NCBI RefSeq assembly: GCF_000312385.1
Contig: NZ_HE997627.1
Span: forward strand, 724,019 to 788,018
Length of the DNA: 64,000 nt
Direction: 5' to 3'
Source: Tsukamurella sp. 1534
GTDB lineage: Bacteria; Actinomycetota; Actinomycetes; Mycobacteriales; Mycobacteriaceae
Shown here: piece by piece, positions 1-64,000 of the stretch
How the letters are laid out: each line of letters starts with the position of its first letter
Position numbering within the stretch: the stretch's first letter is position 1
Notes under the pieces: generated by a model
The model's database searches: none
What the model was told of the DNA's origin: nothing
Seen by the model: the letters and a program-made list of their open reading frames with translations, nothing else
Made by a program: the position numbers and the translations under genes

Positions 1-284
1 GCCTCCTCGGCGGGAGTGGTGGACGCCGCCGCGGCGGGTGCGGGGCGCTGCGCGGGCGCGGGCTTGGCCGCGGGACCGGGCTTCTTCGCCGGGGCGGGGC
101 CCGGCTTCGCGGCACCGTCGGACTTGGATCCGTACGATTCGCGCAGGCGCCGTGCGACCGGTGCTTCGACCGTCGACGACGCGGACTTCACGAACTCGCC
201 CTGCTCACTGAGCCGTGCGAGAACTTCCTTGCTGGTGACACCGAGTTCCTTAGCCAACTCGTGCACGCGGGCCTTGCCTGCCAC
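1..284 (-). CDS. infB: Translation initiation factor IF-2, N-terminal fragment
   Basis: IF-2 is the GTPase that brings initiator tRNA to the 30S subunit. The gene leaves the window at the left edge, so only about 94 codons are visible. The start is GTG 284, with GAGGAG at 289-294 as RBS. The protein opens [18 protein letters not shown], the helical IF2_N domain, and then runs into an Ala/Pro/Lys-rich linker typical of actinobacterial IF-2. The G domain lies outside. It is the most downstream visible gene of the rimP-nusA-rnpM-infB operon. The 197-nt gap to rnpM (285-481) shows no other gene. Confidence 0.93.
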
Positions 285-481
285 TACTCTCCTCATCTGC
301 GAGGTCGAGGGCGCTGCAGGTCCCGCCGACCTCGGTTAGTTACACCGATTGCCGTTCATCGCTTGTGCTTCACAAGGTGCTCATTGCTTCAGCTCGTTTC
401 TTCGTTTCCGAGTACGGAGGCCACTGCAGACCGGACCGCCTTCAGACCGTTGTCAATAGTAGCGCGTCGGGGCAAATCGAT

Positions 482-736
482 TCACCACAGGGACTCCTCG
501 AGTGGGCCGGAAACCCGCAGGGCACGGCGGAACGCGTTCTTCTTCCGCGCCGACTCGAGGCAGCGGTCGTCCTTGTGCAGCCACGCTCCCCGGCCCGGCA
601 GCCGGCGGCGGGCGTCCACGACGACCTGCGGCGCACCGTCGGACTGCGCCTCCGCCGGGACCGCGACCACCCTGATCAACTCCCCCGCGGGGGCCCGCCG
701 ACGGCACCCGATGCAGGTGCGGACCGGTTCGCTCAC
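482..736 (-). CDS. rnpM: RNase P modulator RnpM (YlxR family)
   Basis: A small basic RNA-binding protein of 84 residues, matching the YlxR/RnpM family (DUF448). Members bind the RNase P RNA and are encoded in the nusA-infB operon. The family signature is clear: [13 protein letters not shown] near the N-terminus, [11 protein letters not shown] in the middle and KKNAFRRAL near the C-terminus. The start is GTG 736, which overlaps the nusA stop as GTGA, so translation is probably coupled. The function is taken from the family; identification by motif and position is strong. Confidence 0.9.
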
Positions 737-1737
737 TCGGACTCGGCGGAGGTGTCCGCGTCCGAGCGGATGTCGATGCGCCAGCCGGTGAGACGGGCGG
801 CGAGGCGGGCGTTCTGCCCCTCCTTGCCGATCGCCAGGCTCAGCTTGAAGTCGGGCACCACCACGCGGGCGGCCTTCTCCTTCGCGTCGACGATCGTGAC
901 GGACACCACGGACGACGGCGAGAGGGCGTTCCCGACGAACACCGCCGGATCCTCGTCGAAGTCGATGATGTCGATCTTCTCGCCCTCGAGATCGCTCATC
1001 ACGTTCCGCACGCGCTGCCCCATGGGGCCGATGCACGCACCCTTGGCGTTGAGGCCGGGGACCTTGGTCTCGACCGCGATCTTCGAGCGGTGCCCGGCCT
1101 CGCGGGCCACGGAGTGGATCTCGACGCTACCGTCGGCGATCTCGGGCACCTCCAGCGCGAACAGCTTCTTCACCAGGTTGGGGTGGGTGCGCGACAGGGT
1201 GATCTGGGTGCCGCGCTGCCCGCGGCTCACGCCGACCACGTAGAACTTCATCCGGTCGCCGTGCTCGTAGCTCTCCCCCGGCACCTGCTCGGCGGGCGGC
1301 AGCAGGCCCTCGTGGCCCTCGCGCTCGCCGCCGATCCGCACCACTACGAAGCCGCGGGCGGCGGCGCGCGAATCCGCCTGCACCACACCGGAGACGACTT
1401 CGCCCTCGTAGACCGCGAACTCGCCGAACGTGCGGTCGTTCTCGGCGTCCCGCAGCCGCTGGGTGATCAGCTGCCGCGCGGAATCCGCGGCGATGCGGCC
1501 GAATCCCTCAGGGGTGTCGTCCCATTCCGTGATGATGTTGCCGTCGGCGTCCAGTTCCTGCGCGAGGACCTTCACCTCGCCGGTGCGGCGGTCGACGTCG
1601 ATCCGGGCGTGCGGCTCGTGGCCGTCGGTGTGCTTGTACGCCGTGAGGAGGGCCACCTGGATCGCCTCGATCACCGTCTCCACGGAGATGTCCTTCTCCG
1701 CCTCGATGGCCCGCAGGGTCGCCATGTCGATGTTCAT
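733..1737 (-). CDS. nusA: Transcription termination/antitermination factor NusA
   Basis: NusA binds RNA polymerase and nascent RNA and controls pausing, termination and antitermination. The 334 residues fit the short actinobacterial form. An N-terminal RNAP-binding domain begins [18 protein letters not shown]. It is followed by an S1 domain (about residues 110-180, [14 protein letters not shown]) and two KH domains. Typical KH stretches are [14 protein letters not shown] and [20 protein letters not shown]. The acidic repeats of enterobacterial NusA are absent, as expected. It starts directly after the rimP stop with no gap and ends overlapping rnpM. Confidence 0.96.
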
Positions 1738-2325
1738 CTAGTCCTCTTCTCCGGCATCGTTTCCATCAGCTGTCAGGTCCTGGGGGTCGGCTCCCGCCGA
1801 GACGCGCCCGGGAGGGAGGCCCGAGAGCTCCATCTCCTTCGGGTTCGGCGCGCGGAACTCGACGCGCACCGCCGCGGAGGCCACGTCGGCCAGCGCCACC
1901 TCGCGGGTCGACGGGGCCGCGCCCTTGCGCCCGGGCAGGACGACGGTGACCGTCGCCCCGTCGTCCGAGAGGGGGCCGACCCGGGCGAGCAGCTCGGTGC
2001 CGTCGGCCAGCTCGATCGCCGCCTGCCGCCCGCGGGCGCGCCGCCAGTGCCGCGGCTGGGTGAGGGGCCGTTCGGCACCGGGGGTGGTGACCTCGAGGGT
2101 GAAGGCCTGTGCGCCGAACACGTCGTCGGCGTCGTCGACCGCGGCCGACAGGGTGCGCGCGAGGTCCGCGAGGGAGTCCAGGGTGGGGCCGGCGTCGCTG
2201 TCCACGACGACGGCGATCGTCGACTTGGGGCCCGCGTTGTTGATCCGGACCTGCTCGAGATCGAGGCCGGCCGCCTCCAGGTGAGGCGCTATCACGGCTC
2301 TCACCGCTGATTCGTCGTAAGCCAT
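1738..2325 (-). CDS. rimP: Ribosome maturation factor RimP
   Basis: RimP is needed for late maturation of the 30S subunit. The start ATG 2325 (MAYDESAVRAVIAPHLEAAG) was chosen because GGGAGG precedes it at normal distance and it matches family N-termini; the frame stays open upstream but lacks family similarity there. The product is 195 residues. An N-terminal alpha-beta domain contains LDLEQVRINN and FTLEVTTPGAERPLT, the conserved RimP core. An SH3-like C-terminal domain follows. It is the first gene of the nusA-infB operon and is divergent from the lipoprotein gene at 2420. Confidence 0.94.
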   Translation of the reverse strand: MAYDESAVRAVIAPHLEAAGLDLEQVRINNAGPKSTIAVVVDSDAGPTLDSLADLARTLSAAVDDADDVFGAQAFTLEVTTPGAERPLTQPRHWRRARGRQAAIELADGTELLARVGPLSDDGATVTVVLPGRKGAAPSTREVALADVASAAVRVEFRAPNPKEMELSGLPPGRVSAGADPQDLTADGNDAGEED

Positions 2326-2405
2326 ACGCGCCTCCCTGTGAAGTTGTCCGGGGCGTCCACCCCGTGCCGATCGCTCCGACCAGTGTACGCACGGAACCCA
2401 ACCAA

Positions 2406-2411
2406 TAGACT
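2406..2411 (+). promoter_or_regulatory. -10 element for a leaderless transcript
   Basis: TAGACT lies 8 nt before the GTG at 2420, which has no Shine-Dalgarno sequence. This is the usual layout of a leaderless promoter in Mycobacteriales. Inferred from spacing only. Confidence 0.45.
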
Positions 2412-2419
2412 CTCTCCCC

Positions 2420-2950
2420 GTGACCGCCCAACCTCCCCACCCGACCCACGGCCGAGCGCGGCCGCCGCGGCGCGTCGACCGGCGCACGGCGCTGACGTCC
2501 GCCCTCGTCGCCGGCGGTGCCCTCGCCGGTGCCGCCGCGCTGACCGGCTGCACCACCCCGGAGGATCGCGCCGACGATCCGCAGGCGCAGCGGCTGCAGG
2601 CCGCAGCGGCGCAGGCTCAGGCGGACGCGGAGGCCGCGCGCGGCCTCGCCGTGGTCGACAGCGCATCGGGCCGGGAGTTGCAGTTCGTCGCCGAGCAACG
2701 CACGCAGCACGCGGCCGCCCTCTCCGACGAGCTGTCCCGCTACGTGCAGCGGACCACGTCGGTGAGCCCGGCGCCCTCGTCCGCTCCCCCGTCGGGCGCG
2801 ACGGTGTCGCGGCAGAGCCTCGCCGCCCAGCTGGCGCGGTCCGCCAAGGACGCCGGCGACGCCGCGGTCGCCGCGAACGGCTACCAGGCGGCACTGCTGG
2901 GGTCGGTCGCGGCGGCGGTCCGGGTCCACGCGGAGGTGGTGCTCGCATGA
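2420..2950 (+). CDS. Twin-arginine-like lipoprotein of unknown function
   Basis: A 176-residue exported protein in the position of M. tuberculosis Rv2843. The N-terminus has RRVDRRTALTSALVAGGALA followed by lipobox LTGC (Cys near residue 44), so it is probably a lipoprotein, perhaps exported by Tat. The mature part is Ala/Gln-rich and helical (QAQRLQAAAAQAQADAEAA). No enzyme motif is seen. The stop overlaps the next start as ATGA, so it is co-translated with the DUF4439 protein. The function is unknown. Confidence 0.75.
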   Translation: MTAQPPHPTHGRARPPRRVDRRTALTSALVAGGALAGAAALTGCTTPEDRADDPQAQRLQAAAAQAQADAEAARGLAVVDSASGRELQFVAEQRTQHAAALSDELSRYVQRTTSVSPAPSSAPPSGATVSRQSLAAQLARSAKDAGDAAVAANGYQAALLGSVAAAVRVHAEVVLA

Positions 2951-3381
2951 CGCCCTCACAGGAGGCGGTCGGCGCCGCGATCCGCGCAGAGCACGCGGCC
3001 ATCTACCTCTACGGGGTAGTGGACGCGTACGCCAGCCCCGCACGGAAGTCGGACATCGCGACGATGACCGCCGAGCACCGCGCCCAACGGGATTCGCTCA
3101 TCGCGGTGCTCACGGCCGCGAGCGTCGAGGTCCCCGCGGCGGCACCCGGGTACACGCCGCCGAAGCCCGTGGCCGACCCGGTCAGCGCGGCCGAGCTCGC
3201 GGCGGCCCTCGAGGACGACTGCGCCGCCGCCCACCGCAACCTGCTCTCCCAGGGCGACGGTGACGGGGTCCGGCACCTGGGCGTCACGGGACTCGGCGGG
3301 GCCGCGACCCGGGGCGCGCGCTGGCGGGTGGCGCTCGGCGTCACCCCCGTGGGGCCGCCGTTCCCCGGCATCCGGACCTAG
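2947..3381 (+). CDS. DUF4439 ferritin-like protein
   Basis: A protein of 144 residues that resembles the DUF4439 ferritin-like family and sits where Rv2844 lies in M. tuberculosis. The start ATG 2947 overlaps the preceding lipoprotein stop. Two helical segments carry AEHAAIYLYGVVDAYA and AEHRAQRDSLIAVL, each with an E-x-H-like pair as in ferritin-like bundles. YTPPKPVADPVSAAELAAAL follows and is typical of the family. Any metal binding or oxidase activity is inference. With its partner it may form a small envelope-associated unit. Confidence 0.75.
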   Translation: MTPSQEAVGAAIRAEHAAIYLYGVVDAYASPARKSDIATMTAEHRAQRDSLIAVLTAASVEVPAAAPGYTPPKPVADPVSAAELAAALEDDCAAAHRNLLSQGDGDGVRHLGVTGLGGAATRGARWRVALGVTPVGPPFPGIRT

Positions 3382-3400
3382 GCGAAACGGCACAAACCTT

Positions 3401-3406
3401 TACACT
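3401..3406 (+). promoter_or_regulatory. -10 element for a leaderless transcript
   Basis: TACACT lies 7 nt upstream of ATG 3414. There is no Shine-Dalgarno, which favours ATG 3414 over the in-frame GTG 3408 as the start. Confidence 0.5.
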
Positions 3407-3413
3407 TGTGGAC

Positions 3414-4193
3414 ATGACGTCCAGCGATCCGCAACGGCCCGATCAGGGCGACGAAGACCCGACGGTGATCCGACCGCAGGCCGACCCGAGCGGATCGGCC
3501 TCGCCGACCCCGCCCGGGGACGCCGACGCCACCCGGATCGCCCCCACGTACGGCACCGGGGCCGAGCCGCCGGCCGCCGGCTACGGGCAGCCCGACCCGT
3601 ACGCGAACCCGTACGGGCAGCCGCCGTCCTCGACGCCGGAGCAGCCGAACCCGTACGCACCGCCGGCGGACCCGTACGCGCAGCAGAACCCGTACGCGGC
3701 ACCCGCCGATCCGTACGCGGCACCGTCGGACCCCTATGCCGCGCAGCAGAACCCGTACCAGGCCGGCAATCCCTACGCGGCGGATCCGTACGCCCAGCAG
3801 CAGAATCCGCAGGGCGGCCTGCCGCAGTACCCCGCCTACCCGGGCCAGAACGCCCCGGGCTACGGCTACCCCGGGTACGGCCAGGCACCCCAGTCGGGCA
3901 CCAACGGCCTCGCCATCGCGGCGCTCATCTGCGGCATCGCGGCCTTCCCGCTCAGTTGCACCTACGTCGGCGGGTTCGTCGTCGCCATCGCGGGCGTGAT
4001 CATGGGGATCATCGCCATGAAGAAGGTCAAGGAGACCGGCCAGGACGGCCACGGCATGGCTCTCGCCGGCGTCATCCTCGGCTCGGTGTACCTGGCCCTC
4101 AGCCTGATCGCCATCATCGTGCTCGTCATCCTCGCCGCGAACGGCGAGTTCGACTCCACGTCGACGGACTATCTGCTCAGCCTGCTGCGCTGA
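3414..4193 (+). CDS. DUF4190 membrane protein with DPYA-repeat N-terminus
   Basis: A 259-residue protein. About 160 N-terminal residues are low complexity, with many short repeats of the type DPYA and NPYA mixed with Pro/Gln. The C-terminal part has two hydrophobic helices around LAIAALICGIAAFP and GMALAGVILGSVYLAL, linked by MGIIAMKKVKETGQDGHGMA, which is the DUF4190 pattern. Repeat-rich Pro/Tyr cytoplasmic tails are common on actinobacterial membrane proteins. The function is unknown. Monocistronic, with a strong hairpin after the stop. Confidence 0.8.
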   Translation: MTSSDPQRPDQGDEDPTVIRPQADPSGSASPTPPGDADATRIAPTYGTGAEPPAAGYGQPDPYANPYGQPPSSTPEQPNPYAPPADPYAQQNPYAAPADPYAAPSDPYAAQQNPYQAGNPYAADPYAQQQNPQGGLPQYPAYPGQNAPGYGYPGYGQAPQSGTNGLAIAALICGIAAFPLSCTYVGGFVVAIAGVIMGIIAMKKVKETGQDGHGMALAGVILGSVYLALSLIAIIVLVILAANGEFDSTSTDYLLSLLR

Positions 4194-4205
4194 GCCACCA
4201 CGATC

Positions 4206-4238
4206 GAAGGCCCGCAACCGTTCCGGTTGCGGGCCTTC
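4206..4238. terminator. Bidirectional hairpin terminator
   Basis: A perfect 15-bp stem (arms 4206-4220 and 4224-4238) with a 3-nt loop, between the convergent DUF4190 and proS genes. Followed by a T-containing stretch on the + strand. Confidence 0.85.
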
Positions 4239-4262
4239 GTCGTTCGTGCGGCGTTCGCCGGG

Positions 4263-6020
4263 CTACCGCGCCGCGGCGGTGATCCGGTCGGCGGCCTCGG
4301 CGACGGGCACCTCGGTCGCCTCACCGGTGAGGCGGTCGCGCACCTCGACCACGCCGTCGGCCCAGCCGCGGCCGACGACGACCACGGTGGGCACGCCCAG
4401 CAGCTCGGAGTCCTTGAACTTCACACCCGGCGACGCCTTGCGGTCGTCGATGAGCACGCTCAGGCGCGCGGCGTCGAGCGCGGCGGCGAGTTCCTCGGCG
4501 CCGGACCAGGCGGCCTCGTCCTTGTTGGCGATCACGAGGTGCACGTCGAAGGGCGCCACCTCCTTCGGCCAGCGCAGCCCCTTGTCGTCGTGCTGCTGCT
4601 CCGCGATGACCGCGACCAGCCGGGAGACGCCGATCCCGTAGCTGCCCTGAGTGAGTCGCACGGGCTTGCCGTTCTCGCCCAGCACGTCCACCTCGAACGC
4701 GTCGGTGTACTTCTGGCCGAGCTGGAAGATGTGGCCGATCTCGATGCCGCGCGCGGACACCAGCGAGCCCTGCCCGTCGGGCGAGGCGTCGCCGTCCCGG
4801 ACCTCGGCGGCCTCGATGGTGCCGTCGGGCGTGAAATCGCGCCCCGCGGTGAGGTTCACGACGTGCCGGCCCGGCGCGTCGGCGCCGGTGATCCATGCGG
4901 TGCCGTTCACCACCCGCGGATCCACGAGGTAGCGGACCTCGTTCTCCTGCAGCGCCTTCGGGCCGATGTACCCCTTGACCAGGAACGGGTACTTCGGGAA
5001 GTCGTCCTCCTCCAGCAGCGCCACCTCGGTGGGCTCCAGGGACGCCTCGAGGCGCTTGAAGTCCACCTCACGGTCACCGGGGACCCCCACGCCGAGCAGT
5101 TCCCACTCCCCGCCCGGGGCACGCGTCTTGACCATGACGTTCTTCAGGGTGTCCCCCGCGGTCACCTCCCGGCCGAGGACGGAGGCACCGTCGGCACCCT
5201 GATTCGCCCAGGCGACGAGCGTCTCGATGGTGGGGGCGCTCGGGGTGTCGTACACCTGCGCGGCGGGCAGCCCGTCGAGCGGGATCGCGGGCGGCGCCGG
5301 CGTGACGACGGCCTCGACGTTCGCCGCGTAGCCCGACGAATCGCTGTGCACGTAGGTGTCCTCGCCGACGGGGCTGACCGCGAGGAACTCCTCGGACGCG
5401 CTGCCGCCCATGGCCCCCGAGGTGGCGGACACGACGACGTACTCGATGCCGAGCCGGCCGAAGATCTTCTCGTAGGCGTCGCGGTGCTTGTGGTACGCGT
5501 CCTTGAGCCCGCCCTCGTCGAGGTCGAAGCTGTAGCTGTCCTTCATCACGAACTCGCGACCGCGCAGGATTCCGGCGCGGGGCCGCTCCTCGTCGCGGTA
5601 CTTGTTCTGGATCTGGTACAGGATCACCGGAAGGTCCTTGTACGAGTTGTACTCGCCCTTCACGGTGAGCGCGAAGATCTCCTCGTGGGTGGGGCCGAGC
5701 ATCATGTCGGCGCCCTTGCGGTCCTTGAGGCGGAACAGCGCGTCGCCGTACTCGGTCCAGCGGTTCGTGGTCTCGTACGGCTCGCGGGGAAGCAGCGCGG
5801 GCAGCAGGATCTCCTGGCCGCCGATCGCGTCCATCTCCTCGCGGACGACCCGCTCCACGTGGCGGAGCACCTTCAGGCCCAGCGGCAACCAGGAGTAGAC
5901 GCCGGGTGCCACGCGGCGCACGTAACCGGCGCGCACCAACAGCTTGTGGCTGGGCACCTCGGCGTCCGCCGGGTCGTCGCGGAGCGTGCGCAGGAACAGC
6001 TGGGAGAATCGGGTGATCAC
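4263..6020 (-). CDS. proS: Prolyl-tRNA synthetase (bacterial type)
   Basis: Charges tRNA-Pro with proline. The start GTG 6020 ([20 protein letters not shown]) gives 585 residues, the usual size of the bacterial-type enzyme with an INS editing domain. Class II motif 1 lies near [19 protein letters not shown], motif 2 near [18 protein letters not shown] and motif 3 near [10 protein letters not shown]. The editing domain occupies about residues 225-400. The anticodon-binding domain is C-terminal and contains [20 protein letters not shown] -10-like TAAGCT (6034-6029) sits 8 nt upstream and shares two bases with the divergent yaaA -10 element. Confidence 0.96.
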
Positions 6021-6032
6021 GGGGGCATAGCT

Positions 6033-6038
6033 TAGTGT
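6033..6038 (+). promoter_or_regulatory. -10 element for yaaA, overlapping the proS promoter
   Basis: TAGTGT lies 7 nt before GTG 6046, with no Shine-Dalgarno between. On the other strand TAAGCT (6034-6029) lies 8 nt before the proS start. The two -10 elements therefore overlap by two bases. Confidence 0.45.
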
Positions 6039-6045
6039 GCCCACT

Positions 6046-6798
6046 GTGCTGATCCTGCTTCCCCCGTCCGAAACCAAGGCCGGAGGCGGCGAGGGGGCCG
6101 CGCTCGACCTGGGCGCGCTCACCTTCCCGTCCCTGACCCCCACCCGGGAGCGGCTCCTGGAGGCGCTCATCGCCGTCTGCTCGGACGGCTCCGATCCCGC
6201 GGCCGCCCGCGCCGCCCTGGGTCTCTCCGAGGGACAGGCCGACGAGCTGGAGCGCAATCGGGCACTCCGCACGGCGGCCACCCGTCCCGCGATCGAGCAG
6301 TACACGGGCGTGCTCTACGAGGCTCTCGACGTGCCCGGGATGACGAAGGCGCAGCGCGCCAAGGCCGACGCGCGCCTGGCCGTCGGCTCGGCGTTGTTCG
6401 GAGTGGTCGGCGCCGCCGACCCGATCCCCGCCTACCGGCTGTCGGCGGGCTCGAAGCTCCCGGGCCTCGGCACCCTGGCCGCGCAGTGGAAACCGGGCCT
6501 CGCGGACGCGCTCGCCGCGGCGGACCGCGGACTGGTGGTGGACCTGCGTTCGGGCGGGTACGCCGCGCTGGGCCGGGTGCCCGAGGCCGTGACCGCCACC
6601 GTCGTGACGGAGAAGCCCGACGGGAGCCGTGCGGTGGTCTCGCACTTCAACAAGCACCACAAGGGACTGCTCGCGCACGCGCTCGTCGCCACCCGGGCCG
6701 AGCCCGGCGACGCGAGGGCCGTGGTGAAAGTGGCCGAGAAGGCCGGCCTCCGGGCGGAGCTGTCGGCGCCCACCGAGGTCACCATCGTCACGACGTAG
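6046..6798 (+). CDS. yaaA: YaaA family peroxide stress protein (DUF328)
   Basis: A 250-residue protein of the YaaA/DUF328 family. E. coli YaaA lowers free iron under peroxide stress and binds DNA. The N-terminus [17 protein letters not shown] is the family hallmark. [34 protein letters not shown] and [14 protein letters not shown] also match, including the basic KHHKG stretch. GTG 6046 was preferred to GTG 6037 because the family begins at this point and the -10-like TAGTGT lies 7 nt before it. Divergent from proS; its stop codon lies within the downstream hairpin. Confidence 0.9.
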
Positions 6799-6829
6799 GC
6801 CCCGCGGACGCGGGGTCCACGGGGCCTAC
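6795..6829. terminator. Hairpin between convergent yaaA and channel genes
   Basis: Arms 6795-6809 and 6815-6829 pair at 14 of 15 positions with a 5-nt loop. The yaaA stop is inside the first arm. No U-tract follows, as is common in actinobacteria. Confidence 0.6.
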
Positions 6830-6845
6830 GGGTGCCGGGGTGCGG

Positions 6846-7928
6846 CTACTGGTTGCCGCGGGGCGGGTACTGGGGCCCCTGCAGGCCCTGGTTGCCGGGG
6901 TTGCTGGGATCGGGTCCGGGCTGCCACGGCCCCTGCGGCGGGTAGCCCGCACCGCCGTGCTGCGGCGGACGCCCCCCGAACTGCTGCTGGCCGAACTGCT
7001 GCTGACCGGGAGGCTGCGTGGGAATGCCACCGGTGGGCGGCTGGCCGCCCTGCCCCGGGAACTGCTCGCCGCCGTAGGACTCGTGCTGCGGTGCCTGCGG
7101 CTGCGGCGGGTACTGGGTCCCGACCGTGGGCGCCTGGCTGGGCGCGGGAGCCTGCGGCGCCTGCGGCGGTGCGGCCTGCGAGGCGCGCTCGGCCGGTGCG
7201 GCCTGCCCGTGGCGGGCCGTCGACTGCTGCGCGAGCTCGCGCTCCGCGCGGCGCGCCGGGATCTCCTCCTCGGCCTTGTCCAGCCACTTCGCCCAGCGGT
7301 CCTGCATGGGGCGCACGAGACCGCCGCCCACGCCGACCACGATCACGCCGCCGACGGTCGCGAGAACCGCGACCAGCACGGGCGTGGTGACGGCGGTCGC
7401 GACACCGATCTGGTTGAGCGCGGCGATGATGCCCGCACCCCAGATGAACAGCGACGCGATGGTCGCGAGCACCGGACCGTACGAGGCGCTGCCCAGGGCG
7501 CCGCCCACGAGGTCCTTCACGGCCTTGGCGACGGCCGCGACGATAACGATGATGAGGATCGCGATGAACAGCTTGGGCAGCCACGCGACGAACCGGGACA
7601 GCAGGTCGGACACGGGGTTCGGCCCGAACACGCCGATCGCGAGCTGCAGGGTGATCAGCAGGATCGCGTAGTACACCACCTTGGCGAGCAGGCTGGGCGC
7701 GTCGTAGTCACTCTTCGCGAGCACCTGCTGCAGGCCGCTGCGCTCGGCGAGCCGGTTGAACCCGACCTTGGCCAGCACCGTGGTGACGATCTTGGCGAGG
7801 ATCTTCGCGATGATCCAGCCGATGACGAGGATGACCAGGAAGGCCACGAGTTTGGGGACGAACGTCGCGACGGAACTCCAGGCATTGGAGAGACCCGCGC
7901 CGTAGTCCACGGCGAGTTGGGAGGTCAT
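6846..7928 (-). CDS. CmpX/MscS-related small-conductance channel protein
   Basis: A 360-residue membrane protein with the conserved TM-helix repeat (PF05552-like) of CmpX and related mechanosensitive channels. The first 70 residues hold a long helix (LVAFLVILVIGWIIAKILAK) followed by TVLAKVGFNRLAERSG. The motif pattern recurs further on around LPKLFIAILIIVIVAAVAKA. Four or five membrane segments are visible. The last 120 residues are a Gln/Pro/Gly-rich cytoplasmic tail. The RBS GAGAGGAG precedes ATG 7928. A role in osmotic or envelope stress is inferred from the family. Confidence 0.8.
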   Translation of the reverse strand: MTSQLAVDYGAGLSNAWSSVATFVPKLVAFLVILVIGWIIAKILAKIVTTVLAKVGFNRLAERSGLQQVLAKSDYDAPSLLAKVVYYAILLITLQLAIGVFGPNPVSDLLSRFVAWLPKLFIAILIIVIVAAVAKAVKDLVGGALGSASYGPVLATIASLFIWGAGIIAALNQIGVATAVTTPVLVAVLATVGGVIVVGVGGGLVRPMQDRWAKWLDKAEEEIPARRAERELAQQSTARHGQAAPAERASQAAPPQAPQAPAPSQAPTVGTQYPPQPQAPQHESYGGEQFPGQGGQPPTGGIPTQPPGQQQFGQQQFGGRPPQHGGAGYPPQGPWQPGPDPSNPGNQGLQGPQYPPRGNQ

Positions 7929-7952
7929 GACTACTCCTCTCGGTCAGCGATG

Positions 7953-7980
7953 TCCGCACACGCACGAAGTGCGGTGCGGA
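7953..7980. promoter_or_regulatory. Stem-loop in the upstream region of the CmpX gene
   Basis: Arms 7953-7965 and 7969-7980 are complementary except for one bulged base, with a 3-nt loop, 25 nt upstream of the start codon. It could be an operator or a 5' UTR hairpin. The rest of 7981-8151 shows nothing I recognise. Confidence 0.4.
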
Positions 7981-8151
7981 ATCTGCAGAAGAACGGCGAC
8001 CGCGCCGGTTGCTGGACAGCGCCACCTGAGCCCAACCTTGCCCTGATTCACCCCGTGTCGGCGCGCCGACTCGCCATATCGATCCCAACGACGCGAACAA
8101 ATGAACCGCATTCAGGGCATATCGCCCGGAGAATCCCCGGGGGAACGAGAA

Positions 8152-8177
8152 AGCCCGCGACCGATCGGTCGCGGGCT
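8152..8177. terminator. Palindromic hairpin downstream of the efpA-like gene
   Basis: A perfect 26-bp palindrome followed on the minus strand by a T-rich stretch. It lies about 70 nt beyond the stop of the minus-strand MFS gene. Confidence 0.7.
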
Positions 8178-8249
8178 CATCGGGGAATCAGCCGAATCCC
8201 TTGTCGCTATTGCAAATAGCGGGGCGCGGGCCTCGGGCTCCTGCTCCGG

Positions 8250-10643
8250 TCAGTCGTCCTCGCGGCGGTGCCGCCGCGAACGGCTGACCCGGTCCGCGTG
8301 GGACGACTGATCGGGATGATGCATGCCGTCCGCGTCAGGAGCGGCGTGCCGGCCCCCCTGAGCGGGCCCCTGCGGCACGAACTGCCGCTGCGGCTGCTGC
8401 GGCGCGGGCGCGTGCGGCGGGCGCTGCATCGGCTGACTGGGACGCGGGACCTGCCCCGAGGGACGGGGCTGCTGCGGTCCCGGCGCCTGCGGCGGGCGCT
8501 GCATCGGCTGGCTCGGCCGGTTCAGCGGCCGGCTCGGCCGGTACGCGGGGTCGCTCGGCCGGTAGGTGGGGTCGCTCGGCCGGTTCAGCGGCTGGCTGGG
8601 GCGCCGCATCGGCTGGCTGGGCCGGTACTGCTGCTGGGGCTGCCCGGCGGGCGGCGACCCGGCGGGCGGCTGCTGCGGCGGCACGGCCGGGCGCTGCATA
8701 TCGGCGCTCTCGCGGCGGATCGGGCCGGACGGGCGCGCGACGCCGGCGAGGTCGTCCCCCGGCTGCGCGGTGCGGCGCGGCAGCGGGTCGCTGGGGTGCG
8801 AGTAGGCCTGCTGCGGCTCCGACGGGCCGACGGGCCGCTGCGGCGGCGCGACGGGCACGTTGCGGGTGGTCGGCTGCGGGGCCTGCGGGCCGTCCTGCCG
8901 CGCAGCCCCCTCCGCATCGGGCCGCTTGATGGCGCGGAAGCGGTCCGTGAAGTATACGGGCTCCGGATCGCCGGGCTTCTCGTTGTAGGCGCGGTCGAAG
9001 TCCTCGCGGCGGATCGCGGCGAACGATCCCGAGGTGACGTCGCCCTCGATGGGCTCCCAGTCCTCGTCCACATCGTCCTCGTCCGCGAACGCCTGCGCCG
9101 GGAACGACGTGGAGTGGACCACGCCGCCGGACTTGCTGGACGCCTCGGCCTCCTGGCCCTCGGCGATCTCCGCCGGGGTGAACCGCATGAACGGCACCAC
9201 CACGAGGCCGGCGAGGATGAGGATCACGGCGCACGAGATGAACGCGAGCCCGTAGCCCGAGGCCAGCGCGGTGATCTGTGGCGGCGAGAGGGTGTCGTGC
9301 GTGAGGTGACCGGAGGTCGGGCCGCCCTCCTTCATGATGCGCGAGGTCACCGCCACCTGGACCGAGGCCAGGCCCACGATGCCGCCGATGTTCTGCGCGA
9401 CCTCGATGAGAGCGGTGAGCGGGCCGATCTCCGAGGGGCGCACGCCGGCGACCGCGGCCAGCGGGAGCGGCAGCATCGCGAAGCCCACGCCGATGCCGAT
9501 GAGGAACACGGGGACGCCGATCTGCGGGAAGTACGAGATCGTCGCGGGGTCCTGGTCCATCAGCGTCGGGACGTAGACGCAGGGCCCGAACACGATGAGG
9601 CCGCCGAAGGCCACGAGCCAGCGGGCCTGGAACTTCTGCACGAGCTTGGAGCTGATGGCGATGGAGATGCCCATGCCCACGGCGAACGGCAGCAGGGCGA
9701 TACCGGACTGGAACGGCGTGTACCCGAGCACCAGCTGGAACGTGAGCGCGACGTAGAAGCCCAGGGTGGGGATCAGGGCGCCGCAGACCAGGATGCCGAT
9801 CATGGCGGCGACACGGTTGCGGTTGTTGAACAGCGAGAACGGGAGGATCGGGTTCTTGGCGGTGCGCTCCACCATGAGGAACGCGACGAGGCACACGGCG
9901 CTGAACACGAGCGCCGCGTAGACCAGCGGGCTCTGCCAGTGCAGTTCCGGTCCGGCGGTGAGGGCGTAGACGCCCGAGACGCAACCCGCGACCGCGAGCA
10001 CCGCGCCCTTGACGTCCAGCGCGTGCCGGCGCTCCGAGGTGGCCTCGTCGAGGCACAGGTAGCCGCCGACGGCGCAGGCGATGCCGACGGGCACGTTGAT
10101 CCAGAACACGAGGCGCCAGTCGATGGTGGCGAGCAGGCCGCCGGCGACGAGGCCCGCCACCGATCCGAGGCCCGCCATGGCGCCGAAGATGGCGAACGCC
10201 TGGTTGCGCGCCTTACCGGGCGCGAAGGTGGTGGCGATGAGGGCGAGCGCCGTCGGGCACGCGATGGCCGCGAACAGGCCCTGGGACGCGCGGGCGGCGA
10301 GCATCCAGTACTCGTTCGTCGCGAAGCCGACCAGCGCCGAGGCGAGCGTGAACCCGACGACGCCCAACAGAAACATCTTCTTGCGCCCGAAGGTGTCACC
10401 CAGCCTGCCGCCGAGCAGCATGAAGCCGCCGAAGGTGAGGGCGTAGGCGCCGAACACCCACACCTTCATGGCGTCCGTGAGGTTCAGGGCGTCCTGGATG
10501 ACCGGCATCGCGACGAAGACGACCGTGCCGTCCAGCACGGCCAGGAAGACCATGCCGCACAGCACGAAGATGGGGATCCCGAGAGCGCTGCCCTTGACGC
10601 GGTACGTCTGCGCCGGGCCCTCGGGTGCCATCGTTGATGTCAT
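8250..10643 (-). CDS. efpA: EfpA-type MFS drug exporter with long repeat tail
   Basis: A 14-helix DHA2/QacA-type MFS exporter, orthologous by position and sequence to mycobacterial EfpA, a proton-driven efflux pump. Motif A appears as GGRLGDTFGRKK, motif C-like glycines as GAMAGLGSVAGLVAGG, and VLDGTVVFVAMPVIQ is in helix 1. Membrane domains end near residue 495. The remaining 300 residues are cytoplasmic and rich in Pro/Gln/Arg. They include a run of RPSQP, RPSDP and RPSRP units and a basic end (SRSRRHRREDD). EfpA is about 530 residues in M. tuberculosis, so the tail is extra. TAGCCT 8 nt before ATG 10643 suggests a leaderless transcript. Confidence 0.9.
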   Translation of the reverse strand: MTSTMAPEGPAQTYRVKGSALGIPIFVLCGMVFLAVLDGTVVFVAMPVIQDALNLTDAMKVWVFGAYALTFGGFMLLGGRLGDTFGRKKMFLLGVVGFTLASALVGFATNEYWMLAARASQGLFAAIACPTALALIATTFAPGKARNQAFAIFGAMAGLGSVAGLVAGGLLATIDWRLVFWINVPVGIACAVGGYLCLDEATSERRHALDVKGAVLAVAGCVSGVYALTAGPELHWQSPLVYAALVFSAVCLVAFLMVERTAKNPILPFSLFNNRNRVAAMIGILVCGALIPTLGFYVALTFQLVLGYTPFQSGIALLPFAVGMGISIAISSKLVQKFQARWLVAFGGLIVFGPCVYVPTLMDQDPATISYFPQIGVPVFLIGIGVGFAMLPLPLAAVAGVRPSEIGPLTALIEVAQNIGGIVGLASVQVAVTSRIMKEGGPTSGHLTHDTLSPPQITALASGYGLAFISCAVILILAGLVVVPFMRFTPAEIAEGQEAEASSKSGGVVHSTSFPAQAFADEDDVDEDWEPIEGDVTSGSFAAIRREDFDRAYNEKPGDPEPVYFTDRFRAIKRPDAEGAARQDGPQAPQPTTRNVPVAPPQRPVGPSEPQQAYSHPSDPLPRRTAQPGDDLAGVARPSGPIRRESADMQRPAVPPQQPPAGSPPAGQPQQQYRPSQPMRRPSQPLNRPSDPTYRPSDPAYRPSRPLNRPSQPMQRPPQAPGPQQPRPSGQVPRPSQPMQRPPHAPAPQQPQRQFVPQGPAQGGRHAAPDADGMHHPDQSSHADRVSRSRRHRREDD

Positions 10644-10651
10644 GAGGTCCG

Positions 10652-10657
10652 AGGCTA
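10652..10657 (-). promoter_or_regulatory. -10 element for efpA
   Basis: TAGCCT on the minus strand, 8 nt before the start codon. Inferred from spacing. Confidence 0.4.
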
Positions 10658-10691
10658 CCGGGTGATAGAAGCCCGCCGGAAATCATTCGCG

Positions 10692-10723
10692 GTGACAATT
10701 GGGTCACAAGTGAAGGATGTGAC
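10692..10723. promoter_or_regulatory. Overlapping inverted repeats upstream of efpA
   Basis: GTGAC (10692-10696) and GTCAC (10703-10707) form one inverted repeat with a 6-nt spacer. GTCACA (10703-10708) and TGTGAC (10718-10723) form another with a 9-nt spacer. They lie 50-80 nt upstream of efpA and may bind a dimeric regulator; an MtrA-type site is one possibility, since its half-site is GTCACA. No gene is seen in 10644-10845. Confidence 0.4.
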
Positions 10724-10845
10724 GCAGAATGCTTGCGGTCCGCACCCGTCTCCGGGTCCTGTTTGCGCAGACCACGCCCCGGATCGACGATGCGACCGCA
10801 TCGCGGGTAACGGGAAGGTCACAATCCGCCCGGAGCCGGTCTCCG

Positions 10846-12096
10846 TCAACCCACGGACGGCGCGCCGCCCGTGACGTCGTCGGGACCGATCGCCGCGGTG
10901 AACCCCGCGACCGCGCCCACGACGAGGACCGCGGGCGGTGCGACGTCCGCCGCGGCGGCGTCGGCGGCGATCGACGCGAGGGTGCCGCGCACCGTCCGCT
11001 GTCCCCCGGTGGTGGCGCTCTCCACAACCGCCGCCGGGGTGTCGGACGGGCGCCCGCCGGCCGTGAGGGCCGCGGCGATGACGCCGAGCCGCTCGACCGC
11101 CATGAGCACGACGACGGTCCCCCGCAGACGCCCGAGGGCGTCCCAGTCGACGAGGCTGTCCGGGTGCCCGGGCTCCACATGCCCGGAGACGACGACGAAT
11201 TCGTGGGTCACGCCGCGGTGGGTGACGGGGATGCCCGCGGCCGACGGTGCCGCGATCGACGAGGTGATGCCCGGGACCACGGTGACCGGGACGCCCGCCT
11301 CGGCCAGCGCCTCGAGCTCCTCGAAACCGCGGCCGAAGACGTACGGGTCGCCGCCCTTGAGGCGCACCACGAACTTGCCCTCGCGGGCGCGGTCGATGAG
11401 CACCTCGTTGATGGCCTGCTGCGCCATGGCGCGGCCGTAGGGCACCTTCGCGGCGTCGATCACCTCGACGCTGGGCGCGAGCTCCGCCAGCAGCCGGGGC
11501 GGCGCGAGACGGTCGGCCACCACCACGTCGGCCACCGCCAGCAGTGCGCGGCCGCGCACGGTGATGAGGTCGGGGTCGCCCGGGCCGCCGCCGACGAGGG
11601 CCACGCCCTCGGGCTTGCGGCTGGGCCGCGCCGCCTCGTCGCCCGTGAGGACGCCGCCGAGCGCGTCCCGGACGGCCGCGGACCGTCGGTGATCGCCGGC
11701 AGCGAGGACGCCCACCTGGAGCCCGTCGGTCGCGACGGTGGCGGGTGTGACGGCGGTGCCCTCGCGGGCCAGGTCCGCGCGGACGCAGAAGGTGCGCTGG
11801 GACTCCGCCTCGGCGACCACGCGGGCGTTCACCGCCGGGTCGTCGGTGGCGGCCAGGGCGTACCAGGCGCCCTCCAGATCGCCCTCGGCGTAGGCGCGGC
11901 GGTGCCAGGTGAGGCCGGGGGTCGATTCGACGGCGGGGGTGGCATCGGGGGCCACCACATGCACGTCCGCCCCCGCTGCGAGCAGCGGGGGCAGACGACG
12001 CTGGACGACGGTGCCGGCGCCGACCAGGACGACCCGGCGCCCTCGCAGATCCAGTCCGACGAGGTAGGGGTCGCGCGCGGCGCCGGGATTCGTCAT
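10846..12096 (-). CDS. cysG: Siroheme synthase: uroporphyrinogen III methyltransferase / precorrin-2 dehydrogenase
   Basis: A two-domain protein of 416 residues, the Rv2847c counterpart. The N-terminal domain (about 1-160) is a precorrin-2 dehydrogenase with the NAD-binding stretch VVLVGAGTVVQRR. The C-terminal domain (about 165-405) is an SAM-dependent uroporphyrinogen III methyltransferase with LVGGGPGDPDLIT, RLKGGDPYVFGRG, VVPGITSSIAAPSAAGIP and HRG. It makes precorrin-2 for siroheme and for the cobalamin route, matching its cob neighbours. TAAACT 7 nt before ATG 12096 points to a leaderless mRNA. Confidence 0.93.
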   Translation of the reverse strand: MTNPGAARDPYLVGLDLRGRRVVLVGAGTVVQRRLPPLLAAGADVHVVAPDATPAVESTPGLTWHRRAYAEGDLEGAWYALAATDDPAVNARVVAEAESQRTFCVRADLAREGTAVTPATVATDGLQVGVLAAGDHRRSAAVRDALGGVLTGDEAARPSRKPEGVALVGGGPGDPDLITVRGRALLAVADVVVADRLAPPRLLAELAPSVEVIDAAKVPYGRAMAQQAINEVLIDRAREGKFVVRLKGGDPYVFGRGFEELEALAEAGVPVTVVPGITSSIAAPSAAGIPVTHRGVTHEFVVVSGHVEPGHPDSLVDWDALGRLRGTVVVLMAVERLGVIAAALTAGGRPSDTPAAVVESATTGGQRTVRGTLASIAADAAAADVAPPAVLVVGAVAGFTAAIGPDDVTGGAPSVG

Positions 12097-12103
12097 TCCC
12101 AGC

Positions 12104-12109
12104 AGTTTA
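12104..12109 (-). promoter_or_regulatory. -10 element for cysG
   Basis: TAAACT on the minus strand, 7 nt before ATG 12096; no Shine-Dalgarno is present. Confidence 0.5.
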
Positions 12110-12126
12110 GTGAGCGCGGGTGCGGG

Positions 12127-12726
12127 CTACGCGCGCGGCTCGGCGTGCTTGGTGGGCGTGTGGACGATGTCGTAGTACTTCGTCTTGTCCTCGGCCTTGG
12201 GGTACACGCGGTAGGTGAACTCCTGCGCGGTCAACTTCGTGATCTCGACCTTGCGCGTGAACTGGACCTTGCCGGCCTTGTCCTTGGCGGTGAGGGTGCG
12301 GCTCTTGCCGTCGGCGGAGACCGACCAGACGCCCCGCATCTTCGGCTTGTCGTCCAGCGTGTACATGGTGAAGGTGCCGTCCTTCTTGTAGTAGGCGTTG
12401 CCCACGTAGTTCTTGACGGCGTCGTCGCCCAGCTTCACCGAGGCGCCCTTCTCGTCCTTGGCGGCGGTGGTCTCCCACGCGGTCGCGGCGAGCACGGCGC
12501 TCGGGGTGCCGGCCCGGACGGGGGTCGGGTTCGCGGAGGCCGGCTTGGACGACGGCGCGCTGGACTTGGCGGAGGACGCGGAGCTCGCCTTCGCGGAGGA
12601 GGACGCGGCGGCGGAGGAGGAAGCCGGCGAGCCGGGGGTGGCGTACGAGCCGGCGGCGCAGGCCGACGTGGCGACGAGGGCGGCGGCCACGGCGGTCATC
12701 GAAGCGATCTTCATGTTCTTGTGCAT
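12127..12726 (-). CDS. DUF4822 lipoprotein
   Basis: A 199-residue secreted lipoprotein. The signal peptide MKIASMTAVAAALVATSAC ends in a lipobox (Cys at residue 23 of the longer form). A Ser/Ala/Lys-rich linker follows. The folded domain begins TAWETTAAKDEKGASVKLGD and continues with YVGNAYYKKDGTFTMYTLDD, FTYRVYP and YYDIVHTPTKH. I recognise this as the DUF4822 pattern, usually found in periplasmic or surface proteins. The start could be Met 1 or Met 5 (12714). It sits between cobB and cysG, which are neighbours in M. tuberculosis, so it is an insertion. Function unknown. Confidence 0.8.
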   Translation of the reverse strand: MHKNMKIASMTAVAAALVATSACAAGSYATPGSPASSSAAASSSAKASSASSAKSSAPSSKPASANPTPVRAGTPSAVLAATAWETTAAKDEKGASVKLGDDAVKNYVGNAYYKKDGTFTMYTLDDKPKMRGVWSVSADGKSRTLTAKDKAGKVQFTRKVEITKLTAQEFTYRVYPKAEDKTKYYDIVHTPTKHAEPRA

Positions 12727-12789
12727 AGAAGTTTTGTACAGGAGACGTTCAGGGTTGGCGAGGCGCCGTCACGAGGTGAGACGAACTCC

Positions 12790-14142
12790 TCATTTCGCCG
12801 CCCTGACCAGGCGTTCCGCCACCTCGGGGTATCCGGCAGGGTGCACGTGGAGATACGAGGAGTGCACTCCCGGCGCGACGTGCCCGTCGGTCTCCGGACG
12901 ACGGTCCGCGTCGTGCCAGCCCCAGGCCGGTGTCGGCGAACCCGCGAGCCGCGTGCGGTGGAACTCGTGCCCGGTGACCCGCTCCCCCGCGCGGAAGAGG
13001 GCGTTGTCGGTCAGCGCCACCGCGTCGCGGTAGCCCAAGCGCAACCGGGGCGTGAACTCGGCGGCGCCGGGCACCACGCCGCACATGGGCGCGCCGTCGA
13101 GCGATTCGGCGAGGTACAGCAGCCCCGCGCATTCGGCGTGCACGATCCCGCCGTCCGCGACCAGCCGCCGCACCTGCTCGCGCAGCACGACGTTCGAGGA
13201 CAGCTTCTCCGCGTACACCTCGGGGAAGCCGCCCGGGAAGACGGCGGCGGAGGCCCCGTCGGGCAGCGGATCGGTGAGCGGGTCGAACCGGCGCACCGTC
13301 GCGCCGGCGGCGGCGAGGAGTTCCTCGTGTTCGGCGTAGCCGAAGCTGAACGCCGGGCCGCCGGCCAGCGCCACCGTCGGGCGTGCCGGGACCGCGGAGA
13401 CCTCGTCGACCGGTGACCACGCGGGGCCGTCGGCGACGGGTCGCGCCAGTTCGCGCACGCGCTCGACGTCGACGTGCCGGGCCACCAGGTCGGTCATCGC
13501 GCCCACGGCGTCGACGGCGTCCTGGCCGCGCTCGGCGGCGGGGATGAGCCCCAGGTGCCGCGCGGGCACCTCCAGCGCGCCCGCGCCGGGGACGGCGCCC
13601 ACCGCCTCCAGCCCGGCCTGCGCGCACGCGTCCCGCAGCACCCGCTCGTGGCGCGCGCTGGAGACCCGGTTGAGCACCACTCCGGCGATCGCGATGCCCG
13701 GACGGTACGTGGCGAAGCCCGCGAGCAACGCGGCGAGGGACTGGGAGTGCCCCCGCGCGTCCACCACGAGAACGACGGGGGCGCCGAGCGATTCGGCGAC
13801 GTCCGCGGTCGAACCGATGCCCTGCGTCCGGCCGTCCGCGGTGATCCGGCCGTCGAACAGGCCCATCACGCCCTCCACCACAGCGATCCCCGCGCCCGCG
13901 GCGCCGTGCCGGTACAGCGGCGCCACGCGGTGCTCCCCGCACAGCACGGGGTCCAGGTTGCGGCCGGGGCGGCCGGTGGCGAGCGCGTGGTAGCCCGGGT
14001 CGATGTAGTCCGGCCCCACCTTGAACGGGGCGACTCCGCCCGCCGCTCCCCCGGTGCGGGCGAGCGCGCCCATGAGCCCGGTGGCGATCGTCGTCTTGCC
14101 GCTGCCCGACGACGGTGCCGCCACCACCACGGCGGGAGTCAC
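12790..14142 (-). CDS. cobB: Cobyrinic acid a,c-diamide synthase (CobB/CbiA family)
   Basis: Amidates the a and c side chains of (hydrogeno)cobyrinic acid using ATP and glutamine. The product has 450 residues. The ATP-binding domain has APSSGSGKTTIATGLM (P-loop) and GVMGLFDG. The C-terminal class I-type glutaminase has AECAGLLYLAES, whose Cys is the nucleophile, and HSSYLHVH for the His. GTG 14142 overlaps the cobO stop as GTGA, and family N-termini (VTPAVVVAAPSSGSGK) support it. Part of the chlID-cobO-cobB run, which feeds adenosylcobalamin synthesis with cobQ. Confidence 0.93.
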   Translation of the reverse strand: MTPAVVVAAPSSGSGKTTIATGLMGALARTGGAAGGVAPFKVGPDYIDPGYHALATGRPGRNLDPVLCGEHRVAPLYRHGAAGAGIAVVEGVMGLFDGRITADGRTQGIGSTADVAESLGAPVVLVVDARGHSQSLAALLAGFATYRPGIAIAGVVLNRVSSARHERVLRDACAQAGLEAVGAVPGAGALEVPARHLGLIPAAERGQDAVDAVGAMTDLVARHVDVERVRELARPVADGPAWSPVDEVSAVPARPTVALAGGPAFSFGYAEHEELLAAAGATVRRFDPLTDPLPDGASAAVFPGGFPEVYAEKLSSNVVLREQVRRLVADGGIVHAECAGLLYLAESLDGAPMCGVVPGAAEFTPRLRLGYRDAVALTDNALFRAGERVTGHEFHRTRLAGSPTPAWGWHDADRRPETDGHVAPGVHSSYLHVHPAGYPEVAERLVRAAK

Positions 14143-14756
14143 CACTCGATGCCCTTCTGGCCCTTGCGTCCGGCGTCCATCGGGTGCTTGATCTTGGTCA
14201 TCTCGGTGACCAGGTCCGCCGCGTCGATGAGGGCCTGCGGTGCGTCGCGGCCGGTGATCACGACGTGCTGGTTCCCGGGCCGGTTCCGGAGCACCTCCAC
14301 CACCTCGTCGACGTCCACCCAGCCCCATTTCAGCGGGTAGGTGAACTCGTCGAGGACGTAGAACCGGTGCTCCTCGGCGCCCAGCCGGCGGGCGATCTCC
14401 GCCCAGCCCGCACGGGCCGCCTCGGCGTGGTCCTGTTCGGCGTCATCGGTACGCCGCAGCCAGGACCAGCCCTGCCCCATCTTGTGCCATTCCACCGGGC
14501 CGCCCGCACCGGTGCTCTCGTGCAGCTCACCCAGCGCGAGCATCGTCGCCTCCTCGCCCACCTTCCATTTCGCGCTCTTGACGAACTGGAAGACGCCGAT
14601 CGGGAAGCCCTGGTTCCAGGCGCGCATGGCCATGCCGAACGCCGCGGTGGACTTCCCCTTGCCGGGGCCGGTGTGCACGGCGAGCACGGGCTGGTTCCGG
14701 CGCTGCCGGGTGGTGAGACCGTCCTGCGGAACGCTCGCGACCTTGCCTTGGGGCAT
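14139..14756 (-). CDS. cobO: Cob(I)alamin adenosyltransferase CobO/BtuR
   Basis: Transfers the adenosyl group of ATP to the cobalt of corrinoids. The 205 residues match CobO/BtuR. The P-loop is HTGPGKGKSTAAFGMAMRA near residue 30; VFQFVKSAKW and FYVLDEFTYPLKWGW follow, and VITGRDAPQALIDAADLVTEM is near the end. The C-terminal KHPMDAGRKGQKGIEW is characteristic. ATG 14756 is preceded by a weak purine stretch. It overlaps cobB by 4 nt. Confidence 0.95.
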   Translation of the reverse strand: MPQGKVASVPQDGLTTRQRRNQPVLAVHTGPGKGKSTAAFGMAMRAWNQGFPIGVFQFVKSAKWKVGEEATMLALGELHESTGAGGPVEWHKMGQGWSWLRRTDDAEQDHAEAARAGWAEIARRLGAEEHRFYVLDEFTYPLKWGWVDVDEVVEVLRNRPGNQHVVITGRDAPQALIDAADLVTEMTKIKHPMDAGRKGQKGIEW

Positions 14757-14844
14757 CGGGACTCCTTACCGGGTTGCGGGTTTTCCGGGCCTCCACGGCA
14801 CGATTCTGCCTCGCGTGGCCGCTGGACCCGAGGTTCGGAACGCG

Positions 14845-16716
14845 TCAGGCGACGCGGGCCAGCTCCTGGGGGCTGAGGCCGGACAGCGGGATCCGTTCCG
14901 CCCCCAGCGCCGCGGCGATCTTCGCGGCCAGGCCCAGCCGCACCATCGATGTCTCGCAGTCCACCACCACGGCGGCGCGGCCGTCCGCGTGCAGGCCGGC
15001 CGCGGCGGCGATCGCCCTCGGCAACGGGTCCCGGCCCGACGTGGCGCGGCCGTCGGTGAGCAGCACGACGAGCGGGCGGCGCGCGTCCGGGCGCAGCTCC
15101 TCGCGGCGCAGCAGGCGGCGCGCCTCGAGGATCCCCTCGGCCAGCGGGGTGCGGCCGCCGGTGCGGGCACGGGCGAGCCGCGCGACCGCGAGATCGACGC
15201 TGCGGGTGGGCGGTACAAGGAGCGTGGCCTCGGCGCCGCGGAAGCCGATCACCGCCACCTTGTCGCGCCGCTGGTAGGCGTCACGGAGCAGCGAGACGGC
15301 GGCCTCGCCGACCAGCGCGAGGCGTTCCCGGGCGGCCATCGAGCCCGAGAGGTCCACCACGAACACCACGAGGTTCCCCTCGGTGGCCTCGCGGACCGGG
15401 GCGCGCAGGTCCTCGGGCCCGAGCCGGAGGGGCCCGGTGGTGCGGCCCCGCGCGATCTGGCTGGGCGCGGCGGCGCGGAGGGTGGCGAGCAGGTGCAGCC
15501 CGGCCCCGGTGCCCGCGGGCGCCGCCCGCACCACGCTGCCGCGGTCGGACCGGGCCTTCGAGCGGCGCCCCGCGGCCCCGCCGGTGCCGAGGCCGGGCAC
15601 GGTGAGCTTGGCGACGGTGCTGCTGCTTCCGGTGGGCAGCGGCGCCCCTTCGGAGGGCCGCTGATCGCCCGGATCGGAGCGCTCCGCAGGAGGTTCCGCG
15701 GCGTCCCCACCGCCGGGGCCGTCGGGATCGGGTTCGGGCTCGGGTTCCGGCTCGCCGTCCGGCGGCGGCCCGGGGTCGTCGTCCCGGGCGTCGTCGAAGG
15801 CGCGGTCGAGCTCCTGGTCGTCGACGCCGGGCTCGTCGAACGGGTCCCGGCGTTTGCGGTGCGGCAGAGCCAGTTCCGCGGCCACCCGCACGTCGTCCTC
15901 GGTGACCTCGGCGGCGCCGCGCCACGCGGCGTGCGCCGTGGCGGCCCGGGCGATCACCAGATCGGCGCGCATGCCGTCCACATCGAAGGCCGCGCACACC
16001 GCGGCGATCCGGCGCAGCTCGGCGTCGGGCAGCGTCACCGCCGGGAGCCTGTCCCGGGCTGCGGCGATCCGCCGGGCGAGGTCGGCGTCGGCGTCGGCGT
16101 AGCGGGCGGCGAATCCGGCGGGGTCGGCCTCGAACGCGAGGCGGCGGCGCATCACCTCGACGCGGGTGTCCACCTCGCGGCTGGCGGCGATGTCGACCGC
16201 GAGGCCGAACCGGTCCAGCAACTGCGGGCGCAGCTCGCCCTCCTCGGGGTTCATGGTGCCCACCAACACGAACCGCGCCGGATAGGCGCGGGAGATGCCG
16301 TCGCGCTCCACCGTGACCCTGCCCATCGCGGCGGCGTCCAGCAGCACGTCCACGAGGTGATCGGAGAGCAGGTTCACCTCGTCCACGTAGAGGATCCCGC
16401 CGTGCGCGTCGGCGAGCAGGCCGGGCGTGAACGCCACCTCGCCGTCGCCGAGCACGCGGTGCAGGTCGAGCGAGCCCACCACCCTGTCCTCGGTGGCGCC
16501 GATCGGCAGCTCGACGAGCCCGGCGGGCGCCCCGTCGGGGCGGGGTGGGAGCAGCGGCGTGAGGGCGCGCGCCGCAGTCGATTTCGCGGTCCCCTTCTCC
16601 CCGCGCACGAGCACGCCGCCCACAGCGGGGGCGATGGCGCACAGCGTCAGGGCCAGGCGCAGCCGGTCGTGACCGACCACGGCGCTGAACGGGAACCTCT
16701 CGTGCGTGTCCGTCAC
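14845..16716 (-). CDS. Fused ChlI/ChlD-type metal chelatase subunit
   Basis: A 623-residue protein with an AAA+ ATPase half like ChlI/BchI and a VWA half like ChlD/BchD, as in Rv2850c. Walker A is [12 protein letters not shown], Walker B is [12 protein letters not shown], and the sensor region is [20 protein letters not shown] Pro/Glu/Asp-rich linker covers about residues 335-400. The VWA domain has the MIDAS motif [14 protein letters not shown] and LTDGRATSG. In this cobalamin context it is probably the ATPase partner of a cobaltochelatase CobN encoded elsewhere; that is inference. GTG 16716 overlaps the GNAT stop (GTGA). Confidence 0.88.
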
Positions 16717-17153
16717 GTCGCGGGCCTCTCCATGGGAACGTGGGGGATGCCGTCCTCGACGAATTCGTCTCCGGTGACGGCGAACCCGTACTTCGCGTAC
16801 ATCGGCGCGAGATGCGATTGCGCCTCGAGCAAGCAGCGGCGGCCGGCCACCTCGTCGAGCGCGGCGGCCATGAGCGTCCCGATCAGTCCGGTGCCCCGGT
16901 GCGACGGGGCCGCGCACACACGCCCGATGGCGGCCGCGCCCGGCCCTTCGTCGGTCACCCGGACCGTCGCCACCAGGCCTATCCCCGGTGCATCGGGGTC
17001 GGTGTGCCAGAAGTGGATCGTCGACGGGGCGAGGTCGCGCCCGTCCACATCGAGCCACGGGCTCCGCTGCTCGGAGATGAACACCTCCGCGCGCAGTTTC
17101 AGCAGCGCGTAGAGCGTCGTCGCGTCGAGCTCGTCGCCGGCGGCGCGCTGCAC
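16713..17153 (-). CDS. GNAT family N-acetyltransferase (ElaA-like)
   Basis: A 146-residue acetyltransferase of the ElaA-like subgroup, in the place of Rv2851c. Visible motifs are [16 protein letters not shown] at the N-terminus, [24 protein letters not shown] (the acetyl-CoA binding R/Q-x-x-G-x-G/A region, here HRGTGL) and [15 protein letters not shown] near the end. The GTG start at 17153 lies 4 nt after the mqo stop, so it is in the mqo operon and couples to chlID. The substrate is unknown. Confidence 0.85.
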
Positions 17154-17157
17154 GGGA

Positions 17158-18657
17158 TCAGGCCTGCGCGTCGGCCCCGACGCCGGGGGCCAGCTGCAGC
17201 GTACGGTTGGTCCAGTCCCAGACCTGCGTGTACAGCTTCTTGTTGTCGTTGAGCGTGGTGCCGTACGACGGGATCATCTCCTGCAGCAACGGCTTCCAGG
17301 CCTGCATGTGCTTCGGGAAGCACTTGCCGAGCACGTCGAGCATCGCCGGGACGGCGGTGGAGGCGCCGGGCGAGGCGCCCAGCAGGCCGGCGATCTGATC
17401 CTGCTCCGCGGCGATGACCGCGGTGCCGAACTCGAGGTTGCCGCCGCCCTTGCCCTTGCGGATGACCTGCACGCGCTGGCCGGCGGTGATCAGCTCCCAG
17501 TCGTGACCGTCGGCGCGGGGCACGAACTCCGACAGCGTGTGCACGCGGTCCGCCGGGGTCTGCGTCAGCTCACCGATGAGGTACTTGGTGAGGCCCATCT
17601 CCTTGAGGCCCACGGCCATCATCGGGACGATGTTGTTGGGCTTCACCGACAGCGGCAGGTCGGTGTACTTGCCGGCCTTGAGGAACTTGGGCGAGAAGCC
17701 GGCGTAGGGGCCGAACAGCAGGCCCTTGTTGCCGCCGATGACGCGGGTGTCGAGGTGCGGCACCGACATCGGCGGGGCGCCGGTGGGAGCCTTGCCGTAC
17801 ACCTTGGCGGCGTGGTGATCGATGAGCTCGGGGTTGCTGCACCGGAAGAACTGGCCGGACACGGGGAATCCGCCGAATCCCTTGGCCTCCTTGATGCCCG
17901 ACTTCTGCAGCAGGGGCAGTGCGCCGCCGCCCGCGCCGACGAACACGAAGCGCGCGTCGACGTGGCTGATCTCGTTGGTGCGCAGGTTCTTGATGGTGAG
18001 GCGCCAGCCTCCGCCCTTCTGCTTCTTCAGGTCGGTGACCTTGGTGCCGAAGTGGACGCTGCCGCCCTTGCCGACGAAATTGATCAGCTTCTTGGTCAGC
18101 GAACCGAAGTCGACGTCGGTGCCGCCCTCGAACCAGTTCACGGCGACGGGGTCGCCGAAGTTGCGGCCCGCGGCCATGATCGGCAGCCGCTCGCTGAACG
18201 TGGCCGGGTCGGTGAAGTACTCCATGCCCTCGAACAGCGTCTGGTGCGAGAGCGCGTCGTAGCGCTTGCGCAAGTACTCGACGTTGTCGGCGCCGTGCAC
18301 GAAGCTGGCGTGCGGGATGGGGTTGATGAAGTCGGAGGGGTCGTCCATCACGCCCGCGTCCACGGCGTACGCCCAGAACTGGCGGGACACCTGGAACTGC
18401 TCGTTGATCGTGATCGCCTTGGAGACGTCGACCGAACCGTCGGCCTGCTGCGGCGTGTAGTTCAGCTCGCAGAGGGCGGAGTGACCGGTGCCCGCGTTGT
18501 TCCACGGGTCGGAGGATTCGGCGCCGGCGGCGTCGAGCGACTCGAAGACGCTCACCGACCAGCTCGGCTCCAGCTTGCGGATCAGGGTGCCGAGCGTAGC
18601 GCTCATGATCCCGGCTCCGACGAGCGCGACGTCCGTGGTGATCACGTTACGGGCCAT
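17158..18657 (-). CDS. mqo: Malate:quinone oxidoreductase
   Basis: A membrane-associated FAD enzyme that oxidises malate to oxaloacetate with quinone as acceptor. The 499 residues fit the family. The FAD-binding start is [72 protein letters not shown] and [15 protein letters not shown] are all diagnostic. ATG 18657 was chosen; GAGGAG lies about 12 nt upstream, and an in-frame GTG 18666 is too close to it. First gene of mqo-GNAT-chlID, as in M. tuberculosis. Confidence 0.95.
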
Positions 18658-18773
18658 CAGGCTATTCACTCCTCGAGGTGTGGCAGGACTCCGGCGTCGG
18701 GCCCTCTTCTGGGCCAGAACCTTACTCTGGGGTATCCGGCGGATGTGCGGCACACCGGGGTGGTTGTTCTCAC

Positions 18774-18779
18774 TACAGT
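18774..18779 (+). promoter_or_regulatory. -10 element for a leaderless transcript
   Basis: TACAGT lies 6 nt before GTG 18786, with no Shine-Dalgarno. It supports this start over longer open frames upstream. Confidence 0.5.
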
Positions 18780-18785
18780 GAAGCC

Positions 18786-19778
18786 GTGGCGACCACTGAG
18801 CTGACCTACTCCCCCGACATCCTCGGCGACGATTACGTCGCGCACACCTTCGACCTGGGCCCCGACCCGGACGGCGAGCCCGGCGGCGACATCGCGGCGA
18901 CGCTGGTGAAGCACGTCGCGGGCCCCGGCGATCCGCACCACGCCGTGCTGTGGGTTCACGGATTCTCCGACTACTTCTTCCAGACCGCGATCGCGGAGTT
19001 CTTCGCCGAGCGGGGCTACGCGTTCTACGCGCTCGATCTCCGGAAGTCGGGCCGGTCCCTCCGCGACGGGCAGTCGGCGCACTACGCGACCGATTTCACG
19101 GTCTACGACACCGAGCTCGACCTCGCGCTCGACGCGATCGCCGCGGACCACCCCGGCCTCGGGGTGGTCGTGGCCGCACACTCCACCGGCGGCCTCATCA
19201 CGCCGCTGTGGCTGGACCGCCGCCGGCAACAGGGCCGCACCGCCCCGGTGGTGGGGCTGGTGCTCGACAGCCCGTGGTTCGACCTGCAGGGCTCCGCGGT
19301 CCTGCGCGAGGTCGCGACCCCGGTGGTGAAGCTCATCGGCAAGGCCGTGGGCACCCGCATCGTCCCAGTGGAGGCGGTCGGCGTGTACGGCCAGTCGATC
19401 CACGTGAGCGAGCAGGGCGAGTTCGAGTTCGACACCACGATCAAACCGATCGAGGGCTTCCCTGTGCGGTTCGGCTGGCTGCGCGCGGTGCGGGTGGCGC
19501 ACAGCCTGCTGCACCGCGGCCTCGACGTGGGCGTCCCGTCGCTCGTGCTGCGCTCCACGAAGAGCTTCGCCCCCAAGTCCTACAGCCCCGAGGCGGGCCG
19601 TGCCGACGTGGTGCTCGACACCCGGCAGATCGCGAAGTGGGCGGGGGCCCTGGGGAACCGGCTCACGGTGGTACCCATCGCGGACGCGAAGCACGACGTG
19701 TTCCTCTCCGAGGAGCCCGCGCGCAAGGCCGCGTACGCGGAGCTCGCCGGCTGGCTGGCCCGCGAGATCGAGCACTAG
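18786..19778 (+). CDS. Alpha/beta hydrolase (Rv2854-like serine hydrolase)
   Basis: A 330-residue alpha/beta hydrolase of the lysophospholipase type, positional counterpart of Rv2854. The oxyanion-hole region is [12 protein letters not shown]. The nucleophile elbow is [10 protein letters not shown], with Ser as nucleophile. [16 protein letters not shown] precedes it, and the catalytic His is probably in [18 protein letters not shown]. No signal peptide is seen. It is followed 11 nt later by mtr with a good RBS, so the two are co-transcribed. The substrate is unknown. Confidence 0.85.
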
Positions 19779-19789
19779 AGGAGGCCGTC

Positions 19790-21205
19790 GTGACGGAGCA
19801 GGTTTTCGACCTCGTCATCGTGGGATCCGGGAGCGGTAACACCATCCCGGACGAGCGCTTCGACGACAGGTCCATCGCGATCATCGACAAGGGGCAGGCG
19901 AACGGCGCCTACGGCGGCACCTGCCTCAACGTGGGGTGCATCCCGACCAAGATGTTCGTCTGGCCGGCCGATGTCGCCGACGAGGCCCGTGAGGCCGGGC
20001 CGGTCGGCGTGGACGCCGACGTGACCCGGACCCGGTGGCCGGATATCCGGAACCGGGTGTTCGGCCGCATCGACCGGTACGCCGCGGGCGGGCTGCGCTA
20101 CCGGGTGCAGGACTGCCCGAACATCACGGTGTTCCAGCAGGAGGGGTGGTTCCTGCCCGCGCCCGCGTCGGGCCCCGCCGACGGCCTGCACCGGCTCGAG
20201 TTGGCCGACGGCACCGTCGTCGCCGGACGGGACGTGGTGCTCGCGGCCGGCTCCCGCGCGGTGATCCCGCCGGTGATCGCCGATTCCGGGGTCCCGTTCC
20301 ACACCAACGACACCATCATGCGGCTCGAGGACCTCCCGGGCCGGGTGATCGTGGTGGGCAGCGGCTACATCGCCGCGGAGTTCACGCACGTGTTCGCCGG
20401 GCTCGGCGCGGAGGTCACCGTCGTGGCCCGTGGCCCCCGGCTGCTGCGCAGCCAGGACGACACGATCTCCGAGCTGTTCACGTCCGTCGCCTCCGAGCGC
20501 TGGGACGTGCGCCTGGGCACCGAGGTGACCGGGGCGCGCACCGTCGGCGACGGGGTGGAGGTCGACCTCACGGACGGGTCGACGGTGACCGGCGACGTCC
20601 TGCTGGTCGCGACGGGCCGCACCCCGAACGGCGACACCCTCGCCACGTCGGCGATCGGGATCGAGCTGGAGGACGGCCGGGTCCCGGTCGACGAGCACCA
20701 GCGGACCCCCGTGCGCGGCGTGTGGGCACTGGGCGACGTGAGCTCGCCGTACCTGCTCAAACACGTGGCCAATCACGAGGCGCGGGTGGTGCAGGAGAAC
20801 CTGCTGGCCGGATGGGACACCCCGTCGGCCACCACCGACCACCGGTACGTGCCGGGCGCGGTGTTCACCCGCCCGCAGGTGGCGTCGGTCGGCCTGACCG
20901 AGGCGCGGGCCCGGGCCCAGGGCATCGACGTGGCCGTGGCGGAGCAGCGGTACGCCGACATCGCGTACGGCTGGGCCATGGACGAGCCGGAGGGCGTGTG
21001 CAAGCTGATCGCCGACCGCGCGACGGGGCTCCTGGTGGGCGCGCACATCGTGGGGTACCAGGCGTCCGCACTGATCCAGTCGGCGATCACCGCGATGTCG
21101 TTCTCCATCCCCGCCCGCGAGTTCGCGCGGGGTCAGTACTGGATCCACCCGGCGCTTCCGGAGCTGGTGGAGAACGCCCTACTGGGAGTGTCGGAAGACC
21201 GCTGA
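19790..21205 (+). CDS. mtr: Mycothione reductase
   Basis: An NADPH-dependent flavoprotein disulfide reductase that recycles mycothiol disulfide. The 471 residues include the FAD site [12 protein letters not shown], the redox-active disulfide [14 protein letters not shown] (Cys45 and Cys50), the NADPH site [19 protein letters not shown] and the interface [12 protein letters not shown] with the His-Glu pair. The divergence from glutathione and lipoamide reductases (GSGSGNT) is typical of Mtr. Start GTG 19790 with AGAGGAGG just upstream. Its presence restricts the host to mycothiol-making actinobacteria. Confidence 0.95.
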
Positions 21206-21224
21206 CCGGCGCGGCCGCGCCGGG

Positions 21225-21230
21225 TACAGT
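21225..21230 (+). promoter_or_regulatory. -10 element for the Cys-rich peptide gene
   Basis: TACAGT lies 7 nt before ATG 21238. Short palindromic AT-rich sequence (CATATG, ATGCAT) overlaps the start and could hold a metal-sensor operator, but I cannot assign one. Confidence 0.5.
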
Positions 21231-21237
21231 CATATGC

Positions 21238-21342
21238 ATGATTCACAATGATTTGATCGCGCCCGCCGGCTGCTCCAACCCGAACTGCACGTGCGAGAAC
21301 TGCTCGTGCGGCGACGACTGCACCTGCGGCTCCGACACGTAA
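21238..21342 (+). CDS. Metallothionein-like Cys-rich peptide, 34 residues
   Basis: A tiny protein with 7 Cys in 34 residues. The Cys-rich core CTCENCSCGDDCTCGSD has three C-x-C pairs (Cys17/19, 22/24, 28/30) plus Cys12, and no aromatic residues. That is the composition of metallothioneins that bind Cu(I), Zn or Cd in thiolate clusters. It is not similar in layout to mycobacterial MymT. A leaderless -10 element precedes ATG 21238, giving it its own promoter 33 nt after mtr. The coding frame is supported by the dense C-x-C pattern. Metal binding and regulation are inferred. Confidence 0.75.
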   Translation: MIHNDLIAPAGCSNPNCTCENCSCGDDCTCGSDT

Positions 21343-21378
21343 CCGCGCCGCCCGCGAACCGGTCGCGCCGCCGCGCCG

Positions 21379-21404
21379 CCGCGCGGCCGGTTGGCGCCGC
21401 GCGG
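21379..21404. terminator. Candidate hairpin between convergent genes
   Basis: CCGCGCGG occurs at 21379-21386 and 21397-21404 and can pair with itself, with a 10-nt loop. It lies between the Cys-rich peptide gene and the convergent hydrolase. No U-tract. Confidence 0.4.
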
Positions 21405-21417
21405 ACGCTCAGCGCGG

Positions 21418-22245
21418 TCAGTTCCGGAGCGTCCGCAGCGCGATCTCCGAGGCGAGGGCCGCCGGTGCGCGCAGCGGGAGCCAGTGGTCACCGTCGGGCA
21501 CCTCGCTGAGCCGGTAGTCGGCCCGGAGGAACCTACCGGTGCCCTTGGCCTGGGTCGGCCCCGCGATCGGATCCCGGGCGCCCCACACCAGCGTGGTGGG
21601 AACCTCGATCGCGGGACAGTCGAAGCCCTCCCCGCCGGGCACCATGTTCGCCCGGTACCAGTTGAGCCCCGCGGTCAGCGCGGACTCGTTGGCCAGCGCC
21701 TCGATCCCGCCGCCCGGGGCGGTGGCCAGCAGCGTGCGTGCGTCGTTGTCGAGCAGCGACTGCTCCGCGGCGCCGGCGCGCATGAACAGATCCAGGTAGC
21801 GCGAGCGCTGCCGCTGATCCTCGTCGGTCTCCATCGCCGCGCCGAACGCCGACGGGTGCCCGAACGAGACCGCGGTGAGGCTCATGGCGCGCAGCGGGTA
21901 CTGCGCCGCGAAATGCCATGCGACGGTCGCGCCGAGGCCGTGCCCCACCAGGTGGGCGTACGGCACGTCGAGCCCGTCGAGGATCCCCGCGGCGTCCTCC
22001 GCCAACTGCTTCATCGTGTACGCGTCCACCCCCGTGGGGCGGGCACCCGCGCTGTAGCCGCGCTGCCGGGGGGCGATGGTGCGCAGGCCCGCCTCGTGCA
22101 GCCGCTCGCGGACCAGGTCGAAACACTCCTCGGTCTGCGGGAATCCGTGCAGCAACAACACGGGAACGCCGTGCTCGGGCCCCCCGATCGACACGTCGAA
22201 TGTCCACGAACCCGCGGGCACTTGCTCCGTGTGTGCTGAATCCAT
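21418..22245 (-). CDS. Alpha/beta hydrolase fold protein lacking the usual nucleophile
   Basis: A 275-residue alpha/beta hydrolase like epoxide hydrolases and haloalkane-dehalogenase relatives. HGFP is intact in VLLLHGFPQTEECFD, the acid lies in VWGARDPIAG and the His in DGDHWLPLRAP. The nucleophile elbow, normally GHDWG or GHSxG, reads LVGHGLGATVAWHFA, so the nucleophile position is Gly. It may be a pseudoenzyme or use another residue. ATG 22245 was chosen over ATG 22251 because TAGTGT (22259-22254) lies 8 nt upstream. It follows cobQ by 17 nt on the same strand. Confidence 0.82.
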   Translation of the reverse strand: MDSAHTEQVPAGSWTFDVSIGGPEHGVPVLLLHGFPQTEECFDLVRERLHEAGLRTIAPRQRGYSAGARPTGVDAYTMKQLAEDAAGILDGLDVPYAHLVGHGLGATVAWHFAAQYPLRAMSLTAVSFGHPSAFGAAMETDEDQRQRSRYLDLFMRAGAAEQSLLDNDARTLLATAPGGGIEALANESALTAGLNWYRANMVPGGEGFDCPAIEVPTTLVWGARDPIAGPTQAKGTGRFLRADYRLSEVPDGDHWLPLRAPAALASEIALRTLRN

Positions 22246-22262
22246 CGGCATGGACACTAACG

Positions 22263-23786
22263 CTAGTAGGCCACGATGCGCAGGGACGGCAGGATCGGCG
22301 AAAACACGCCCGGCGATCGCAAAGGATTCATCAACGCGTCGAGATCGCAGTGCTCCTCGAGGGCGTCGGCCACGGTGTCCAACTGGGCGAGCCGCGCACC
22401 GTCGTAACTGATCTCGGGCCCCGGGGCGAACCCGGGGAAGGTGCGCGCGAGGAAGGCGCGGCGGAACTCGTCGGCCCCGAACAGGCCGTGCCAGTGGGTG
22501 CCGTAGGTCGCGCCGCGGGCCGCGCCCTCGGGGCCGTCCGGTCCGGCGAGAAACGGCTGCTCCGCGGTCCGGACGACGGTGCCGTGGTGGATCTCGTAGC
22601 CCGATGCGGGCGCCCCGAAACCCGTTCCGGTGACGTTCCGCACACACTTGTCGGCCGCGAACTCCACGTCGAGATCGAGCACGCCGAGACCGTCGATGCG
22701 CGTGCCGGCCGGGGCCTCCGCGCCGTGCGGGTCGGCGATGCCGCGGCCGAGCATCTGGTAGCCGCCGCAGATCCCCACGAGCGGCCGGCCCGCCGCGGCC
22801 CTGGCCACGAGGGCGTCGGCGAGGCCCGTCCGGCGGAGCCAGGCGAGGTCGGCGACGGTGGCCTTGGTGCCGGGGAGGATCACCAGATCGGCGGCGGCCA
22901 CGTCGGCGGGGCGGATGGTCCACCGGACGGTGAGCCCCGGCTCGCACGCGAGGGCCTCGACGTCGGTGGTGTTGGAGACTCGCGGCAGGGCGATCGCGGC
23001 CACCTGCAGGGCGTCGGGGCGGCTCGCTCCCCTGCCCACGAGGTCGGTACCGAGCGCGGCGAGCGAGTCCTCGGCGTCGAGCCACAGGTCGCGCAGGTAG
23101 GGCAGGACGCCGAGTGTCGGTCGTCCGGTGAGCCGTTCCAGCTGCGCCAGGCCGGGTTCCAGGATCGACGGGTCGCCGCGGAACCGGTTGATCAGGTAGC
23201 CGTAGACGCGGCGCTGATCCTCCGGTGCGAGGACGGCGACGGTGCCCGCGAGGTGCGCGAGCACTCCCCCGCGGTCGATGTCGCCGACCACGATCACGGG
23301 CAGATCCGCGGCCTCGGCGAGCCCCATATTGGCGATGTCGGTGGCGCGCAGGTTGATCTCGGCGGGGCTGCCGGCTCCCTCGCACAGCACCACGTCGAAC
23401 TCGTCGCGCAGACGGCGCAGGCCGGCGGTCACCTCGTCGAGCAGCCACCGGCGGCGCTCGACGTAGTCCCGGGCGCCCACGTCGCCGACGGCGCGGCCGT
23501 GCAGCACCAGCTGGGAGCGGCGGTCGCCGCCGGGCTTGAGCAGGACCGGGTTGAACCGCGTGCTCGGCGCCAGCCCGCAGGCGAGCGCCTGCGTCGCCTG
23601 CGCGCGGCCGATCTCCCCCGACGTCCCGTCGCGTTCGACGGTGGCGACGGAGTTGTTGGACATGTTCTGCGCCTTGAACGGCGCCACCCGCACGCCCCGG
23701 CGGGCCAGCAGTCGGCAGAGCCCGGCGGTGACCGTGGACTTCCCGGCGTCGCTGGTCGCGCCGGCGATGAGGAGGGCGCCGTGCAC
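22263..23786 (-). CDS. cobQ: Cobyric acid synthase
   Basis: Amidates side chains b, d, e and g of adenosylcobyrinic a,c-diamide to give cobyric acid. The 507 residues are the usual size. The ATP-binding half starts [20 protein letters not shown] and has [11 protein letters not shown] and [13 protein letters not shown]. The glutaminase half has [13 protein letters not shown], the Cys nucleophile in [10 protein letters not shown] and the His in [12 protein letters not shown] 23786 is the start (VHGALLIAG). It lies 10 nt after the map stop, so it is transcribed with map and separately from the cobO-cobB block. Confidence 0.94.
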
Positions 23787-23796
23787 GTCGCCCGGC

Positions 23797-24666
23797 TTAC
23801 GAAGCCGAATCGCTGGGGAGGGTGAGGATCTCGGCGCCGTCCTCCGTCACCACCAGGGTGTGCTCGAACTGCGCCGTCCACTTCCTGTCCGTGGTGGCCA
23901 CCGTCCACCCGTCGGACCAGATCTCGTAGTCGAGTCCGCCCAGGTTGATCATCGGCTCAATCGTGAACACCATCCCGGTCTCCAGCACCGTGTCCACGTT
24001 CGGCTCGTCGTAGTGCAGCACCACCAGGCCGTTGTGGAAGGTCTCGCCGATGCCGTGGCCGGTGAAATCGCGGACAACGGTGTAGCCGAAGCGATTCGCG
24101 TACGCCTCGATGACGCGGCCCACCACGTTGAGCTCGCGCCCGGGCTTCACCGCCTTGATCGCGCGCATCGTGGCGTTGTGCGTGCGCTCCACGAGCAGGC
24201 GGTGCTCCTCGGAGACGTCGCCGGCGAGGAAGGTCGCGTTGGTGTCGCCGTGCACCCCGTCGATGTAGGCGGTCACGTCGATGTTGACGATGTCGCCGTC
24301 CTCGATCACGGTGTTGTCCGGGATGCCGTGACAGATCACCTCGTTGAGGGAGGTGCAGCAGCTCTTGGGGAAGCCCCGGTAGCCCAGCGTCGACGGATAC
24401 GCCCCGTGATCGATCATGTACTCGTGCGCCACCCGGTCGAGGTGATCGGTGGTCACGCCGGGCCGCACCTCCGCGCCGGCGGCCTGCAGCGCGTCCGCGG
24501 CGATCCGCGAGGCGAGGCGCATCTTCTCGATCGTCTCCGGGGTCTGCACCCACGGTTCGTTCCCCTCGTTCGCCGACTTCTTGTCGACGTACTCGGGGCG
24601 CTCGATCTGGGAGGGAACCGCCAGCCGGGGCGCGACGGTGCCGGGGGTCAGTGCTGCGCGCGTCAT
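23797..24666 (-). CDS. map: Type I methionine aminopeptidase
   Basis: Removes the initiator methionine. The 289 residues include a short N-terminal extension as in actinobacterial MapB. The five metal ligands are visible: Asp in [19 protein letters not shown] (two Asp), His in [11 protein letters not shown], Glu in FTIEPM and Glu in [24 protein letters not shown] precedes the first ligand. TAGGCT lies 6 nt before ATG 24666, and no Shine-Dalgarno is seen. Upstream gene of a map-cobQ-hydrolase run. Confidence 0.95.
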
Positions 24667-24672
24667 CCGCCC

Positions 24673-24678
24673 AGCCTA
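24673..24678 (-). promoter_or_regulatory. -10 element for map
   Basis: TAGGCT on the minus strand, 6 nt before ATG 24666. The interval 24679-24829 beyond it shows only C-rich sequence and no gene. Confidence 0.5.
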
Positions 24679-24829
24679 TCCGCCGCGCGCCCGCGCGCCT
24701 CCCTTGCGGCCCGCTCAGCCCGGCGCCCCGTCGTTCCTGCGCCCGCCCCCGCTTCTGCCCGCCCCCGCTTCCACCTGCCCCCGCTTCAGCCGCCGACACG
24801 TCCACGCGACAGCACGCGGCACCTCCCGC

Positions 24830-24965
24830 CCGCTTCCCGCGACACCGAGCCGTTCCCGCGATCGCCATGGTGATCGCGAGAACAGCTCACGATCGCGGGA
24901 ACCCCAGTGCCCGATCGCGGGAACGATTCATGATCGCGGGAACGGCTCACAATCGCGGGAAGCGG
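24830..24965. repeat. Structured repeat R1 flanking the AbiEi-like gene
   Basis: About 135 bp that recur in direct orientation at 25995-26131, with about 12 differences counted by eye. The ends are inverted (CCGCTTCCCGCGA and TCGCGGGAAGCGG, 13 bp perfect in R1). Inside, one inverted copy of GATCGCGGGAAC is followed by five direct copies or close variants spaced roughly 19-22 nt. R1 ends 22 nt after the restored stop of the frameshifted gene. Not a CRISPR: the spacers are short and are conserved between R1 and R2. Confidence 0.85.
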
Positions 24966-24987
24966 ACCGCCGCTCACGCGGCGTCGA

Positions 24988-25924
24988 TCACGCGACCTCG
25001 ATCAGCAGCCCGGCAGTACCGAGGGAACGACGCAGCTTGCCGCGCAACAACGCCGGCGTGAGGCAGTGCTTCCACCTCCAGTGCGTGGTCTTCATTCCGA
25101 GTTCCGAGAGCAGCTCGTCACGGTTGGACTGCCCCTCCGCCGTGGCGCCGTTGGAGTACTTGGACTCTCCGTCGAACTCCCCCCGCCACGACGCCGCGCC
25201 ATTCGAAGTCCGGAACGCAGAGCAGCTCGCCCGTCTCGCCGCGGAACTCGCGCTGCAGCGCCGGCTCCGGGATCTCGGGCCACTTGTGCATCAGCGCGCG
25301 GCTGTAGGACTCTCCGAGCGACTGCGGCAGGGCGGACGCCCGTGGCAGCACCGCGCGCAGCAGGTCGGCGCCGTTGCGCCGCCCGAGCCGGGCCGCCGCA
25401 GCCACGAGGTCCTCCTGCGGCACGCCGAGGCGGCGCGCCGAATCGAGAACACAGATCCCCTGCTCGTAGGTGCCGGCCAACACCAGGTCCAGAGCCGTCC
25501 GCGCGATCGCGGTGCACGCCAAACCCTCGACCACCGCGACGTCCTCGGCGTCGAGCCGCCGCATGTGCACGCGTCGCCGTCCCGACCGGCGGCCCCCGCT
25601 TCTCCCCGGCGCGGTGAAGTCCACCGAGTCGTAGTCCGGATGGAGTGTCTCGAGCCCGTGCAGCACCGCGGCCGCACCGTGACTGAGCACCAGCCCGACG
25701 CCGGAGTTCTCGGCGGCGGCCCGCGCCATCAGCAGGAACTCCTCCTCCGCGGGCAACGGTCCGGCGGCGCGGTAGCGGCCCGGCCACACCCGGACCAGAC
25801 GATGCGCATCCGTGTACGCCCGGATCTCGGCGTCCCCGCGCCCGATCGCACGAAGCTGCGCGCGCGTGCGGAGTTCGCGCGCCGGATCCGGCGACGCATG
25901 AGGATCCCGATTCTCCTGATTCAC
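24988..25924 (-). pseudogene. AbiEi-like wHTH / DUF559-like nuclease-fold protein, frameshifted
   Basis: Start GTG 25924 with GGGGGAG 6 nt upstream. The N-terminal part (RTRAQLRAIGRGDAEIRA, LVRVWPGRYRAAG) is the winged-helix type seen in AbiEi-family antitoxins. The C-terminal part is a PD-(D/E)xK-like fold. The first frame reaches PDFEWRGVVAGG and stops at 25118. Removing one base from the C6 run at 25179-25184 (G6 on the coding strand) restores GEFDGESKY and about 50 more residues up to the stop at 24988. The shift falls between the PD and ExK motifs. It may be a decayed gene, a phase-variable tract or a sequencing error. No AbiEii toxin partner lies alongside. Confidence 0.8.
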
Positions 25925-25994
25925 GACTACCTCCCCCAAGGTGTCAGCGATCCTCGCAGAACCCTCCGACAAGTCCGCGCGGCTACCACCCGCC

Positions 25995-26131
25995 CCGCTT
26001 CCCGCGACACCGACCTGTTCCCGCGATCACCATGGTGATCGCGGGAACAGCTCACGATCGCGGGAACCCCACGACCCGATCGCGGGAACGATTCATGATC
26101 GCGGGAGCGGCTCGGTGTCGCGGGAATGCGG
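25995..26131. repeat. Structured repeat R2 flanking the AbiEi-like gene
   Basis: Direct copy of the repeat at 24830-24965, about 91% alike. It contains a perfect 32-bp palindrome at 26017-26048 centred on CATG, followed by further GATCGCGGGAAC units. The outer ends are again inverted (TTCCCGCGACACCGA against TCGGTGTCGCGGGAA). It lies about 70 nt upstream of the GTG start of the frameshifted gene. In R1 the 32-bp palindrome has two mismatched base pairs. Confidence 0.85.
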
Positions 26132-26190
26132 GGCGCAGTGTGGTCAGAGCTGCTGGTGGGACGGTCGGTACGAAACGCCGGGGCACGCGG

Positions 26191-28029
26191 TCAGCTGGGG
26201 GTGGCGCCGACCGGGGCGTCGTAGCGGTCGAAGAACGCCTTGGTCACCCCGACGGCGTTGTCGGAGCTGCCGCCGAGGACCACCATCGTGGCGAACGCGA
26301 GGTCGCCGCGGTAGCCGACGAACCAGGCGTGCGAGCCACCGTCGACCTCCGCTTCACCGGTCTTGCCGAGGATGTCGCCGGCCCCCCGGATCAACTCGGC
26401 GGTACCGGAGGCGACCACCTCGCGCATCATCGCGCGGAGCCCGTCGACGGCCTTGGGGTCGAGCGGCGGACGGTCGCCGGTCACCGTGGTGGGCTTGCCC
26501 TGCAGCAGTTGCGGGGTGACCGCGCCGCCCTTCGCGACGGCCGCGGTGGCGAGGGCCATCGAGAACGGGCTCACGAGCACCTGCCCCTGGCCGAAGCTGT
26601 CCTCCACCTGGTTCACCAACGCCTTCGGCGTGGGGTACCCGCCCGAGGACACCGGTAGCCCGGGGATCCAGTACTCCGGGCCGATGCCGAGTTCCTTGGC
26701 GGCGGTGGGCAGCGCATCGAACGGCATCTTGGAGCCGAGGAACGCGAAGCTGGTGTTGCAGGACCGCGCGAACGCCCGCTGCATCGTGACGTCACCGAGT
26801 GCGAACCTGTTGTAGTTCGGCACTTCTCGTTCGCCGATCGTGAGCGTGCCGGGACACGGGACGATGGTCTGCGGGGTCGCGAGGCCGGTGGACATCGCCG
26901 CGGTGGCCGTGACGATCTTGCCCGTCGAGCCGGGCGGGTACAGGCCCGACGTGGCGAGCGAGCCCAGCTTGTCGGCCTCCGGGTTCTGCGCCACGGCGAG
27001 CACGTCGCCCGTGGACGGCTGGATCACCACCATCATCGCCTGCTTGTCGCGCCGGGTGTCGACGGCGGCCTGCGCCGCCGCCTGGGCGATCGGCGAGATG
27101 CTCACCTTGACCGACGGGGCGGGCTGCGGCGCAGTGGACGCCAGCGTGGTGACCTGCGCACCGGTGTCCGCCTCCGCCACCACCTCCCAGCCGTCCTTGC
27201 CGTCCAGGTCGCCCTCCACGTTCTTCTTGATCGACGACATCAGCGCCGGAGCGAAGGTGCGGTCGGTCGGCACCAGATCGGCCTGCTCGATGAGGGTGAC
27301 GCCCGGCAGTGACGTGAGATCACCGGGGAGCTTGCGGAGGTCGTCCTGGTTCACCGACGCGACCACGTAGGGGGCGCCGAGCGATGTGGCCTGCTCCGTG
27401 ATCTGCACCGGATCGAGGTCGGGGACGATCGGCTGCAGCGCCCGGGTGAGCTGCCCCGCCACGTCGAGCACCGTCGTGGGCGCGGTCACCTTGGTGGGGT
27501 CGAGGCGGATCCGGTTCACCACCCCCGGTACCAGGACGGAGCCGCCGGACGCGGAGTTCACCGGGGCCTTGGGCGCGGGCAGGGCGCGCAGCACCATGGT
27601 CTGGTTGGCTCCGAGACGCGGATGCAGGACGGCGGGGGCCCACCGCACCTTCCACTGCCCGTTCTCCTGGACGGTGGTGAACGTGCCCTCGTACTCCCAG
27701 GTGCGGCTGGACCGCCCCTGCTCCGCGGGCAGGTCCCACTCGTACGCGTAGTCGACGTCGCTCGTGGCGCCGGTGGTCCGCACCTGGCCGATCTTGAGTG
27801 TCACGCCGCGCGCCTGGAGACGCTCGAAAGCGCTCCGCAGCGACGCCTCGGCCGTCTCGGGCGACGTGGTGAGGCCCGCCGCGGCGTCGAAGTCCTTGTC
27901 CGCGAGGGCCGCTCCGAACCGGACCGCCACCGGCCCCGGGCCGTTCGTGTTCTCCGACGAGCACGCCACCGGCGCGACCATCGCCAGCACGGCGAGGATC
28001 GCGATCGAGCGGACGCGCAGGTTCTTCAC
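26191..28029 (-). CDS. Penicillin-binding lipoprotein (class B PBP, Rv2864c-like)
   Basis: A 612-residue peptidoglycan transpeptidase anchored as a lipoprotein (signal peptide and lipobox VAC, Cys23). An NTF2-like MecA_N domain covers about residues 30-145, a PBP dimerisation domain about 155-300 and the transpeptidase about 325-605. Active-site motifs are S368-TGK, S423-CN and K556-TG, all intact. GTG 28029 starts VKNLRVRSIAILAVL; TAGCCT (28041-28036) lies 6 nt before it. It is downstream of the SDR gene on the same strand. Confidence 0.93.
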   Translation of the reverse strand: MKNLRVRSIAILAVLAMVAPVACSSENTNGPGPVAVRFGAALADKDFDAAAGLTTSPETAEASLRSAFERLQARGVTLKIGQVRTTGATSDVDYAYEWDLPAEQGRSSRTWEYEGTFTTVQENGQWKVRWAPAVLHPRLGANQTMVLRALPAPKAPVNSASGGSVLVPGVVNRIRLDPTKVTAPTTVLDVAGQLTRALQPIVPDLDPVQITEQATSLGAPYVVASVNQDDLRKLPGDLTSLPGVTLIEQADLVPTDRTFAPALMSSIKKNVEGDLDGKDGWEVVAEADTGAQVTTLASTAPQPAPSVKVSISPIAQAAAQAAVDTRRDKQAMMVVIQPSTGDVLAVAQNPEADKLGSLATSGLYPPGSTGKIVTATAAMSTGLATPQTIVPCPGTLTIGEREVPNYNRFALGDVTMQRAFARSCNTSFAFLGSKMPFDALPTAAKELGIGPEYWIPGLPVSSGGYPTPKALVNQVEDSFGQGQVLVSPFSMALATAAVAKGGAVTPQLLQGKPTTVTGDRPPLDPKAVDGLRAMMREVVASGTAELIRGAGDILGKTGEAEVDGGSHAWFVGYRGDLAFATMVVLGGSSDNAVGVTKAFFDRYDAPVGATPS

Positions 28030-28035
28030 GCGGCC

Positions 28036-28041
28036 AGGCTA
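28036..28041 (-). promoter_or_regulatory. -10 element for the PBP gene
   Basis: TAGCCT on the minus strand, 6 nt before GTG 28029; no Shine-Dalgarno. Confidence 0.45.
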
Positions 28042-28117
28042 CGACGCGCCGGGGCCGCCGCCCGGTTGCCGCGCTGCGCTGTGACGACTGAGGCGGAAGT
28101 GACCGATTCGGGCCGGG

Positions 28118-28849
28118 TCAGGTGACCGAGAGGCCACCGTCGACGCAGATGTTCTGGCCCGTGACGAACCGCGATCCCGCCCCCGCGAGGAACACCGCGA
28201 CGGCCGCGAAATCCTCGGGCGCGCCGAGGGTCCCGGTGTGGGCTCGACGGCGGAAGTACGCGGCCCGCTCCGCGTCGGCGAGGACGGCGGCGGTCATCGG
28301 CGTCGCCACCAGGCCGGGCGTGATCGAATTGGCGGTCACGCCGTGCGACGCCCACGCCTCCGATTGGCTCCGGCTCAGCCCCGCGACGCCGGCCTTGGCG
28401 ACGCCGTACGCGCCGCTGTTGCCGAACGCCCGCTGCGCCTGCGTCGACGCGACGTTGATGATCCGGCCCCAGCCGCGGGCGACCATGCGCGGCCCGTAGT
28501 GCTGCCCCAGCGTGAACGGCGCGTCGAGGTTCACCGCGAGGATCTCGCGGTACAGGGCGTCGTCGATCTCCGCGAGCGGCGGACGCGGGTTCGTCCCGGC
28601 GCAGTTCACCAGGATGTCGACGGTGTCCGTGCGGGCGTCGACCTCCGCGATCAGCTCGTCGGTTCCGCGGGCGAGATCGGCGCTGATCCCGTCGGGGCCG
28701 AGCCGGCCGCGGTCCCGGCCGGCCCGCAGCACGCGCGCACCGGCACCGTCGAGCGCGTCGGCGATGGCGGCCCCGATGCCGGAACTCGCGCCGGTGACCA
28801 GCGCCGTGCGGCCCGTGAGGTCGAACAGCGCGGCGACGTCCGAGTTCAT
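28118..28849 (-). CDS. Short-chain dehydrogenase/reductase
   Basis: A classical SDR of 243 residues. The cofactor site is ALVTGASSGIGAAIADAL. The NNAG-type motif reads DILVNCAGTNPRP. The catalytic Ser is in IINVASTQAQRAF, with Tyr and Lys in GAYGVAKAG. The C-terminus FVTGQNICVDGGLSVT is typical of the FabG-like group. ATG 28849 was chosen because TACTGT lies 6 nt upstream; the open frame continues further but without SDR similarity. Substrate unknown. Divergent from the ion channel gene. Confidence 0.88.
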   Translation of the reverse strand: MNSDVAALFDLTGRTALVTGASSGIGAAIADALDGAGARVLRAGRDRGRLGPDGISADLARGTDELIAEVDARTDTVDILVNCAGTNPRPPLAEIDDALYREILAVNLDAPFTLGQHYGPRMVARGWGRIINVASTQAQRAFGNSGAYGVAKAGVAGLSRSQSEAWASHGVTANSITPGLVATPMTAAVLADAERAAYFRRRAHTGTLGAPEDFAAVAVFLAGAGSRFVTGQNICVDGGLSVT

Positions 28850-28855
28850 GGGCCC

Positions 28856-28861
28856 ACAGTA
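28856..28861 (-). promoter_or_regulatory. -10 element for the SDR gene
   Basis: TACTGT on the minus strand, 6 nt before ATG 28849. Confidence 0.5.
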
Positions 28862-28904
28862 CGCACCCGGAACGGTCTGCGGCGCGGGCTCGGGCGGCAG
28901 CGGA

Positions 28905-28910
28905 TACGCT
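28905..28910 (+). promoter_or_regulatory. -10 element for the ion channel gene
   Basis: TACGCT lies 6 nt before ATG 28917. Together with 28856-28861 it forms a compact divergent pair of leaderless promoters. Confidence 0.5.
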
Positions 28911-28916
28911 CCGACG

Positions 28917-29285
28917 ATGATCGGCCTCACGCTCATGATCAAACGATTCGTCTCCGCGCTGACCACGGGCAGGCGGGACCCGGCGTTCCGCGGCGCCGTG
29001 GTGAGCCTGCTCGTCATCGTGTTCGCCGCAACGCTCTTCTACACGCTGACCGAACACTGGTCCGTGCTCGACTCGCTGTACTTCGCGGTCTCCGCGGGCC
29101 TGCCGATGGGCGGCAGCTCGGTGAGCCCGACGATGGCCATCTCCAAGGTGTTCACCATGATCTACGCGCTGCTCGTGGTGGGTCTGTTCGTCACCGTCGG
29201 CGCGGGCCTGGCGAACGCGGTGATCAAGAACAACGCGGACCGGATCGCGGGGCGCGGCAAGAAGTCCGGCGATTCCGGCGACTGA
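28917..29285 (+). CDS. Two-helix ion channel protein with atypical pore loop
   Basis: A 122-residue protein with the layout of two-helix potassium channels (Ion_trans_2). TM1 is about residues 27-45 (VVSLLVIVFAATLFYTL), then a pore-helix region SVLDSLYFAVSAG, then TM2 (FTMIYALLVVGLFVTVGAGL). The selectivity filter, normally TVGYGD or close, reads GLPMGGSSVSP, so ion selectivity is uncertain. There is no RCK domain. ATG 28917 follows a leaderless -10. It could be a nonselective channel or a diverged K+ channel. Confidence 0.72.
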   Translation: MIGLTLMIKRFVSALTTGRRDPAFRGAVVSLLVIVFAATLFYTLTEHWSVLDSLYFAVSAGLPMGGSSVSPTMAISKVFTMIYALLVVGLFVTVGAGLANAVIKNNADRIAGRGKKSGDSGD

Positions 29286-29327
29286 TCCGGACGGGAGTCA
29301 TCGGGCCGGTTCCGATCGGGCCGGATC
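29284..29327. terminator. Possible hairpin between convergent genes
   Basis: GATCCGG (29284-29290) can pair with CCGGATC (29321-29327), with a smaller stem inside. It sits between the ion channel and DUF456 genes. Confidence 0.3.
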
Positions 29328-29344
29328 CGATCAGCCGGACCCCA

Positions 29345-29821
29345 TCAGGCCAGGACGGCCACGAGCCAGATGCCGACGGCGATCAGCGCGCCCGCCAGTT
29401 CGATGAGGATGAGCAGCCCCGCCGCCTTGGTGGCGGCGATCGCGCCCGTCCACCCCGCGCGCACGTCGTGCAGGCGAGCCGCCTCCGCGAGGAAGGTTCC
29501 GCCGACGAACCCGATCACCAGGCCCACCACGGGGATCAGGAAGAACAGCACGATGCCGGCGACGCCGCCGGCCACGAGAGACCACTTCCCCACCCCGGCC
29601 CTGGCCATCGTGCGGTGCCCGACGAAGTACTTCACCACCCACGCGATCACCATGCTCGCGAGCGCCGCGGCGAACACGCCCCACGCGCTGCCGCCGGTGA
29701 CGATCGCCCAGATCAGGATGCCCAGCGCCACGAGGGTCGTGCCGGGCAGCACCGGGACCACGATGCCCAGCAACCCCACGACCATCAGCGCGACGACGGC
29801 GACGTACCCCCAGGTGTTCAC
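29345..29821 (-). CDS. DUF456 membrane protein
   Basis: A 158-residue integral membrane protein of the DUF456 family. It has about four hydrophobic helices separated by Gly-rich turns. Family features are GLLGIVVPVLPGTTLVALGI at the start, FVGHRTMARAG in the middle and PVVGLVIGFVGGTFLAEAAR. GTG 29821 is preceded by TACGCT at 6 nt. Function unknown; it is common in actinobacteria. It is downstream of the GNAT gene on the same strand but has its own promoter. Confidence 0.85.
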   Translation of the reverse strand: MNTWGYVAVVALMVVGLLGIVVPVLPGTTLVALGILIWAIVTGGSAWGVFAAALASMVIAWVVKYFVGHRTMARAGVGKWSLVAGGVAGIVLFFLIPVVGLVIGFVGGTFLAEAARLHDVRAGWTGAIAATKAAGLLILIELAGALIAVGIWLVAVLA

Positions 29822-29827
29822 GGGAGA

Positions 29828-29833
29828 AGCGTA
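29828..29833 (-). promoter_or_regulatory. -10 element for the DUF456 gene
   Basis: TACGCT on the minus strand, 6 nt before GTG 29821. Confidence 0.45.
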
Positions 29834-29839
29834 GCCGCG

Positions 29840-30673
29840 TCACGCGAGCAGGACCGTCGCGAACGTCCCGACCTGCCGGAATCCGACACGCTCGTACGCG
29901 CGCCGGGCCGGGGTGTTGAAGCTGTTGACGTACAGGCTGGGGATCCGACCGGACCGCAGGACGGCGTCGGCCACCGCGGCGGTGCCCGCCCCGCCGAGCC
30001 CCTGCCCCCGCAGGTCGGGCCGCACCCACACGCCCTGGATCTGCCCAACGGTGCGCGACACCGCCCCGACCTCCGCCTTGAAGGCCACGTCGGGGCCGTC
30101 GAACAGGACGTACGCCCGGCCGCCGAGGATCGTGTTGGCGACCCGCCGACGGTACGCCCGCCCGCCGTCGCCGCCGCGGGGGTCGATGCCCACCTCTGCG
30201 GTGAACATCGCGACCGAGGCGTCGAGGTACTGATCGAGTTCCGACATCCGCGCGGGCCGCACGTGCGGGTGCGACGCCGGCGACGGCGCTGGCATCGTCA
30301 TCAGCGGCTGGTCCGGGCGGATCTCCCGAGCCGGGCCCCAGGCGGACTCGAGGTCCGCCCAGAGCGGCAGCACGTACTCCGCGCGGCCGACGATCGACGC
30401 GGCCGCGCGGTGGCCCCGCGCCGCGCGGGCGGCGAAGTAGCGCATGTCCTCCGCGTCGCCGCGCAGCGGCACGAGGTTGGCACCGGAGAAGCACAGCGAC
30501 GAGGTAATGCCGCGGTTGGTCCACAGTTCACCGCCGAGGGACCCCGGATCCGTGCCGAATTCCTGGACACGACCGGCGATCATGCACGCGGCCACCGGGT
30601 CGGCGTCGAGGACGGCCAGCACCGTGGGCAGGTCCCGGGGCGGGACCGGCCGCTCGTGCAGCATCCTCAGCAC
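29840..30673 (-). CDS. GNAT acetyltransferase with DUF4081 N-terminal domain
   Basis: A 277-residue protein in the place of Rv2867c. An N-terminal DUF4081-like domain (about residues 15-125; ADPVAACMIAGRVQEFG, ANLVPLRGDAEDMRYFA) precedes a GNAT domain (about 138-277). The acetyl-CoA site is VWVRPDLRGQGLGGAGTAAV, followed by LYVNSFNTPARRAYERVGF. The substrate is unknown. It lies 25 nt downstream of ispG on the same strand, with GAGGAG upstream of the start, so it is probably part of the rip1-ispG transcript. Confidence 0.86.
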   Translation of the reverse strand: MLRMLHERPVPPRDLPTVLAVLDADPVAACMIAGRVQEFGTDPGSLGGELWTNRGITSSLCFSGANLVPLRGDAEDMRYFAARAARGHRAAASIVGRAEYVLPLWADLESAWGPAREIRPDQPLMTMPAPSPASHPHVRPARMSELDQYLDASVAMFTAEVGIDPRGGDGGRAYRRRVANTILGGRAYVLFDGPDVAFKAEVGAVSRTVGQIQGVWVRPDLRGQGLGGAGTAAVADAVLRSGRIPSLYVNSFNTPARRAYERVGFRQVGTFATVLLA

Positions 30674-30698
30674 CGCAACTCCTCGGACGGCTTATCGG

Positions 30699-31847
30699 CT
30701 ATGACACGGTGACGACGGGCGCACCACTGTCACTATCCCCCGTTTCCTCCGCGATCCGCAGCGCTTCCTCGATCAGCGTCTCCACGATCTGCGCCTCGGG
30801 CACCGTCTTGATGACCTCGCCCTTGACGAAGATCTGGCCCTTGCCGTTACCGGAGGCCACACCGAGGTCGGCCTCGCGGGCCTCGCCCGGGCCGTTGACG
30901 ACGCAGCCCATGACGGCCACGCGCAGCGGAACCTCCATGCCCTCGAGGCCGGCGGTCACCTCGTTGGCCAGCTTGTACACGTCCACCTGGGCACGGCCGC
31001 AGGACGGGCAGGAGACGATCTCCAGCTTGCGGGGGCGCAGGTTGAGCGACTGCAGGATCGCGTCGCCCACCTTGATCTCCTCCGCCGGGGGCGCCGAGAG
31101 GGACACGCGGATGGTGTCGCCGATGCCCTCGGAGAGCAGAGCGCCGAACGCGACGGAGCTCTTGATGGTGCCCTGGAACGCGGGACCCGCCTCGGTGACG
31201 CCGAGGTGCAGCGGGTAGTCGCACTGCGCCGCGAGCTGCCGGTACGCCTCCACCATGACCACGGGATCGTTGTGCTTGACCGAGATCTTGATGTCGCCGA
31301 AGCCGTGCTCCTCGAACAGGCTCGCCTCCCACAGCGCCGATTCGACGAGCGCCTCGGGGGTGGCCTTGCCGTACTTCTGCATGATCCGCTTGTCCAGCGA
31401 GCCGGCGTTCACGCCGATGCGCAGCGGGATGCCCGCGTCGCCGGCCGCCTTCGCGACCTCCTTGACGCGGCCGTCGAACTCCTTGATGTTGCCGGGGTTC
31501 ACGCGGACGGCCGCACAGCCCGCGTCGATCGCGGCGAAGATGTACTTGGGCTGGAAGTGGATATCGGCGATCACCGGGATGTTCGCCTTCTTGGCGATCA
31601 TCGGCAGGGCGTCGGCGTCCTCCTGCCGCGGGCAGGCGACGCGCACGATGTCGCAGCCCGATGCGGTGAGCTCCGCGATCTGCTGCAGCGTGGCGTTCAC
31701 GTCGTGCGTCTTGGTGGTGCACATGGACTGCACCGAGATCGGATGATCACTGCCGACGCCGACGCCGCCCACGTCGAGCTGGCGGGTCTTGCGGCGCGGA
31801 GCCAACACGGGTGCCGGGGCTGCCGGCATTCCCAAACCTACGGACAT
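30699..31847 (-). CDS. ispG: 4-hydroxy-3-methylbut-2-enyl diphosphate synthase (IspG/GcpE)
   Basis: The penultimate MEP-pathway enzyme, a [4Fe-4S] protein that converts MEcPP to HMBPP. The 382 residues include a TIM-barrel part beginning [21 protein letters not shown] and the C-terminal cluster domain with Cys280 and Cys283 (SCPSCGR), Cys315 and Glu322 ([10 protein letters not shown]). GGAG is 9 nt before ATG 31847. It is 17 nt downstream of rip1, and dxr of the same pathway lies just beyond, so two MEP genes bracket the protease. Confidence 0.96.
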
Positions 31848-31863
31848 TCGCTACTACTCCGAT

Positions 31864-33099
31864 TCAGTTGAAGAGTTTGAGGGGTGCGACGATGTCTGCG
31901 ACCAGCACGAGCAACATGTAGCTGCCCCCGACCGCGAGCACCACGTACGTGAGCGGCGCCAGTTTCAAGTAGTCGACGGGCCCGTCCTTGCGCCCCGTGA
32001 CCAGGTCGCGGATCTTCTCGAAGATCACCACCGCCATGTGACCGCCGTCGAGCGGCGGCACGGGCAGCAGGTTGATGAGGCCGAGCATGAGGTTCAACCC
32101 GGCGAGCAGCAGGAAGAACACGGCCCACATGTTGCGCTCTGCGACCTCGCCACCGATCATCGACGCGCCGACCAAGGACGACGGCGTGTCGATTCCACGA
32201 TCCCCCGTCCTGATCGCATCGATCAGGGCCGGGACCTTCTGCGGGAGCTGGCCGATCGCGACCACCGTCTTCTCGCCCAGGTCCCAGGTGAAGGCCGCGG
32301 CGCCGCCGATCGCGGTGAGCGGGTTGTAGTGGTTGACCACGCCGATCGTGCCGACGGTGATGCCGATCGTGGGACCGGTGACCTGGGTGTAGTCCTTACG
32401 GTCCTCCGTGGGGCGCCACTTCGTCGACGTCAGGGGGTCGACGGTGACCTCGCTCTGCTGCCCGTCCCGGACGATGCCGAGGCGGACTGGGCCGTTGGCG
32501 TTCTGCAGGGCGTCGATGACCGTCTCCGCGTTCACAGCGGTGCCGTTGACGGAGGCGATCTCGTCGCCGAACTTCAGGCCCGCCTGCGCCGCGGGGCTCG
32601 GCCGGCACTCGCCGATCGGCCGGGGCGGCTGGTCCTTCGTGGGCTTTGTGGTCGAATCGGCGACGCATCCGGTGGCCGAGACGGCGGCCTTCGGCGGCGT
32701 GTCGACCGCGGGCAGCCCAGCGGTCACGGCGACGCCGTAGATGAGTAGCGCCCCGAGCACGAAGTTCATACCGGGCCCGGCGAAGAGCACGAAGAGGCGC
32801 TTCCACGGCGCCTGCTTGTACATCGCCTTCTCCCGCTCGACGGGGGTCTTCAGCTCGTCGAGCATGGTCATCCCCGCGATATCGCAGAAACCGCCGAGCG
32901 GCACCGCCTTGAGGCCGTACTCGATCCCGTCGGGCCCCTTCGGGCGGCGCGTGGACCACACCGTGGGACCGAAACCCACGAAGTAGCGCCGCACCTTCAT
33001 ACCGGTGGCCTGGGCGGCCCACATGTGACCGCACTCGTGCCAGGCGACCGAGGCGAGGATGCACAGCGCGAACGCTGCGATACCCAGGGCGTACATCAT
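31864..33099 (-). CDS. rip1: Site-2 intramembrane metalloprotease Rip1 (RseP-like)
   Basis: A polytopic zinc protease that cuts anti-sigma factors within the membrane. The 411 residues have H21-ECGH25 in the first helix, GPGMNFVLGALLIYG next, a PDZ domain at about residues 165-245 (AGLKFGDEIASVNG) and the third Zn ligand in NLLPVPPLDGGH. Start ATG 33099 or 33096; TATCCT lies 7 nt before 33099. It is placed between dxr and ispG as in M. tuberculosis (Rv2869c). Confidence 0.94.
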   Translation of the reverse strand: MMYALGIAAFALCILASVAWHECGHMWAAQATGMKVRRYFVGFGPTVWSTRRPKGPDGIEYGLKAVPLGGFCDIAGMTMLDELKTPVEREKAMYKQAPWKRLFVLFAGPGMNFVLGALLIYGVAVTAGLPAVDTPPKAAVSATGCVADSTTKPTKDQPPRPIGECRPSPAAQAGLKFGDEIASVNGTAVNAETVIDALQNANGPVRLGIVRDGQQSEVTVDPLTSTKWRPTEDRKDYTQVTGPTIGITVGTIGVVNHYNPLTAIGGAAAFTWDLGEKTVVAIGQLPQKVPALIDAIRTGDRGIDTPSSLVGASMIGGEVAERNMWAVFFLLLAGLNLMLGLINLLPVPPLDGGHMAVVIFEKIRDLVTGRKDGPVDYLKLAPLTYVVLAVGGSYMLLVLVADIVAPLKLFN

Positions 33100-33106
33100 G
33101 GGCTCC

Positions 33107-33112
33107 AGGATA
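33107..33112 (-). promoter_or_regulatory. -10 element for rip1
   Basis: TATCCT on the minus strand, 7 nt before ATG 33099. Confidence 0.45.
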
Positions 33113-33134
33113 CCGGCGGTTCAGGGGTCCTGGT

Positions 33135-34277
33135 TCAGGCCGACCCGACCAGCTCCGCGGCGCGGGCGCGGGCCCACTCCTCCGCCGCGAGGACGTCCGC
33201 CACGTCCCGGGGCTCGGCCTGCCACTGCGCACCGTCGGACACGACCCGCGCGACGGTGTCGACGATGGCCAGGAACGAGGTCCTGCCGTCGAGGAACGCC
33301 TGCGCGACCACCTCGTTCGCGGCGTTGAACACCGCGGTCAGGCTGCCGCCGCGGGTGCCGGCGTCGCGGGCGACGGAGATCGCGGGGAACGCCTCGTGGT
33401 CGACGGGGGCGAAGGTCCACGTGTGGGCCTCGGCGAAATCGCAGGCGGCGGACGCGCCGGGCACCCGGTCGGGCCAGCCGAGCGCCAGCGCGATCGGCAG
33501 CTTCATGGACGGCGGCGAGGCCTTGGCGATGGTGGCGCCGTCGACGAAGGTCACCATCGAGTGCACGACGGACTGCCGGTGCACCGTGACGTCGATGCGG
33601 TCGTAGGGGACGCCGAACAACAGGTGCGCCTCGATCACCTCGAGGGCCTTGTTGACCAGGGTCGCGGAGTTGAGGGTGATCATCGGCCCCATCGACCAGG
33701 TGGGGTGCTTCCCCGCCTGCTCCGGGGTGACGTCGGCGAGCTCGGCGCGGGTGCGGCCGAAGAACGGCCCGCCGGACGCGGTGAGGACGAGCCGGTCCAC
33801 CTCCGACGGTGCGCCGCCGCGCAGGCACTGCGCGATGGCGGAGTGCTCGGAGTCGACGGGCACGATCTGGCCCTCGGCCGCCCGATTCAGGACCAGCGAA
33901 CCGCCCGCCACCAGGGACTCCTTGTTGGCGAGGGCGAGACGGGCGCCGCTGTCGAGGGCCGCGAGCGTCGGCCCCAGGCCGAGGCTTCCGACCACGCCGT
34001 TGAGCACCACATCGGCCTCGACCGTCTCGACGAGCCGCGTCATGGCTTCCGGGCCGGTCAGCGCACCGTCGAACCCGCCGGCGCGCGACGGGTCCGCGAT
34101 GCCGATCCGCGCCCCGCCCAGGCCGACGGTGCGCGCCTGCCGGGCGAGGAGCTCGGGGTTGCCGCCGCCGGCGCCGAGGCCGACCACCTCGAACCGGTCC
34201 GGGTTCTCGGCGATCACCTCCAGCGCCTGGGTGCCGATGGAGCCGGTGCTGCCGAGGATGAGGACGCGGGTGGTCAC
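33135..34277 (-). CDS. dxr: 1-deoxy-D-xylulose 5-phosphate reductoisomerase
   Basis: Converts DXP to MEP with NADPH. The 380 residues start with the Rossmann motif [18 protein letters not shown]. Conserved features include [35 protein letters not shown] and [20 protein letters not shown]. The acidic metal ligands lie in VDSEHSA and [11 protein letters not shown] 34277 follows TAGTGT at 6 nt. With ispG it supplies isoprenoid precursors. Confidence 0.96.
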
Positions 34278-34283
34278 CCGATC

Positions 34284-34289
34284 ACACTA
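34284..34289 (-). promoter_or_regulatory. -10 element for dxr
   Basis: TAGTGT on the minus strand, 6 nt before GTG 34277. Confidence 0.5.
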
Positions 34290-34298
34290 ACGAGTGCG

Positions 34299-35162
34299 TC
34301 ACTTCTCCAGGGCCGCGGCGACGTCGGGCACGTACCGGGCCGCCTCCCTGGGCGGTCGGGCGTAGCCGGTGGGCGCGGGACGCTCGGGGACCTCGACCGC
34401 GGGCGGGTCGAGCTTCGTGTACGGGACCGACGAGAGCAGGTGCGAGATCATGTTGATCCGCGAGCGCTTCTTGTCCTCGCTCTCGACCGTGTACCACGGC
34501 GCCACCTCGGTGTCGGTGCGGGCGAACATCTCGTCCTTCGCGCGGGAGTAGTCCTCCCACTTGGTGATCGACTCGAGGTCCATCGGGGACAGTTTCCACT
34601 GCCGCATCGGGTCGGTCGCGCGGGAGCGGAAGCGTGCCTCCTGCTCCACGTCGGACACCGAGAACCAGTATTTGAGCAGGATGATCCCGTCCTCGACCAG
34701 CATGTTCTCGAACGCCGGGGCCTGGCGGAGGAACCGCTCGTACTCGTCGTCGGTGCAGAAGCCCATCACCCGCTCCACGCCGCCGCGGTTGTACCAGGAC
34801 CGGTCGAGCAGCACGATCTCGCCCGCCGCGGGGAGGTACTCGACGTAGCGCTGGAAGTACCACTGCGTCTTCTGCCGCTCGGTGGGCGCCGGCAGCGCCA
34901 CCACGCGGCAGATCCGGGGGTTGAGGTACTGCGTGACGCGCTTGATCGCCGAACCCTTGCCCGCGGCGTCGCGGCCCTCGAAGATCACCACGATCCGGGT
35001 CCCGGTCGTCTTCACCCACTGCTGCATGTCCACCAGTTCGGCCTGCAGGCGAAGCAGTTCCGCCTCGTAGGCGGCCTTATCCAGTTTCCGGCGCTTACCC
35101 GGCTTCGGTTTCTTGGCCTTGGCCTGCGTCTTCGTCCCCGTCCCGGCGGCGGTATCACTCAT
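34299..35162 (-). CDS. ppk2: Polyphosphate kinase 2
   Basis: Uses polyphosphate to phosphorylate nucleoside diphosphates or the reverse. The 287 residues form a single PPK2 domain. Walker A is FEGRDAAGKGSAIKRV and Walker B is LLDRSWYNRGGVERVMGF. YFQRYVEYLPAAGEI and WKLSPMDLESITKWEDYSRA also match. A Lys-rich N-terminal segment (about 25 residues) precedes. ATG 35162 was chosen because TACAGT lies 6 nt upstream and the family domain begins shortly after. Class I PPK2 by length; the nucleotide preference cannot be read directly. Confidence 0.93.
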   Translation of the reverse strand: MSDTAAGTGTKTQAKAKKPKPGKRRKLDKAAYEAELLRLQAELVDMQQWVKTTGTRIVVIFEGRDAAGKGSAIKRVTQYLNPRICRVVALPAPTERQKTQWYFQRYVEYLPAAGEIVLLDRSWYNRGGVERVMGFCTDDEYERFLRQAPAFENMLVEDGIILLKYWFSVSDVEQEARFRSRATDPMRQWKLSPMDLESITKWEDYSRAKDEMFARTDTEVAPWYTVESEDKKRSRINMISHLLSSVPYTKLDPPAVEVPERPAPTGYARPPREAARYVPDVAAALEK

Positions 35163-35168
35163 CCGCGG

Positions 35169-35174
35169 ACTGTA
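35169..35174 (-). promoter_or_regulatory. -10 element for ppk2
   Basis: TACAGT on the minus strand, 6 nt before ATG 35162. Confidence 0.5.
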
Positions 35175-35211
35175 CCAACGCGGGACCCGCGGCACGGTGA
35201 ACGGCGACGAA

Positions 35212-35535
35212 TCAGATCGGGATGGACTCCGCCGCGACCACCGACGAGACCGGGATCGGTCCGTACACGTGCGGGAACAGCTCGTCGACGCCGGGAGCGG
35301 GCGGTTCGTACCGCACGTCCAGCCCGGCCGGGTCGACGGTGAGCAGCAGCAGGTCCGCCGCGGGGACGTCGGCGTAGAACCGGTCACGCACGCCGCGCCA
35401 CTGCTCCGGCGTGGAGCAGTGGATGAAGCCGACGTCCGCGAGGGACGCACCGCGGGTGGACACGCTGTACACGCCGGCGGCCCGCGCGGCCGCCCAGTCG
35501 TCCGCGAACGCCAGGTGGAGGATCACCGGCGCCAC
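35212..35535 (-). CDS. DUF952 family protein
   Basis: About 107 residues of the DUF952 family (small alpha-beta proteins related to ADP-ribosyltransferase folds). VILHLAFADDWAAARAAGVY, SLADVGFIHCSTPEQ and LLLLTVDPAGLDVRYE are the family's conserved blocks, and FPHVYGPIPVSSVV is near the end. The start is uncertain: GTG 35535, GTG 35526 or ATG 35562; a GGA lies 9 nt before 35535. Function unknown. Confidence 0.75.
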   Translation of the reverse strand: MAPVILHLAFADDWAAARAAGVYSVSTRGASLADVGFIHCSTPEQWRGVRDRFYADVPAADLLLLTVDPAGLDVRYEPPAPGVDELFPHVYGPIPVSSVVAAESIPI

Positions 35536-35646
35536 GCTACCGTCCGATCCGGCGCCCCTCATACGACAGCCGGTCGTAGCGGGATAGGATCACACCGATC
35601 CCCGGGGCGACCCGGGCGCGGCAGGCAGCGACGAAGGAGAACCGCA

Positions 35647-35910
35647 GTGGCAACCACCGACCTGGAGCGTCAGAGCAGCAACTCGACGGTCGACGAGGCC
35701 GACGTGCCCTCGAAGGACTGGGGCTGGAGCGGCAACGCCCCGAACTCCGCGCGCATCTTCGGCGTGCTGTTCGCGCTGCTGCTGGTGGCCATGACCATCG
35801 GCAACCACACCGGCAAGACCGAGGACATCTGGCTCGTCGGCTTCGCCGTCGCCATCCTCGGCGTCATCGCGGTCAACTGGTACTCCAGCCGCGGCAAGTG
35901 GAAGAACTGA
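35647..35910 (+). CDS. DUF2631 membrane protein
   Basis: An 87-residue protein with two hydrophobic segments (IFGVLFALLLVAMTIGNH and WLVGFAVAILGVIAVNWY) and a short C-terminal tail SSRGKWKN. This matches DUF2631, found in Mycobacteriales (Rv2876 position). GTG 35647 has GGAGAA 6 nt upstream. A candidate -10 (TAGGAT, 35585-35590) would give a leader of about 50 nt. Function unknown. Confidence 0.8.
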   Translation: MATTDLERQSSNSTVDEADVPSKDWGWSGNAPNSARIFGVLFALLLVAMTIGNHTGKTEDIWLVGFAVAILGVIAVNWYSSRGKWKN

Positions 35911-35927
35911 CGTAGCCCGCTCCGCCG

Positions 35928-35958
35928 ACGCCTGACTCACGCCGCGTGAGTCAGGCGT
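35928..35958. terminator. Hairpin overlapping the 3' end of rlmN
   Basis: A perfect 14-bp stem (35928-35941 with 35945-35958) and 3-nt loop, followed by TCTCCTCT on the + strand. It ends the DUF2631 transcript and includes the rlmN stop codon, so it probably serves both strands. Confidence 0.8.
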
Positions 35959-37066
35959 TCTCCTCTGCCGCGAGCTGGCCGCAGGCCGCCGCGATCTCCT
36001 GGCCGCGGGTGTCGCGCACCGTGCACGACACGCCCTGGGCCTGCACCCTTCGCACGAACTCGTCCTGCCGGTCCTTCGGCGACGCGTCCCACTCGCTGCC
36101 CGGCGTCGGGTTCAGGGGGATCAGGTTGACGTGCGCGAACTGCCCCAGCTTCTTGCGGAGCTTGTCTCCCAGCATGTCCGCGCGCCACGGCTGATCGTTG
36201 ACGTCGCGGATCAGGGCGTACTCGATGGAGACGCGCCGGCCGGTGCTGTCCGCGTAGTACCGCGCGGACTCCAGCACCTCCTGCACGCTCCACCGGTTGT
36301 TGACCGGCACCAGGGTGTCGCGCAGCTCGTCGTCGGGCGTGTGCAACGAGACCGCGAGTGTCACCGACAGGCCCTCGTCGGCCAGCTTGCGGATCGCCGG
36401 GGCCAGGCCCACCGTGCTCACCGTGACGTGACGCTGCGAGATCCCGAGCCCCTCGGGGGCGGGCTGGGTGATCCGGCGCACCGCCTGGACCACCCGCTTG
36501 TAGTTGGCGAGCGGCTCCCCCATGCCCATGAAAACCACGTTGGAGAGGCGCCCGGGACCGCCGGAGACATCCCCGTCGCGCATCGCCTTCGCGGCGCTGC
36601 GCACCTGGTCCACGATCTCCGCGGTGGACAGGTTGCGGTCGAGGCCGCCCTGGCCGGTGGCGCAGAACGGGCACGCCATGCCGCAGCCGGCCTGGCTGGA
36701 GATGCACAGCGTGGCGCGGTCGGTGTAGCGCATGAGGACCGATTCCAGCAGCGTCCCGTCGTGCAGGCGCCACAGCGTCTTGCGGGTCGTGCCGTTGTCC
36801 GTGGCGATGTGCCGCACGGGACTCATCAGCTCGGGCAGGAGCGCATCGCCGACGGTGCCCCGCGCGGCGGCGGGCAGGTCGGTCATCGTGGCCGCATCCG
36901 CCTCGAGCCGGCCGTAGTAGTGCCGCGCGAGCTGGTTGGCGCGGAACGCCGGGAGGCCGAGGTCCTTCACCGCGGCCTTGAGCTCGTCGTCGGTGAGGTC
37001 GGCGAGGTGGCGCGGCGGCTTGCCGCGCTTGGGCGCATCGAATACCAGAGGCAGGGAGGTGCTCAT
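35951..37066 (-). CDS. rlmN: Dual-specificity RNA methyltransferase RlmN
   Basis: A radical SAM enzyme that makes 2-methyladenosine in 23S rRNA (A2503) and some tRNAs. The 371 residues include the N-terminal accessory domain ([16 protein letters not shown]), the radical SAM cluster C-x3-C-x2-C in [16 protein letters not shown], and [14 protein letters not shown]. The C-terminal methyl-carrying Cys is probably in [24 protein letters not shown] 37066 has GGGGGAG 2-8 nt upstream. Divergent from the alkylsulfatase; it marks the left border of the island. Confidence 0.95.
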
Positions 37067-37113
37067 AACTCCCCCATAGTCCCACGCCCGGAGTGGCACC
37101 GCCGCCATCGACC

Positions 37114-37148
37114 GCCGTCACAACCGCAGCGCCCGTGGTTGTGACGGC
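37114..37148. promoter_or_regulatory. Inverted repeat operator candidate upstream of the alkylsulfatase
   Basis: A perfect 12-bp inverted repeat (GCCGTCACAACC at 37114-37125, its complement at 37137-37148) with an 11-nt spacer, between divergent rlmN and the sulfatase gene. The TCACA and TGTGA halves are 17 nt apart. A similar arrangement lies upstream of the CoA-transferase gene. Confidence 0.6.
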
Positions 37149-37211
37149 GACCACTGGTTTCCCCAGGGCGCCCGGTGGACACTCCGACGACACGACGAGC
37201 GAAAGGGCGCT

Positions 37212-39143
37212 ATGACGACCACCACACCGGACCCCCTGTCCAGCGACGAGCAATCCCTCCCTACCGAGCACGTCGCGGAGGCGCATCGCCGCACGACGGA
37301 GTCACTCCCGTTCGACGACGTCCAAGACTTCATCGATGCCGACCGGGGCTTCCTCGCGGCACTGAGTCCCGGCGTCGTTCGCGATGAACGCGGCCGCACG
37401 GTGTGGGACAACGATTCGTACGCCTTCGTCAACGAGCCGTGCCCCGACTCGGTGAACCCGAGCTTGTGGCGCCAGAGCCGACTCAACGTCCGCCAAGGTC
37501 TGTACGAGGTGATACCGGGCACCTACCAGATCCGCGGGTTCGACCTGTCCGCCATGACGCTCGTCGAAAGCGATACCGGGGTGATCGTCATCGATCCACT
37601 GGTCTCGGCGGAGACCGCCGCAGCAGGACTGCGCCTCTACCGCGAGCACCGCGGCGACCGTCCCGTGACCGCGCTGATCTATTCGCACTCCCATGTCGAC
37701 CATTTCGGTGGCGCGCCGGGAGTGGTGACCGCTGAGGACGTCCGTGACGGGCGATGCCCCGTCGTCGCCCCGGCGGGTTTCCTCGAACACGCCGTGGCGG
37801 AGAACGTGTACGCCGGAACCGCGATGACGCGCCGCGCGACGTACATGTACGGCGCTCGACTGCCCAGGGGACCGCTGGGCTCGGTGGGCTCGGGGCTCGG
37901 TCAGGCCACCTCTCGCGGCACGGTCGGCTTGATCCCTCCGACTGTGGACGTCACCCACACCGGGCAGAGCGTCGTCCTCGACGGCGTGACGATCGAGTTC
38001 CAGATGACGCCCGGCACCGAGGCACCGTCCGAGATGAACATGTACTTCCCGGCGACCCGCACCTTGTGCATGGCCGAGAACGCCTCGCACACCATGCACA
38101 ACGTGCTCACGCTCCGTGGGGCCCTGGTCCGCGACGCACGGATCTGGGCCCGGTACCTGACCGAGGCCATCAATCTGTACGGCCGCCGGACGGACACCTC
38201 CTTCGGCTCGCACCACTGGCCCACCTGGGGCCAGGACCGGGTGCTCGAGTATCTGTCGCTCCAGCGCGACATGTACGCCTACCTGCACGATCAGACTCTG
38301 CGTCTGCTCAATCAGGGGTACGTCGGCGCCGAGATCGCCGAGGAGCTCGCGCTGCCTCCCGCGCTGGAGCGGAACTGGGCGACCCGCGGCTACTACGGCT
38401 CGGTCAGCCACAACGTCAAGGCCGTCTATCAGCGGTACATGGGGTGGTTCGACGGCAACCCGGCCCACCTCTGGCAGCACCCTCCGGTCGCCTCCGCGCA
38501 GCGTCACGTCCGGGCGATGGGAGGGGCGGACGCAGCGCTCGGGATCGCACGGGAGGCGTACGACCAGGGCGACTTCCGCTGGGCGAGCCAGGTGGCCGAC
38601 TACGTGCTGTTCGCGGACACCGACAACGCCGCCGCCAGGCGATTGCAGGCGGCGACGTTCGAGCAACTCGCGTACTCCACGGAGAACGCGACCTGGCGCA
38701 ACTTCTACCTGAGTGGTGCCTGGGAGCTGCGCAACGGAACGCTGCCGTCCCCCAAGCGCAGCAGTTCCCCGGCGATGCTGAGCGGCCTCACCACGGAGCA
38801 GTTGTTCGACACCCTCGCGATCCGGGTCGACGGGGCGGCGGCCGCGACGGTCGCCGCCGTCACCGACTGGACGGTGAGCGCACCCAACGGCGGCCGGCGT
38901 CGGGTCGAACTGCGCAACGGCGTCCTCACGCACTACGACCCGACGGGGTTGTCCGATCTGCCGGTCGCCGACGCGGCGATCGTGATCACCAGGACGGCCC
39001 TGACCCGCCTCCTCTCGGGTGACTCGGCGGCCGACCTACTGGCGTCCGGCGACGTGTCGGTGGAGGGCCCGTCCCAGGTGCTCGCCGACCTCACCGCGGT
39101 GCTCGACCAGCCGCGCCCGGGGTTCGACATCGTGCTGCCCTGA
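37212..39143 (+). CDS. Linear alkylsulfatase of the metallo-beta-lactamase fold (SdsA1/BDS1 type)
   Basis: Hydrolyses primary alkyl sulfates to alcohol and sulfate. The 643 residues have the three domains of SdsA1: a metallo-beta-lactamase domain with the zinc motif YSHSHVDHFGG and AENASHTMHNV, a helical dimerisation domain (SHHWPTWGQDRVLEYLSLQ, LALPPALERNWATRGYYG) and a C-terminal SCP2-like lipid-binding domain. There is no signal peptide, so it is probably cytoplasmic, unlike SdsA1. The RBS AAAGG precedes ATG 37212. First gene of the island, with an inverted repeat in its promoter. Confidence 0.92.
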   Translation: MTTTTPDPLSSDEQSLPTEHVAEAHRRTTESLPFDDVQDFIDADRGFLAALSPGVVRDERGRTVWDNDSYAFVNEPCPDSVNPSLWRQSRLNVRQGLYEVIPGTYQIRGFDLSAMTLVESDTGVIVIDPLVSAETAAAGLRLYREHRGDRPVTALIYSHSHVDHFGGAPGVVTAEDVRDGRCPVVAPAGFLEHAVAENVYAGTAMTRRATYMYGARLPRGPLGSVGSGLGQATSRGTVGLIPPTVDVTHTGQSVVLDGVTIEFQMTPGTEAPSEMNMYFPATRTLCMAENASHTMHNVLTLRGALVRDARIWARYLTEAINLYGRRTDTSFGSHHWPTWGQDRVLEYLSLQRDMYAYLHDQTLRLLNQGYVGAEIAEELALPPALERNWATRGYYGSVSHNVKAVYQRYMGWFDGNPAHLWQHPPVASAQRHVRAMGGADAALGIAREAYDQGDFRWASQVADYVLFADTDNAAARRLQAATFEQLAYSTENATWRNFYLSGAWELRNGTLPSPKRSSSPAMLSGLTTEQLFDTLAIRVDGAAAATVAAVTDWTVSAPNGGRRRVELRNGVLTHYDPTGLSDLPVADAAIVITRTALTRLLSGDSAADLLASGDVSVEGPSQVLADLTAVLDQPRPGFDIVLP

Positions 39144-39169
39144 CCCGCCGCGACGCCGACGGCGCGGAT

Positions 39170-39207
39170 TGTGATCCGTCACATGCGAGTCCCCCGGCGC
39201 ATGTGAC
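39170..39207. promoter_or_regulatory. Two overlapping inverted repeats upstream of the CoA-transferase operon
   Basis: TGTGA-TCCG-TCACA at 39170-39183 is one palindrome with a 4-nt centre. GTCACATGCG (39178-39187) and CGCATGTGAC (39198-39207) form a perfect 10-bp inverted repeat with a 10-nt spacer. TCACA and TGTGA of the larger repeat are 18 nt apart, close to the 17 nt seen at 37114-37148. The spacer of 4 in the small one does not fit CRP. Confidence 0.55.
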
Positions 39208-39295
39208 GCGCGAGGATGTCGCTCCGATCACATGCCGGACATGCTGAGACCCACGCCACTCACAGTGGCCGACGATCCACACAGCAAGGGACTTC

Positions 39296-40450
39296 ATGCC
39301 GAACATCACCCCCGATCACCTGCCGTTGCACGGCATCCGCGTCATCGACCTCGGGCAGTACATCGCAGCACCGGGCGCCACCCAGGCGCTCGCGGATCTG
39401 GGCGCGGAGGTGATCAAGGTCGAGAACCCGAACGGCGATCAAGCGCGGTCCATCGGGTCCTACGGCGAGGCGATCATCCGCGCCTACAACCGGCGCAAGA
39501 GCTCTGTCGTCGTCGACCTGAAGTCGGAGGCCGGACTCGCCCAGGCGCGCGCTCTGATCCGCAGCGTGGACGTGGTGGTCAGCAACCTGCGCCCCGGCGC
39601 ACTCGACCGCCTGGGGCTCTCTGCGGATGCGATCCGCGACCTCAACCCCACGGTCATCTTCGCCGAGGTCACCGGCTTCGGGAAGACCGGCCCCTCCGCC
39701 CGGCGGCCGGGCCTCGACATCGCCGCGCAGGCGGAGTCCGGCCTGATGTACGTCACCGGCGAGCCCGACCGCGACCCGCAGCGCGTCGGCGTGCCCGTGA
39801 TCGACCACGCGACCGCCTACGTACTCACCCAGGCTCTGCTCGCCTCTCTGTTTCGGAGGGAGCGCACCGGGGCCGGCGACCACATCGAGGTCTCACTCCT
39901 CGACGTCGCGGTCAACCTGCAGGCCGTGAACTGGGCCGATTACTCCGTCGGCGCGAAGCCCGTCCGGCAGGGCAACGGCCAGCCGAGTGTCGCGCCCGCG
40001 GCCGACCTGTTCACCACCACCGACGGGTCGATCGTGGTCTCCGCCTACACCGAGGAGAAGTTCGCCGCCCTGTGCGCACTGGCGAAGACGCCGGAGCTGC
40101 TCGAGGATCCCCGGTTCCGGGACAACCCGGGCCGCGTCGCCCACCGCGCGGAACTGCTGGCCGCGCTGGCGCCGTTCTTCGCCGGCGTCACCACCGAGGA
40201 CGCGCTCGAGATGCTCACCGCCGCGAACATCGTGTCGGGGGCGGTCCGCTCGTACGACCAGGCCCGCGTGGCCGGCGACGTGGTCGCCTCCGGCATCTTC
40301 GTCGAGGCCGTCACTCCCGACGGTGAGCAGTACACCATCCCGGGCCTCCCCTACCGCGCCGTGAGCGTTCCCCGGACCGCCGACGGGGGTGCGGTGCCCG
40401 ACCTCGGCGCCGACACGGACCGCATCCTCGGTGAGCTCGCGGTCGGCTGA
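39296..40450 (+). CDS. Class III CoA-transferase (CaiB/BaiF/Frc family)
   Basis: Moves CoA between carboxylic acids by mixed anhydride and enzyme-thioester intermediates. The 384 residues match the family: LHGIRVIDLGQYIAAPGA, LGAEVIKVENPNGDQAR, YNRRKSSVVVDLKSEAG and FGKTGPSARRPGLDIAAQA, where the Asp of GLD is the conserved catalytic residue. ATG 39296 has AAGGGA upstream. It precedes an MFS carrier by 38 nt, a pairing often seen for uptake and activation of small acids. The substrate cannot be read. Confidence 0.88.
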   Translation: MPNITPDHLPLHGIRVIDLGQYIAAPGATQALADLGAEVIKVENPNGDQARSIGSYGEAIIRAYNRRKSSVVVDLKSEAGLAQARALIRSVDVVVSNLRPGALDRLGLSADAIRDLNPTVIFAEVTGFGKTGPSARRPGLDIAAQAESGLMYVTGEPDRDPQRVGVPVIDHATAYVLTQALLASLFRRERTGAGDHIEVSLLDVAVNLQAVNWADYSVGAKPVRQGNGQPSVAPAADLFTTTDGSIVVSAYTEEKFAALCALAKTPELLEDPRFRDNPGRVAHRAELLAALAPFFAGVTTEDALEMLTAANIVSGAVRSYDQARVAGDVVASGIFVEAVTPDGEQYTIPGLPYRAVSVPRTADGGAVPDLGADTDRILGELAVG

Positions 40451-40488
40451 GTCCGCTACTCCTTCACGTGATCAGAAAGTCGATCCCC

Positions 40489-41844
40489 ATGTCTCGCACC
40501 ACCTCCCGCGAGGTCCGCATCGCCGACCTCGACGACACCCTTGCCGACACCGCGTCCCTGCGGCGGCGGGGATGGCTCGTCACCATCACCCTGATGCTGT
40601 TCATGTTCGTCAACTTCGCGGACAAGTCCGTCGTCGGCATCGTCGGCGTCGAACTCCAGCACGACCTCGGCATCTCGTCAGCGCAGTACGGCCTCCTGCA
40701 GAGTGTGTTCTTCTGGCCCTTCGCCGTCGGCGCGCTCGTCCTCGGCGCGCTCGGTGGCCGGGTCAGCGCGCGCTGGCTGCTCACCGGCCTCGTGGCCCTC
40801 TGGATCGTCAGCCTGATCCCGCTCACCGGGATCTTCACCTCCTCCTTCGCGCTCCTGGTCGTCGCCCGAATGCTCCTCGGCTTCGCCGAAGGGCCCGCCG
40901 CGGCACTCGCCCAACAGATCACGCACACCTGGTTCGTGCCGAAGCGCCGCTCGCTGCCGTCTTCGGTCGTCATCATGGGCGCGTCGCTCGGCCCGCTGAT
41001 CGCCGCGCCCGCGCTCACCTGGGTGATGCAGAAGTGGGGCTGGCAGGCGTGCTTCCAGGTGCTCATCGTCCTGGGTCTGATCTGGATGGGGCTCTGGCTC
41101 GTGGTGGGCCGCGAAGGCCCGGCCGCGACCGCCCAGGCCGGCGCACCAGCGGCCGACGGCGCAGCCTCCACGCACCTCCCGGAGACCGCCCCGCTGCGCG
41201 TGATCTGGCTGCTGCCCACCGTCTTCGGCACCGCCTTCTTCTCCTTCTGCTCGTACTGGGCCACCTCGCTCAAGGTCAGCTGGCTGCCCGTGTACCTGCG
41301 CCAGGGCCTGCACTACACGGCGACCGAGACCGGCTACCTGGTCGCGCTGCCGTTCGCGGCGGCGGTGGTGTTCACCTTCCTCGCCGGCATGGTCTCCGGT
41401 CGCCTGTTGCTGCGCGGCGTCTCGTCGAGGACGGCGCGTGGCGCGCTCGCCGCGGCTCTGCTCCTCGGCGGCGGCGTGTCGATGATCCTGTTCACCCTCC
41501 TGCCCGCCGGCGTGCTGCAGATCGTCTTCATCACCCTCGCGTTCTCGCTGAACACCGCCGCATGGGGGCTGGCGTTCTCGTTGCTCTCCGACGTCGTTCC
41601 CGCGAAGCAGCGCGCCTCGGTGATGAGCACGATCGTCGCGATCTACAGCCTGGGCGGCGCCGCCGCACCGCTGCTGATCGGCTGGCTGGTCTCGGGGACC
41701 GACAGCAAAGCGGAGGGGTACGGGTACGGCTTCATGGTGGTCGGCGTCATCATGATGGCGGGCGCGGCGGTGGCCTACCTCTGCGCCCACCCGCAACGCG
41801 ACGCGCGCAGGCTGATCGCGACCTGCGAGGAGCGCGCCGCGTGA
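40489..41844 (+). CDS. MFS transporter (ACS-like, 12 helices)
   Basis: A 451-residue major facilitator with about 12 membrane segments. FVNFADKSVVGIVGVELQHDLGIS is typical of helix 1 of anion:cation symporters. GFAEGPAAALAQQITHTWFVPKRRS is the motif between helices 4 and 5. A cytoplasmic loop after helix 6 is Ala-rich. ATG 40489 was chosen over GTG 40468 because a purine stretch precedes it. The gene ends overlapping the next start (GTGA). It probably imports an organic acid or sulfonated/sulfated compound used by the island; that is inference. Confidence 0.85.
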   Translation: MSRTTSREVRIADLDDTLADTASLRRRGWLVTITLMLFMFVNFADKSVVGIVGVELQHDLGISSAQYGLLQSVFFWPFAVGALVLGALGGRVSARWLLTGLVALWIVSLIPLTGIFTSSFALLVVARMLLGFAEGPAAALAQQITHTWFVPKRRSLPSSVVIMGASLGPLIAAPALTWVMQKWGWQACFQVLIVLGLIWMGLWLVVGREGPAATAQAGAPAADGAASTHLPETAPLRVIWLLPTVFGTAFFSFCSYWATSLKVSWLPVYLRQGLHYTATETGYLVALPFAAAVVFTFLAGMVSGRLLLRGVSSRTARGALAAALLLGGGVSMILFTLLPAGVLQIVFITLAFSLNTAAWGLAFSLLSDVVPAKQRASVMSTIVAIYSLGGAAAPLLIGWLVSGTDSKAEGYGYGFMVVGVIMMAGAAVAYLCAHPQRDARRLIATCEERAA

Positions 41845-42242
41845 GTACGCCGGTGCACCAGAAGGATTCGCCCGTTCGTCGGCCGGTCAGCGTCTACGGA
41901 GTCGGCGAGGAACCGGACGTCCGGTTCTCCCTGGCCAACGAACGCACCGCGCTCGCGTGGATCCGTACCGCACTGGCGCTGATCGCCGGCGGTGTCACGC
42001 TGACCACCGTCGCCGGCCTGTCGACCATTCCGGCGCCCCTGTACGCGGTCTCGGCGGCGGCGTGCACGGCGGGAGCCGTGCTGTCGGTCGTCGCGGTGCG
42101 CCGGTGGTCGGCGAACGAACGCGCACTCCGCCTGAAGGCGGCACTACCCGCCCCCGTGCACCTCGCCTGGCTCGTGGTGGGGATCGTGGTCGCCGCGGCC
42201 GGGCTGTGCGTCCTCGCCGTCGTGCAGTGGTCGGCGGCGTGA
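41841..42242 (+). CDS. DUF202 (YidH-type) membrane protein
   Basis: A 133-residue protein with the DUF202 signature RFSLANERTALAWIRTALALIAGG followed by three hydrophobic helices. GTG 41841 overlaps the MFS stop as GTGA, so it is translationally coupled to the carrier. The role of DUF202 proteins is poorly known. Some yeast and plant relatives (VTC-type subunits) work with polyphosphate, but no such link is visible here. Confidence 0.82.
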   Translation: MSTPVHQKDSPVRRPVSVYGVGEEPDVRFSLANERTALAWIRTALALIAGGVTLTTVAGLSTIPAPLYAVSAAACTAGAVLSVVAVRRWSANERALRLKAALPAPVHLAWLVVGIVVAAAGLCVLAVVQWSAA

Positions 42243-42243
42243 C

Positions 42244-42558
42244 GTGGTCGGCGACCCCGGGCTCCAGCCCCAACGCACGGCGCTCGCCTGGCAGCGCACC
42301 TACCTCGCCGGGTATCTCACGGCGATCGGCACCGGTTTCGTCGGCATCCACACCCGCCATCCCGCCGTCGCGGGCGCAGCGCTCGTGACCGCGATCGGCG
42401 TGGCCCTCGTCGGAGTCGCGATGCTCCCGCGGGGCCGCGATCGGCCACCGGGCGTCGACGGCGTCTGGCGCCTGCTCCGTACCACCGTGTCGATCGTCCT
42501 GGTGTTGGCGCTCCTCGGCGCGACACTCGCCCTGACCTCCCTCCTGCGCGGCCACTGA
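42244..42558 (+). CDS. Second DUF202 membrane protein
   Basis: A 104-residue protein with LQPQRTALAWQRTYLAGYLTA, the DUF202 start motif, and three hydrophobic helices. GTG 42244 begins one base after the stop of the first DUF202 gene, so the two are a coupled pair, as in many bacteria. It is shorter and diverged from its neighbour. Function unknown. Confidence 0.78.
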   Translation: MVGDPGLQPQRTALAWQRTYLAGYLTAIGTGFVGIHTRHPAVAGAALVTAIGVALVGVAMLPRGRDRPPGVDGVWRLLRTTVSIVLVLALLGATLALTSLLRGH

Positions 42559-42605
42559 CGACCGCGCGGACGCTTCGCCCCACCACCCCTGTGAAAGGAA
42601 GCCCC

Positions 42606-43949
42606 ATGGCACCGACGACAGTCGCGACCAGCTGTCGGAACGCGACGACGGAGGAGTCGGCGGACACCGCGACCAACGCCTTCCGTCTCGGATTCGACGC
42701 CTACGTGTGGGGGTACCCGCTCGTCCTGATGCTGCGGACGCGGAACGCCCTCATCGACCCGACGCGCCGCAGGCCCAGCCTGCTCAACACCGCGAGCACG
42801 ATCCCCCGCCTCCTCACCGACCGCGACCACGAGGTGGTCAAGCCCAACAACGACACGATCTACGTGATCGCGTGGCTCGACCTCAGCGAAGGTCCCGTGA
42901 CCGTCACCGTGCCCGCCATCGACCGCTACTACGGGCTCCAGTTCCTCGACGCCTACACCGAGACCTTCGGCTACATCGGCACGAGGGAGACCGGATCCGA
43001 GGCGGCGTCGTACACCGTGCGCGGCCCCGGCGGCGGGAGTGCGGCGGCGGGGTCGACGGTGCTCGAGGCGCCGACCGACACCGTCTGGATGCTCGGTCGC
43101 GTGCTCGTCGAAGGTCCCGACGACCTGGCCGCGGCTCGCACGGTCGCCCAGTCCGTCGAGGTGGTGGGGCCGACCGTGCCGACTCCCGTCGTGGGCCCCG
43201 AGCCCTCCCCGCACACCGTGTCCGAGGCCGGCCTCGGCTTCTTCGACGAGCTGTCGACCGCCATGTGCGGCAATCCGGCGCCCGCTGCGGACGCATCCCT
43301 CGTCGCGCGCCTCGAAGCGGCGGGGATCGGCCCCGGCCGGGTCCCGAGCCGGGACATCACCGATACCGCCGTCCGCGCCGGACTCCGCGCGGGGATGTCG
43401 GCCGCCCACGCGGTGATCGCGGCGAGCGATCGCGGTCTGTCGTCGGCCGGTGGGGACTGGGAGTACGACCTCGGGGTCGGTCGGTACGACGGTGACCACA
43501 TGCTCCGAGCCGTCGTGGCCCTCAACGCGCTCGGCGCCCTGACCGCGGAGGAGGCCGTCTACGCCAACGCCGGCGCCGATGCGGACGGCGAGCGGTTCGA
43601 CGGCCGACGGCGGTACCTCCTGCACTTCGCCGCGGACCAGTTGCCGCCGGTGGACGGGTTCTGGTCCCTGACGATGTACGACGAACAGGACTTCCTCACC
43701 GCGAATCCGATCGGCCGCTTCGCGATCGGCGATCGCACCGACGGAATCCGGTACGGGACCGACGGTTCGCTCGCGATCACGATCGCGCACGTCGCGCCGG
43801 AGGACACGGCGAACTGGCTGCCCGCACCCGAAGGCCCGTTCCAGTTGACCCTGCGCCTCTACCTGCCCCGGGCGGAGGTCCTCGAAGGCACGTACCGCGT
43901 CCCGTCGGTGCGCCTCATCGACGAGGACCTCGCCCGCGATCCGGGCTGA
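42606..43949 (+). CDS. DUF1254/DUF1214 protein, copy 1
   Basis: A 447-residue protein with the tandem DUF1254 and DUF1214 domains. DUF1254 (about 25-170) shows YVWGYPLVLMLRTRN and VVKPNNDTIYVIAWLDLSEGP. DUF1214 (about 330-435) shows FWSLTMYDEQDFLTANPIGRF, AIGDRTDGIRYG and NWLPAPEGPFQLTLRLYLP. Many relatives are secreted, but no signal peptide is seen here. AAAGGA lies 8 nt before ATG 42606. A paralogue at 45246-46571 faces it across the PucR gene. Biochemical role unknown. Confidence 0.88.
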   Translation: MAPTTVATSCRNATTEESADTATNAFRLGFDAYVWGYPLVLMLRTRNALIDPTRRRPSLLNTASTIPRLLTDRDHEVVKPNNDTIYVIAWLDLSEGPVTVTVPAIDRYYGLQFLDAYTETFGYIGTRETGSEAASYTVRGPGGGSAAAGSTVLEAPTDTVWMLGRVLVEGPDDLAAARTVAQSVEVVGPTVPTPVVGPEPSPHTVSEAGLGFFDELSTAMCGNPAPAADASLVARLEAAGIGPGRVPSRDITDTAVRAGLRAGMSAAHAVIAASDRGLSSAGGDWEYDLGVGRYDGDHMLRAVVALNALGALTAEEAVYANAGADADGERFDGRRRYLLHFAADQLPPVDGFWSLTMYDEQDFLTANPIGRFAIGDRTDGIRYGTDGSLAITIAHVAPEDTANWLPAPEGPFQLTLRLYLPRAEVLEGTYRVPSVRLIDEDLARDPG

Positions 43950-43965
43950 TCGTGGACAATCGGGG

Positions 43966-43991
43966 GCGCTCACCGCGCCCGCAGTGAGCGC
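43966..43991. promoter_or_regulatory. Inverted repeat upstream of the PucR-type regulator
   Basis: GCGCTCAC (43966-43973) and GTGAGCGC (43984-43991) form a perfect 8-bp inverted repeat, 10-nt spacer, 21 nt before the GTG start. It could be an autoregulatory operator or a weak terminator for the DUF1254 gene. Confidence 0.45.
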
Positions 43992-44012
43992 AGGGAAAGG
44001 GGTTGCATCCCG

Positions 44013-45227
44013 GTGTGGTCGGACAGCACGAAGCGGACCCTGCTGGACCTGCGCCGCGAAGCGCCCTCGATCGCCCGCGAGACGATGACCCGGTACGTGG
44101 CCACCTCGACCTACTACGCGACGGACGAGAATCTGCCGGAGCACCTCTTCCGGGAGAGCACCCATTCCATTCGCGTGTTCGTCGAGGTGACCTGCCGCGC
44201 GCTGCTGGGCGAGGACGTCGACGTCGCCGACGCGTTGTCGGACGTCCTCGAGCGCAGCGCCGAACGAGCCGGAGAGGGCCTGCCCGTCGGCGAGTACCTC
44301 CGCTGCTGGCAGACGGCGGTGAGCCTGCTCGACGAACTGCTGCGCCGGCGCGTGCCGGCGACGGATCAGGACGCCGAGCGAGTACGCGCCGACATGCGCG
44401 CCGTGTCCGACGCGGTTCTGCGAGACGCCATCGACTCGTACACGCGCTACGCCACGGCGCTCGCGGCCACCGACAGCGACCGGGACTCGGCCACGATCGA
44501 CGCGCTGTTCGCCGGAACGCCCTCCGACGGCGATCTGGCGGGCGCACCCGAGCAGCCCGTCGTCGTCCTCGCGGACGTCGCCCGGAGCGCGACGGAGGAC
44601 ACCGCCCCCGACGAACGTGCCCGCGCGCTCGCCGCGCGCCGCAAGGCCCGCTCGATCCGCGGCCGGATCGAGCGGGCCGTGACCGGCATGTGGCTCATGG
44701 ACATCCGGGAGCGAACGGCTCGCTTCATCTGCGCGCCGGACGGTACCGACTGGTCCGCGCTCGCCGCCGATCTGCATCGCGCGACCGGCGCCGAGGTCAC
44801 CATGGCCGTGGCTCCCGCACAATCGATCTCGGATCTACCGCGGGCGGCGCGCGACGGTTCCCAGATCCTGGGTGCTGCGCTGCGGATGGGGCTGCGCGGG
44901 TGCGCGGTGGGCATCGAAGACGTGGCCCTGCAGCTCCACCTCGCACATCCCAGCTCCGGCCTGGCGACGCTTCTCGCGCGCTGCGCGCCGCTCATCGAGC
45001 GGCCGGAGCTGGTGGACACGAGCCGTGCGTATCTGCGGTCCGGGATGGACCGCCGGACCACCGCCGACTTCCTCGGCGTGCATCCGAACACCGTCGACAA
45101 CAGGCTCGCCAAGATCCGCACCCTCACGGGGCTGGACGTGCACCGCGCCGACGATCTCCTGACCGTGGCGGTCGCGGTGAATCCGGCCCGGGGATGGTCC
45201 GATCCGGAAGCGCCGACGCGGCTCTGA
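44013..45227 (+). CDS. PucR/CdaR family transcriptional regulator
   Basis: A 404-residue regulator with the PucR C-terminal helix-turn-helix: YLRSGMDRRTTADFLGVHPNTVDNRLAKIRTLTGLDV. The N-terminal half is helical (about 1-160, ETMTRYVATSTYYATDE), with a PucR-type middle domain at about 215-310. Such proteins respond to catabolic substrates and control nearby genes. Being the only regulator in 37212-46571, it is the natural candidate for the island. GTG 44013 has a purine stretch about 12 nt upstream. Confidence 0.85.
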   Translation: MWSDSTKRTLLDLRREAPSIARETMTRYVATSTYYATDENLPEHLFRESTHSIRVFVEVTCRALLGEDVDVADALSDVLERSAERAGEGLPVGEYLRCWQTAVSLLDELLRRRVPATDQDAERVRADMRAVSDAVLRDAIDSYTRYATALAATDSDRDSATIDALFAGTPSDGDLAGAPEQPVVVLADVARSATEDTAPDERARALAARRKARSIRGRIERAVTGMWLMDIRERTARFICAPDGTDWSALAADLHRATGAEVTMAVAPAQSISDLPRAARDGSQILGAALRMGLRGCAVGIEDVALQLHLAHPSSGLATLLARCAPLIERPELVDTSRAYLRSGMDRRTTADFLGVHPNTVDNRLAKIRTLTGLDVHRADDLLTVAVAVNPARGWSDPEAPTRL

Positions 45228-45245
45228 CCGATCCGGATCGATTCG

Positions 45246-46571
45246 TCACGCCCGCCGCAGCGCGGGAACCACGTAGTCGCCGGCGAGCAACGTGCCGGTC
45301 GGCAGGTAGCACCGCATCGTCACCTCGAAGGGGCCCTCGGGTGCGGGCAACCAGTTCGCGGTTCCGTCGGCCGGAGGCGTGGCGGAGATCCGGATCTCCA
45401 GGGAGCCGTCGGCACCACGGACGACGCCCGGCGTCCGATCGCCGATCGAGTAGCGGTCTATCGGATTCTCGACCAGGAAGTTCTCCTCGTCGTACATCGT
45501 GATCGACCAGAATCCGTGCCCGTCGTCGACCGGCGGCAGTTCGTCCGCGGCGAACCTGAGCACGTACTCGTTGCTCCCCACGAGCCGCTCGCCGTCGGCG
45601 TCGTACTTGCTGGTCGGATAGACGGCCTCGTCCGCCGTGACGGCGCCGAGGCCGCGCAGCGCGATGGCCGCCCGGAGAAGGGAGTCGGCTCCGTAGTCGC
45701 CGAGCCTGGTGCTGTAGCTCCACCCCGGCCGTGTCGTCGCGCCGCCGTACGATTCGAGCCAGTCGTGCGCGGCGCCGACAGCGGCGCCCAACATCTCCCG
45801 GGCCACCGGGTCGGTGATCTCGACGCTCGGAACCCGACCGGCGGCGATGCCGAATCCGGCCAACTCCGCGAGGAACTCGGCATCGCGCGCCGGGGGCGGG
45901 TCGGAGGCGAGGACGGCGCACAACTCGTCGAAGTAGCCGAGCCCCGCCTCGCGGACGGTGTGGGGTGACGGTGCCGGACCACTCGGCGGTGCCACGTGGG
46001 GGCCGGTGAGCCGGTAACTCTCCTCGATCGCGGTCGCCGCGGCGAGATCATCCGGTCCGTCCACCAGAGTCCGACCGAGCAGCCAGACGTGAGCGGTCGG
46101 CGACCGCAGTACCGTCGCACCGGACGAGGGCGCACCCTCGTCGCCCGGGCCGACGACGAGGTACTCGCCACCGCCGGACCCCGTCGTGCGGGTGCCGACG
46201 TAGCCGATGGTGTTCGTGTACGCGTCCATCAGCTGGAAGCTGTGATAGCGCTGCACGGGCGGCACGGTCAGGGTGACCGGTCCCGCCGACAGGTCCACCC
46301 ACGCCCAGGAGTAGACGGTGTCGTTGTTGGGCTTGACGATCAGGCGGTCTTCGTGGGTGTAGAGCGCGGCGCTGTGCGAGAACGTGTTCGGTGGAAAGCC
46401 GTCCCGTCTCGTCGGGTCCGTGGCGTAGTCCCGCGTGCGCGCCGTGATCACGGCCGGATACCCCCACAGGTACGCACGGAAGCCGAGCCGTGCCCATCGG
46501 GCCGCCGCATCGGCGGCACCGTCGATGGGATCGCGTCGCGCGTCGCGCGGGGCCGAGTGGTCAACAGTCAT
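45246..46571 (-). CDS. DUF1254/DUF1214 protein, copy 2
   Basis: A 441-residue paralogue of the protein at 42606-43949, with the same motifs: YLWGYPAVITARTRD, LIVKPNNDTVYSWAWVDLSAGP, FWSITMYDEENFLVENPIDRYSIGDRT and NWLPAPEGPFEVTMRCYLPTG. The two are clearly homologous along their whole length but well diverged. No signal peptide. ATG 46571 has AGGAAG upstream. It is convergent with the PucR gene. The upstream stretch 46572-46718 has one GTCACAACG half-site and no gene. Confidence 0.87.
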   Translation of the reverse strand: MTVDHSAPRDARRDPIDGAADAAARWARLGFRAYLWGYPAVITARTRDYATDPTRRDGFPPNTFSHSAALYTHEDRLIVKPNNDTVYSWAWVDLSAGPVTLTVPPVQRYHSFQLMDAYTNTIGYVGTRTTGSGGGEYLVVGPGDEGAPSSGATVLRSPTAHVWLLGRTLVDGPDDLAAATAIEESYRLTGPHVAPPSGPAPSPHTVREAGLGYFDELCAVLASDPPPARDAEFLAELAGFGIAAGRVPSVEITDPVAREMLGAAVGAAHDWLESYGGATTRPGWSYSTRLGDYGADSLLRAAIALRGLGAVTADEAVYPTSKYDADGERLVGSNEYVLRFAADELPPVDDGHGFWSITMYDEENFLVENPIDRYSIGDRTPGVVRGADGSLEIRISATPPADGTANWLPAPEGPFEVTMRCYLPTGTLLAGDYVVPALRRA

Positions 46572-46718
46572 GTGTGCGCTTCCTGTCTTCGATCGGATGC
46601 ACCCACCCTGCCGCGCTGCGCAGGCCGGCAGTAGTGGCGTCCGTCCCAGGCCGGCGCCGGGGACACTGTCGCCGCGTCACAACGCACGGTGCACTCCCCG
46701 TCGTGGCAGGATGTCGCC

Positions 46719-47153
46719 ATGGCGAAGGACGAAGACCGCGTTCGGGACGGCGAAGAATCTCTCGGAGCAGCGGTGCCCGAGGACGCGGCGGACGACGCGC
46801 GGCTCCCGGTCGAGCGCGAGGACCTCGACGGTGCCCTGCCGAGCGGGCCGGCGGACGCCGCCGGGACCAAGCGCGGCGTCGACACCCGCAACGCATACGA
46901 GCAGGTCAAGCACACCCGTTCCGCCGCGCTGTGGACCGGGCTCGTGGGCGGCGCAGTGGTGCTGCTGCTCCTGCTGGTGTTCATCGTGCAGAACCAGCAG
47001 AACACCGAGATCAACCTGATCTTCTGGACCGCGACGCTGCCCCTGGGCGTGTCGCTCCTCATCGCCGCGATCGGCGGGGCGCTCCTCGTCGGCCTGGCGG
47101 GAGCGCTACGGATCGTCCAGCTCCGCCGCGCGGCGAAGAAGTTGCAGGACTGA
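46719..47153 (+). CDS. LapA-like DUF1049 membrane protein
   Basis: A 144-residue protein with an acidic N-terminal half and two transmembrane helices in the C-terminal half. The pattern LVFIVQNQQNTEINLIFWTATLPLGVSLLIAA is the DUF1049 (LapA) signature. The C-terminus is basic (LRRAAKKLQD). ATG 46719 has no clear Shine-Dalgarno; a CAGGAT 6 nt upstream could be a weak -10 element. Function unknown; relatives in Gram-negatives help lipopolysaccharide assembly, which does not apply here. Confidence 0.8.
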   Translation: MAKDEDRVRDGEESLGAAVPEDAADDARLPVEREDLDGALPSGPADAAGTKRGVDTRNAYEQVKHTRSAALWTGLVGGAVVLLLLLVFIVQNQQNTEINLIFWTATLPLGVSLLIAAIGGALLVGLAGALRIVQLRRAAKKLQD

Positions 47154-47211
47154 CTCGACGCGGCGCCGGGCAGTGATGCGCGGCCCCGGGCCGGGGTGAA
47201 ACGATGACCCC

Positions 47212-48468
47212 ATGCGCGCTTGGGTCGTCTGGTCGGTCGGGACTCTCGCCTACGTCGTCGCGATCCTGCAGCGCACATCGTTCGGCGTCTCCAGTACCGA
47301 AGCCGGTGAACGCTTCGGCGCCGCCCCGGCGACGCTCGCGGCTTTCGTGGTGCTCCAGCTCGTGGTCTACGCGGGCATGCAGATCCCGGCGGGCCTGCTG
47401 TTGGACCGCTTCGGTTCGCGCCGGCTGATCGCGAGCGGCGCGCTCCTGATGGCCCTCGGTCAGCTGGCACTCGCGCTGACGGAGTCGCTACCGCTCGCCA
47501 TCGCGGGACGCGTGGCCGTCGGTAGCGGCGACGCCCTGACCTTCGTCTCGGTGCTGCGCCTGGTGCCGGCGTGGTTCCCGGTGCGCCGGATCCCGCTGGT
47601 CACCCAGCTGACGGGTATGACGGGGCAGCTGGGGCAGGTGCTCTCCGCGGTGCCGTTCCTCGCGCTGCTGCAGGGCAGTGGATGGAGCACCGCCTACTCC
47701 GCGGCGGCGGCGCTCGGCCTGTTCGCCACGCTGGCCGTGCTCGCGACGGTCCGCGACGCCCCGCCCGGCCGGACGGCGCCGCACCTCACGGTGAAGGTCT
47801 CGGAGATCCCCGGGATCCTCCGCACCACGTGGATGCACCCCGGCACCCGGCTCGGGTTCTTCACGCACATGGGCACCATGTTCTCCGTGACCGCGTTCAT
47901 GCTGATGTGGGGCGTGCCCTACCTGACGAACGCCCAGGGCCTCTCGTCGGGAACGGCGGGCGGCGTGATCAGCTTCGGCGTGCTGGCGACGCTGGCCTCC
48001 GGCCCCGTCATCGGGTTCCTCACCGGCCGGTTCCCGGTGCGCCGCTCATGGATGGTGATCACCATCATCGTCGCCAGCGCCACCCTCTGGACGATCGTCC
48101 TGGTGCGGGACGAGCCGTCACCGGTGTGGCTACTCACGCTCCTGGTGCTGGTGATCGCCGTCGGCGGCCCCAGTTCCGCGATCGGCTTCGACTACGCCCG
48201 CACGTTCAACACGACGCGCGTGCTCGGCACCGCGCAGGGCATGGTCAACATCGGCGGCTTCCTCGCGAGCCTCCTGCTGATCCAGGCCATGGGCTCCATC
48301 ATGGGCTCCGGCGCCGGCCTGACCTTCGACGGCTTCCGCGCGGCGTGGACGGCCCAGTACCCGCTGTGGGCGATCGCGCTGATCGGCGTCCTCGTCACGC
48401 GACGCAAGGCCCGGCGCCGCGAGGGGATCACGCCGCGACCACTGCGCGAGGCGCTGCGCCGCCGCTGA
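47212..48468 (+). CDS. MFS transporter
   Basis: A 418-residue major facilitator with 12 predicted helices. VVYAGMQIPAGLLLDRFGSRRLIASGALL carries motif A, and GRVAVGSGDALTFVSVLRLVPAWFPVRR lies between helices 4 and 5. TFNTTRVLGTAQGMVNIGGFLASLL is in the second half. The substrate is not evident. It ends 6 nt from the convergent cdsA stop, with no hairpin between. Confidence 0.85.
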   Translation: MRAWVVWSVGTLAYVVAILQRTSFGVSSTEAGERFGAAPATLAAFVVLQLVVYAGMQIPAGLLLDRFGSRRLIASGALLMALGQLALALTESLPLAIAGRVAVGSGDALTFVSVLRLVPAWFPVRRIPLVTQLTGMTGQLGQVLSAVPFLALLQGSGWSTAYSAAAALGLFATLAVLATVRDAPPGRTAPHLTVKVSEIPGILRTTWMHPGTRLGFFTHMGTMFSVTAFMLMWGVPYLTNAQGLSSGTAGGVISFGVLATLASGPVIGFLTGRFPVRRSWMVITIIVASATLWTIVLVRDEPSPVWLLTLLVLVIAVGGPSSAIGFDYARTFNTTRVLGTAQGMVNIGGFLASLLLIQAMGSIMGSGAGLTFDGFRAAWTAQYPLWAIALIGVLVTRRKARRREGITPRPLREALRRR

Positions 48469-48474
48469 CCGGTG

Positions 48475-49383
48475 TCAGGACCCCATGAGGGCGGTGAGCG
48501 CCGCCCAGACCACCACCGCGCTGGGCAGCAGCGAGTCCAGGCGGTCCATGATGCCGCCGTGGCCGGGCAGCAGGGTGCCCATGTCCTTGATGCCGAGGTC
48601 GCGCTTGACCTGGGATTCGAGGAGGTCGCCGAGCGTCGCGGTGATCACGACGACGGGGCCCAGCAGCAGGCCCCAGACGGGATTCACGTCGAGCAGGAAC
48701 TTCAGCACCAGCACGGCGCCGATCGCGCCGGCCACCATCGATCCGGCGAAGCCCTCCCAGGACTTCTTGGGGCTGATGGCGGGCACCATCGGGTGCTTGC
48801 CGAACAGGACGCCCGAGGCGTAGCCGCCGACGTCCGAGCACACGACCAGGATGATCAGCGCCGCGACCCGCTGCGGGCCGCGGTCCTCCGGCAGCACCAG
48901 CATGGCGCCGAACGAGGCGAACAGCGGAATCCAGGCGAGCACGAAGACGGTGGTCGAGATGTCCCGGGTGAACGAGTGCGGTTCCGCGGTGCTCTGATGC
49001 CCCAGGAGGCGCCAGACGGTGGCCACGAGCACCGTGGCGACGAACGCCGCGAGCACCCCCTCGGGGCCGAGCGGCCAGCACAGCCAGATGATGGCCTGGC
49101 CGCCGATGAGCATCGGCCACAGCTCCAGGTTGGTGCCCGACGCGCGGAACCGCTTGACCACCTCCCAGGTGGCGACGGCGACGGCGGCGGCGACGAGCGG
49201 CACCCACAGGTGCGACGCGAACACGAGGATCGCGACGATCATCGCGCCCAGGCTGACGCCGACCGCGATCGCCGCGGGAAGGTTGCGGCCGGCGCTGATC
49301 TTGCGCTTGCCGGACTGCGCATCCCCTGCCGGGGAGTCGGGCGGCGAGGTGTCGGAGCCGACCGACTCGGGTGAATCTGCCAC
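48475..49383 (-). CDS. cdsA: Phosphatidate cytidylyltransferase
   Basis: Makes CDP-diacylglycerol for phospholipid synthesis. The 302 residues have a charged N-terminal tail and about eight helices. The CDS signature is near the C-terminus: SWEGFAGSMVAGAIGAV, LGDLLESQVKRDLGIKDMG and LLPGHGGIMDRLDSLL with the conserved Asp residues. GTG 49383 begins 2 nt after the frr stop, so the pyrH-frr-cdsA order is coupled as in mycobacteria. Confidence 0.95.
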   Translation of the reverse strand: MADSPESVGSDTSPPDSPAGDAQSGKRKISAGRNLPAAIAVGVSLGAMIVAILVFASHLWVPLVAAAVAVATWEVVKRFRASGTNLELWPMLIGGQAIIWLCWPLGPEGVLAAFVATVLVATVWRLLGHQSTAEPHSFTRDISTTVFVLAWIPLFASFGAMLVLPEDRGPQRVAALIILVVCSDVGGYASGVLFGKHPMVPAISPKKSWEGFAGSMVAGAIGAVLVLKFLLDVNPVWGLLLGPVVVITATLGDLLESQVKRDLGIKDMGTLLPGHGGIMDRLDSLLPSAVVVWAALTALMGS

Positions 49384-49385
49384 CG

Positions 49386-49943
49386 CTAGACCTCCATCAG
49401 GTCGGCTTCCTTGTGCTTGACCAGCTCATCGATCTGCGCCGTGTACTTGGCGGTCGTCTTGTCGAGGTCCTTCTCCGCGCGGCTCACCTCGTCCTCGCCG
49501 GCGTCGCCGTCCTTACCGATCTTCGCGAGCTGCTCGTTGGCCTTGCGGCGCACGTTGCGGATGGCGACCTTCGCGTCCTCACCCTTGCCCTTGACCTGCT
49601 TGACCAGGTCCTTGCGGCGCTCCTCGGTGAGCTGCGGGATGCCCACGCGGATCAGCTGGCCGTCGTTGGTGGGGTTGACGCCCAGGTCCGAGTTGCGGAT
49701 CGCGGTCTCGATGTTGCCGAGCTGGTTGGCCTCGTAGGGCTTGATCACCACGAGCCGCGCCTCGGGCGTGGAGATCGAGCTGATCTGCGTGATGGGGGTC
49801 GGCGAGCCGTAGTAGTCCACGACCACCTTGGAGAACATCGCCGGATTGGCGCGGCCGGTGCGGATCGACTGGAAGTCCTCCCGGGCCACCGAGACGGCCT
49901 TCTCCATCTTCTCCTCGGCGTCGAAGAGCGTTTCGTCGATCAC
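49386..49943 (-). CDS. frr: Ribosome recycling factor
   Basis: Splits post-termination ribosomes with EF-G. The 185 residues are the standard length. [20 protein letters not shown] at the start, [24 protein letters not shown] and [18 protein letters not shown] are diagnostic. GTG 49943 has AAAGGA 7 nt upstream; the open frame extends further but without family similarity. It follows pyrH by 52 nt. Confidence 0.96.
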
Positions 49944-49995
49944 TGCGTCGTCCTTTGCTGAAGTGGGTGGTGTGTCACGAGGAGGCCGTGGGGCC

Positions 49996-50757
49996 TCAGG
50001 GGCGGACCAGGGTGCCGATGTTCTCCCCCGCGACGGCGCGGGCGATGTTCCCCTCCTCCAGGAGATTGAACACCAGCATCGGCATCCTGTTGTCCATGCA
50101 GAGCGAGAAGGCCGTGGCGTCCGCCACTTTGAGGCCCTTCTCCAGCGCCTCGCGGTGGGTGATCTCGGCGAACAGCTTCGCATCGGGATGGGTGCGCGGA
50201 TCGGCGTCGTAGACCCCGTCGACCGCCTTGGCCATGAGGACCACCTCGGCGCCGATCTCGAGTGCGCGCTGCGCGGCGGTGGTGTCGGTGGAGAAGTAGG
50301 GCATGCCCATGCCGGCGCCGAAGATCACGACGCGGCCCTTCTCCAGGTGCCGGCGCGCCCGCAGCGGCAGGTACGGCTCGGCGACCTGCCCCATCGTGAT
50401 CGCCGTCTGCACGCGCGTGTCGATGCCCTCGCGCTGCAGGAAGTCCTGCAGGGCCAGGCAGTTCATCACGGTGCCGAGCATCCCCATGTAGTCCGAGCGG
50501 GCGCGGTCGAGGCCGCGCTGCTGGAGCTCCGCGCCGCGGAAGAAGTTGCCGCCGCCGATCACGACGGCCACCTCGTGCCCGCTGCGCGCGACCTCGGCGA
50601 TCTGCTGCGCAACGGTGCTCACCACGTCGGGGTCGAGGCCCACGCGGCCACCGCCGAACATCTCACCGCCCAGCTTGAGCAGCACACGCTTGTAGCCGTG
50701 CCGCCCCTGGTTCTGCTCCGAGTCCTGATCCTGAAGTCCCTGGGCCACGTCCGTCAC
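49996..50757 (-). CDS. pyrH: Uridylate kinase
   Basis: Phosphorylates UMP to UDP. The 253 residues include an extended N-terminus (about 20 residues). The amino acid kinase fold shows [27 protein letters not shown] and [23 protein letters not shown] 50757 is preceded by TAGGAT at 7 nt (50770-50765), so it is probably the first gene of a pyrH-frr-cdsA transcript. Confidence 0.96.
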
Positions 50758-50764
50758 GGGTCCT

Positions 50765-50770
50765 ATCCTA
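50765..50770 (-). promoter_or_regulatory. -10 element for pyrH
   Basis: TAGGAT on the minus strand, 7 nt before GTG 50757. Confidence 0.5.
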
Positions 50771-51706
50771 TGCGGGCCGCGCGAGTCCTCGGAGCCGGTC
50801 CTCGATCAGGTTGCCCAGAGCCCGCTGCCCGAGCACCGTCGGGTGCAGGCCGAAGGAGTCCGGCCCCTCGCCCTTGATCGTCGCGCCGCGCAGCGCGACG
50901 TACGGATCCGGGCTGCACGCCGGGTGGTCGACGGGCGGGTCGATGTAGATGGCGCCGCGGTCGGCCGCCACCTCCTTCACCATCCGCTGGAGCGCGTCGT
51001 ACCAGGTCCGCCACAGGGGAACGCTCCACTGCGGGATCTCGGCGGCGGCGAGGCACGCGGGGTCCACCTCGCCCTCGGCGGGGAACAGCGGCAGGTAGCC
51101 GACCATGAGCAGCCGCATGTCCGGCGCGCCTGCCTTGCGGATGGCGTCGATGGTGGCCGCGTACTGGGCGCGCACGAAGTTCCACCCCTGGGTACCGGGG
51201 AGGTTGCGCTCGACCTCCTCGCGGCACGCGGCCTCGGTGCGCACGCCGGGGTCGGTGAAACACCGGGTGATCACGCCGCCGAAGCCGAGCGAGTTCGCGC
51301 CGGCGATCACGGTGACGAGGCGGGTGAACGGGCCGACACCGTAGATCTGGGGCGAGCTCTGCGGCTTCCAGGACAGCTGCGTCAGGTCGTCGAGCGAGGC
51401 ACCCGAGCAGGCCCTGTCGGTGAAGGTGTTGGGCTGCAGCCGCTGGGCCAGGACGTGTCCCAGATCGTCGGAGTTGCGGCTGCAGAAGTCGAGGGCGTAC
51501 CGCTTGCTCAGCGATCCCGACGCGGCGTAGCTGTCGCCCATGGAGACGTACTGGCCTCCGCCGGGCAGGTCGGGGATGTAGTTTCTGCCATTCGACTGGT
51601 AATGGATGTACCCGCTACCCCCGCCGATCGCGGTCGAGGCGCCCACCACGAGTGCGACGAGACACACCACGAGCAGGGCGGCGGTCGCACGGAGAGTCCT
51701 GGGCAC
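50768..51706 (-). CDS. Secreted SGNH-family hydrolase (GDSL type)
   Basis: A 312-residue exported hydrolase. The signal peptide [20 protein letters not shown] ends near residue 27. Block I is [13 protein letters not shown] with the nucleophile Ser. Block III-like is [12 protein letters not shown], where the usual GND reads GANS. Block V is [13 protein letters not shown] with the catalytic His. Cys residues (CSRN, CSGAS, CFTD, CREE) suggest disulfides. GTG 51706 follows TAGTGT at 7 nt. Related mycobacterial proteins are lipases or esterases; the substrate here is unknown. Confidence 0.85.
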
Positions 51707-51713
51707 CCCGGCG

Positions 51714-51719
51714 ACACTA
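51714..51719 (-). promoter_or_regulatory. -10 element for the SGNH hydrolase gene
   Basis: TAGTGT on the minus strand, 7 nt before GTG 51706; it overlaps the stop region of the AraC gene. Confidence 0.45.
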
Positions 51720-52496
51720 CACAGGGGTGAATTCCCGCTGCCGTCGTGCGAGGTAGGCGGAGGGCGAGAGCCCGAGGAACGCGCGCACCTCGCGACTGAG
51801 GTGCGCCTGGTCGGCGTAGCCGCGGCGGACCGCGACATCGGCGGCCGGCGCGCCGGCCTCCAGTTCGCGACGGGCCGCGTCGAACCGCATGAGGCGGGCG
51901 GCCTGTTTGATGCCCATCCCGAACTCGGCGGTGAACTTCATCGCGAGGTACCGCGCCGACCATCCGGAGCGTTCGGTCAGCTCGGCGACGGTGACGTTCC
52001 CGTCGTGCCGGGCGAGGTGATCCCAGGCCGCGGCGGCGTCGGGCTGGACGGTCCGCTCGGACGTCGCGTGCCGGGACAGCACCCCGGCGGCCACGGCCTC
52101 CCGCTCGTGGGGCGCCGCGGCCGCGACGCGGCCGTGCAGCTCGCGGGCCAGCCGCGGGTGGAGAGCCTCGAGGTCGAGGGCCTCCCCCGCGAGCTCGGCC
52201 GCGGGCATGCCGGTGAGCGCGCGGACGAGGCTGGGCCGCAGGTCCACCTGGACGCCGCGCTGCATCCCGTCGTGGTGCACGAGGTAGGGCGTGGGGTGCA
52301 TGCCCGAGAGGCACAGCCGGAACGTCGTGAGGCCGTCCAGACCGGGCCCCGTGAGGTCGAGGCCGTGCCCCAGGTCGACGATCATCGTGAGGGTCGGCGA
52401 CGGTACGGCGAGGTGGTCCCCCGGGGCGGCGCCGGTGATCTCGTAGGCGACCGCACGGGCGGTGCCCACGGGCGACGCCCCGGGCACGGCGGTCAT
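51717..52496 (-). CDS. AraC family transcriptional regulator
   Basis: A 259-residue regulator with a C-terminal AraC HTH domain: VTVAELTERSGWSARYLAMKF and the second helix-turn-helix in VAVRRGYADQAHLSREVRAFLGLSPSAYLARR. The N-terminal part is a cupin-like sensor (HLAVPSPTLTMIVDLGHGL). ATG 52496 overlaps the VOC stop (ATGA), so sensor and VOC protein are coupled. It probably controls the VOC gene or nearby genes; the ligand is unknown. Confidence 0.87.
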   Translation of the reverse strand: MTAVPGASPVGTARAVAYEITGAAPGDHLAVPSPTLTMIVDLGHGLDLTGPGLDGLTTFRLCLSGMHPTPYLVHHDGMQRGVQVDLRPSLVRALTGMPAAELAGEALDLEALHPRLARELHGRVAAAAPHEREAVAAGVLSRHATSERTVQPDAAAAWDHLARHDGNVTVAELTERSGWSARYLAMKFTAEFGMGIKQAARLMRFDAARRELEAGAPAADVAVRRGYADQAHLSREVRAFLGLSPSAYLARRQREFTPV

Positions 52497-52888
52497 CCCG
52501 CGTAGGTACCGAAACTCCACGAGTTGCCCTCCGGATCGGCGATGCTGAACCCTCGGGACCCATAGTCCTCCTCCCGCATCTCCCGCACCAGGCGGGCACC
52601 CAGGTCCTGCGCGCGGGAGTACACGGCGTCGGGGTCGCCGACCACCACGTAGAGATTGCCGGTGCCGGTCTGCGCGGAGAAGGTCTTGTCCTGCTTGCAG
52701 GCGGAGTGGATCATCACGCGGCCGCCCTCGGGCCACAGCATCTCGGAGTGGACTACCTCGCCCTCCCCGTCGCCCTCGACGAGGACGCCGTCCTCGAAAC
52801 CGAGGCGCCGCAACCAGTCCCGCTGCGCGAGCGGGTCCTGGTAGGTGAGTCCGGGCCAGATGTTCTTGTCAGTGCGTGTCGTGTTCAT
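52493..52888 (-). CDS. VOC superfamily (glyoxalase-like) protein
   Basis: A 131-residue protein of the vicinal oxygen chelate fold. It has WPGLTYQDPLAQRDWLRRLGFE near the start, GNLYVVVGDPDAVYSRAQDLGARLV in the second half and GSRGFSIADPEGNSWSFGTYAG at the end. It is the YycE/PhnB-like type rather than a classic glyoxalase I. ATG 52888 has GGAGG just upstream. It is coupled to the AraC gene. Confidence 0.85.
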   Translation of the reverse strand: MNTTRTDKNIWPGLTYQDPLAQRDWLRRLGFEDGVLVEGDGEGEVVHSEMLWPEGGRVMIHSACKQDKTFSAQTGTGNLYVVVGDPDAVYSRAQDLGARLVREMREEDYGSRGFSIADPEGNSWSFGTYAG

Positions 52889-52955
52889 GCCTCCACGGTC
52901 GCACCGCGGCCGCACCCCGGGCTTGAAGGAATCCGCACCGCGTCCCGAGACACGA

Positions 52956-52997
52956 CGACGGGCCGCCTCCGTGCTCCTGCACGGCGACGGCCCGTCG
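52956..52997. terminator. Terminator of the rpsB-tsf operon
   Basis: Arms 52956-52964 and 52989-52997 pair perfectly (9 bp), with an inner stem CCGTGC/GCACGG. It starts about 10 nt past the tsf stop. Confidence 0.7.
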
Positions 52998-53006
52998 AAG
53001 GGGGTG

Positions 53007-53831
53007 TTACTCCTGGCCGACCTCGAAGCGGGTGAAGGCGAGGACCTTCACGCCCGCCTCGTCGAGCACCTGCTGGACCGACTTCTTGTTGTCGGTCACC
53101 GACGGCTGATCGGGAAGGACGGTGTCCTTGTAGTACGCGATCGTCTTGCCCTCGATGATCTTCGGCAGCGCCTGCTCCGGCTTGCCCTCAGCACGCGCGG
53201 TCTCCTCGGCGATGCGACGCTCGTTCTCGATGACGTCAGCGGGGACCTCGTCGCGGCTCGCGAACTTCGCCTTGAGCGCGGCGACCTGCATGCCGGCGCC
53301 GCGGGCGGCCTCGGCTGCGTCGTCGCCCTCGCCCGAGTACGAGACCAGCACGCCCACGGCGGGCGGCAGGTCCGAGCTGCGCTTGTGCAGGTACACGGCG
53401 ACGGGGCCGTCGTACCGGGCCGCGCGGCGCAGCTCGAGCTTCTCGCCCAGCTTCGCGGACGCGGCCTCGACGACGGCCTCGACCGTCTGGCCGTCGACCT
53501 CGAGCGCCTTGATGGCCTCGACGTCACCCGTCTTCGCGGCGGCGGCCGCGGAGACGATCTTGTCGGCCAGCTCCTGGAACTCCGCGTTCTTCGCCACGAA
53601 GTCGGTCTCGGAGTTGAGCTCGACGAGGACGCCGTCCTTGGCGGCCACGAGACCCTCGGCGGTGGAACGACCGGCGCGCTTGCCGACGTCCTTGGCGCCC
53701 TTGATGCGCAGCACCTCGACGGCCTTGTCGAAATCGCCGTCGGTCTCGGTGAGCGCGTTCTTGCAGTCCATCATCCCCGACCCGGTGAGGTCGCGGAGAC
53801 GCTTGACGTCAGCGGCGGTGTAGTTCGCCAT
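53007..53831 (-). CDS. tsf: Translation elongation factor Ts
   Basis: The nucleotide exchange factor of EF-Tu. The 274 residues include the UBA-like N-terminus [24 protein letters not shown], the core motif [14 protein letters not shown] and the C-terminal stretch [14 protein letters not shown] 53831 has TAGGAG upstream, and it lies 49 nt after the rpsB stop in the same operon. Confidence 0.96.
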
Positions 53832-53880
53832 GTGTGTGCGGCTCCTATCTAAGAAGGGAAGGTCGTGCGACCGAACGCGA

Positions 53881-54735
53881 TCAGGCGTTCGGGGTCTCGG
53901 TGGCCGGGGCCTCCGTGGCGGGCGCCTCGGTGGCCTTCGCCTCGTCGGCACCGGCGGCGACCGTCGCCGACTCGAGGAGCTCCTGCTCCCACTCGGCGAG
54001 GGGCTCGCCGGCGCCGGCCTCGGGCTTGGCATCGCCGGTGGCGACGCCCGCGCGGGCCTGCACGCCCTCGGCCACGGCGGAGGCCACGACCTTGGTCAGC
54101 AGAGCGGCGGAGCGGATCGCGTCGTCGTTGCCCGGGATCGGGTAGTCGACGAGGTCGGGATCGCAGTTGGTGTCGAGGATCGCGATGACCGGGATGCCCA
54201 GCTTGCGGGCCTCGCCCACGGCGATGTGCTCCTTGTTGGTGTCCACGACCCAGATGGCCGAGGGGACCTTGGCCATGTCGCGGATACCGCCGAGGGTGCG
54301 CTCGAGCTTGTTCTTCTCACGCGTGAGCATGAGGATTTCCTTCTTGGTGCGACCCTCGAAGCCACCGGTCTGCTCCATGGTCTCCAGCTCCTTCATGCGC
54401 TGAAGACGCTTGTGGACCGTCTGGAAGTTGGTGAGCATGCCGCCCAGCCAGCGCTGGTTCACGTAGGGCATGCCGACGCGGGTCGCCTCCTCGGCGATGC
54501 TCTCCTGAGCCTGCTTCTTGGTGCCGACGAAGAGGACGGTGCCACCGTGGGCGACGGTCTCCTTGACGAACTCGTAGGCCTTATCGATGTAGGTCAGCGT
54601 CTGCTGCAGATCGATGATGTAGATGCCGTTGCGGTCGGTGAAGATGAAACGCTTCATCTTCGGGTTCCACCGGCGGGTCTGGTGACCGAAGTGCGCGCCG
54701 CTGTCCAGCAGCTGCTTCATGGTTACGACAGCCAT
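53881..54735 (-). CDS. rpsB: 30S ribosomal protein S2
   Basis: The S2 protein of the small subunit, 284 residues. The N-terminus [22 protein letters not shown], then [25 protein letters not shown] and [20 protein letters not shown] are diagnostic. The last 50 residues form an Ala/Glu/Thr-rich tail with repeated EAPAT units, as in several actinobacteria. ATG 54735 has GAAAGAGG upstream. A promoter at 54933-54962 and a long structured leader precede it. Confidence 0.96.
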
Positions 54736-54780
54736 GATGCCTCTTTCGTAGTTGTAGTTCTCACGCCGCGACGGCCGGTT

Positions 54781-54895
54781 CCCGCTGGTCAGCGGGCCGG
54801 ACGGTGCGCGGTGTCCTGGTGTTCCGCCGTGCTGCACCCCTCCGGGGAGGGGACCGCGCTGCACGGCACGCCGCTTGGCGGCGCCGGGGGAACAC
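54781..54895 (-). promoter_or_regulatory. Candidate structured leader RNA of rpsB
   Basis: In the predicted 5' UTR, GTGTTCC (54895-54889 on the minus strand) pairs with GGAACAC (54825-54819). It encloses a 6-bp hairpin (54869-54883) and a long helix (54861-54867 with 54826-54832, extended by 54837-54852), giving a three-way junction. A further hairpin lies at 54781-54796, about 45 nt before the start codon. The layout resembles a ribosomal-protein autoregulatory leader; the binding of S2 is inference. Confidence 0.55.
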
Positions 54896-54932
54896 GCGAA
54901 GTCACTCCGCCATACGGACGGAGCGCGGATTC

Positions 54933-54962
54933 AGTGTACGCCCGCAGCGCCGACCTGCGAAA
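54933..54962 (-). promoter_or_regulatory. Promoter of rpsB-tsf
   Basis: On the minus strand TACACT (54938-54933) is the -10 element, with TTTCGC (54962-54957) 18 nt upstream as a weak -35. The start of transcription would be near 54926, giving a leader of about 190 nt. Confidence 0.45.
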
Positions 54963-55055
54963 TCGTCGGTGCGTGAACCCCGGATGGAGCCCGCGATGAA
55001 GAAGCCCTCATCGGAGGCTCATGGCCGCCTCATCGCCATCGATCAGGATTGAGGC

Positions 55056-55457
55056 ATGACGAAGTCCGGCGCTCGCCTCCTGGCACTCGTGACGATTCTC
55101 GCGGTGCCCGTCCTGCTGGCCCTCGCGGCGCAGGCGATCGCCTCCCGCCCCGGGGCACCGGACATCGGCGACACCGCACCGGTCCCAGTGCACGTGGAGC
55201 CCACGGTCAGTCCCTCGCCCGCGCCGCCGCCGACGGCTTCGTCGCCGTCGCCGACCCGCGCACCGTCGCCGGCGCAGCCCGCGGCGCCGCCCCCCGGACG
55301 TCCAGCGGCGCCCACCGGGCCGGGGGCTCCCACCGGCGGCGGGGCCGTCGACGTGGCACCGACCGTCGCGACCGAGCCCGTCCCACCGGGCGACGACGTG
55401 GGCGACGACGTGGGCGACGACGCCGGGGACGACGCCGGGGAGGACGGCGATGACTGA
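55056..55457 (+). CDS. Small exported Pro-rich protein with acidic C-terminus
   Basis: A 133-residue protein with one N-terminal hydrophobic helix (LLALVTILAVPVLLALAAQAIA), then a Pro/Ala/Ser-rich stretch and an end made of GDD-type repeats (VGDDVGDDAGDD). It is probably membrane-anchored, with the acidic tail outside. The acidic repeats could bind divalent cations, which is speculation. It overlaps the histidine kinase gene by 8 nt, so it may act in the same signalling pathway. An 18-residue open frame (54996-55052) ends 3 nt before it. Not a family I recognise. Confidence 0.65.
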   Translation: MTKSGARLLALVTILAVPVLLALAAQAIASRPGAPDIGDTAPVPVHVEPTVSPSPAPPPTASSPSPTRAPSPAQPAAPPPGRPAAPTGPGAPTGGGAVDVAPTVATEPVPPGDDVGDDVGDDAGDDAGEDGDD

Positions 55458-56895
55458 GGGGCGCGCGGGAAGCCGGTTCTCCGCCCGCTGGCGGATCCTG
55501 GGCTGGCTCATGCTGAGTACCGCCCTCGTTCTGACCGCCATGGTGATCAGCGTGTCCAGCGCGCTGCAGGCGCGGGCCGGGCACGATGCGAACGACGACG
55601 TCGCGCAGGAGGTCGCCGAGTTCCGGCAGTTCGCCGCCGAAGGCGTCAACCCGGAGACCGCCCGGCCGTTCACCGCGGCGGAACCGATGCTCGACGTCTT
55701 CCTCCGCCGCCAGCAGCCGGGCCAGGGCGAGGTGCTGTTGGGCATCGTCGACGGCGGCCGGGCGGTGATGTCGGTGCGCGGGGCGGACACGCCGGCCCGC
55801 GCCGAGCACGACGTGGCGCTCGACACCGACCTCCTCGGATCGGACGACACGTCGGGCGTCGCGCAGACACCGGCGGGCGAGCTGCGCTGGGCCAAGGCGG
55901 CGATCGCCACGGACGCGGGCGAGAGCGGTCACCTGTTCGTCGGGAACTACACCGCACCGGCGTACGCCGAGGTCGCGAGCACGACACGGCTGATGGCGGC
56001 CGCCTCGATCGGTGCGGTCGCGCTCACCGCGATCCTCGGCTGGCTGATCGCGGGGCAGATCCTGCGGCCGATCCGGGTGATGCGGTTGACCGCCGCGGAC
56101 ATCTCACGTGAGGATCTCACGCGGCGGATCCCGGTCCAGGGCAACGACGATCTCGCCGATCTGGCGGTCGAGTTCAACTCCATGCTGGACCGCCTGGAAT
56201 CCGCCTTCGCCACCGAACAGCGGTTCGTCGACGACGCGGGGCACGAACTCCGGACCCCGATCACGATCATCCGCGGCCACCTGGAGCTTCTCGGCGATGA
56301 TCCGCTGGAGCGCCGGGCCACCCTGAACCTGGTGACGCAGGAGCTCGACCGGATGAGCCGCATCGTGACCGACCTGCTGGCGCTCGCGAAGGCCGAGCGG
56401 GACGACTTCATCCAGATCGGAGGTCGGGTGGACGTCGCGGAGCTCACGCTGGACATCGATGCGAAGGTGCAACAACTGGCACCCCGCACGTGGGTACTCA
56501 CCCACGTGGCGGACGGGCCCGCCCGCATCGACGCCCAGCGCGTCACACAGGCGATGTTGCAACTCGCGCAGAACGCCACGCAGCACACCGACCACGGAGC
56601 CGAGATCCGCCTCTCGTCGTACTTCGCGCAGGACGAGACCGGCGCGCCGGTCGTGGTGTTCGCGGTCTCGGACACCGGGCCCGGAGTTCCCGCGGCCGAG
56701 GCGTCCACGATCTTCGAGCGGTTCGCGCGCGGGACCGCCCGGCGCACCGTCGGCGAGCACTCCGGGGCGGGACTCGGCCTCGCCATCGTGCGCGCGATCG
56801 CGGACGGCCACAACGGTTCGGCGTTCGTCGATTCCACGCCGGGGCAGGGCGCGACGTTCGGGATCGCGCTGCCGACACGGGAGGAGCGGATATGA
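55450..56895 (+). CDS. Sensor histidine kinase
   Basis: A 481-residue membrane sensor kinase. TM1 is about residues 15-40, an extracytoplasmic sensor about 41-180, TM2 about 181-203 and HAMP about 204-256. The phosphorylated His is H265 in DDAGHELRTPIT. The ATPase domain has QNATQHTDHG (N box), VSDTGPGVP (G1) and HSGAGLGLAIVRAI (G2). It overlaps the acidic exported protein before it and the response regulator after it (ATGA). The signal is unknown; the linked DASS transporter and glycerate kinase suggest a carboxylate. Confidence 0.92.
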   Translation: MTEGRAGSRFSARWRILGWLMLSTALVLTAMVISVSSALQARAGHDANDDVAQEVAEFRQFAAEGVNPETARPFTAAEPMLDVFLRRQQPGQGEVLLGIVDGGRAVMSVRGADTPARAEHDVALDTDLLGSDDTSGVAQTPAGELRWAKAAIATDAGESGHLFVGNYTAPAYAEVASTTRLMAAASIGAVALTAILGWLIAGQILRPIRVMRLTAADISREDLTRRIPVQGNDDLADLAVEFNSMLDRLESAFATEQRFVDDAGHELRTPITIIRGHLELLGDDPLERRATLNLVTQELDRMSRIVTDLLALAKAERDDFIQIGGRVDVAELTLDIDAKVQQLAPRTWVLTHVADGPARIDAQRVTQAMLQLAQNATQHTDHGAEIRLSSYFAQDETGAPVVVFAVSDTGPGVPAAEASTIFERFARGTARRTVGEHSGAGLGLAIVRAIADGHNGSAFVDSTPGQGATFGIALPTREERI

Positions 56896-57572
56896 GTCAC
56901 GTCCTGATCGCGGAGGATTCCGAGCGGATCAGCGCGTTCGTCGAGAAGGGGCTGCGGTCGGCGGGCTACCTGACCACCGTGGCGGACAACGGCGAGACCG
57001 CGCTCCTGCTCGCCCGCACCGGAGCTTTCGACCTGGTGATCCTCGACATCGGACTCCCCCGGCTCTCCGGTTTCGATGTGCTGCAACGGCTCCGCGACGA
57101 ACGGAACGCCGTGCCGGTCATCGTGCTCACCGCCCGAGACACCGTGCACGACACCGTCGCGGGGCTGGAGGGCGGCGCGAACGACTACATGACCAAGCCC
57201 TTCGAATTCGCCGAACTGCTGGCGCGGGTGCGGCTGCGCATCCGCGCCGGCGAGAGCGGCAACGGCGGAGGCGGAGCCGGCACGATGCGGGCCGCCGGCC
57301 TGAGCCTCGACGTCCGCAGCCGGCGCGTCTCCGGCGACGGCGTGATCGCCGACCTCACCGCACGCGAGTTCGCGGTGCTCGAACTGTTGATGCTCAACGC
57401 GGGCCACATCCTCTCCCGGGAACAGATCCTCGATCGAGTCTGGGGCTACGACCACGACCCCACGTCGAACGTGGTCGAGGTCTTCATCCGGGCGCTGCGC
57501 CGCAAGCTCGGCGACGGCCGCATCGAGACCGTGCGCGGGCTCGGCTACCGGCTCCGCGAGGCCGCGCCATGA
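56892..57572 (+). CDS. OmpR-family response regulator
   Basis: A 226-residue response regulator. The receiver domain has the acidic pocket AEDSE, the phosphorylated Asp52 in LVILDIGLPRL, Thr80 in VLTARD and Lys102 in YMTKPFEF. After a Gly-rich linker (ESGNGGGGAG) comes an OmpR-type winged helix: DLTAREFAVLELLMLNAGHI, then RRKLGDGRIETVRGLGYRL. It is the cognate partner of the kinase upstream and overlaps the DASS gene by 4 nt. Confidence 0.94.
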   Translation: MSHVLIAEDSERISAFVEKGLRSAGYLTTVADNGETALLLARTGAFDLVILDIGLPRLSGFDVLQRLRDERNAVPVIVLTARDTVHDTVAGLEGGANDYMTKPFEFAELLARVRLRIRAGESGNGGGGAGTMRAAGLSLDVRSRRVSGDGVIADLTAREFAVLELLMLNAGHILSREQILDRVWGYDHDPTSNVVEVFIRALRRKLGDGRIETVRGLGYRLREAAP

Positions 57573-59134
57573 GCACGGTACACGGCAGCGGTATCCCGGG
57601 CGACGCCGTCCACGACCGCGGCACGCGGGTCTTCCACAGCACCACTCCCGTAGCCCGGCGGCCGGACCGCGGGCGGCCACCGCGGCTCCGGCTCCCCCGC
57701 CGACGCCTGCTGATCAGCGGCGGCGCGCTCCTCGCCCTCCTCGCCGCACTCACCCGGCTGCCCTCCGACGACGGCGCACTCACACCGGACGCCCGGATCA
57801 CGCTGACGGTGTTCGCCATCGCGGTATGGGCGTGGGTGTTCACCGCGCTCGACGACACGTTCGTCGCGCTGGCAGCGGGCACCGCACTGGTGGTCTTCGA
57901 GGTCGTCGACAGTGACGAGCTCTTCGCCACCCTGGGCTCCGACATGATCTGGCTGCTGGTCTCGGCGTTCGTCATCGCCGCTGGCGTCACGTCGTCCGGG
58001 CTGGCGATCCGCGCCGCCGCGTGGCTGGTGGGTTCGGCGCGCACGGTCCGCGGCCTGGTTCACGTCGTGACCGCAGCGCTGGTGGCGACCGCGTTCGCGA
58101 TCCCGTCGACGTCCGGCCGAGCGGCCCTCACCCTGCCGGTGTTCGTGGCGATCGCGGCCGCGCTCGGGAGCGGGCGCGGTGCGGGGCCGCGCCACCGCGT
58201 GGTGCTCGTCCTCGCCCTGGTGTTCCCCACCGTGATCCTGCTGTCCGCCGTCGGCTCCCTGTTGGGCGCCGGCGCGCACCTGGTCACGTCGCAGGTGCTG
58301 CACACGGCGACCGGCACGGGCTTCTCCTTCGCGGAGTGGCTGGTGCTGGGGCTTCCCCTCGCCGTGGTCTCCAGTCATCTCGCGGCGGAGCTCGTGCTGC
58401 TGCTGTTCAGCAGGCGCGCCGACCGGCGCGAACCGATCTCGATCCCGGTCGCCGACATCGAAGCCGCCTCGGGCACCCCGGTCACCGGCCCGCTCACCGT
58501 GCAGGAGTCGCGCGCGGCCCTGATCCTGGCGTCGGTGATCGTGTTGTGGTGTACCGAGCCGCTGCACGGCCTGCACCCCGCCATCGTCGCGCTGCTGGGC
58601 GCGCTGGTCACCACCTCCCCGCGCTACGGCTCGACCACCCTGAAGAAGACCCTGGGTGCGGTTCCGTGGTCGCTGCTGTTGTTCATGGCGGCGACGCTGG
58701 CGCTGGGCGACGCCCTGATCGCCTCGGGCGCGGCGGAGTGGATCGCGAACCGGCTCTTCGGCGGCCTGGGTGTGCGCAGCCCCTTCGTGTTCCTCCTCGC
58801 GATAGTGGCGGTCTCGACCGTCGCGCACCTGGTGATCCAGTCCCGGTCCGCTCGATCGGCCGTGCTCATCCCCGTCGTTGTGGCGCTCGCCCCCACGATG
58901 GGAGTCAGCGCCGCCGCCGCGGCGTTCGCGTCCACCGCGGCGGCCGGCTTCTGCCACACGCTCCCGTCGTCGGCCAAGCCCGTCGCCCTGTTCAGCGACG
59001 TCGAGGGAACCCGCACGTACGCCCCCGGGCACCTGCGGAAGCTGTCGCTGTTCCTCGCGCCTCTGATGATCGCGCTCGTCCTGCTCTTCTCATACCTCGT
59101 CTGGCCGCCGCTCGGGCTGCCGGTCCACCGTTAG
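57569..59134 (+). CDS. DASS/SLC13-family carboxylate transporter
   Basis: A 521-residue transporter with about 12 helices and a 45-residue basic, Arg/Pro-rich N-terminal tail. Features of the divalent anion:sodium symporters are FVIAAGVTSSGLAIRAA, AFAIPSTSGRAALTLPVFVA (SNT-like clamp in the first half) and AVLIPVVVALAPTMGVSAA in the second half. Substrates of the family are di- and tricarboxylates; glycerate is possible given the kinase next to it. ATG 57569 overlaps the regulator stop. Confidence 0.82.
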   Translation: MSTVHGSGIPGDAVHDRGTRVFHSTTPVARRPDRGRPPRLRLPRRRLLISGGALLALLAALTRLPSDDGALTPDARITLTVFAIAVWAWVFTALDDTFVALAAGTALVVFEVVDSDELFATLGSDMIWLLVSAFVIAAGVTSSGLAIRAAAWLVGSARTVRGLVHVVTAALVATAFAIPSTSGRAALTLPVFVAIAAALGSGRGAGPRHRVVLVLALVFPTVILLSAVGSLLGAGAHLVTSQVLHTATGTGFSFAEWLVLGLPLAVVSSHLAAELVLLLFSRRADRREPISIPVADIEAASGTPVTGPLTVQESRAALILASVIVLWCTEPLHGLHPAIVALLGALVTTSPRYGSTTLKKTLGAVPWSLLLFMAATLALGDALIASGAAEWIANRLFGGLGVRSPFVFLLAIVAVSTVAHLVIQSRSARSAVLIPVVVALAPTMGVSAAAAAFASTAAAGFCHTLPSSAKPVALFSDVEGTRTYAPGHLRKLSLFLAPLMIALVLLFSYLVWPPLGLPVHR

Positions 59135-59142
59135 GAACCACC

Positions 59143-60339
59143 GTGCCCGTCACCGTCCCCCACCGCATCCTGGTCGCCCCCAGCGGATTCAAGGAGAGTC
59201 TCAGCGCCGCCCAGGTCGCCGAGGCGATGGCTCGCGGCGTACGGCGCGTGCTGCCCGGCGCGGTCATCGAGGCGGTCCCCATGGTCGACGGCGGCGAAGG
59301 CACCGCGCGAGCGCTGGCGGAGGCGACGGACGGCCGCCTCGTCCCCGCGATCGTGACCGGCCCGGTCGGCGAGCCCGTCGCCTCCCACTTCGCCCTCCTC
59401 GGCGGCGACGCCGCCGGCACCGCGGTCGTGGAGATGGCGGCTGCCGCAGGCCTGCGGCTGGTGCCGGCCGACCTCCGCGACCCCACCCGCACCACCTCGC
59501 ACGGAGTCGGCGAGCTGATCCGTGGCGCGCTCGACGCGGGCGCGCGCCGAATCATCGTGGGGTGCGGCGATTCCGGCGTCTCCGACGGCGGCGCAGGGAT
59601 GCTCACGGCGCTCGGCGCACGGGTTCTCGGGCCCGACGGTGCGCCGATCGCCCCCGGGGGTGCCGGGCTCGCCGACGCTGCCCGGCTCGACCTCGCCTGC
59701 CTGGATCCCCGCCTGGCCGAGGCCGAGATCGTGGTCGCCTGCAACGTTCACAACGTGCTGTGTGGACCGAAGGGTGTCGCGCGGGTCTTCGGCCCGCAGA
59801 AGGGCGCGACCCCTCAGCAGGTCGAGCTCCTCAGCAGCGCACTCGAGCGCTGGGCGGACGTCCTGGAGAACGCCTGCGCGGCACCGGGTCTCGATGTACG
59901 GAACGGACCCGGCACCGGCGCGTCCGGTGGGATCGGCGCCGCACTCGCCGCGGTGTGCGGGGCCGCGCTCACGAGCCGCTTCGAGGTGCTCATGGACGGC
60001 GAACTCAGCGGAGTCGACCTCGACGCTCACATCCGCCGCGCTGATCTGGTCCTCACCGCCGAGGGCGCCGTCGATTACCAGACCCCGCACGGCAAGATCC
60101 CCGCCGAGGTCGCGCGCCGCGCCAAGCGGCACGGCAAGCCCGTGATCGCGCTGGCCGGCAGCATCGGCGAGGGCGCCGCCGATGTGCACGACATCGGGAT
60201 CGACGCGGTCATGGGGATCATCCCCATCCCGATGGACATCGCGCAGGCCGTCAGCGAGGCCGCCCCCTTGGTGGCGAACGCCACCGAGCGCACGCTGCGG
60301 CTCGTCACCCTGGGCTGCTCGTTCGGCGCCACCGGATGA
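59143..60339 (+). CDS. Glycerate kinase (GlxK/GarK type)
   Basis: Phosphorylates D-glycerate to a phosphoglycerate. The 398 residues have the family start HRILVAPSGFKESLSAAQVAEAM, VPMVDGGEGTARAL, IIVGCGDSGVSDGGAGMLTALG, VACNVHNVLCGPKGVARVFGPQKG and VLTAEGAVDYQTPHGKIP. GTG 59143 has TAGGA upstream and lies 8 nt after the DASS gene. It closes a five-gene run that links a sensor system to uptake and use of glycerate or a related acid. Confidence 0.92.
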   Translation: MPVTVPHRILVAPSGFKESLSAAQVAEAMARGVRRVLPGAVIEAVPMVDGGEGTARALAEATDGRLVPAIVTGPVGEPVASHFALLGGDAAGTAVVEMAAAAGLRLVPADLRDPTRTTSHGVGELIRGALDAGARRIIVGCGDSGVSDGGAGMLTALGARVLGPDGAPIAPGGAGLADAARLDLACLDPRLAEAEIVVACNVHNVLCGPKGVARVFGPQKGATPQQVELLSSALERWADVLENACAAPGLDVRNGPGTGASGGIGAALAAVCGAALTSRFEVLMDGELSGVDLDAHIRRADLVLTAEGAVDYQTPHGKIPAEVARRAKRHGKPVIALAGSIGEGAADVHDIGIDAVMGIIPIPMDIAQAVSEAAPLVANATERTLRLVTLGCSFGATG

Positions 60340-60376
60340 TCGGCATCGGTCCGTCGGTCACCGGGGCGAGCGGCCG

Positions 60377-61915
60377 CTACTCGAGCACCCTCTCGCGGTC
60401 ACGCTCGACGGTGCGCTTCTCCCAGAACGTGGCGCCGACGATGCCGAGCGGAGTGGGATCGAACTGCGGGTCGATACCCATCTTCTGCTGGCGTTCGAAG
60501 TCGCGGAGCGCCGCGAAGGCGGCGTTCTGTAGCACCAGGATGCCGAGGATGTTCAGCCATGCCATGAGCCCGACGCCCAGGTCGCCCATCGCCCACGCGT
60601 CCTTCGCCTCGGAGACGCACCCGATGGTGACCGAGACCAGGATGAGCACCTGGAGCAGCATCGTCAGGACCTTGCCGACGGGCGAACCGAGACCGGGGAT
60701 CAGCGCGGTGGCCGCGCGGCCCATGATGAAGCGGAGGTTGGTCTCCGCCATGTAGTAGTACGCCACGATCGTGGTGAAGCAGAAGAACGCGAGCGAGATC
60801 GCGATGAAGCTGGCGCCTGCCCCGTTGAACACGGTGTCGAAGCCCTGCTGCGCGTACGCCGGCCCGACGGTCGGATTCCCGATGAGGGCGCCGCCTTCCG
60901 ACTTCACCGGGTCCGTGTTCGACTCGCCCTCGAAGACCCGGTAGGCGCCCGTGCTCAGGATGATGAACGCGGTGGCCGAGCACACGAACAGGGTGTCCAC
61001 GTAGACCGCGAACGCCTGGGCCAGGCCCTGTTTGGCGGGGTGGCTCACCTCGGCCGCCGCGGCGGCGTGCGGGCCCGTGCCCTGACCGGCCTCGTTCGAG
61101 TAGACGCCGCGCTTGACGCCCCACAGCACCGCGGTGCCCACGAGGGCGCCGAATCCCGCGGACAGGTCGAAGGCGTCGCTGATGATCAGGCCGATCACGC
61201 CGGGGACCGCGTCGAGGTTGAACGCCATGATGATCAGTGCGGCAACGATGTAGAGCACCGCCATCACGGGCACCACGACCGACGCGAACGTCGCGATCCG
61301 CTTGACCCCGCCGATGATCACGAACGCGAGCACGATCACCACGCCGACCGCGGCGATCCACGGCTCGATACCCCACGCGCTCTCCATCGCGGCGGCCATG
61401 GAGTTGGACTGCACCATGGGCATGAGGAGGCCGCAGGCCAGCACGGTGACCGCGGCGAATGCGAGGCCGTAGACCTTGCCGGCGACCGCGAATTTCGTGT
61501 GCGCGAAGGCGCGCCTGAAGTAGTACGCGGGCCCGCCGCGGTACTCCCCCGTGAGCTGGTCGCGCTCCTTGTAGATCTGCCCGAGCGTGCACTCCACGAA
61601 CGACGTGGAGGCGCCGAGGAACGCCATCGCCCACATCCAGAACACCGCACCGGGGCCGCCGAACGCGATGGCGGTGGCGACGCCGGCGATGTTGCCGGTG
61701 CCCACGCGGCCGGCGAGCGACATCGCGAGCGCCTGGAAGGAGCTGACGCCCGAATCCGAGCTCTCGCCCTTCTTCAGCTGCCCGAGCATCGCCGGGATCT
61801 GCCGCACCTGAACCAGGCGGGAGCGGATGCTGAAGAAGATCCCCACCCCGAGGCAGAGGAAGATCAGCCCCTTGCTCCACACGTACTCGTTCAGCGTCGC
61901 CAGCAGCTCAGACAT
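60377..61915 (-). CDS. Alanine/glycine:cation symporter (AGCS family)
   Basis: A 512-residue sodium-coupled amino acid symporter with about 11 helices. GRVGTGNIAGVATAIAFGGPGAVFWMW and FVECTLGQIYKERD are conserved AGCS blocks, and GVKRGVYSNEAGQGTGPHAA lies in the middle. The C-terminus is basic and acidic mixed (EKRTVERDRERVLE). ATG 61915 was preferred because AAGG lies upstream and the family begins with MSELLATLNEYVW-like sequence. It is convergent with glycerate kinase. The gap 61916-62017 shows no gene. Confidence 0.92.
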   Translation of the reverse strand: MSELLATLNEYVWSKGLIFLCLGVGIFFSIRSRLVQVRQIPAMLGQLKKGESSDSGVSSFQALAMSLAGRVGTGNIAGVATAIAFGGPGAVFWMWAMAFLGASTSFVECTLGQIYKERDQLTGEYRGGPAYYFRRAFAHTKFAVAGKVYGLAFAAVTVLACGLLMPMVQSNSMAAAMESAWGIEPWIAAVGVVIVLAFVIIGGVKRIATFASVVVPVMAVLYIVAALIIMAFNLDAVPGVIGLIISDAFDLSAGFGALVGTAVLWGVKRGVYSNEAGQGTGPHAAAAAEVSHPAKQGLAQAFAVYVDTLFVCSATAFIILSTGAYRVFEGESNTDPVKSEGGALIGNPTVGPAYAQQGFDTVFNGAGASFIAISLAFFCFTTIVAYYYMAETNLRFIMGRAATALIPGLGSPVGKVLTMLLQVLILVSVTIGCVSEAKDAWAMGDLGVGLMAWLNILGILVLQNAAFAALRDFERQQKMGIDPQFDPTPLGIVGATFWEKRTVERDRERVLE

Positions 61916-62017
61916 GCGAGCAACCTTAAGCGGACTCTCAAGGGATGGGAGCACATCCGCGATCTTCTGTTACCCACAAGTAATCCCGCCGCAAACTTCC
62001 CGGTCGGCGTGCCGCTG

Positions 62018-62614
62018 TCAGCGCACGAAGAGGTCGTCGAGGTGGCGGTCGATCGCGGCGAGCGCGGCGTCGGGGGTGATCACGCCGAGTTCGAGCAGGG
62101 GCGTCAGCCCGGTGAGCGCGAGCACCCGGTCCGTCTCGGTCGACGGTGCGCGGTCGGCCGCGATCAGTCCGTCGGCGATCGCACGCACGATGAGCTCCTC
62201 GACCTGCGCCCGCCCCTGCCGCATGCCGTCCCGCGTCCTGGCGCGGACGGCGTCGTCGTGCAGGGCCTCGAGGACGTAGGCGGCGTTCATCCGGCTCGTC
62301 GCGCGCGCGTCATCGTGCAGCGGCAGCATCTCGACGAGTGTGAGCCGCAGGATGTCGCGCGGGTGCGGGTCTTCGCCGAGGCCGGCCAGCCCGCGCGCCA
62401 CCCGCTCCCCCGTGTGGGCGGCGGCGAAATCCATGGCGAAGGTGAGCAGCTCCTGCCTGGAGGCGAAGTAGTGCTGCAGCTGGCCGTGCGACATCCCCGC
62501 CTCCTTGGCCACCTCGCGCAGGCTCAGCCGCAGGACGCCGCGGGTGTCCACCACGCGCCACAGTGCACGGGCGATCGCCTCGCGCCGCTCCTGATGATCG
62601 ACCTGTTTCGGCAT
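62018..62614 (-). CDS. TetR/AcrR family transcriptional regulator
   Basis: A 198-residue repressor-type protein. The N-terminal HTH reads RREAIARALWRVVDTRGVLRLSLREVAKEAGMSHGQLQHYFASRQELL. The C-terminal ligand domain (BetI/AcrR-like, TetR_C_6) follows. ATG 62614 has a strong GGAGAGGAGG-type RBS. It is divergent from the carboxylesterase with a palindrome between, so it probably represses the esterase and itself. Confidence 0.9.
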   Translation of the reverse strand: MPKQVDHQERREAIARALWRVVDTRGVLRLSLREVAKEAGMSHGQLQHYFASRQELLTFAMDFAAAHTGERVARGLAGLGEDPHPRDILRLTLVEMLPLHDDARATSRMNAAYVLEALHDDAVRARTRDGMRQGRAQVEELIVRAIADGLIAADRAPSTETDRVLALTGLTPLLELGVITPDAALAAIDRHLDDLFVR

Positions 62615-62632
62615 CGCGGCCCTCCTCTCCTC

Positions 62633-62670
62633 TTCAATACACTTGAAATAATACATATGGCTGATAACCT
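62633..62670. promoter_or_regulatory. Promoter and operator between TetR and the carboxylesterase
   Basis: TTCAA (62633-62637) and TTGAA (62643-62647) form an inverted repeat with a 5-nt spacer. On the + strand TTGAAA (62643-62648) and TAACCT (62665-62670) are spaced by 16 nt and fit -35 and -10 elements for the esterase. The operator thus overlaps the -35. TGTATT occurs twice on the minus strand. Confidence 0.55.
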
Positions 62671-62705
62671 CGGACCAGACGACGCGCCACAGAGAGGTCA
62701 CCGAG

Positions 62706-64000
62706 ATGCGCGAGAATCCCGCAGTCCGTACCGCCGAGGGCGTCGTCGAGGGCCGCTCCCTCCGGGGCACCGCCGTCTTCCGCGGCATCCCCTACGCACT
62801 GCCGCCCGTCGGGGCGTTGCGGTTCGCCGCCCCCGAACCGGCCCCCCATTGGGAGGGCGTACGGCCCGCGGTCGAATTCGGGCCCCCGCCGCCGCAGTCC
62901 GGGCCCGGCCCCAAGGCGGAGGCGTCGGACGACGCGAACTGGCTCACCGTCTCCGTGTGCACGCCGGACCCCGGCCGGTCGGGGCTGCCCGTCCTGGTGT
63001 GGATCTCCTGCGGCGGCTACATGGCCGGGACCGCGGCCGACCCGATGTTCGATCCCACCGCGCTCGCGAGCGAGGGCCTGGTGGTCGTGATCGTGCAGTG
63101 CCGGATGGGCGCCGAGGGTTTCGCGCTGTTGGACGGCGCACCGTCGAACCGGGGCCTGCTGGACCAGATCGCCGCGCTCGAGTGGGTCCAGCGGAACATC
63201 GCCGCGTTCGGCGGCGACCCCGAGGCGGTGACCATCGCCGGCACGTCGGGCGGCGCGGGGTCGGTCGCCGCCCTGCTCACGATCCCGCGGGCGCGGCCCC
63301 TGTTCCGGCGGGCCATCACGCACTCCGTCCCCGGGCTGCACATCAGCCCTTCGCTGGCGGCGGAGGTCACGGCCGCGCTCGCGGAGCGCCTCGGCGTCGC
63401 GCCGACCGCGGCGGCCTTCGCGGGGGTCCCGCCGCAGCGCCTCGCCGAGGAGGTCACCGCGCTCTGCGCCGACTCGCCGACCCGCCGGGAGCGGTGGGGC
63501 CGCATGGCCCACCTCGGGATCGTCGTCTGCCCGATCATCGACGGCGACCTCCTTCGGGAGATCCCCTGGACCGCACTGGAAACGGGCCGCGCCGCGGGCG
63601 TCGACCTGCTCGCCGGGCACATGCGCGACGAGTTCCGGCTGTTCAGCATCATGATGGGCGTGCGCGGCACGTTCACCGAGGAGGACGCGGCCACGGCGCG
63701 GGAGGTGTTCGCGCCCGGCGACCCCGCCGAGTACCGCGCCGCGTATCCGCACGCGACCGCGGACGAGATGGTGGAGATCGTGTACTCCGACGCCACCTTC
63801 CGCATGCCGTCCGTGCTGCTCGCCGAGGCGAACGCCGCGGCCGGCGGCACATCGTTCCTGTTCGAGATGTGCTGGGAGTCAGAGGTCTACGGCGCCTGCC
63901 ACAGCATCGACGTCCCGCTCGCGTTCGGAACGCTGGACTGCCCCACGGGCGTCCTCCTCTTCGGCGAGGACGCGCCGGACGGTGCGCGCGCGGTATCGGA
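62706..64000 (+). CDS. Type B carboxylesterase, 3'-truncated by the window edge
   Basis: An alpha/beta hydrolase of the carboxylesterase/lipase type B family; 431 codons are visible and the end lies outside. VVEGRSLRGTAVFRGIPYA and PPVGALRFAAPEPAPHW are the family start. The oxyanion-hole motif, normally HGGGF, reads WISCGGYMAG. The nucleophile elbow, normally GESAG, reads IAGTSGGAGS with Ser kept. The acid is in HMRDEFRLFS and the His in GACHSIDVPLAFG. No signal peptide. AGAGAGG precedes ATG 62706. Under TetR control by context. Confidence 0.88.
   Translation, partial: MRENPAVRTAEGVVEGRSLRGTAVFRGIPYALPPVGALRFAAPEPAPHWEGVRPAVEFGPPPPQSGPGPKAEASDDANWLTVSVCTPDPGRSGLPVLVWISCGGYMAGTAADPMFDPTALASEGLVVVIVQCRMGAEGFALLDGAPSNRGLLDQIAALEWVQRNIAAFGGDPEAVTIAGTSGGAGSVAALLTIPRARPLFRRAITHSVPGLHISPSLAAEVTAALAERLGVAPTAAAFAGVPPQRLAEEVTALCADSPTRRERWGRMAHLGIVVCPIIDGDLLREIPWTALETGRAAGVDLLAGHMRDEFRLFSIMMGVRGTFTEEDAATAREVFAPGDPAEYRAAYPHATADEMVEIVYSDATFRMPSVLLAEANAAAGGTSFLFEMCWESEVYGACHSIDVPLAFGTLDCPTGVLLFGEDAPDGARAVS

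What the first reader, a model, noticed from the sequence alone, without database searches (positions are those of the whole stretch)
24830..26131. Gene cassette bounded by two structured direct repeats
Two copies of a roughly 135-bp element with about 12 differences lie directly on either side of a single gene, 22 nt past its stop and about 70 nt before its start. No other copy is seen in the window. The enclosed gene is an AbiEi-like wHTH plus nuclease-fold protein, and the block interrupts the map-to-PBP order otherwise shared with M. tuberculosis. Together this looks like a small mobile or exchangeable unit that carries a defence-like gene without a visible transposase.
Basis: partly seen in the sequence, partly recalled or inferred. 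Interest (0 to 1): 0.75.

Follow-up and report, generated by a model that had tools for sequence, protein, structure and literature searches.

The report
Nuclease gene with its own repeats
A DNA-binding, nuclease-like gene in Tsukamurella and related actinobacteria usually sits between two copies of a folded DNA repeat that differs from gene to gene, and spare copies of the repeat lie elsewhere in the genome, which looks like a so far undescribed kind of small mobile or selfish DNA element.

Summary
In detail: two 133-nt direct copies (91% identical) bound one AbiEi-like gene between map and a PBP gene. The gene belongs to a family (AbiEi-type winged helix plus PD-(D/E)XK-like C-terminus) matched in 55 of 61 genomes sampled from the GTDB family. 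In 37 of 48 intact loci, and 15 of 19 in a second set, the gene's two flanks share a repeat that scores above the maximum of 75 control genes. Each gene lineage has its own repeat. The window family has seven further copies in its genome; three other repeat families are also dispersed. One pair encloses an unrelated gene absent from that site in the six relatives checked. Another site is filled in 5 and empty in 6 of 16 genomes. Best reading: a minimal nuclease-repeat element that works like a REP/RAYT pair with an unrelated enzyme. Association and cognate pairing are shown; binding, cleavage and movement are inferred. The window's own copy has a broken reading frame.

The parts
24829..24961 (+). 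Repeat copy 1: array of TTCCCGCGA / TCGCGGGAA units in inverted order around a CCATGG core
   Evidence: 133 nt, 91% to copy 2; unit spacing 19,20,19,22,19,19 nt; DNA fold z = -7.0
24853..24882 (.). Core palindrome of copy 1 (one mismatch to the searched core)
25118..25972 (-). AbiEi-like gene, first open piece: winged-helix module and start of the nuclease-like domain; likely GTG start at 25924
24988..25194 (-). Second open piece in another frame: the GEFDG..K part of the nuclease-like motif to the stop; the frame is broken between the two pieces (the upper bound is only the limit used)
   Evidence: two tblastn pieces in different frames; piece searched apart, no family hit
25994..26126 (+). 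Repeat copy 2, same architecture, direct orientation
   Evidence: z = -8.8
26018..26047 (.). Core palindrome of copy 2, TTCCCGCGATC-ACCATGGT-GATCGCGGGAA, perfect
23797..24666 (-). map (methionine aminopeptidase), left neighbour, context only
   Evidence: Peptidase_M24, 1.8e-52; neighbour of PBP in all 15 other genus genomes
26191..28029 (-). Penicillin-binding protein (MecA_N + transpeptidase), right neighbour, context only

Best explanation
The block is one member of a family of minimal two-part elements: a gene for a winged-helix plus PD-(D/E)XK-like protein, bounded by two cognate palindromic arrays. The AbiEi-type module probably binds the short motif that recurs about every two helical turns in the array. 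The nuclease-like domain probably nicks or cuts at the array, perhaps when it is folded out as a hairpin. Repair or copying then spreads the array, alone (solo repeats), with its own gene (the full unit), or with another gene caught between two arrays. It thus works like a REP/RAYT pair with an unrelated enzyme. Shown: gene-repeat linkage, cognate pairing, dispersal, presence/absence at fixed sites, nuclease-like motif. Inferred: binding, cleavage, active movement. The copy in this window probably no longer makes a full-length protein.
For: Flank pairing: 37 of 48 intact family genes exceed the maximum of 75 control genes (Mann-Whitney p = 4e-17, nominal because loci are related); 15 of 19 further loci pass the same threshold. 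Cognate: in 37 of 37 the pair is more alike than any repeat, among these 37 loci, from a protein under 60% identical; repeat similarity falls with protein identity. Dispersal: 9 sites of the window family in its genome; 9 of the L106 family including a 98% flanking pair; 4 of L108 plus a fragment. The TTCATAACG pattern has 3-5 sites in the five genomes with the cognate gene, 1 in each of two others, 0 in nine. Presence/absence: site Y filled in 5, empty (2-113 nt) in 6 of 16. Passenger: 207-aa gene between two window-family copies, absent from that site in 6 of 6 relatives checked. Protein: E209, D243, E253, D255, K259 invariant in 48 of 48; AlphaFold pLDDT 90.7 with alpha-beta3-alpha-beta order.
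Against: No target-site duplication or precise junction could be read; intergenic DNA between species is too diverged. 11 of 48 and 4 of 19 genes lack a pair above threshold. X-type units of G003, G005 and G015 score near shuffles and G014 only slightly above. The loci were picked by peptide patterns that contain E209 or E253/D255/K259, so the invariance of those residues is partly built in; D243 is not in the patterns. Control genes were long ORFs chosen by base composition, not annotated genes. Weaker matches to the TTCATAACG repeat stretch exist in genomes without that gene, for example G003 and G015. No relative in IMG/VR or the phage set; in the plasmid set only three Tsukamurella replicons. 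Copy numbers are low, and one solo site is shared by four species, so some copies are old. In the L108 family one solo copy is closer over 66 nt than the flanking partner. AbiEi proteins bind inverted repeats for autoregulation, which alone could explain the upstream copy.
Confidence: 0.52

Rival explanations
1. Autoregulation. The arrays are operators for the AbiEi-like protein, which may loop the gene between an upstream and a downstream operator; dispersed copies are other targets of the same regulator. The unit moves rarely, by ordinary recombination.
For: AbiEi and Rv2827c bind 23-bp inverted repeats upstream of their own genes and not each other's (passages of PMC7319586). The window arrays have 19-22-nt spacing. 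In 34 of 37 paired loci the repeat ends 50-190 nt before the start of the matched region.
Against: Does not explain a second copy 0-60 nt past the stop in 35 of 37 paired loci, a nuclease-like domain, or the pair around an unrelated gene.
Confidence: 0.25
2. Homologous exchange. Dispersed palindromic arrays are recombination substrates, and genes, this family among others, are caught or swapped between two copies without any action of the encoded protein. The orientation flip in G009 comes from the near-palindromic ends.
For: Unrelated gene bounded by two window-family copies; opposite orientation at the same site in G009; the array copies match both directly and inverted.
Against: Would not give each protein lineage its own repeat (37 of 37), nor tie the TTCATAACG repeat so closely to its gene.
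Confidence: 0.13
3. Defence or addiction nuclease held in check by its own arrays, which act as self-marks or sinks.
For: The AbiEi profiles come from a defence library.
Against: The window unit holds no partner gene; no relative in the phage sets; does not explain an enclosed unrelated gene.
Confidence: 0.06
4. The repeats are strong hairpin terminators between genes, alike by chance or local duplication, with no link to the gene.
For: They are stable hairpins; at one solo site other species hold an unrelated hairpin.
Against: 0 of 75 control genes exceed the score that 37 of 48 family genes exceed; between-locus repeat scores are low.
Confidence: 0.04

Closest known systems
REPtrons: REP palindromes with RAYT / TnpA-REP (PMC3733652 passages, PMC8266576 abstract)
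   Same: One gene flanked by palindromic repeats, cognate repeat specificity, dispersed solo repeats
   Different: No Y1 transposase among the Pfam families matched by 48 members; winged helix plus PD-(D/E)XK-like protein instead; paired stretches are about 40-180 nt and copy numbers low
AbiEi antitoxins of type IV toxin-antitoxin systems (PMC7319586 passages)
   Same: N-terminal module matches AbiEi profiles; AbiEi proteins bind inverted repeats upstream of their own gene
   Different: Nuclease-like C-terminus; no partner gene in the window unit; repeat also downstream and dispersed
DUF559 / Vsr-like nucleases (likeness recalled)
   Same: PD-(D/E)XK motif order; 2 of 48 members show a weak DUF559 hit
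   Different: Fused to a winged helix and tied to repeats
Tn7 TnsA and Tn7 ends (recalled)
   Same: Nuclease plus winged helix in one protein; ends made of repeated binding sites about 22 bp long
   Different: Reverse domain order; no second transposase gene in the window unit; the two arrays are in direct orientation
MITEs and insertion sequences with solo ends (recalled)
   Same: Non-autonomous copies share the ends of the autonomous unit
   Different: No known transposase profile hit; no target duplication seen

Membership tests
REPtron (RAYT + REP) | HUH Y1 tyrosine transposase | tested here: not met
   No transposase among the Pfam or NCBIfam families matched at E <= 0.1 by 48 members; conserved residues are E, D, E, D, K
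REPtron (RAYT + REP) | Gene flanked by palindromic repeats that also occur dispersed | tested here: met
   Pairs in 37 of 48; dispersal shown for four families
REPtron (RAYT + REP) | GTAG tag at the repeat foot | tested here: not met
   No GTAG on either strand of the two window copies, read; other families not checked
AbiE type IV toxin-antitoxin | AbiEi-type N-terminal module | tested here: met
   PADLOC AbiEi 48 of 48; Pfam AbiEi_4 30 of 48 at E <= 0.1
AbiE type IV toxin-antitoxin | Two-gene operon with an AbiEii nucleotidyltransferase toxin | tested here: not met
   Window: map and PBP are the neighbours. In 35 of 37 paired loci the repeat begins 0-60 nt past the stop, leaving no room for a partner inside the unit. 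Neighbours of the other loci were not annotated
PD-(D/E)XK nuclease | Conserved E, D, (D/E)-X-K in an alpha-beta3-alpha-beta core | tested here: met
PD-(D/E)XK nuclease | DNA cleavage | not testable with these tools
   Needs protein
Insertion sequence / transposon | Known transposase | tested here: not met
Insertion sequence / transposon | Target-site duplication or precise empty site | tested here: inconclusive
   Empty sites found but junctions too diverged to read
Integron gene cassette (attC) | Cassette array with an integron integrase | not tested
   Single unit with a copy on each side; no integrase was sought

The most novel reading that the evidence does not exclude
A new class of mobile or selfish element in Mycobacteriales: a fused AbiEi-type winged-helix and PD-(D/E)XK-like protein that has co-evolved with, and spreads, its own palindromic array. 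It would be a second, independent invention of the REP/RAYT way of life.
Probability: 0.48. Interest if true: 0.9.

Novelty: categorically new. Interest (0 to 1): 0.8.

Why it matters
Proteins with AbiEi-like ends tend to be named antitoxins or left hypothetical (as in the records). If this reading is right, many in Mycobacteriales are parts of nuclease-repeat elements that seed intergenic palindromes and sometimes enclose genes. It would give these bacteria a REP-like system of their own, explain part of their intergenic repeats, and offer dozens of natural protein-site pairs for studying how DNA recognition co-evolves.

Tried and rejected
Integrated phage or plasmid: rejected as the main vehicle. 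No tRNA in the window, no relative in IMG/VR by pattern search or in the phage set, three Tsukamurella replicons in the plasmid set.

Plain intergenic hairpins: rejected by the control genes.

Precise insertion junctions: tried at three sites; flanks too diverged to call target duplications.

Rows left out: of 80 loci, one search used 73; I left out by hand seven with shortened flanks. In that first test 33 of 73 pairs exceeded the 99% point of cross-locus scores, a limit that itself includes orthologous loci. One search tested 57 of the 80 for an open frame and 55 passed; A2 and one search used 48 of the 55, leaving out near-duplicates. Of the 11 misses, wider flanks showed one pair with its downstream copy about 890 nt off (L187) and weak signals at the usual distances in L119, L174, L194 and L167. 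In one search, 27 loci were tested, 21 passed, and 8 overlapped the named set.

Mutual exclusion of the clade-A gene at two sites (4 and 5 genomes, no overlap): not significant by a hand estimate, so not used.

Literature: searches found no paper. Listings (15 of 17; 1 of 1; 10 of 22; 4 of 4; 2 of 2; 12 of 8,633; 10 of 358) showed none on this association by title and start of abstract. Seen beyond listings: passages of PMC7319586 and PMC3733652, abstract and outline of PMC8266576. Preprints and most subscription papers were not searched.

Full report
OBSERVATION. Two direct copies of a 133-nt element (24829-24961, 25994-26126; 91% identical) bound one gene on the minus strand between map and a PBP gene. 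Apart from tandem repeats at 8392-8644 it is the only direct repeat of 45 nt or more within 4 kb found in the window. Each copy is an array of TTCCCGCGA / TCGCGGGAA units, inverted around a CCATGG core, with spacings 19, 20, 19, 22, 19, 19 nt in both copies. Both fold far better than shuffles (z -7.0 and -8.8). The gene's frame is broken just before the conserved E-x-D motif; intact homologues exist elsewhere.

WHERE IT COMES FROM. The genus is Tsukamurella: G012, same genus as the window, has a contig of 263,022 bases that equals a named T. spumae contig. The genus search covers 16 genomes including the window's own.

THE SAME SITE IN RELATIVES. map and PBP are neighbours in all 15 others. 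The gap is 22-102 nt in G010, G011 and G012. G002, G004, G007, G013, G014 and G015 hold an ORF there that I read as acetyltransferase-like (not searched); G003 holds another ORF. In G009 the same gene family sits there, inverted relative to its neighbours and bounded by arrays of the same design but a different unit, TTCCCGCGGC (flank scores 60 direct and 85 inverted, shuffle maxima 28 and 31). Of 12 relatives tested, G005, G006, G013 and G015 carry there one stretch resembling the upstream palindrome of a sister ('X-type') unit (scores 49-78, shuffle maxima 32-35); the other 8 do not exceed shuffles.

THE GENE FAMILY. The N-terminus is AbiEi-like (PADLOC 48 of 48 members; Pfam AbiEi_4 30 of 48). 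In the C-terminus E209, D243, E253, D255 and K259 are invariant in 48 of 48. Caution: the loci were found with peptide patterns that contain E209 or E253/D255/K259, so part of this is built in; D243, W286 and W288 are not in the patterns. The AlphaFold model of the T. spumae protein has pLDDT 90.7 and the alpha-beta-beta-beta-alpha-beta order of PD-(D/E)XK nucleases (fold recognition by motif and order is mine, no fold comparison was possible). The profile matches 55 of 61 genomes sampled from the GTDB family, and named loci from Rhodococcus, Gordonia, Williamsia, Antrihabitans, Kitasatospora and Dietzia among others.

EACH GENE HAS ITS OWN REPEAT PAIR. I compared 400 nt upstream with 400 nt downstream. 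37 of 48 intact family genes exceed the maximum of 75 control genes (long ORFs of the same loci, chosen by base composition; nominal p = 4e-17; direct 33 of 48, inverted 28 of 48). In a second set, found by profile search of whole genomes, 15 of 19 new loci do so. Misses: 11 of 48 and 4 of 19. X-type units of G003, G005 and G015 score near shuffles and G014 slightly above. Among the 37 paired loci, in 37 of 37 the pair is more alike than any repeat from a locus under 60% protein identity. Median between-locus repeat score is 14 at 30-50% protein identity, 42 at 60-75% (14 pairs of loci) and 104 above 75% (2 pairs). The repeat begins 0-60 nt past the stop in 35 of 37 and ends 50-190 nt before the matched region in 34 of 37.

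DISPERSAL. Window family: 9 sites in the own genome, seven away from the gene. L106 family: a 137-nt pair at 98% plus seven more copies at 70-97%. L108 family: the pair, an adjoining fragment and two solo copies. The TTCATAACG pattern has 3-5 sites in each of the five genomes with its gene, one in two others, none in nine; a DNA search adds weaker matches, some in genomes without that gene such as G003 and G015. The window-family core occurs one to three times in five relatives. One such site, past a gene I read as a GMC-type oxidoreductase, is shared by G002, G006, G009 and G012; in G000, G005 and G007 another hairpin lies there. So some solo copies are old.

PRESENCE AND ABSENCE. At site Y, between genes I read as an acyltransferase and a HAD phosphatase, 5 of 16 genomes carry gene plus two TTCATAACG-type palindromes (1209-1312 nt). 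Six have 2-113 nt with neither the gene nor that palindrome; five have 167-1436 nt of other sequence. A solo L106-family copy at C1:371293 is absent from that site in G003, G004 and G008; partial weak matches lie elsewhere in G004 and G014.

A PASSENGER. In the own genome two window-family copies enclose an unrelated 207-aa gene (L013:4718-5341). It is absent from that site in 6 of 6 relatives checked by tblastn; DNA search of the genus gave only matches of some 30-70 nt inside it. In G014 and G004 the site holds a different palindrome; the G014 one resembles the flank of G014's own family gene (score 35, shuffle maximum 27).

MECHANISM. The AbiEi-like module most likely binds the iterated motif: AbiEi and Rv2827c bind 23-bp inverted repeats upstream of their own genes and do not cross-bind (passages of PMC7319586). 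The nuclease-like domain then gives a reason for arrays on both sides and elsewhere: cutting there and repair would copy or move the array and what lies between. Association, cognate pairing, dispersal and presence/absence are shown. Binding, cleavage and active movement are inferred. Autoregulation is the main rival, at 0.25.

COMPARISON. It works like a REPtron, in which RAYT genes are flanked by palindromes that also occur dispersed (PMC3733652 passages; PMC8266576 abstract), but is not one: the enzyme is unrelated. It is not an AbiE operon: no partner gene lies inside the window unit. I found no description of this association (open-access papers only, long listings seen in part). I rate it categorically new because a defining feature of each of REPtrons, AbiE operons and known transposons was tested and not met; if movement is disproved, 'new variant of a known kind' (AbiEi-type autoregulation) would be the better label.

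Noticed in passing
window, 19 places such as 113, 634, 3721, 13372, 34123, 59633: CACCGTCGG / CCGACGGTG occurs 19 times against 2.65 expected from a first-order model; by eye it also recurs in many Tsukamurella intergenic stretches.
   Followed up: partly
L013:4718-5341 (own genome C1): A 207-aa protein gene bounded by two window-family repeats; not found at the site in 6 of 6 relatives checked.
   Followed up: partly
L187: Gordonia family gene whose matching downstream repeat lies about 890 nt past the stop, leaving room for another gene inside the unit.
   Followed up: no
L289, L290, L291 (G012, G005, G007): By eye, another AbiEi-like reading frame begins at the intergenic site where the own genome carries a solo L106-family repeat; not searched.
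   Followed up: no
window 8392-8644: Tandem repeat with spacings of 21 to 75 nt.
   Followed up: no
L107 (own genome C1:129270-130191): A second family gene of the own genome is matched as two pieces in different frames, while those in L106 and L108 are matched in one open frame.
   Followed up: no
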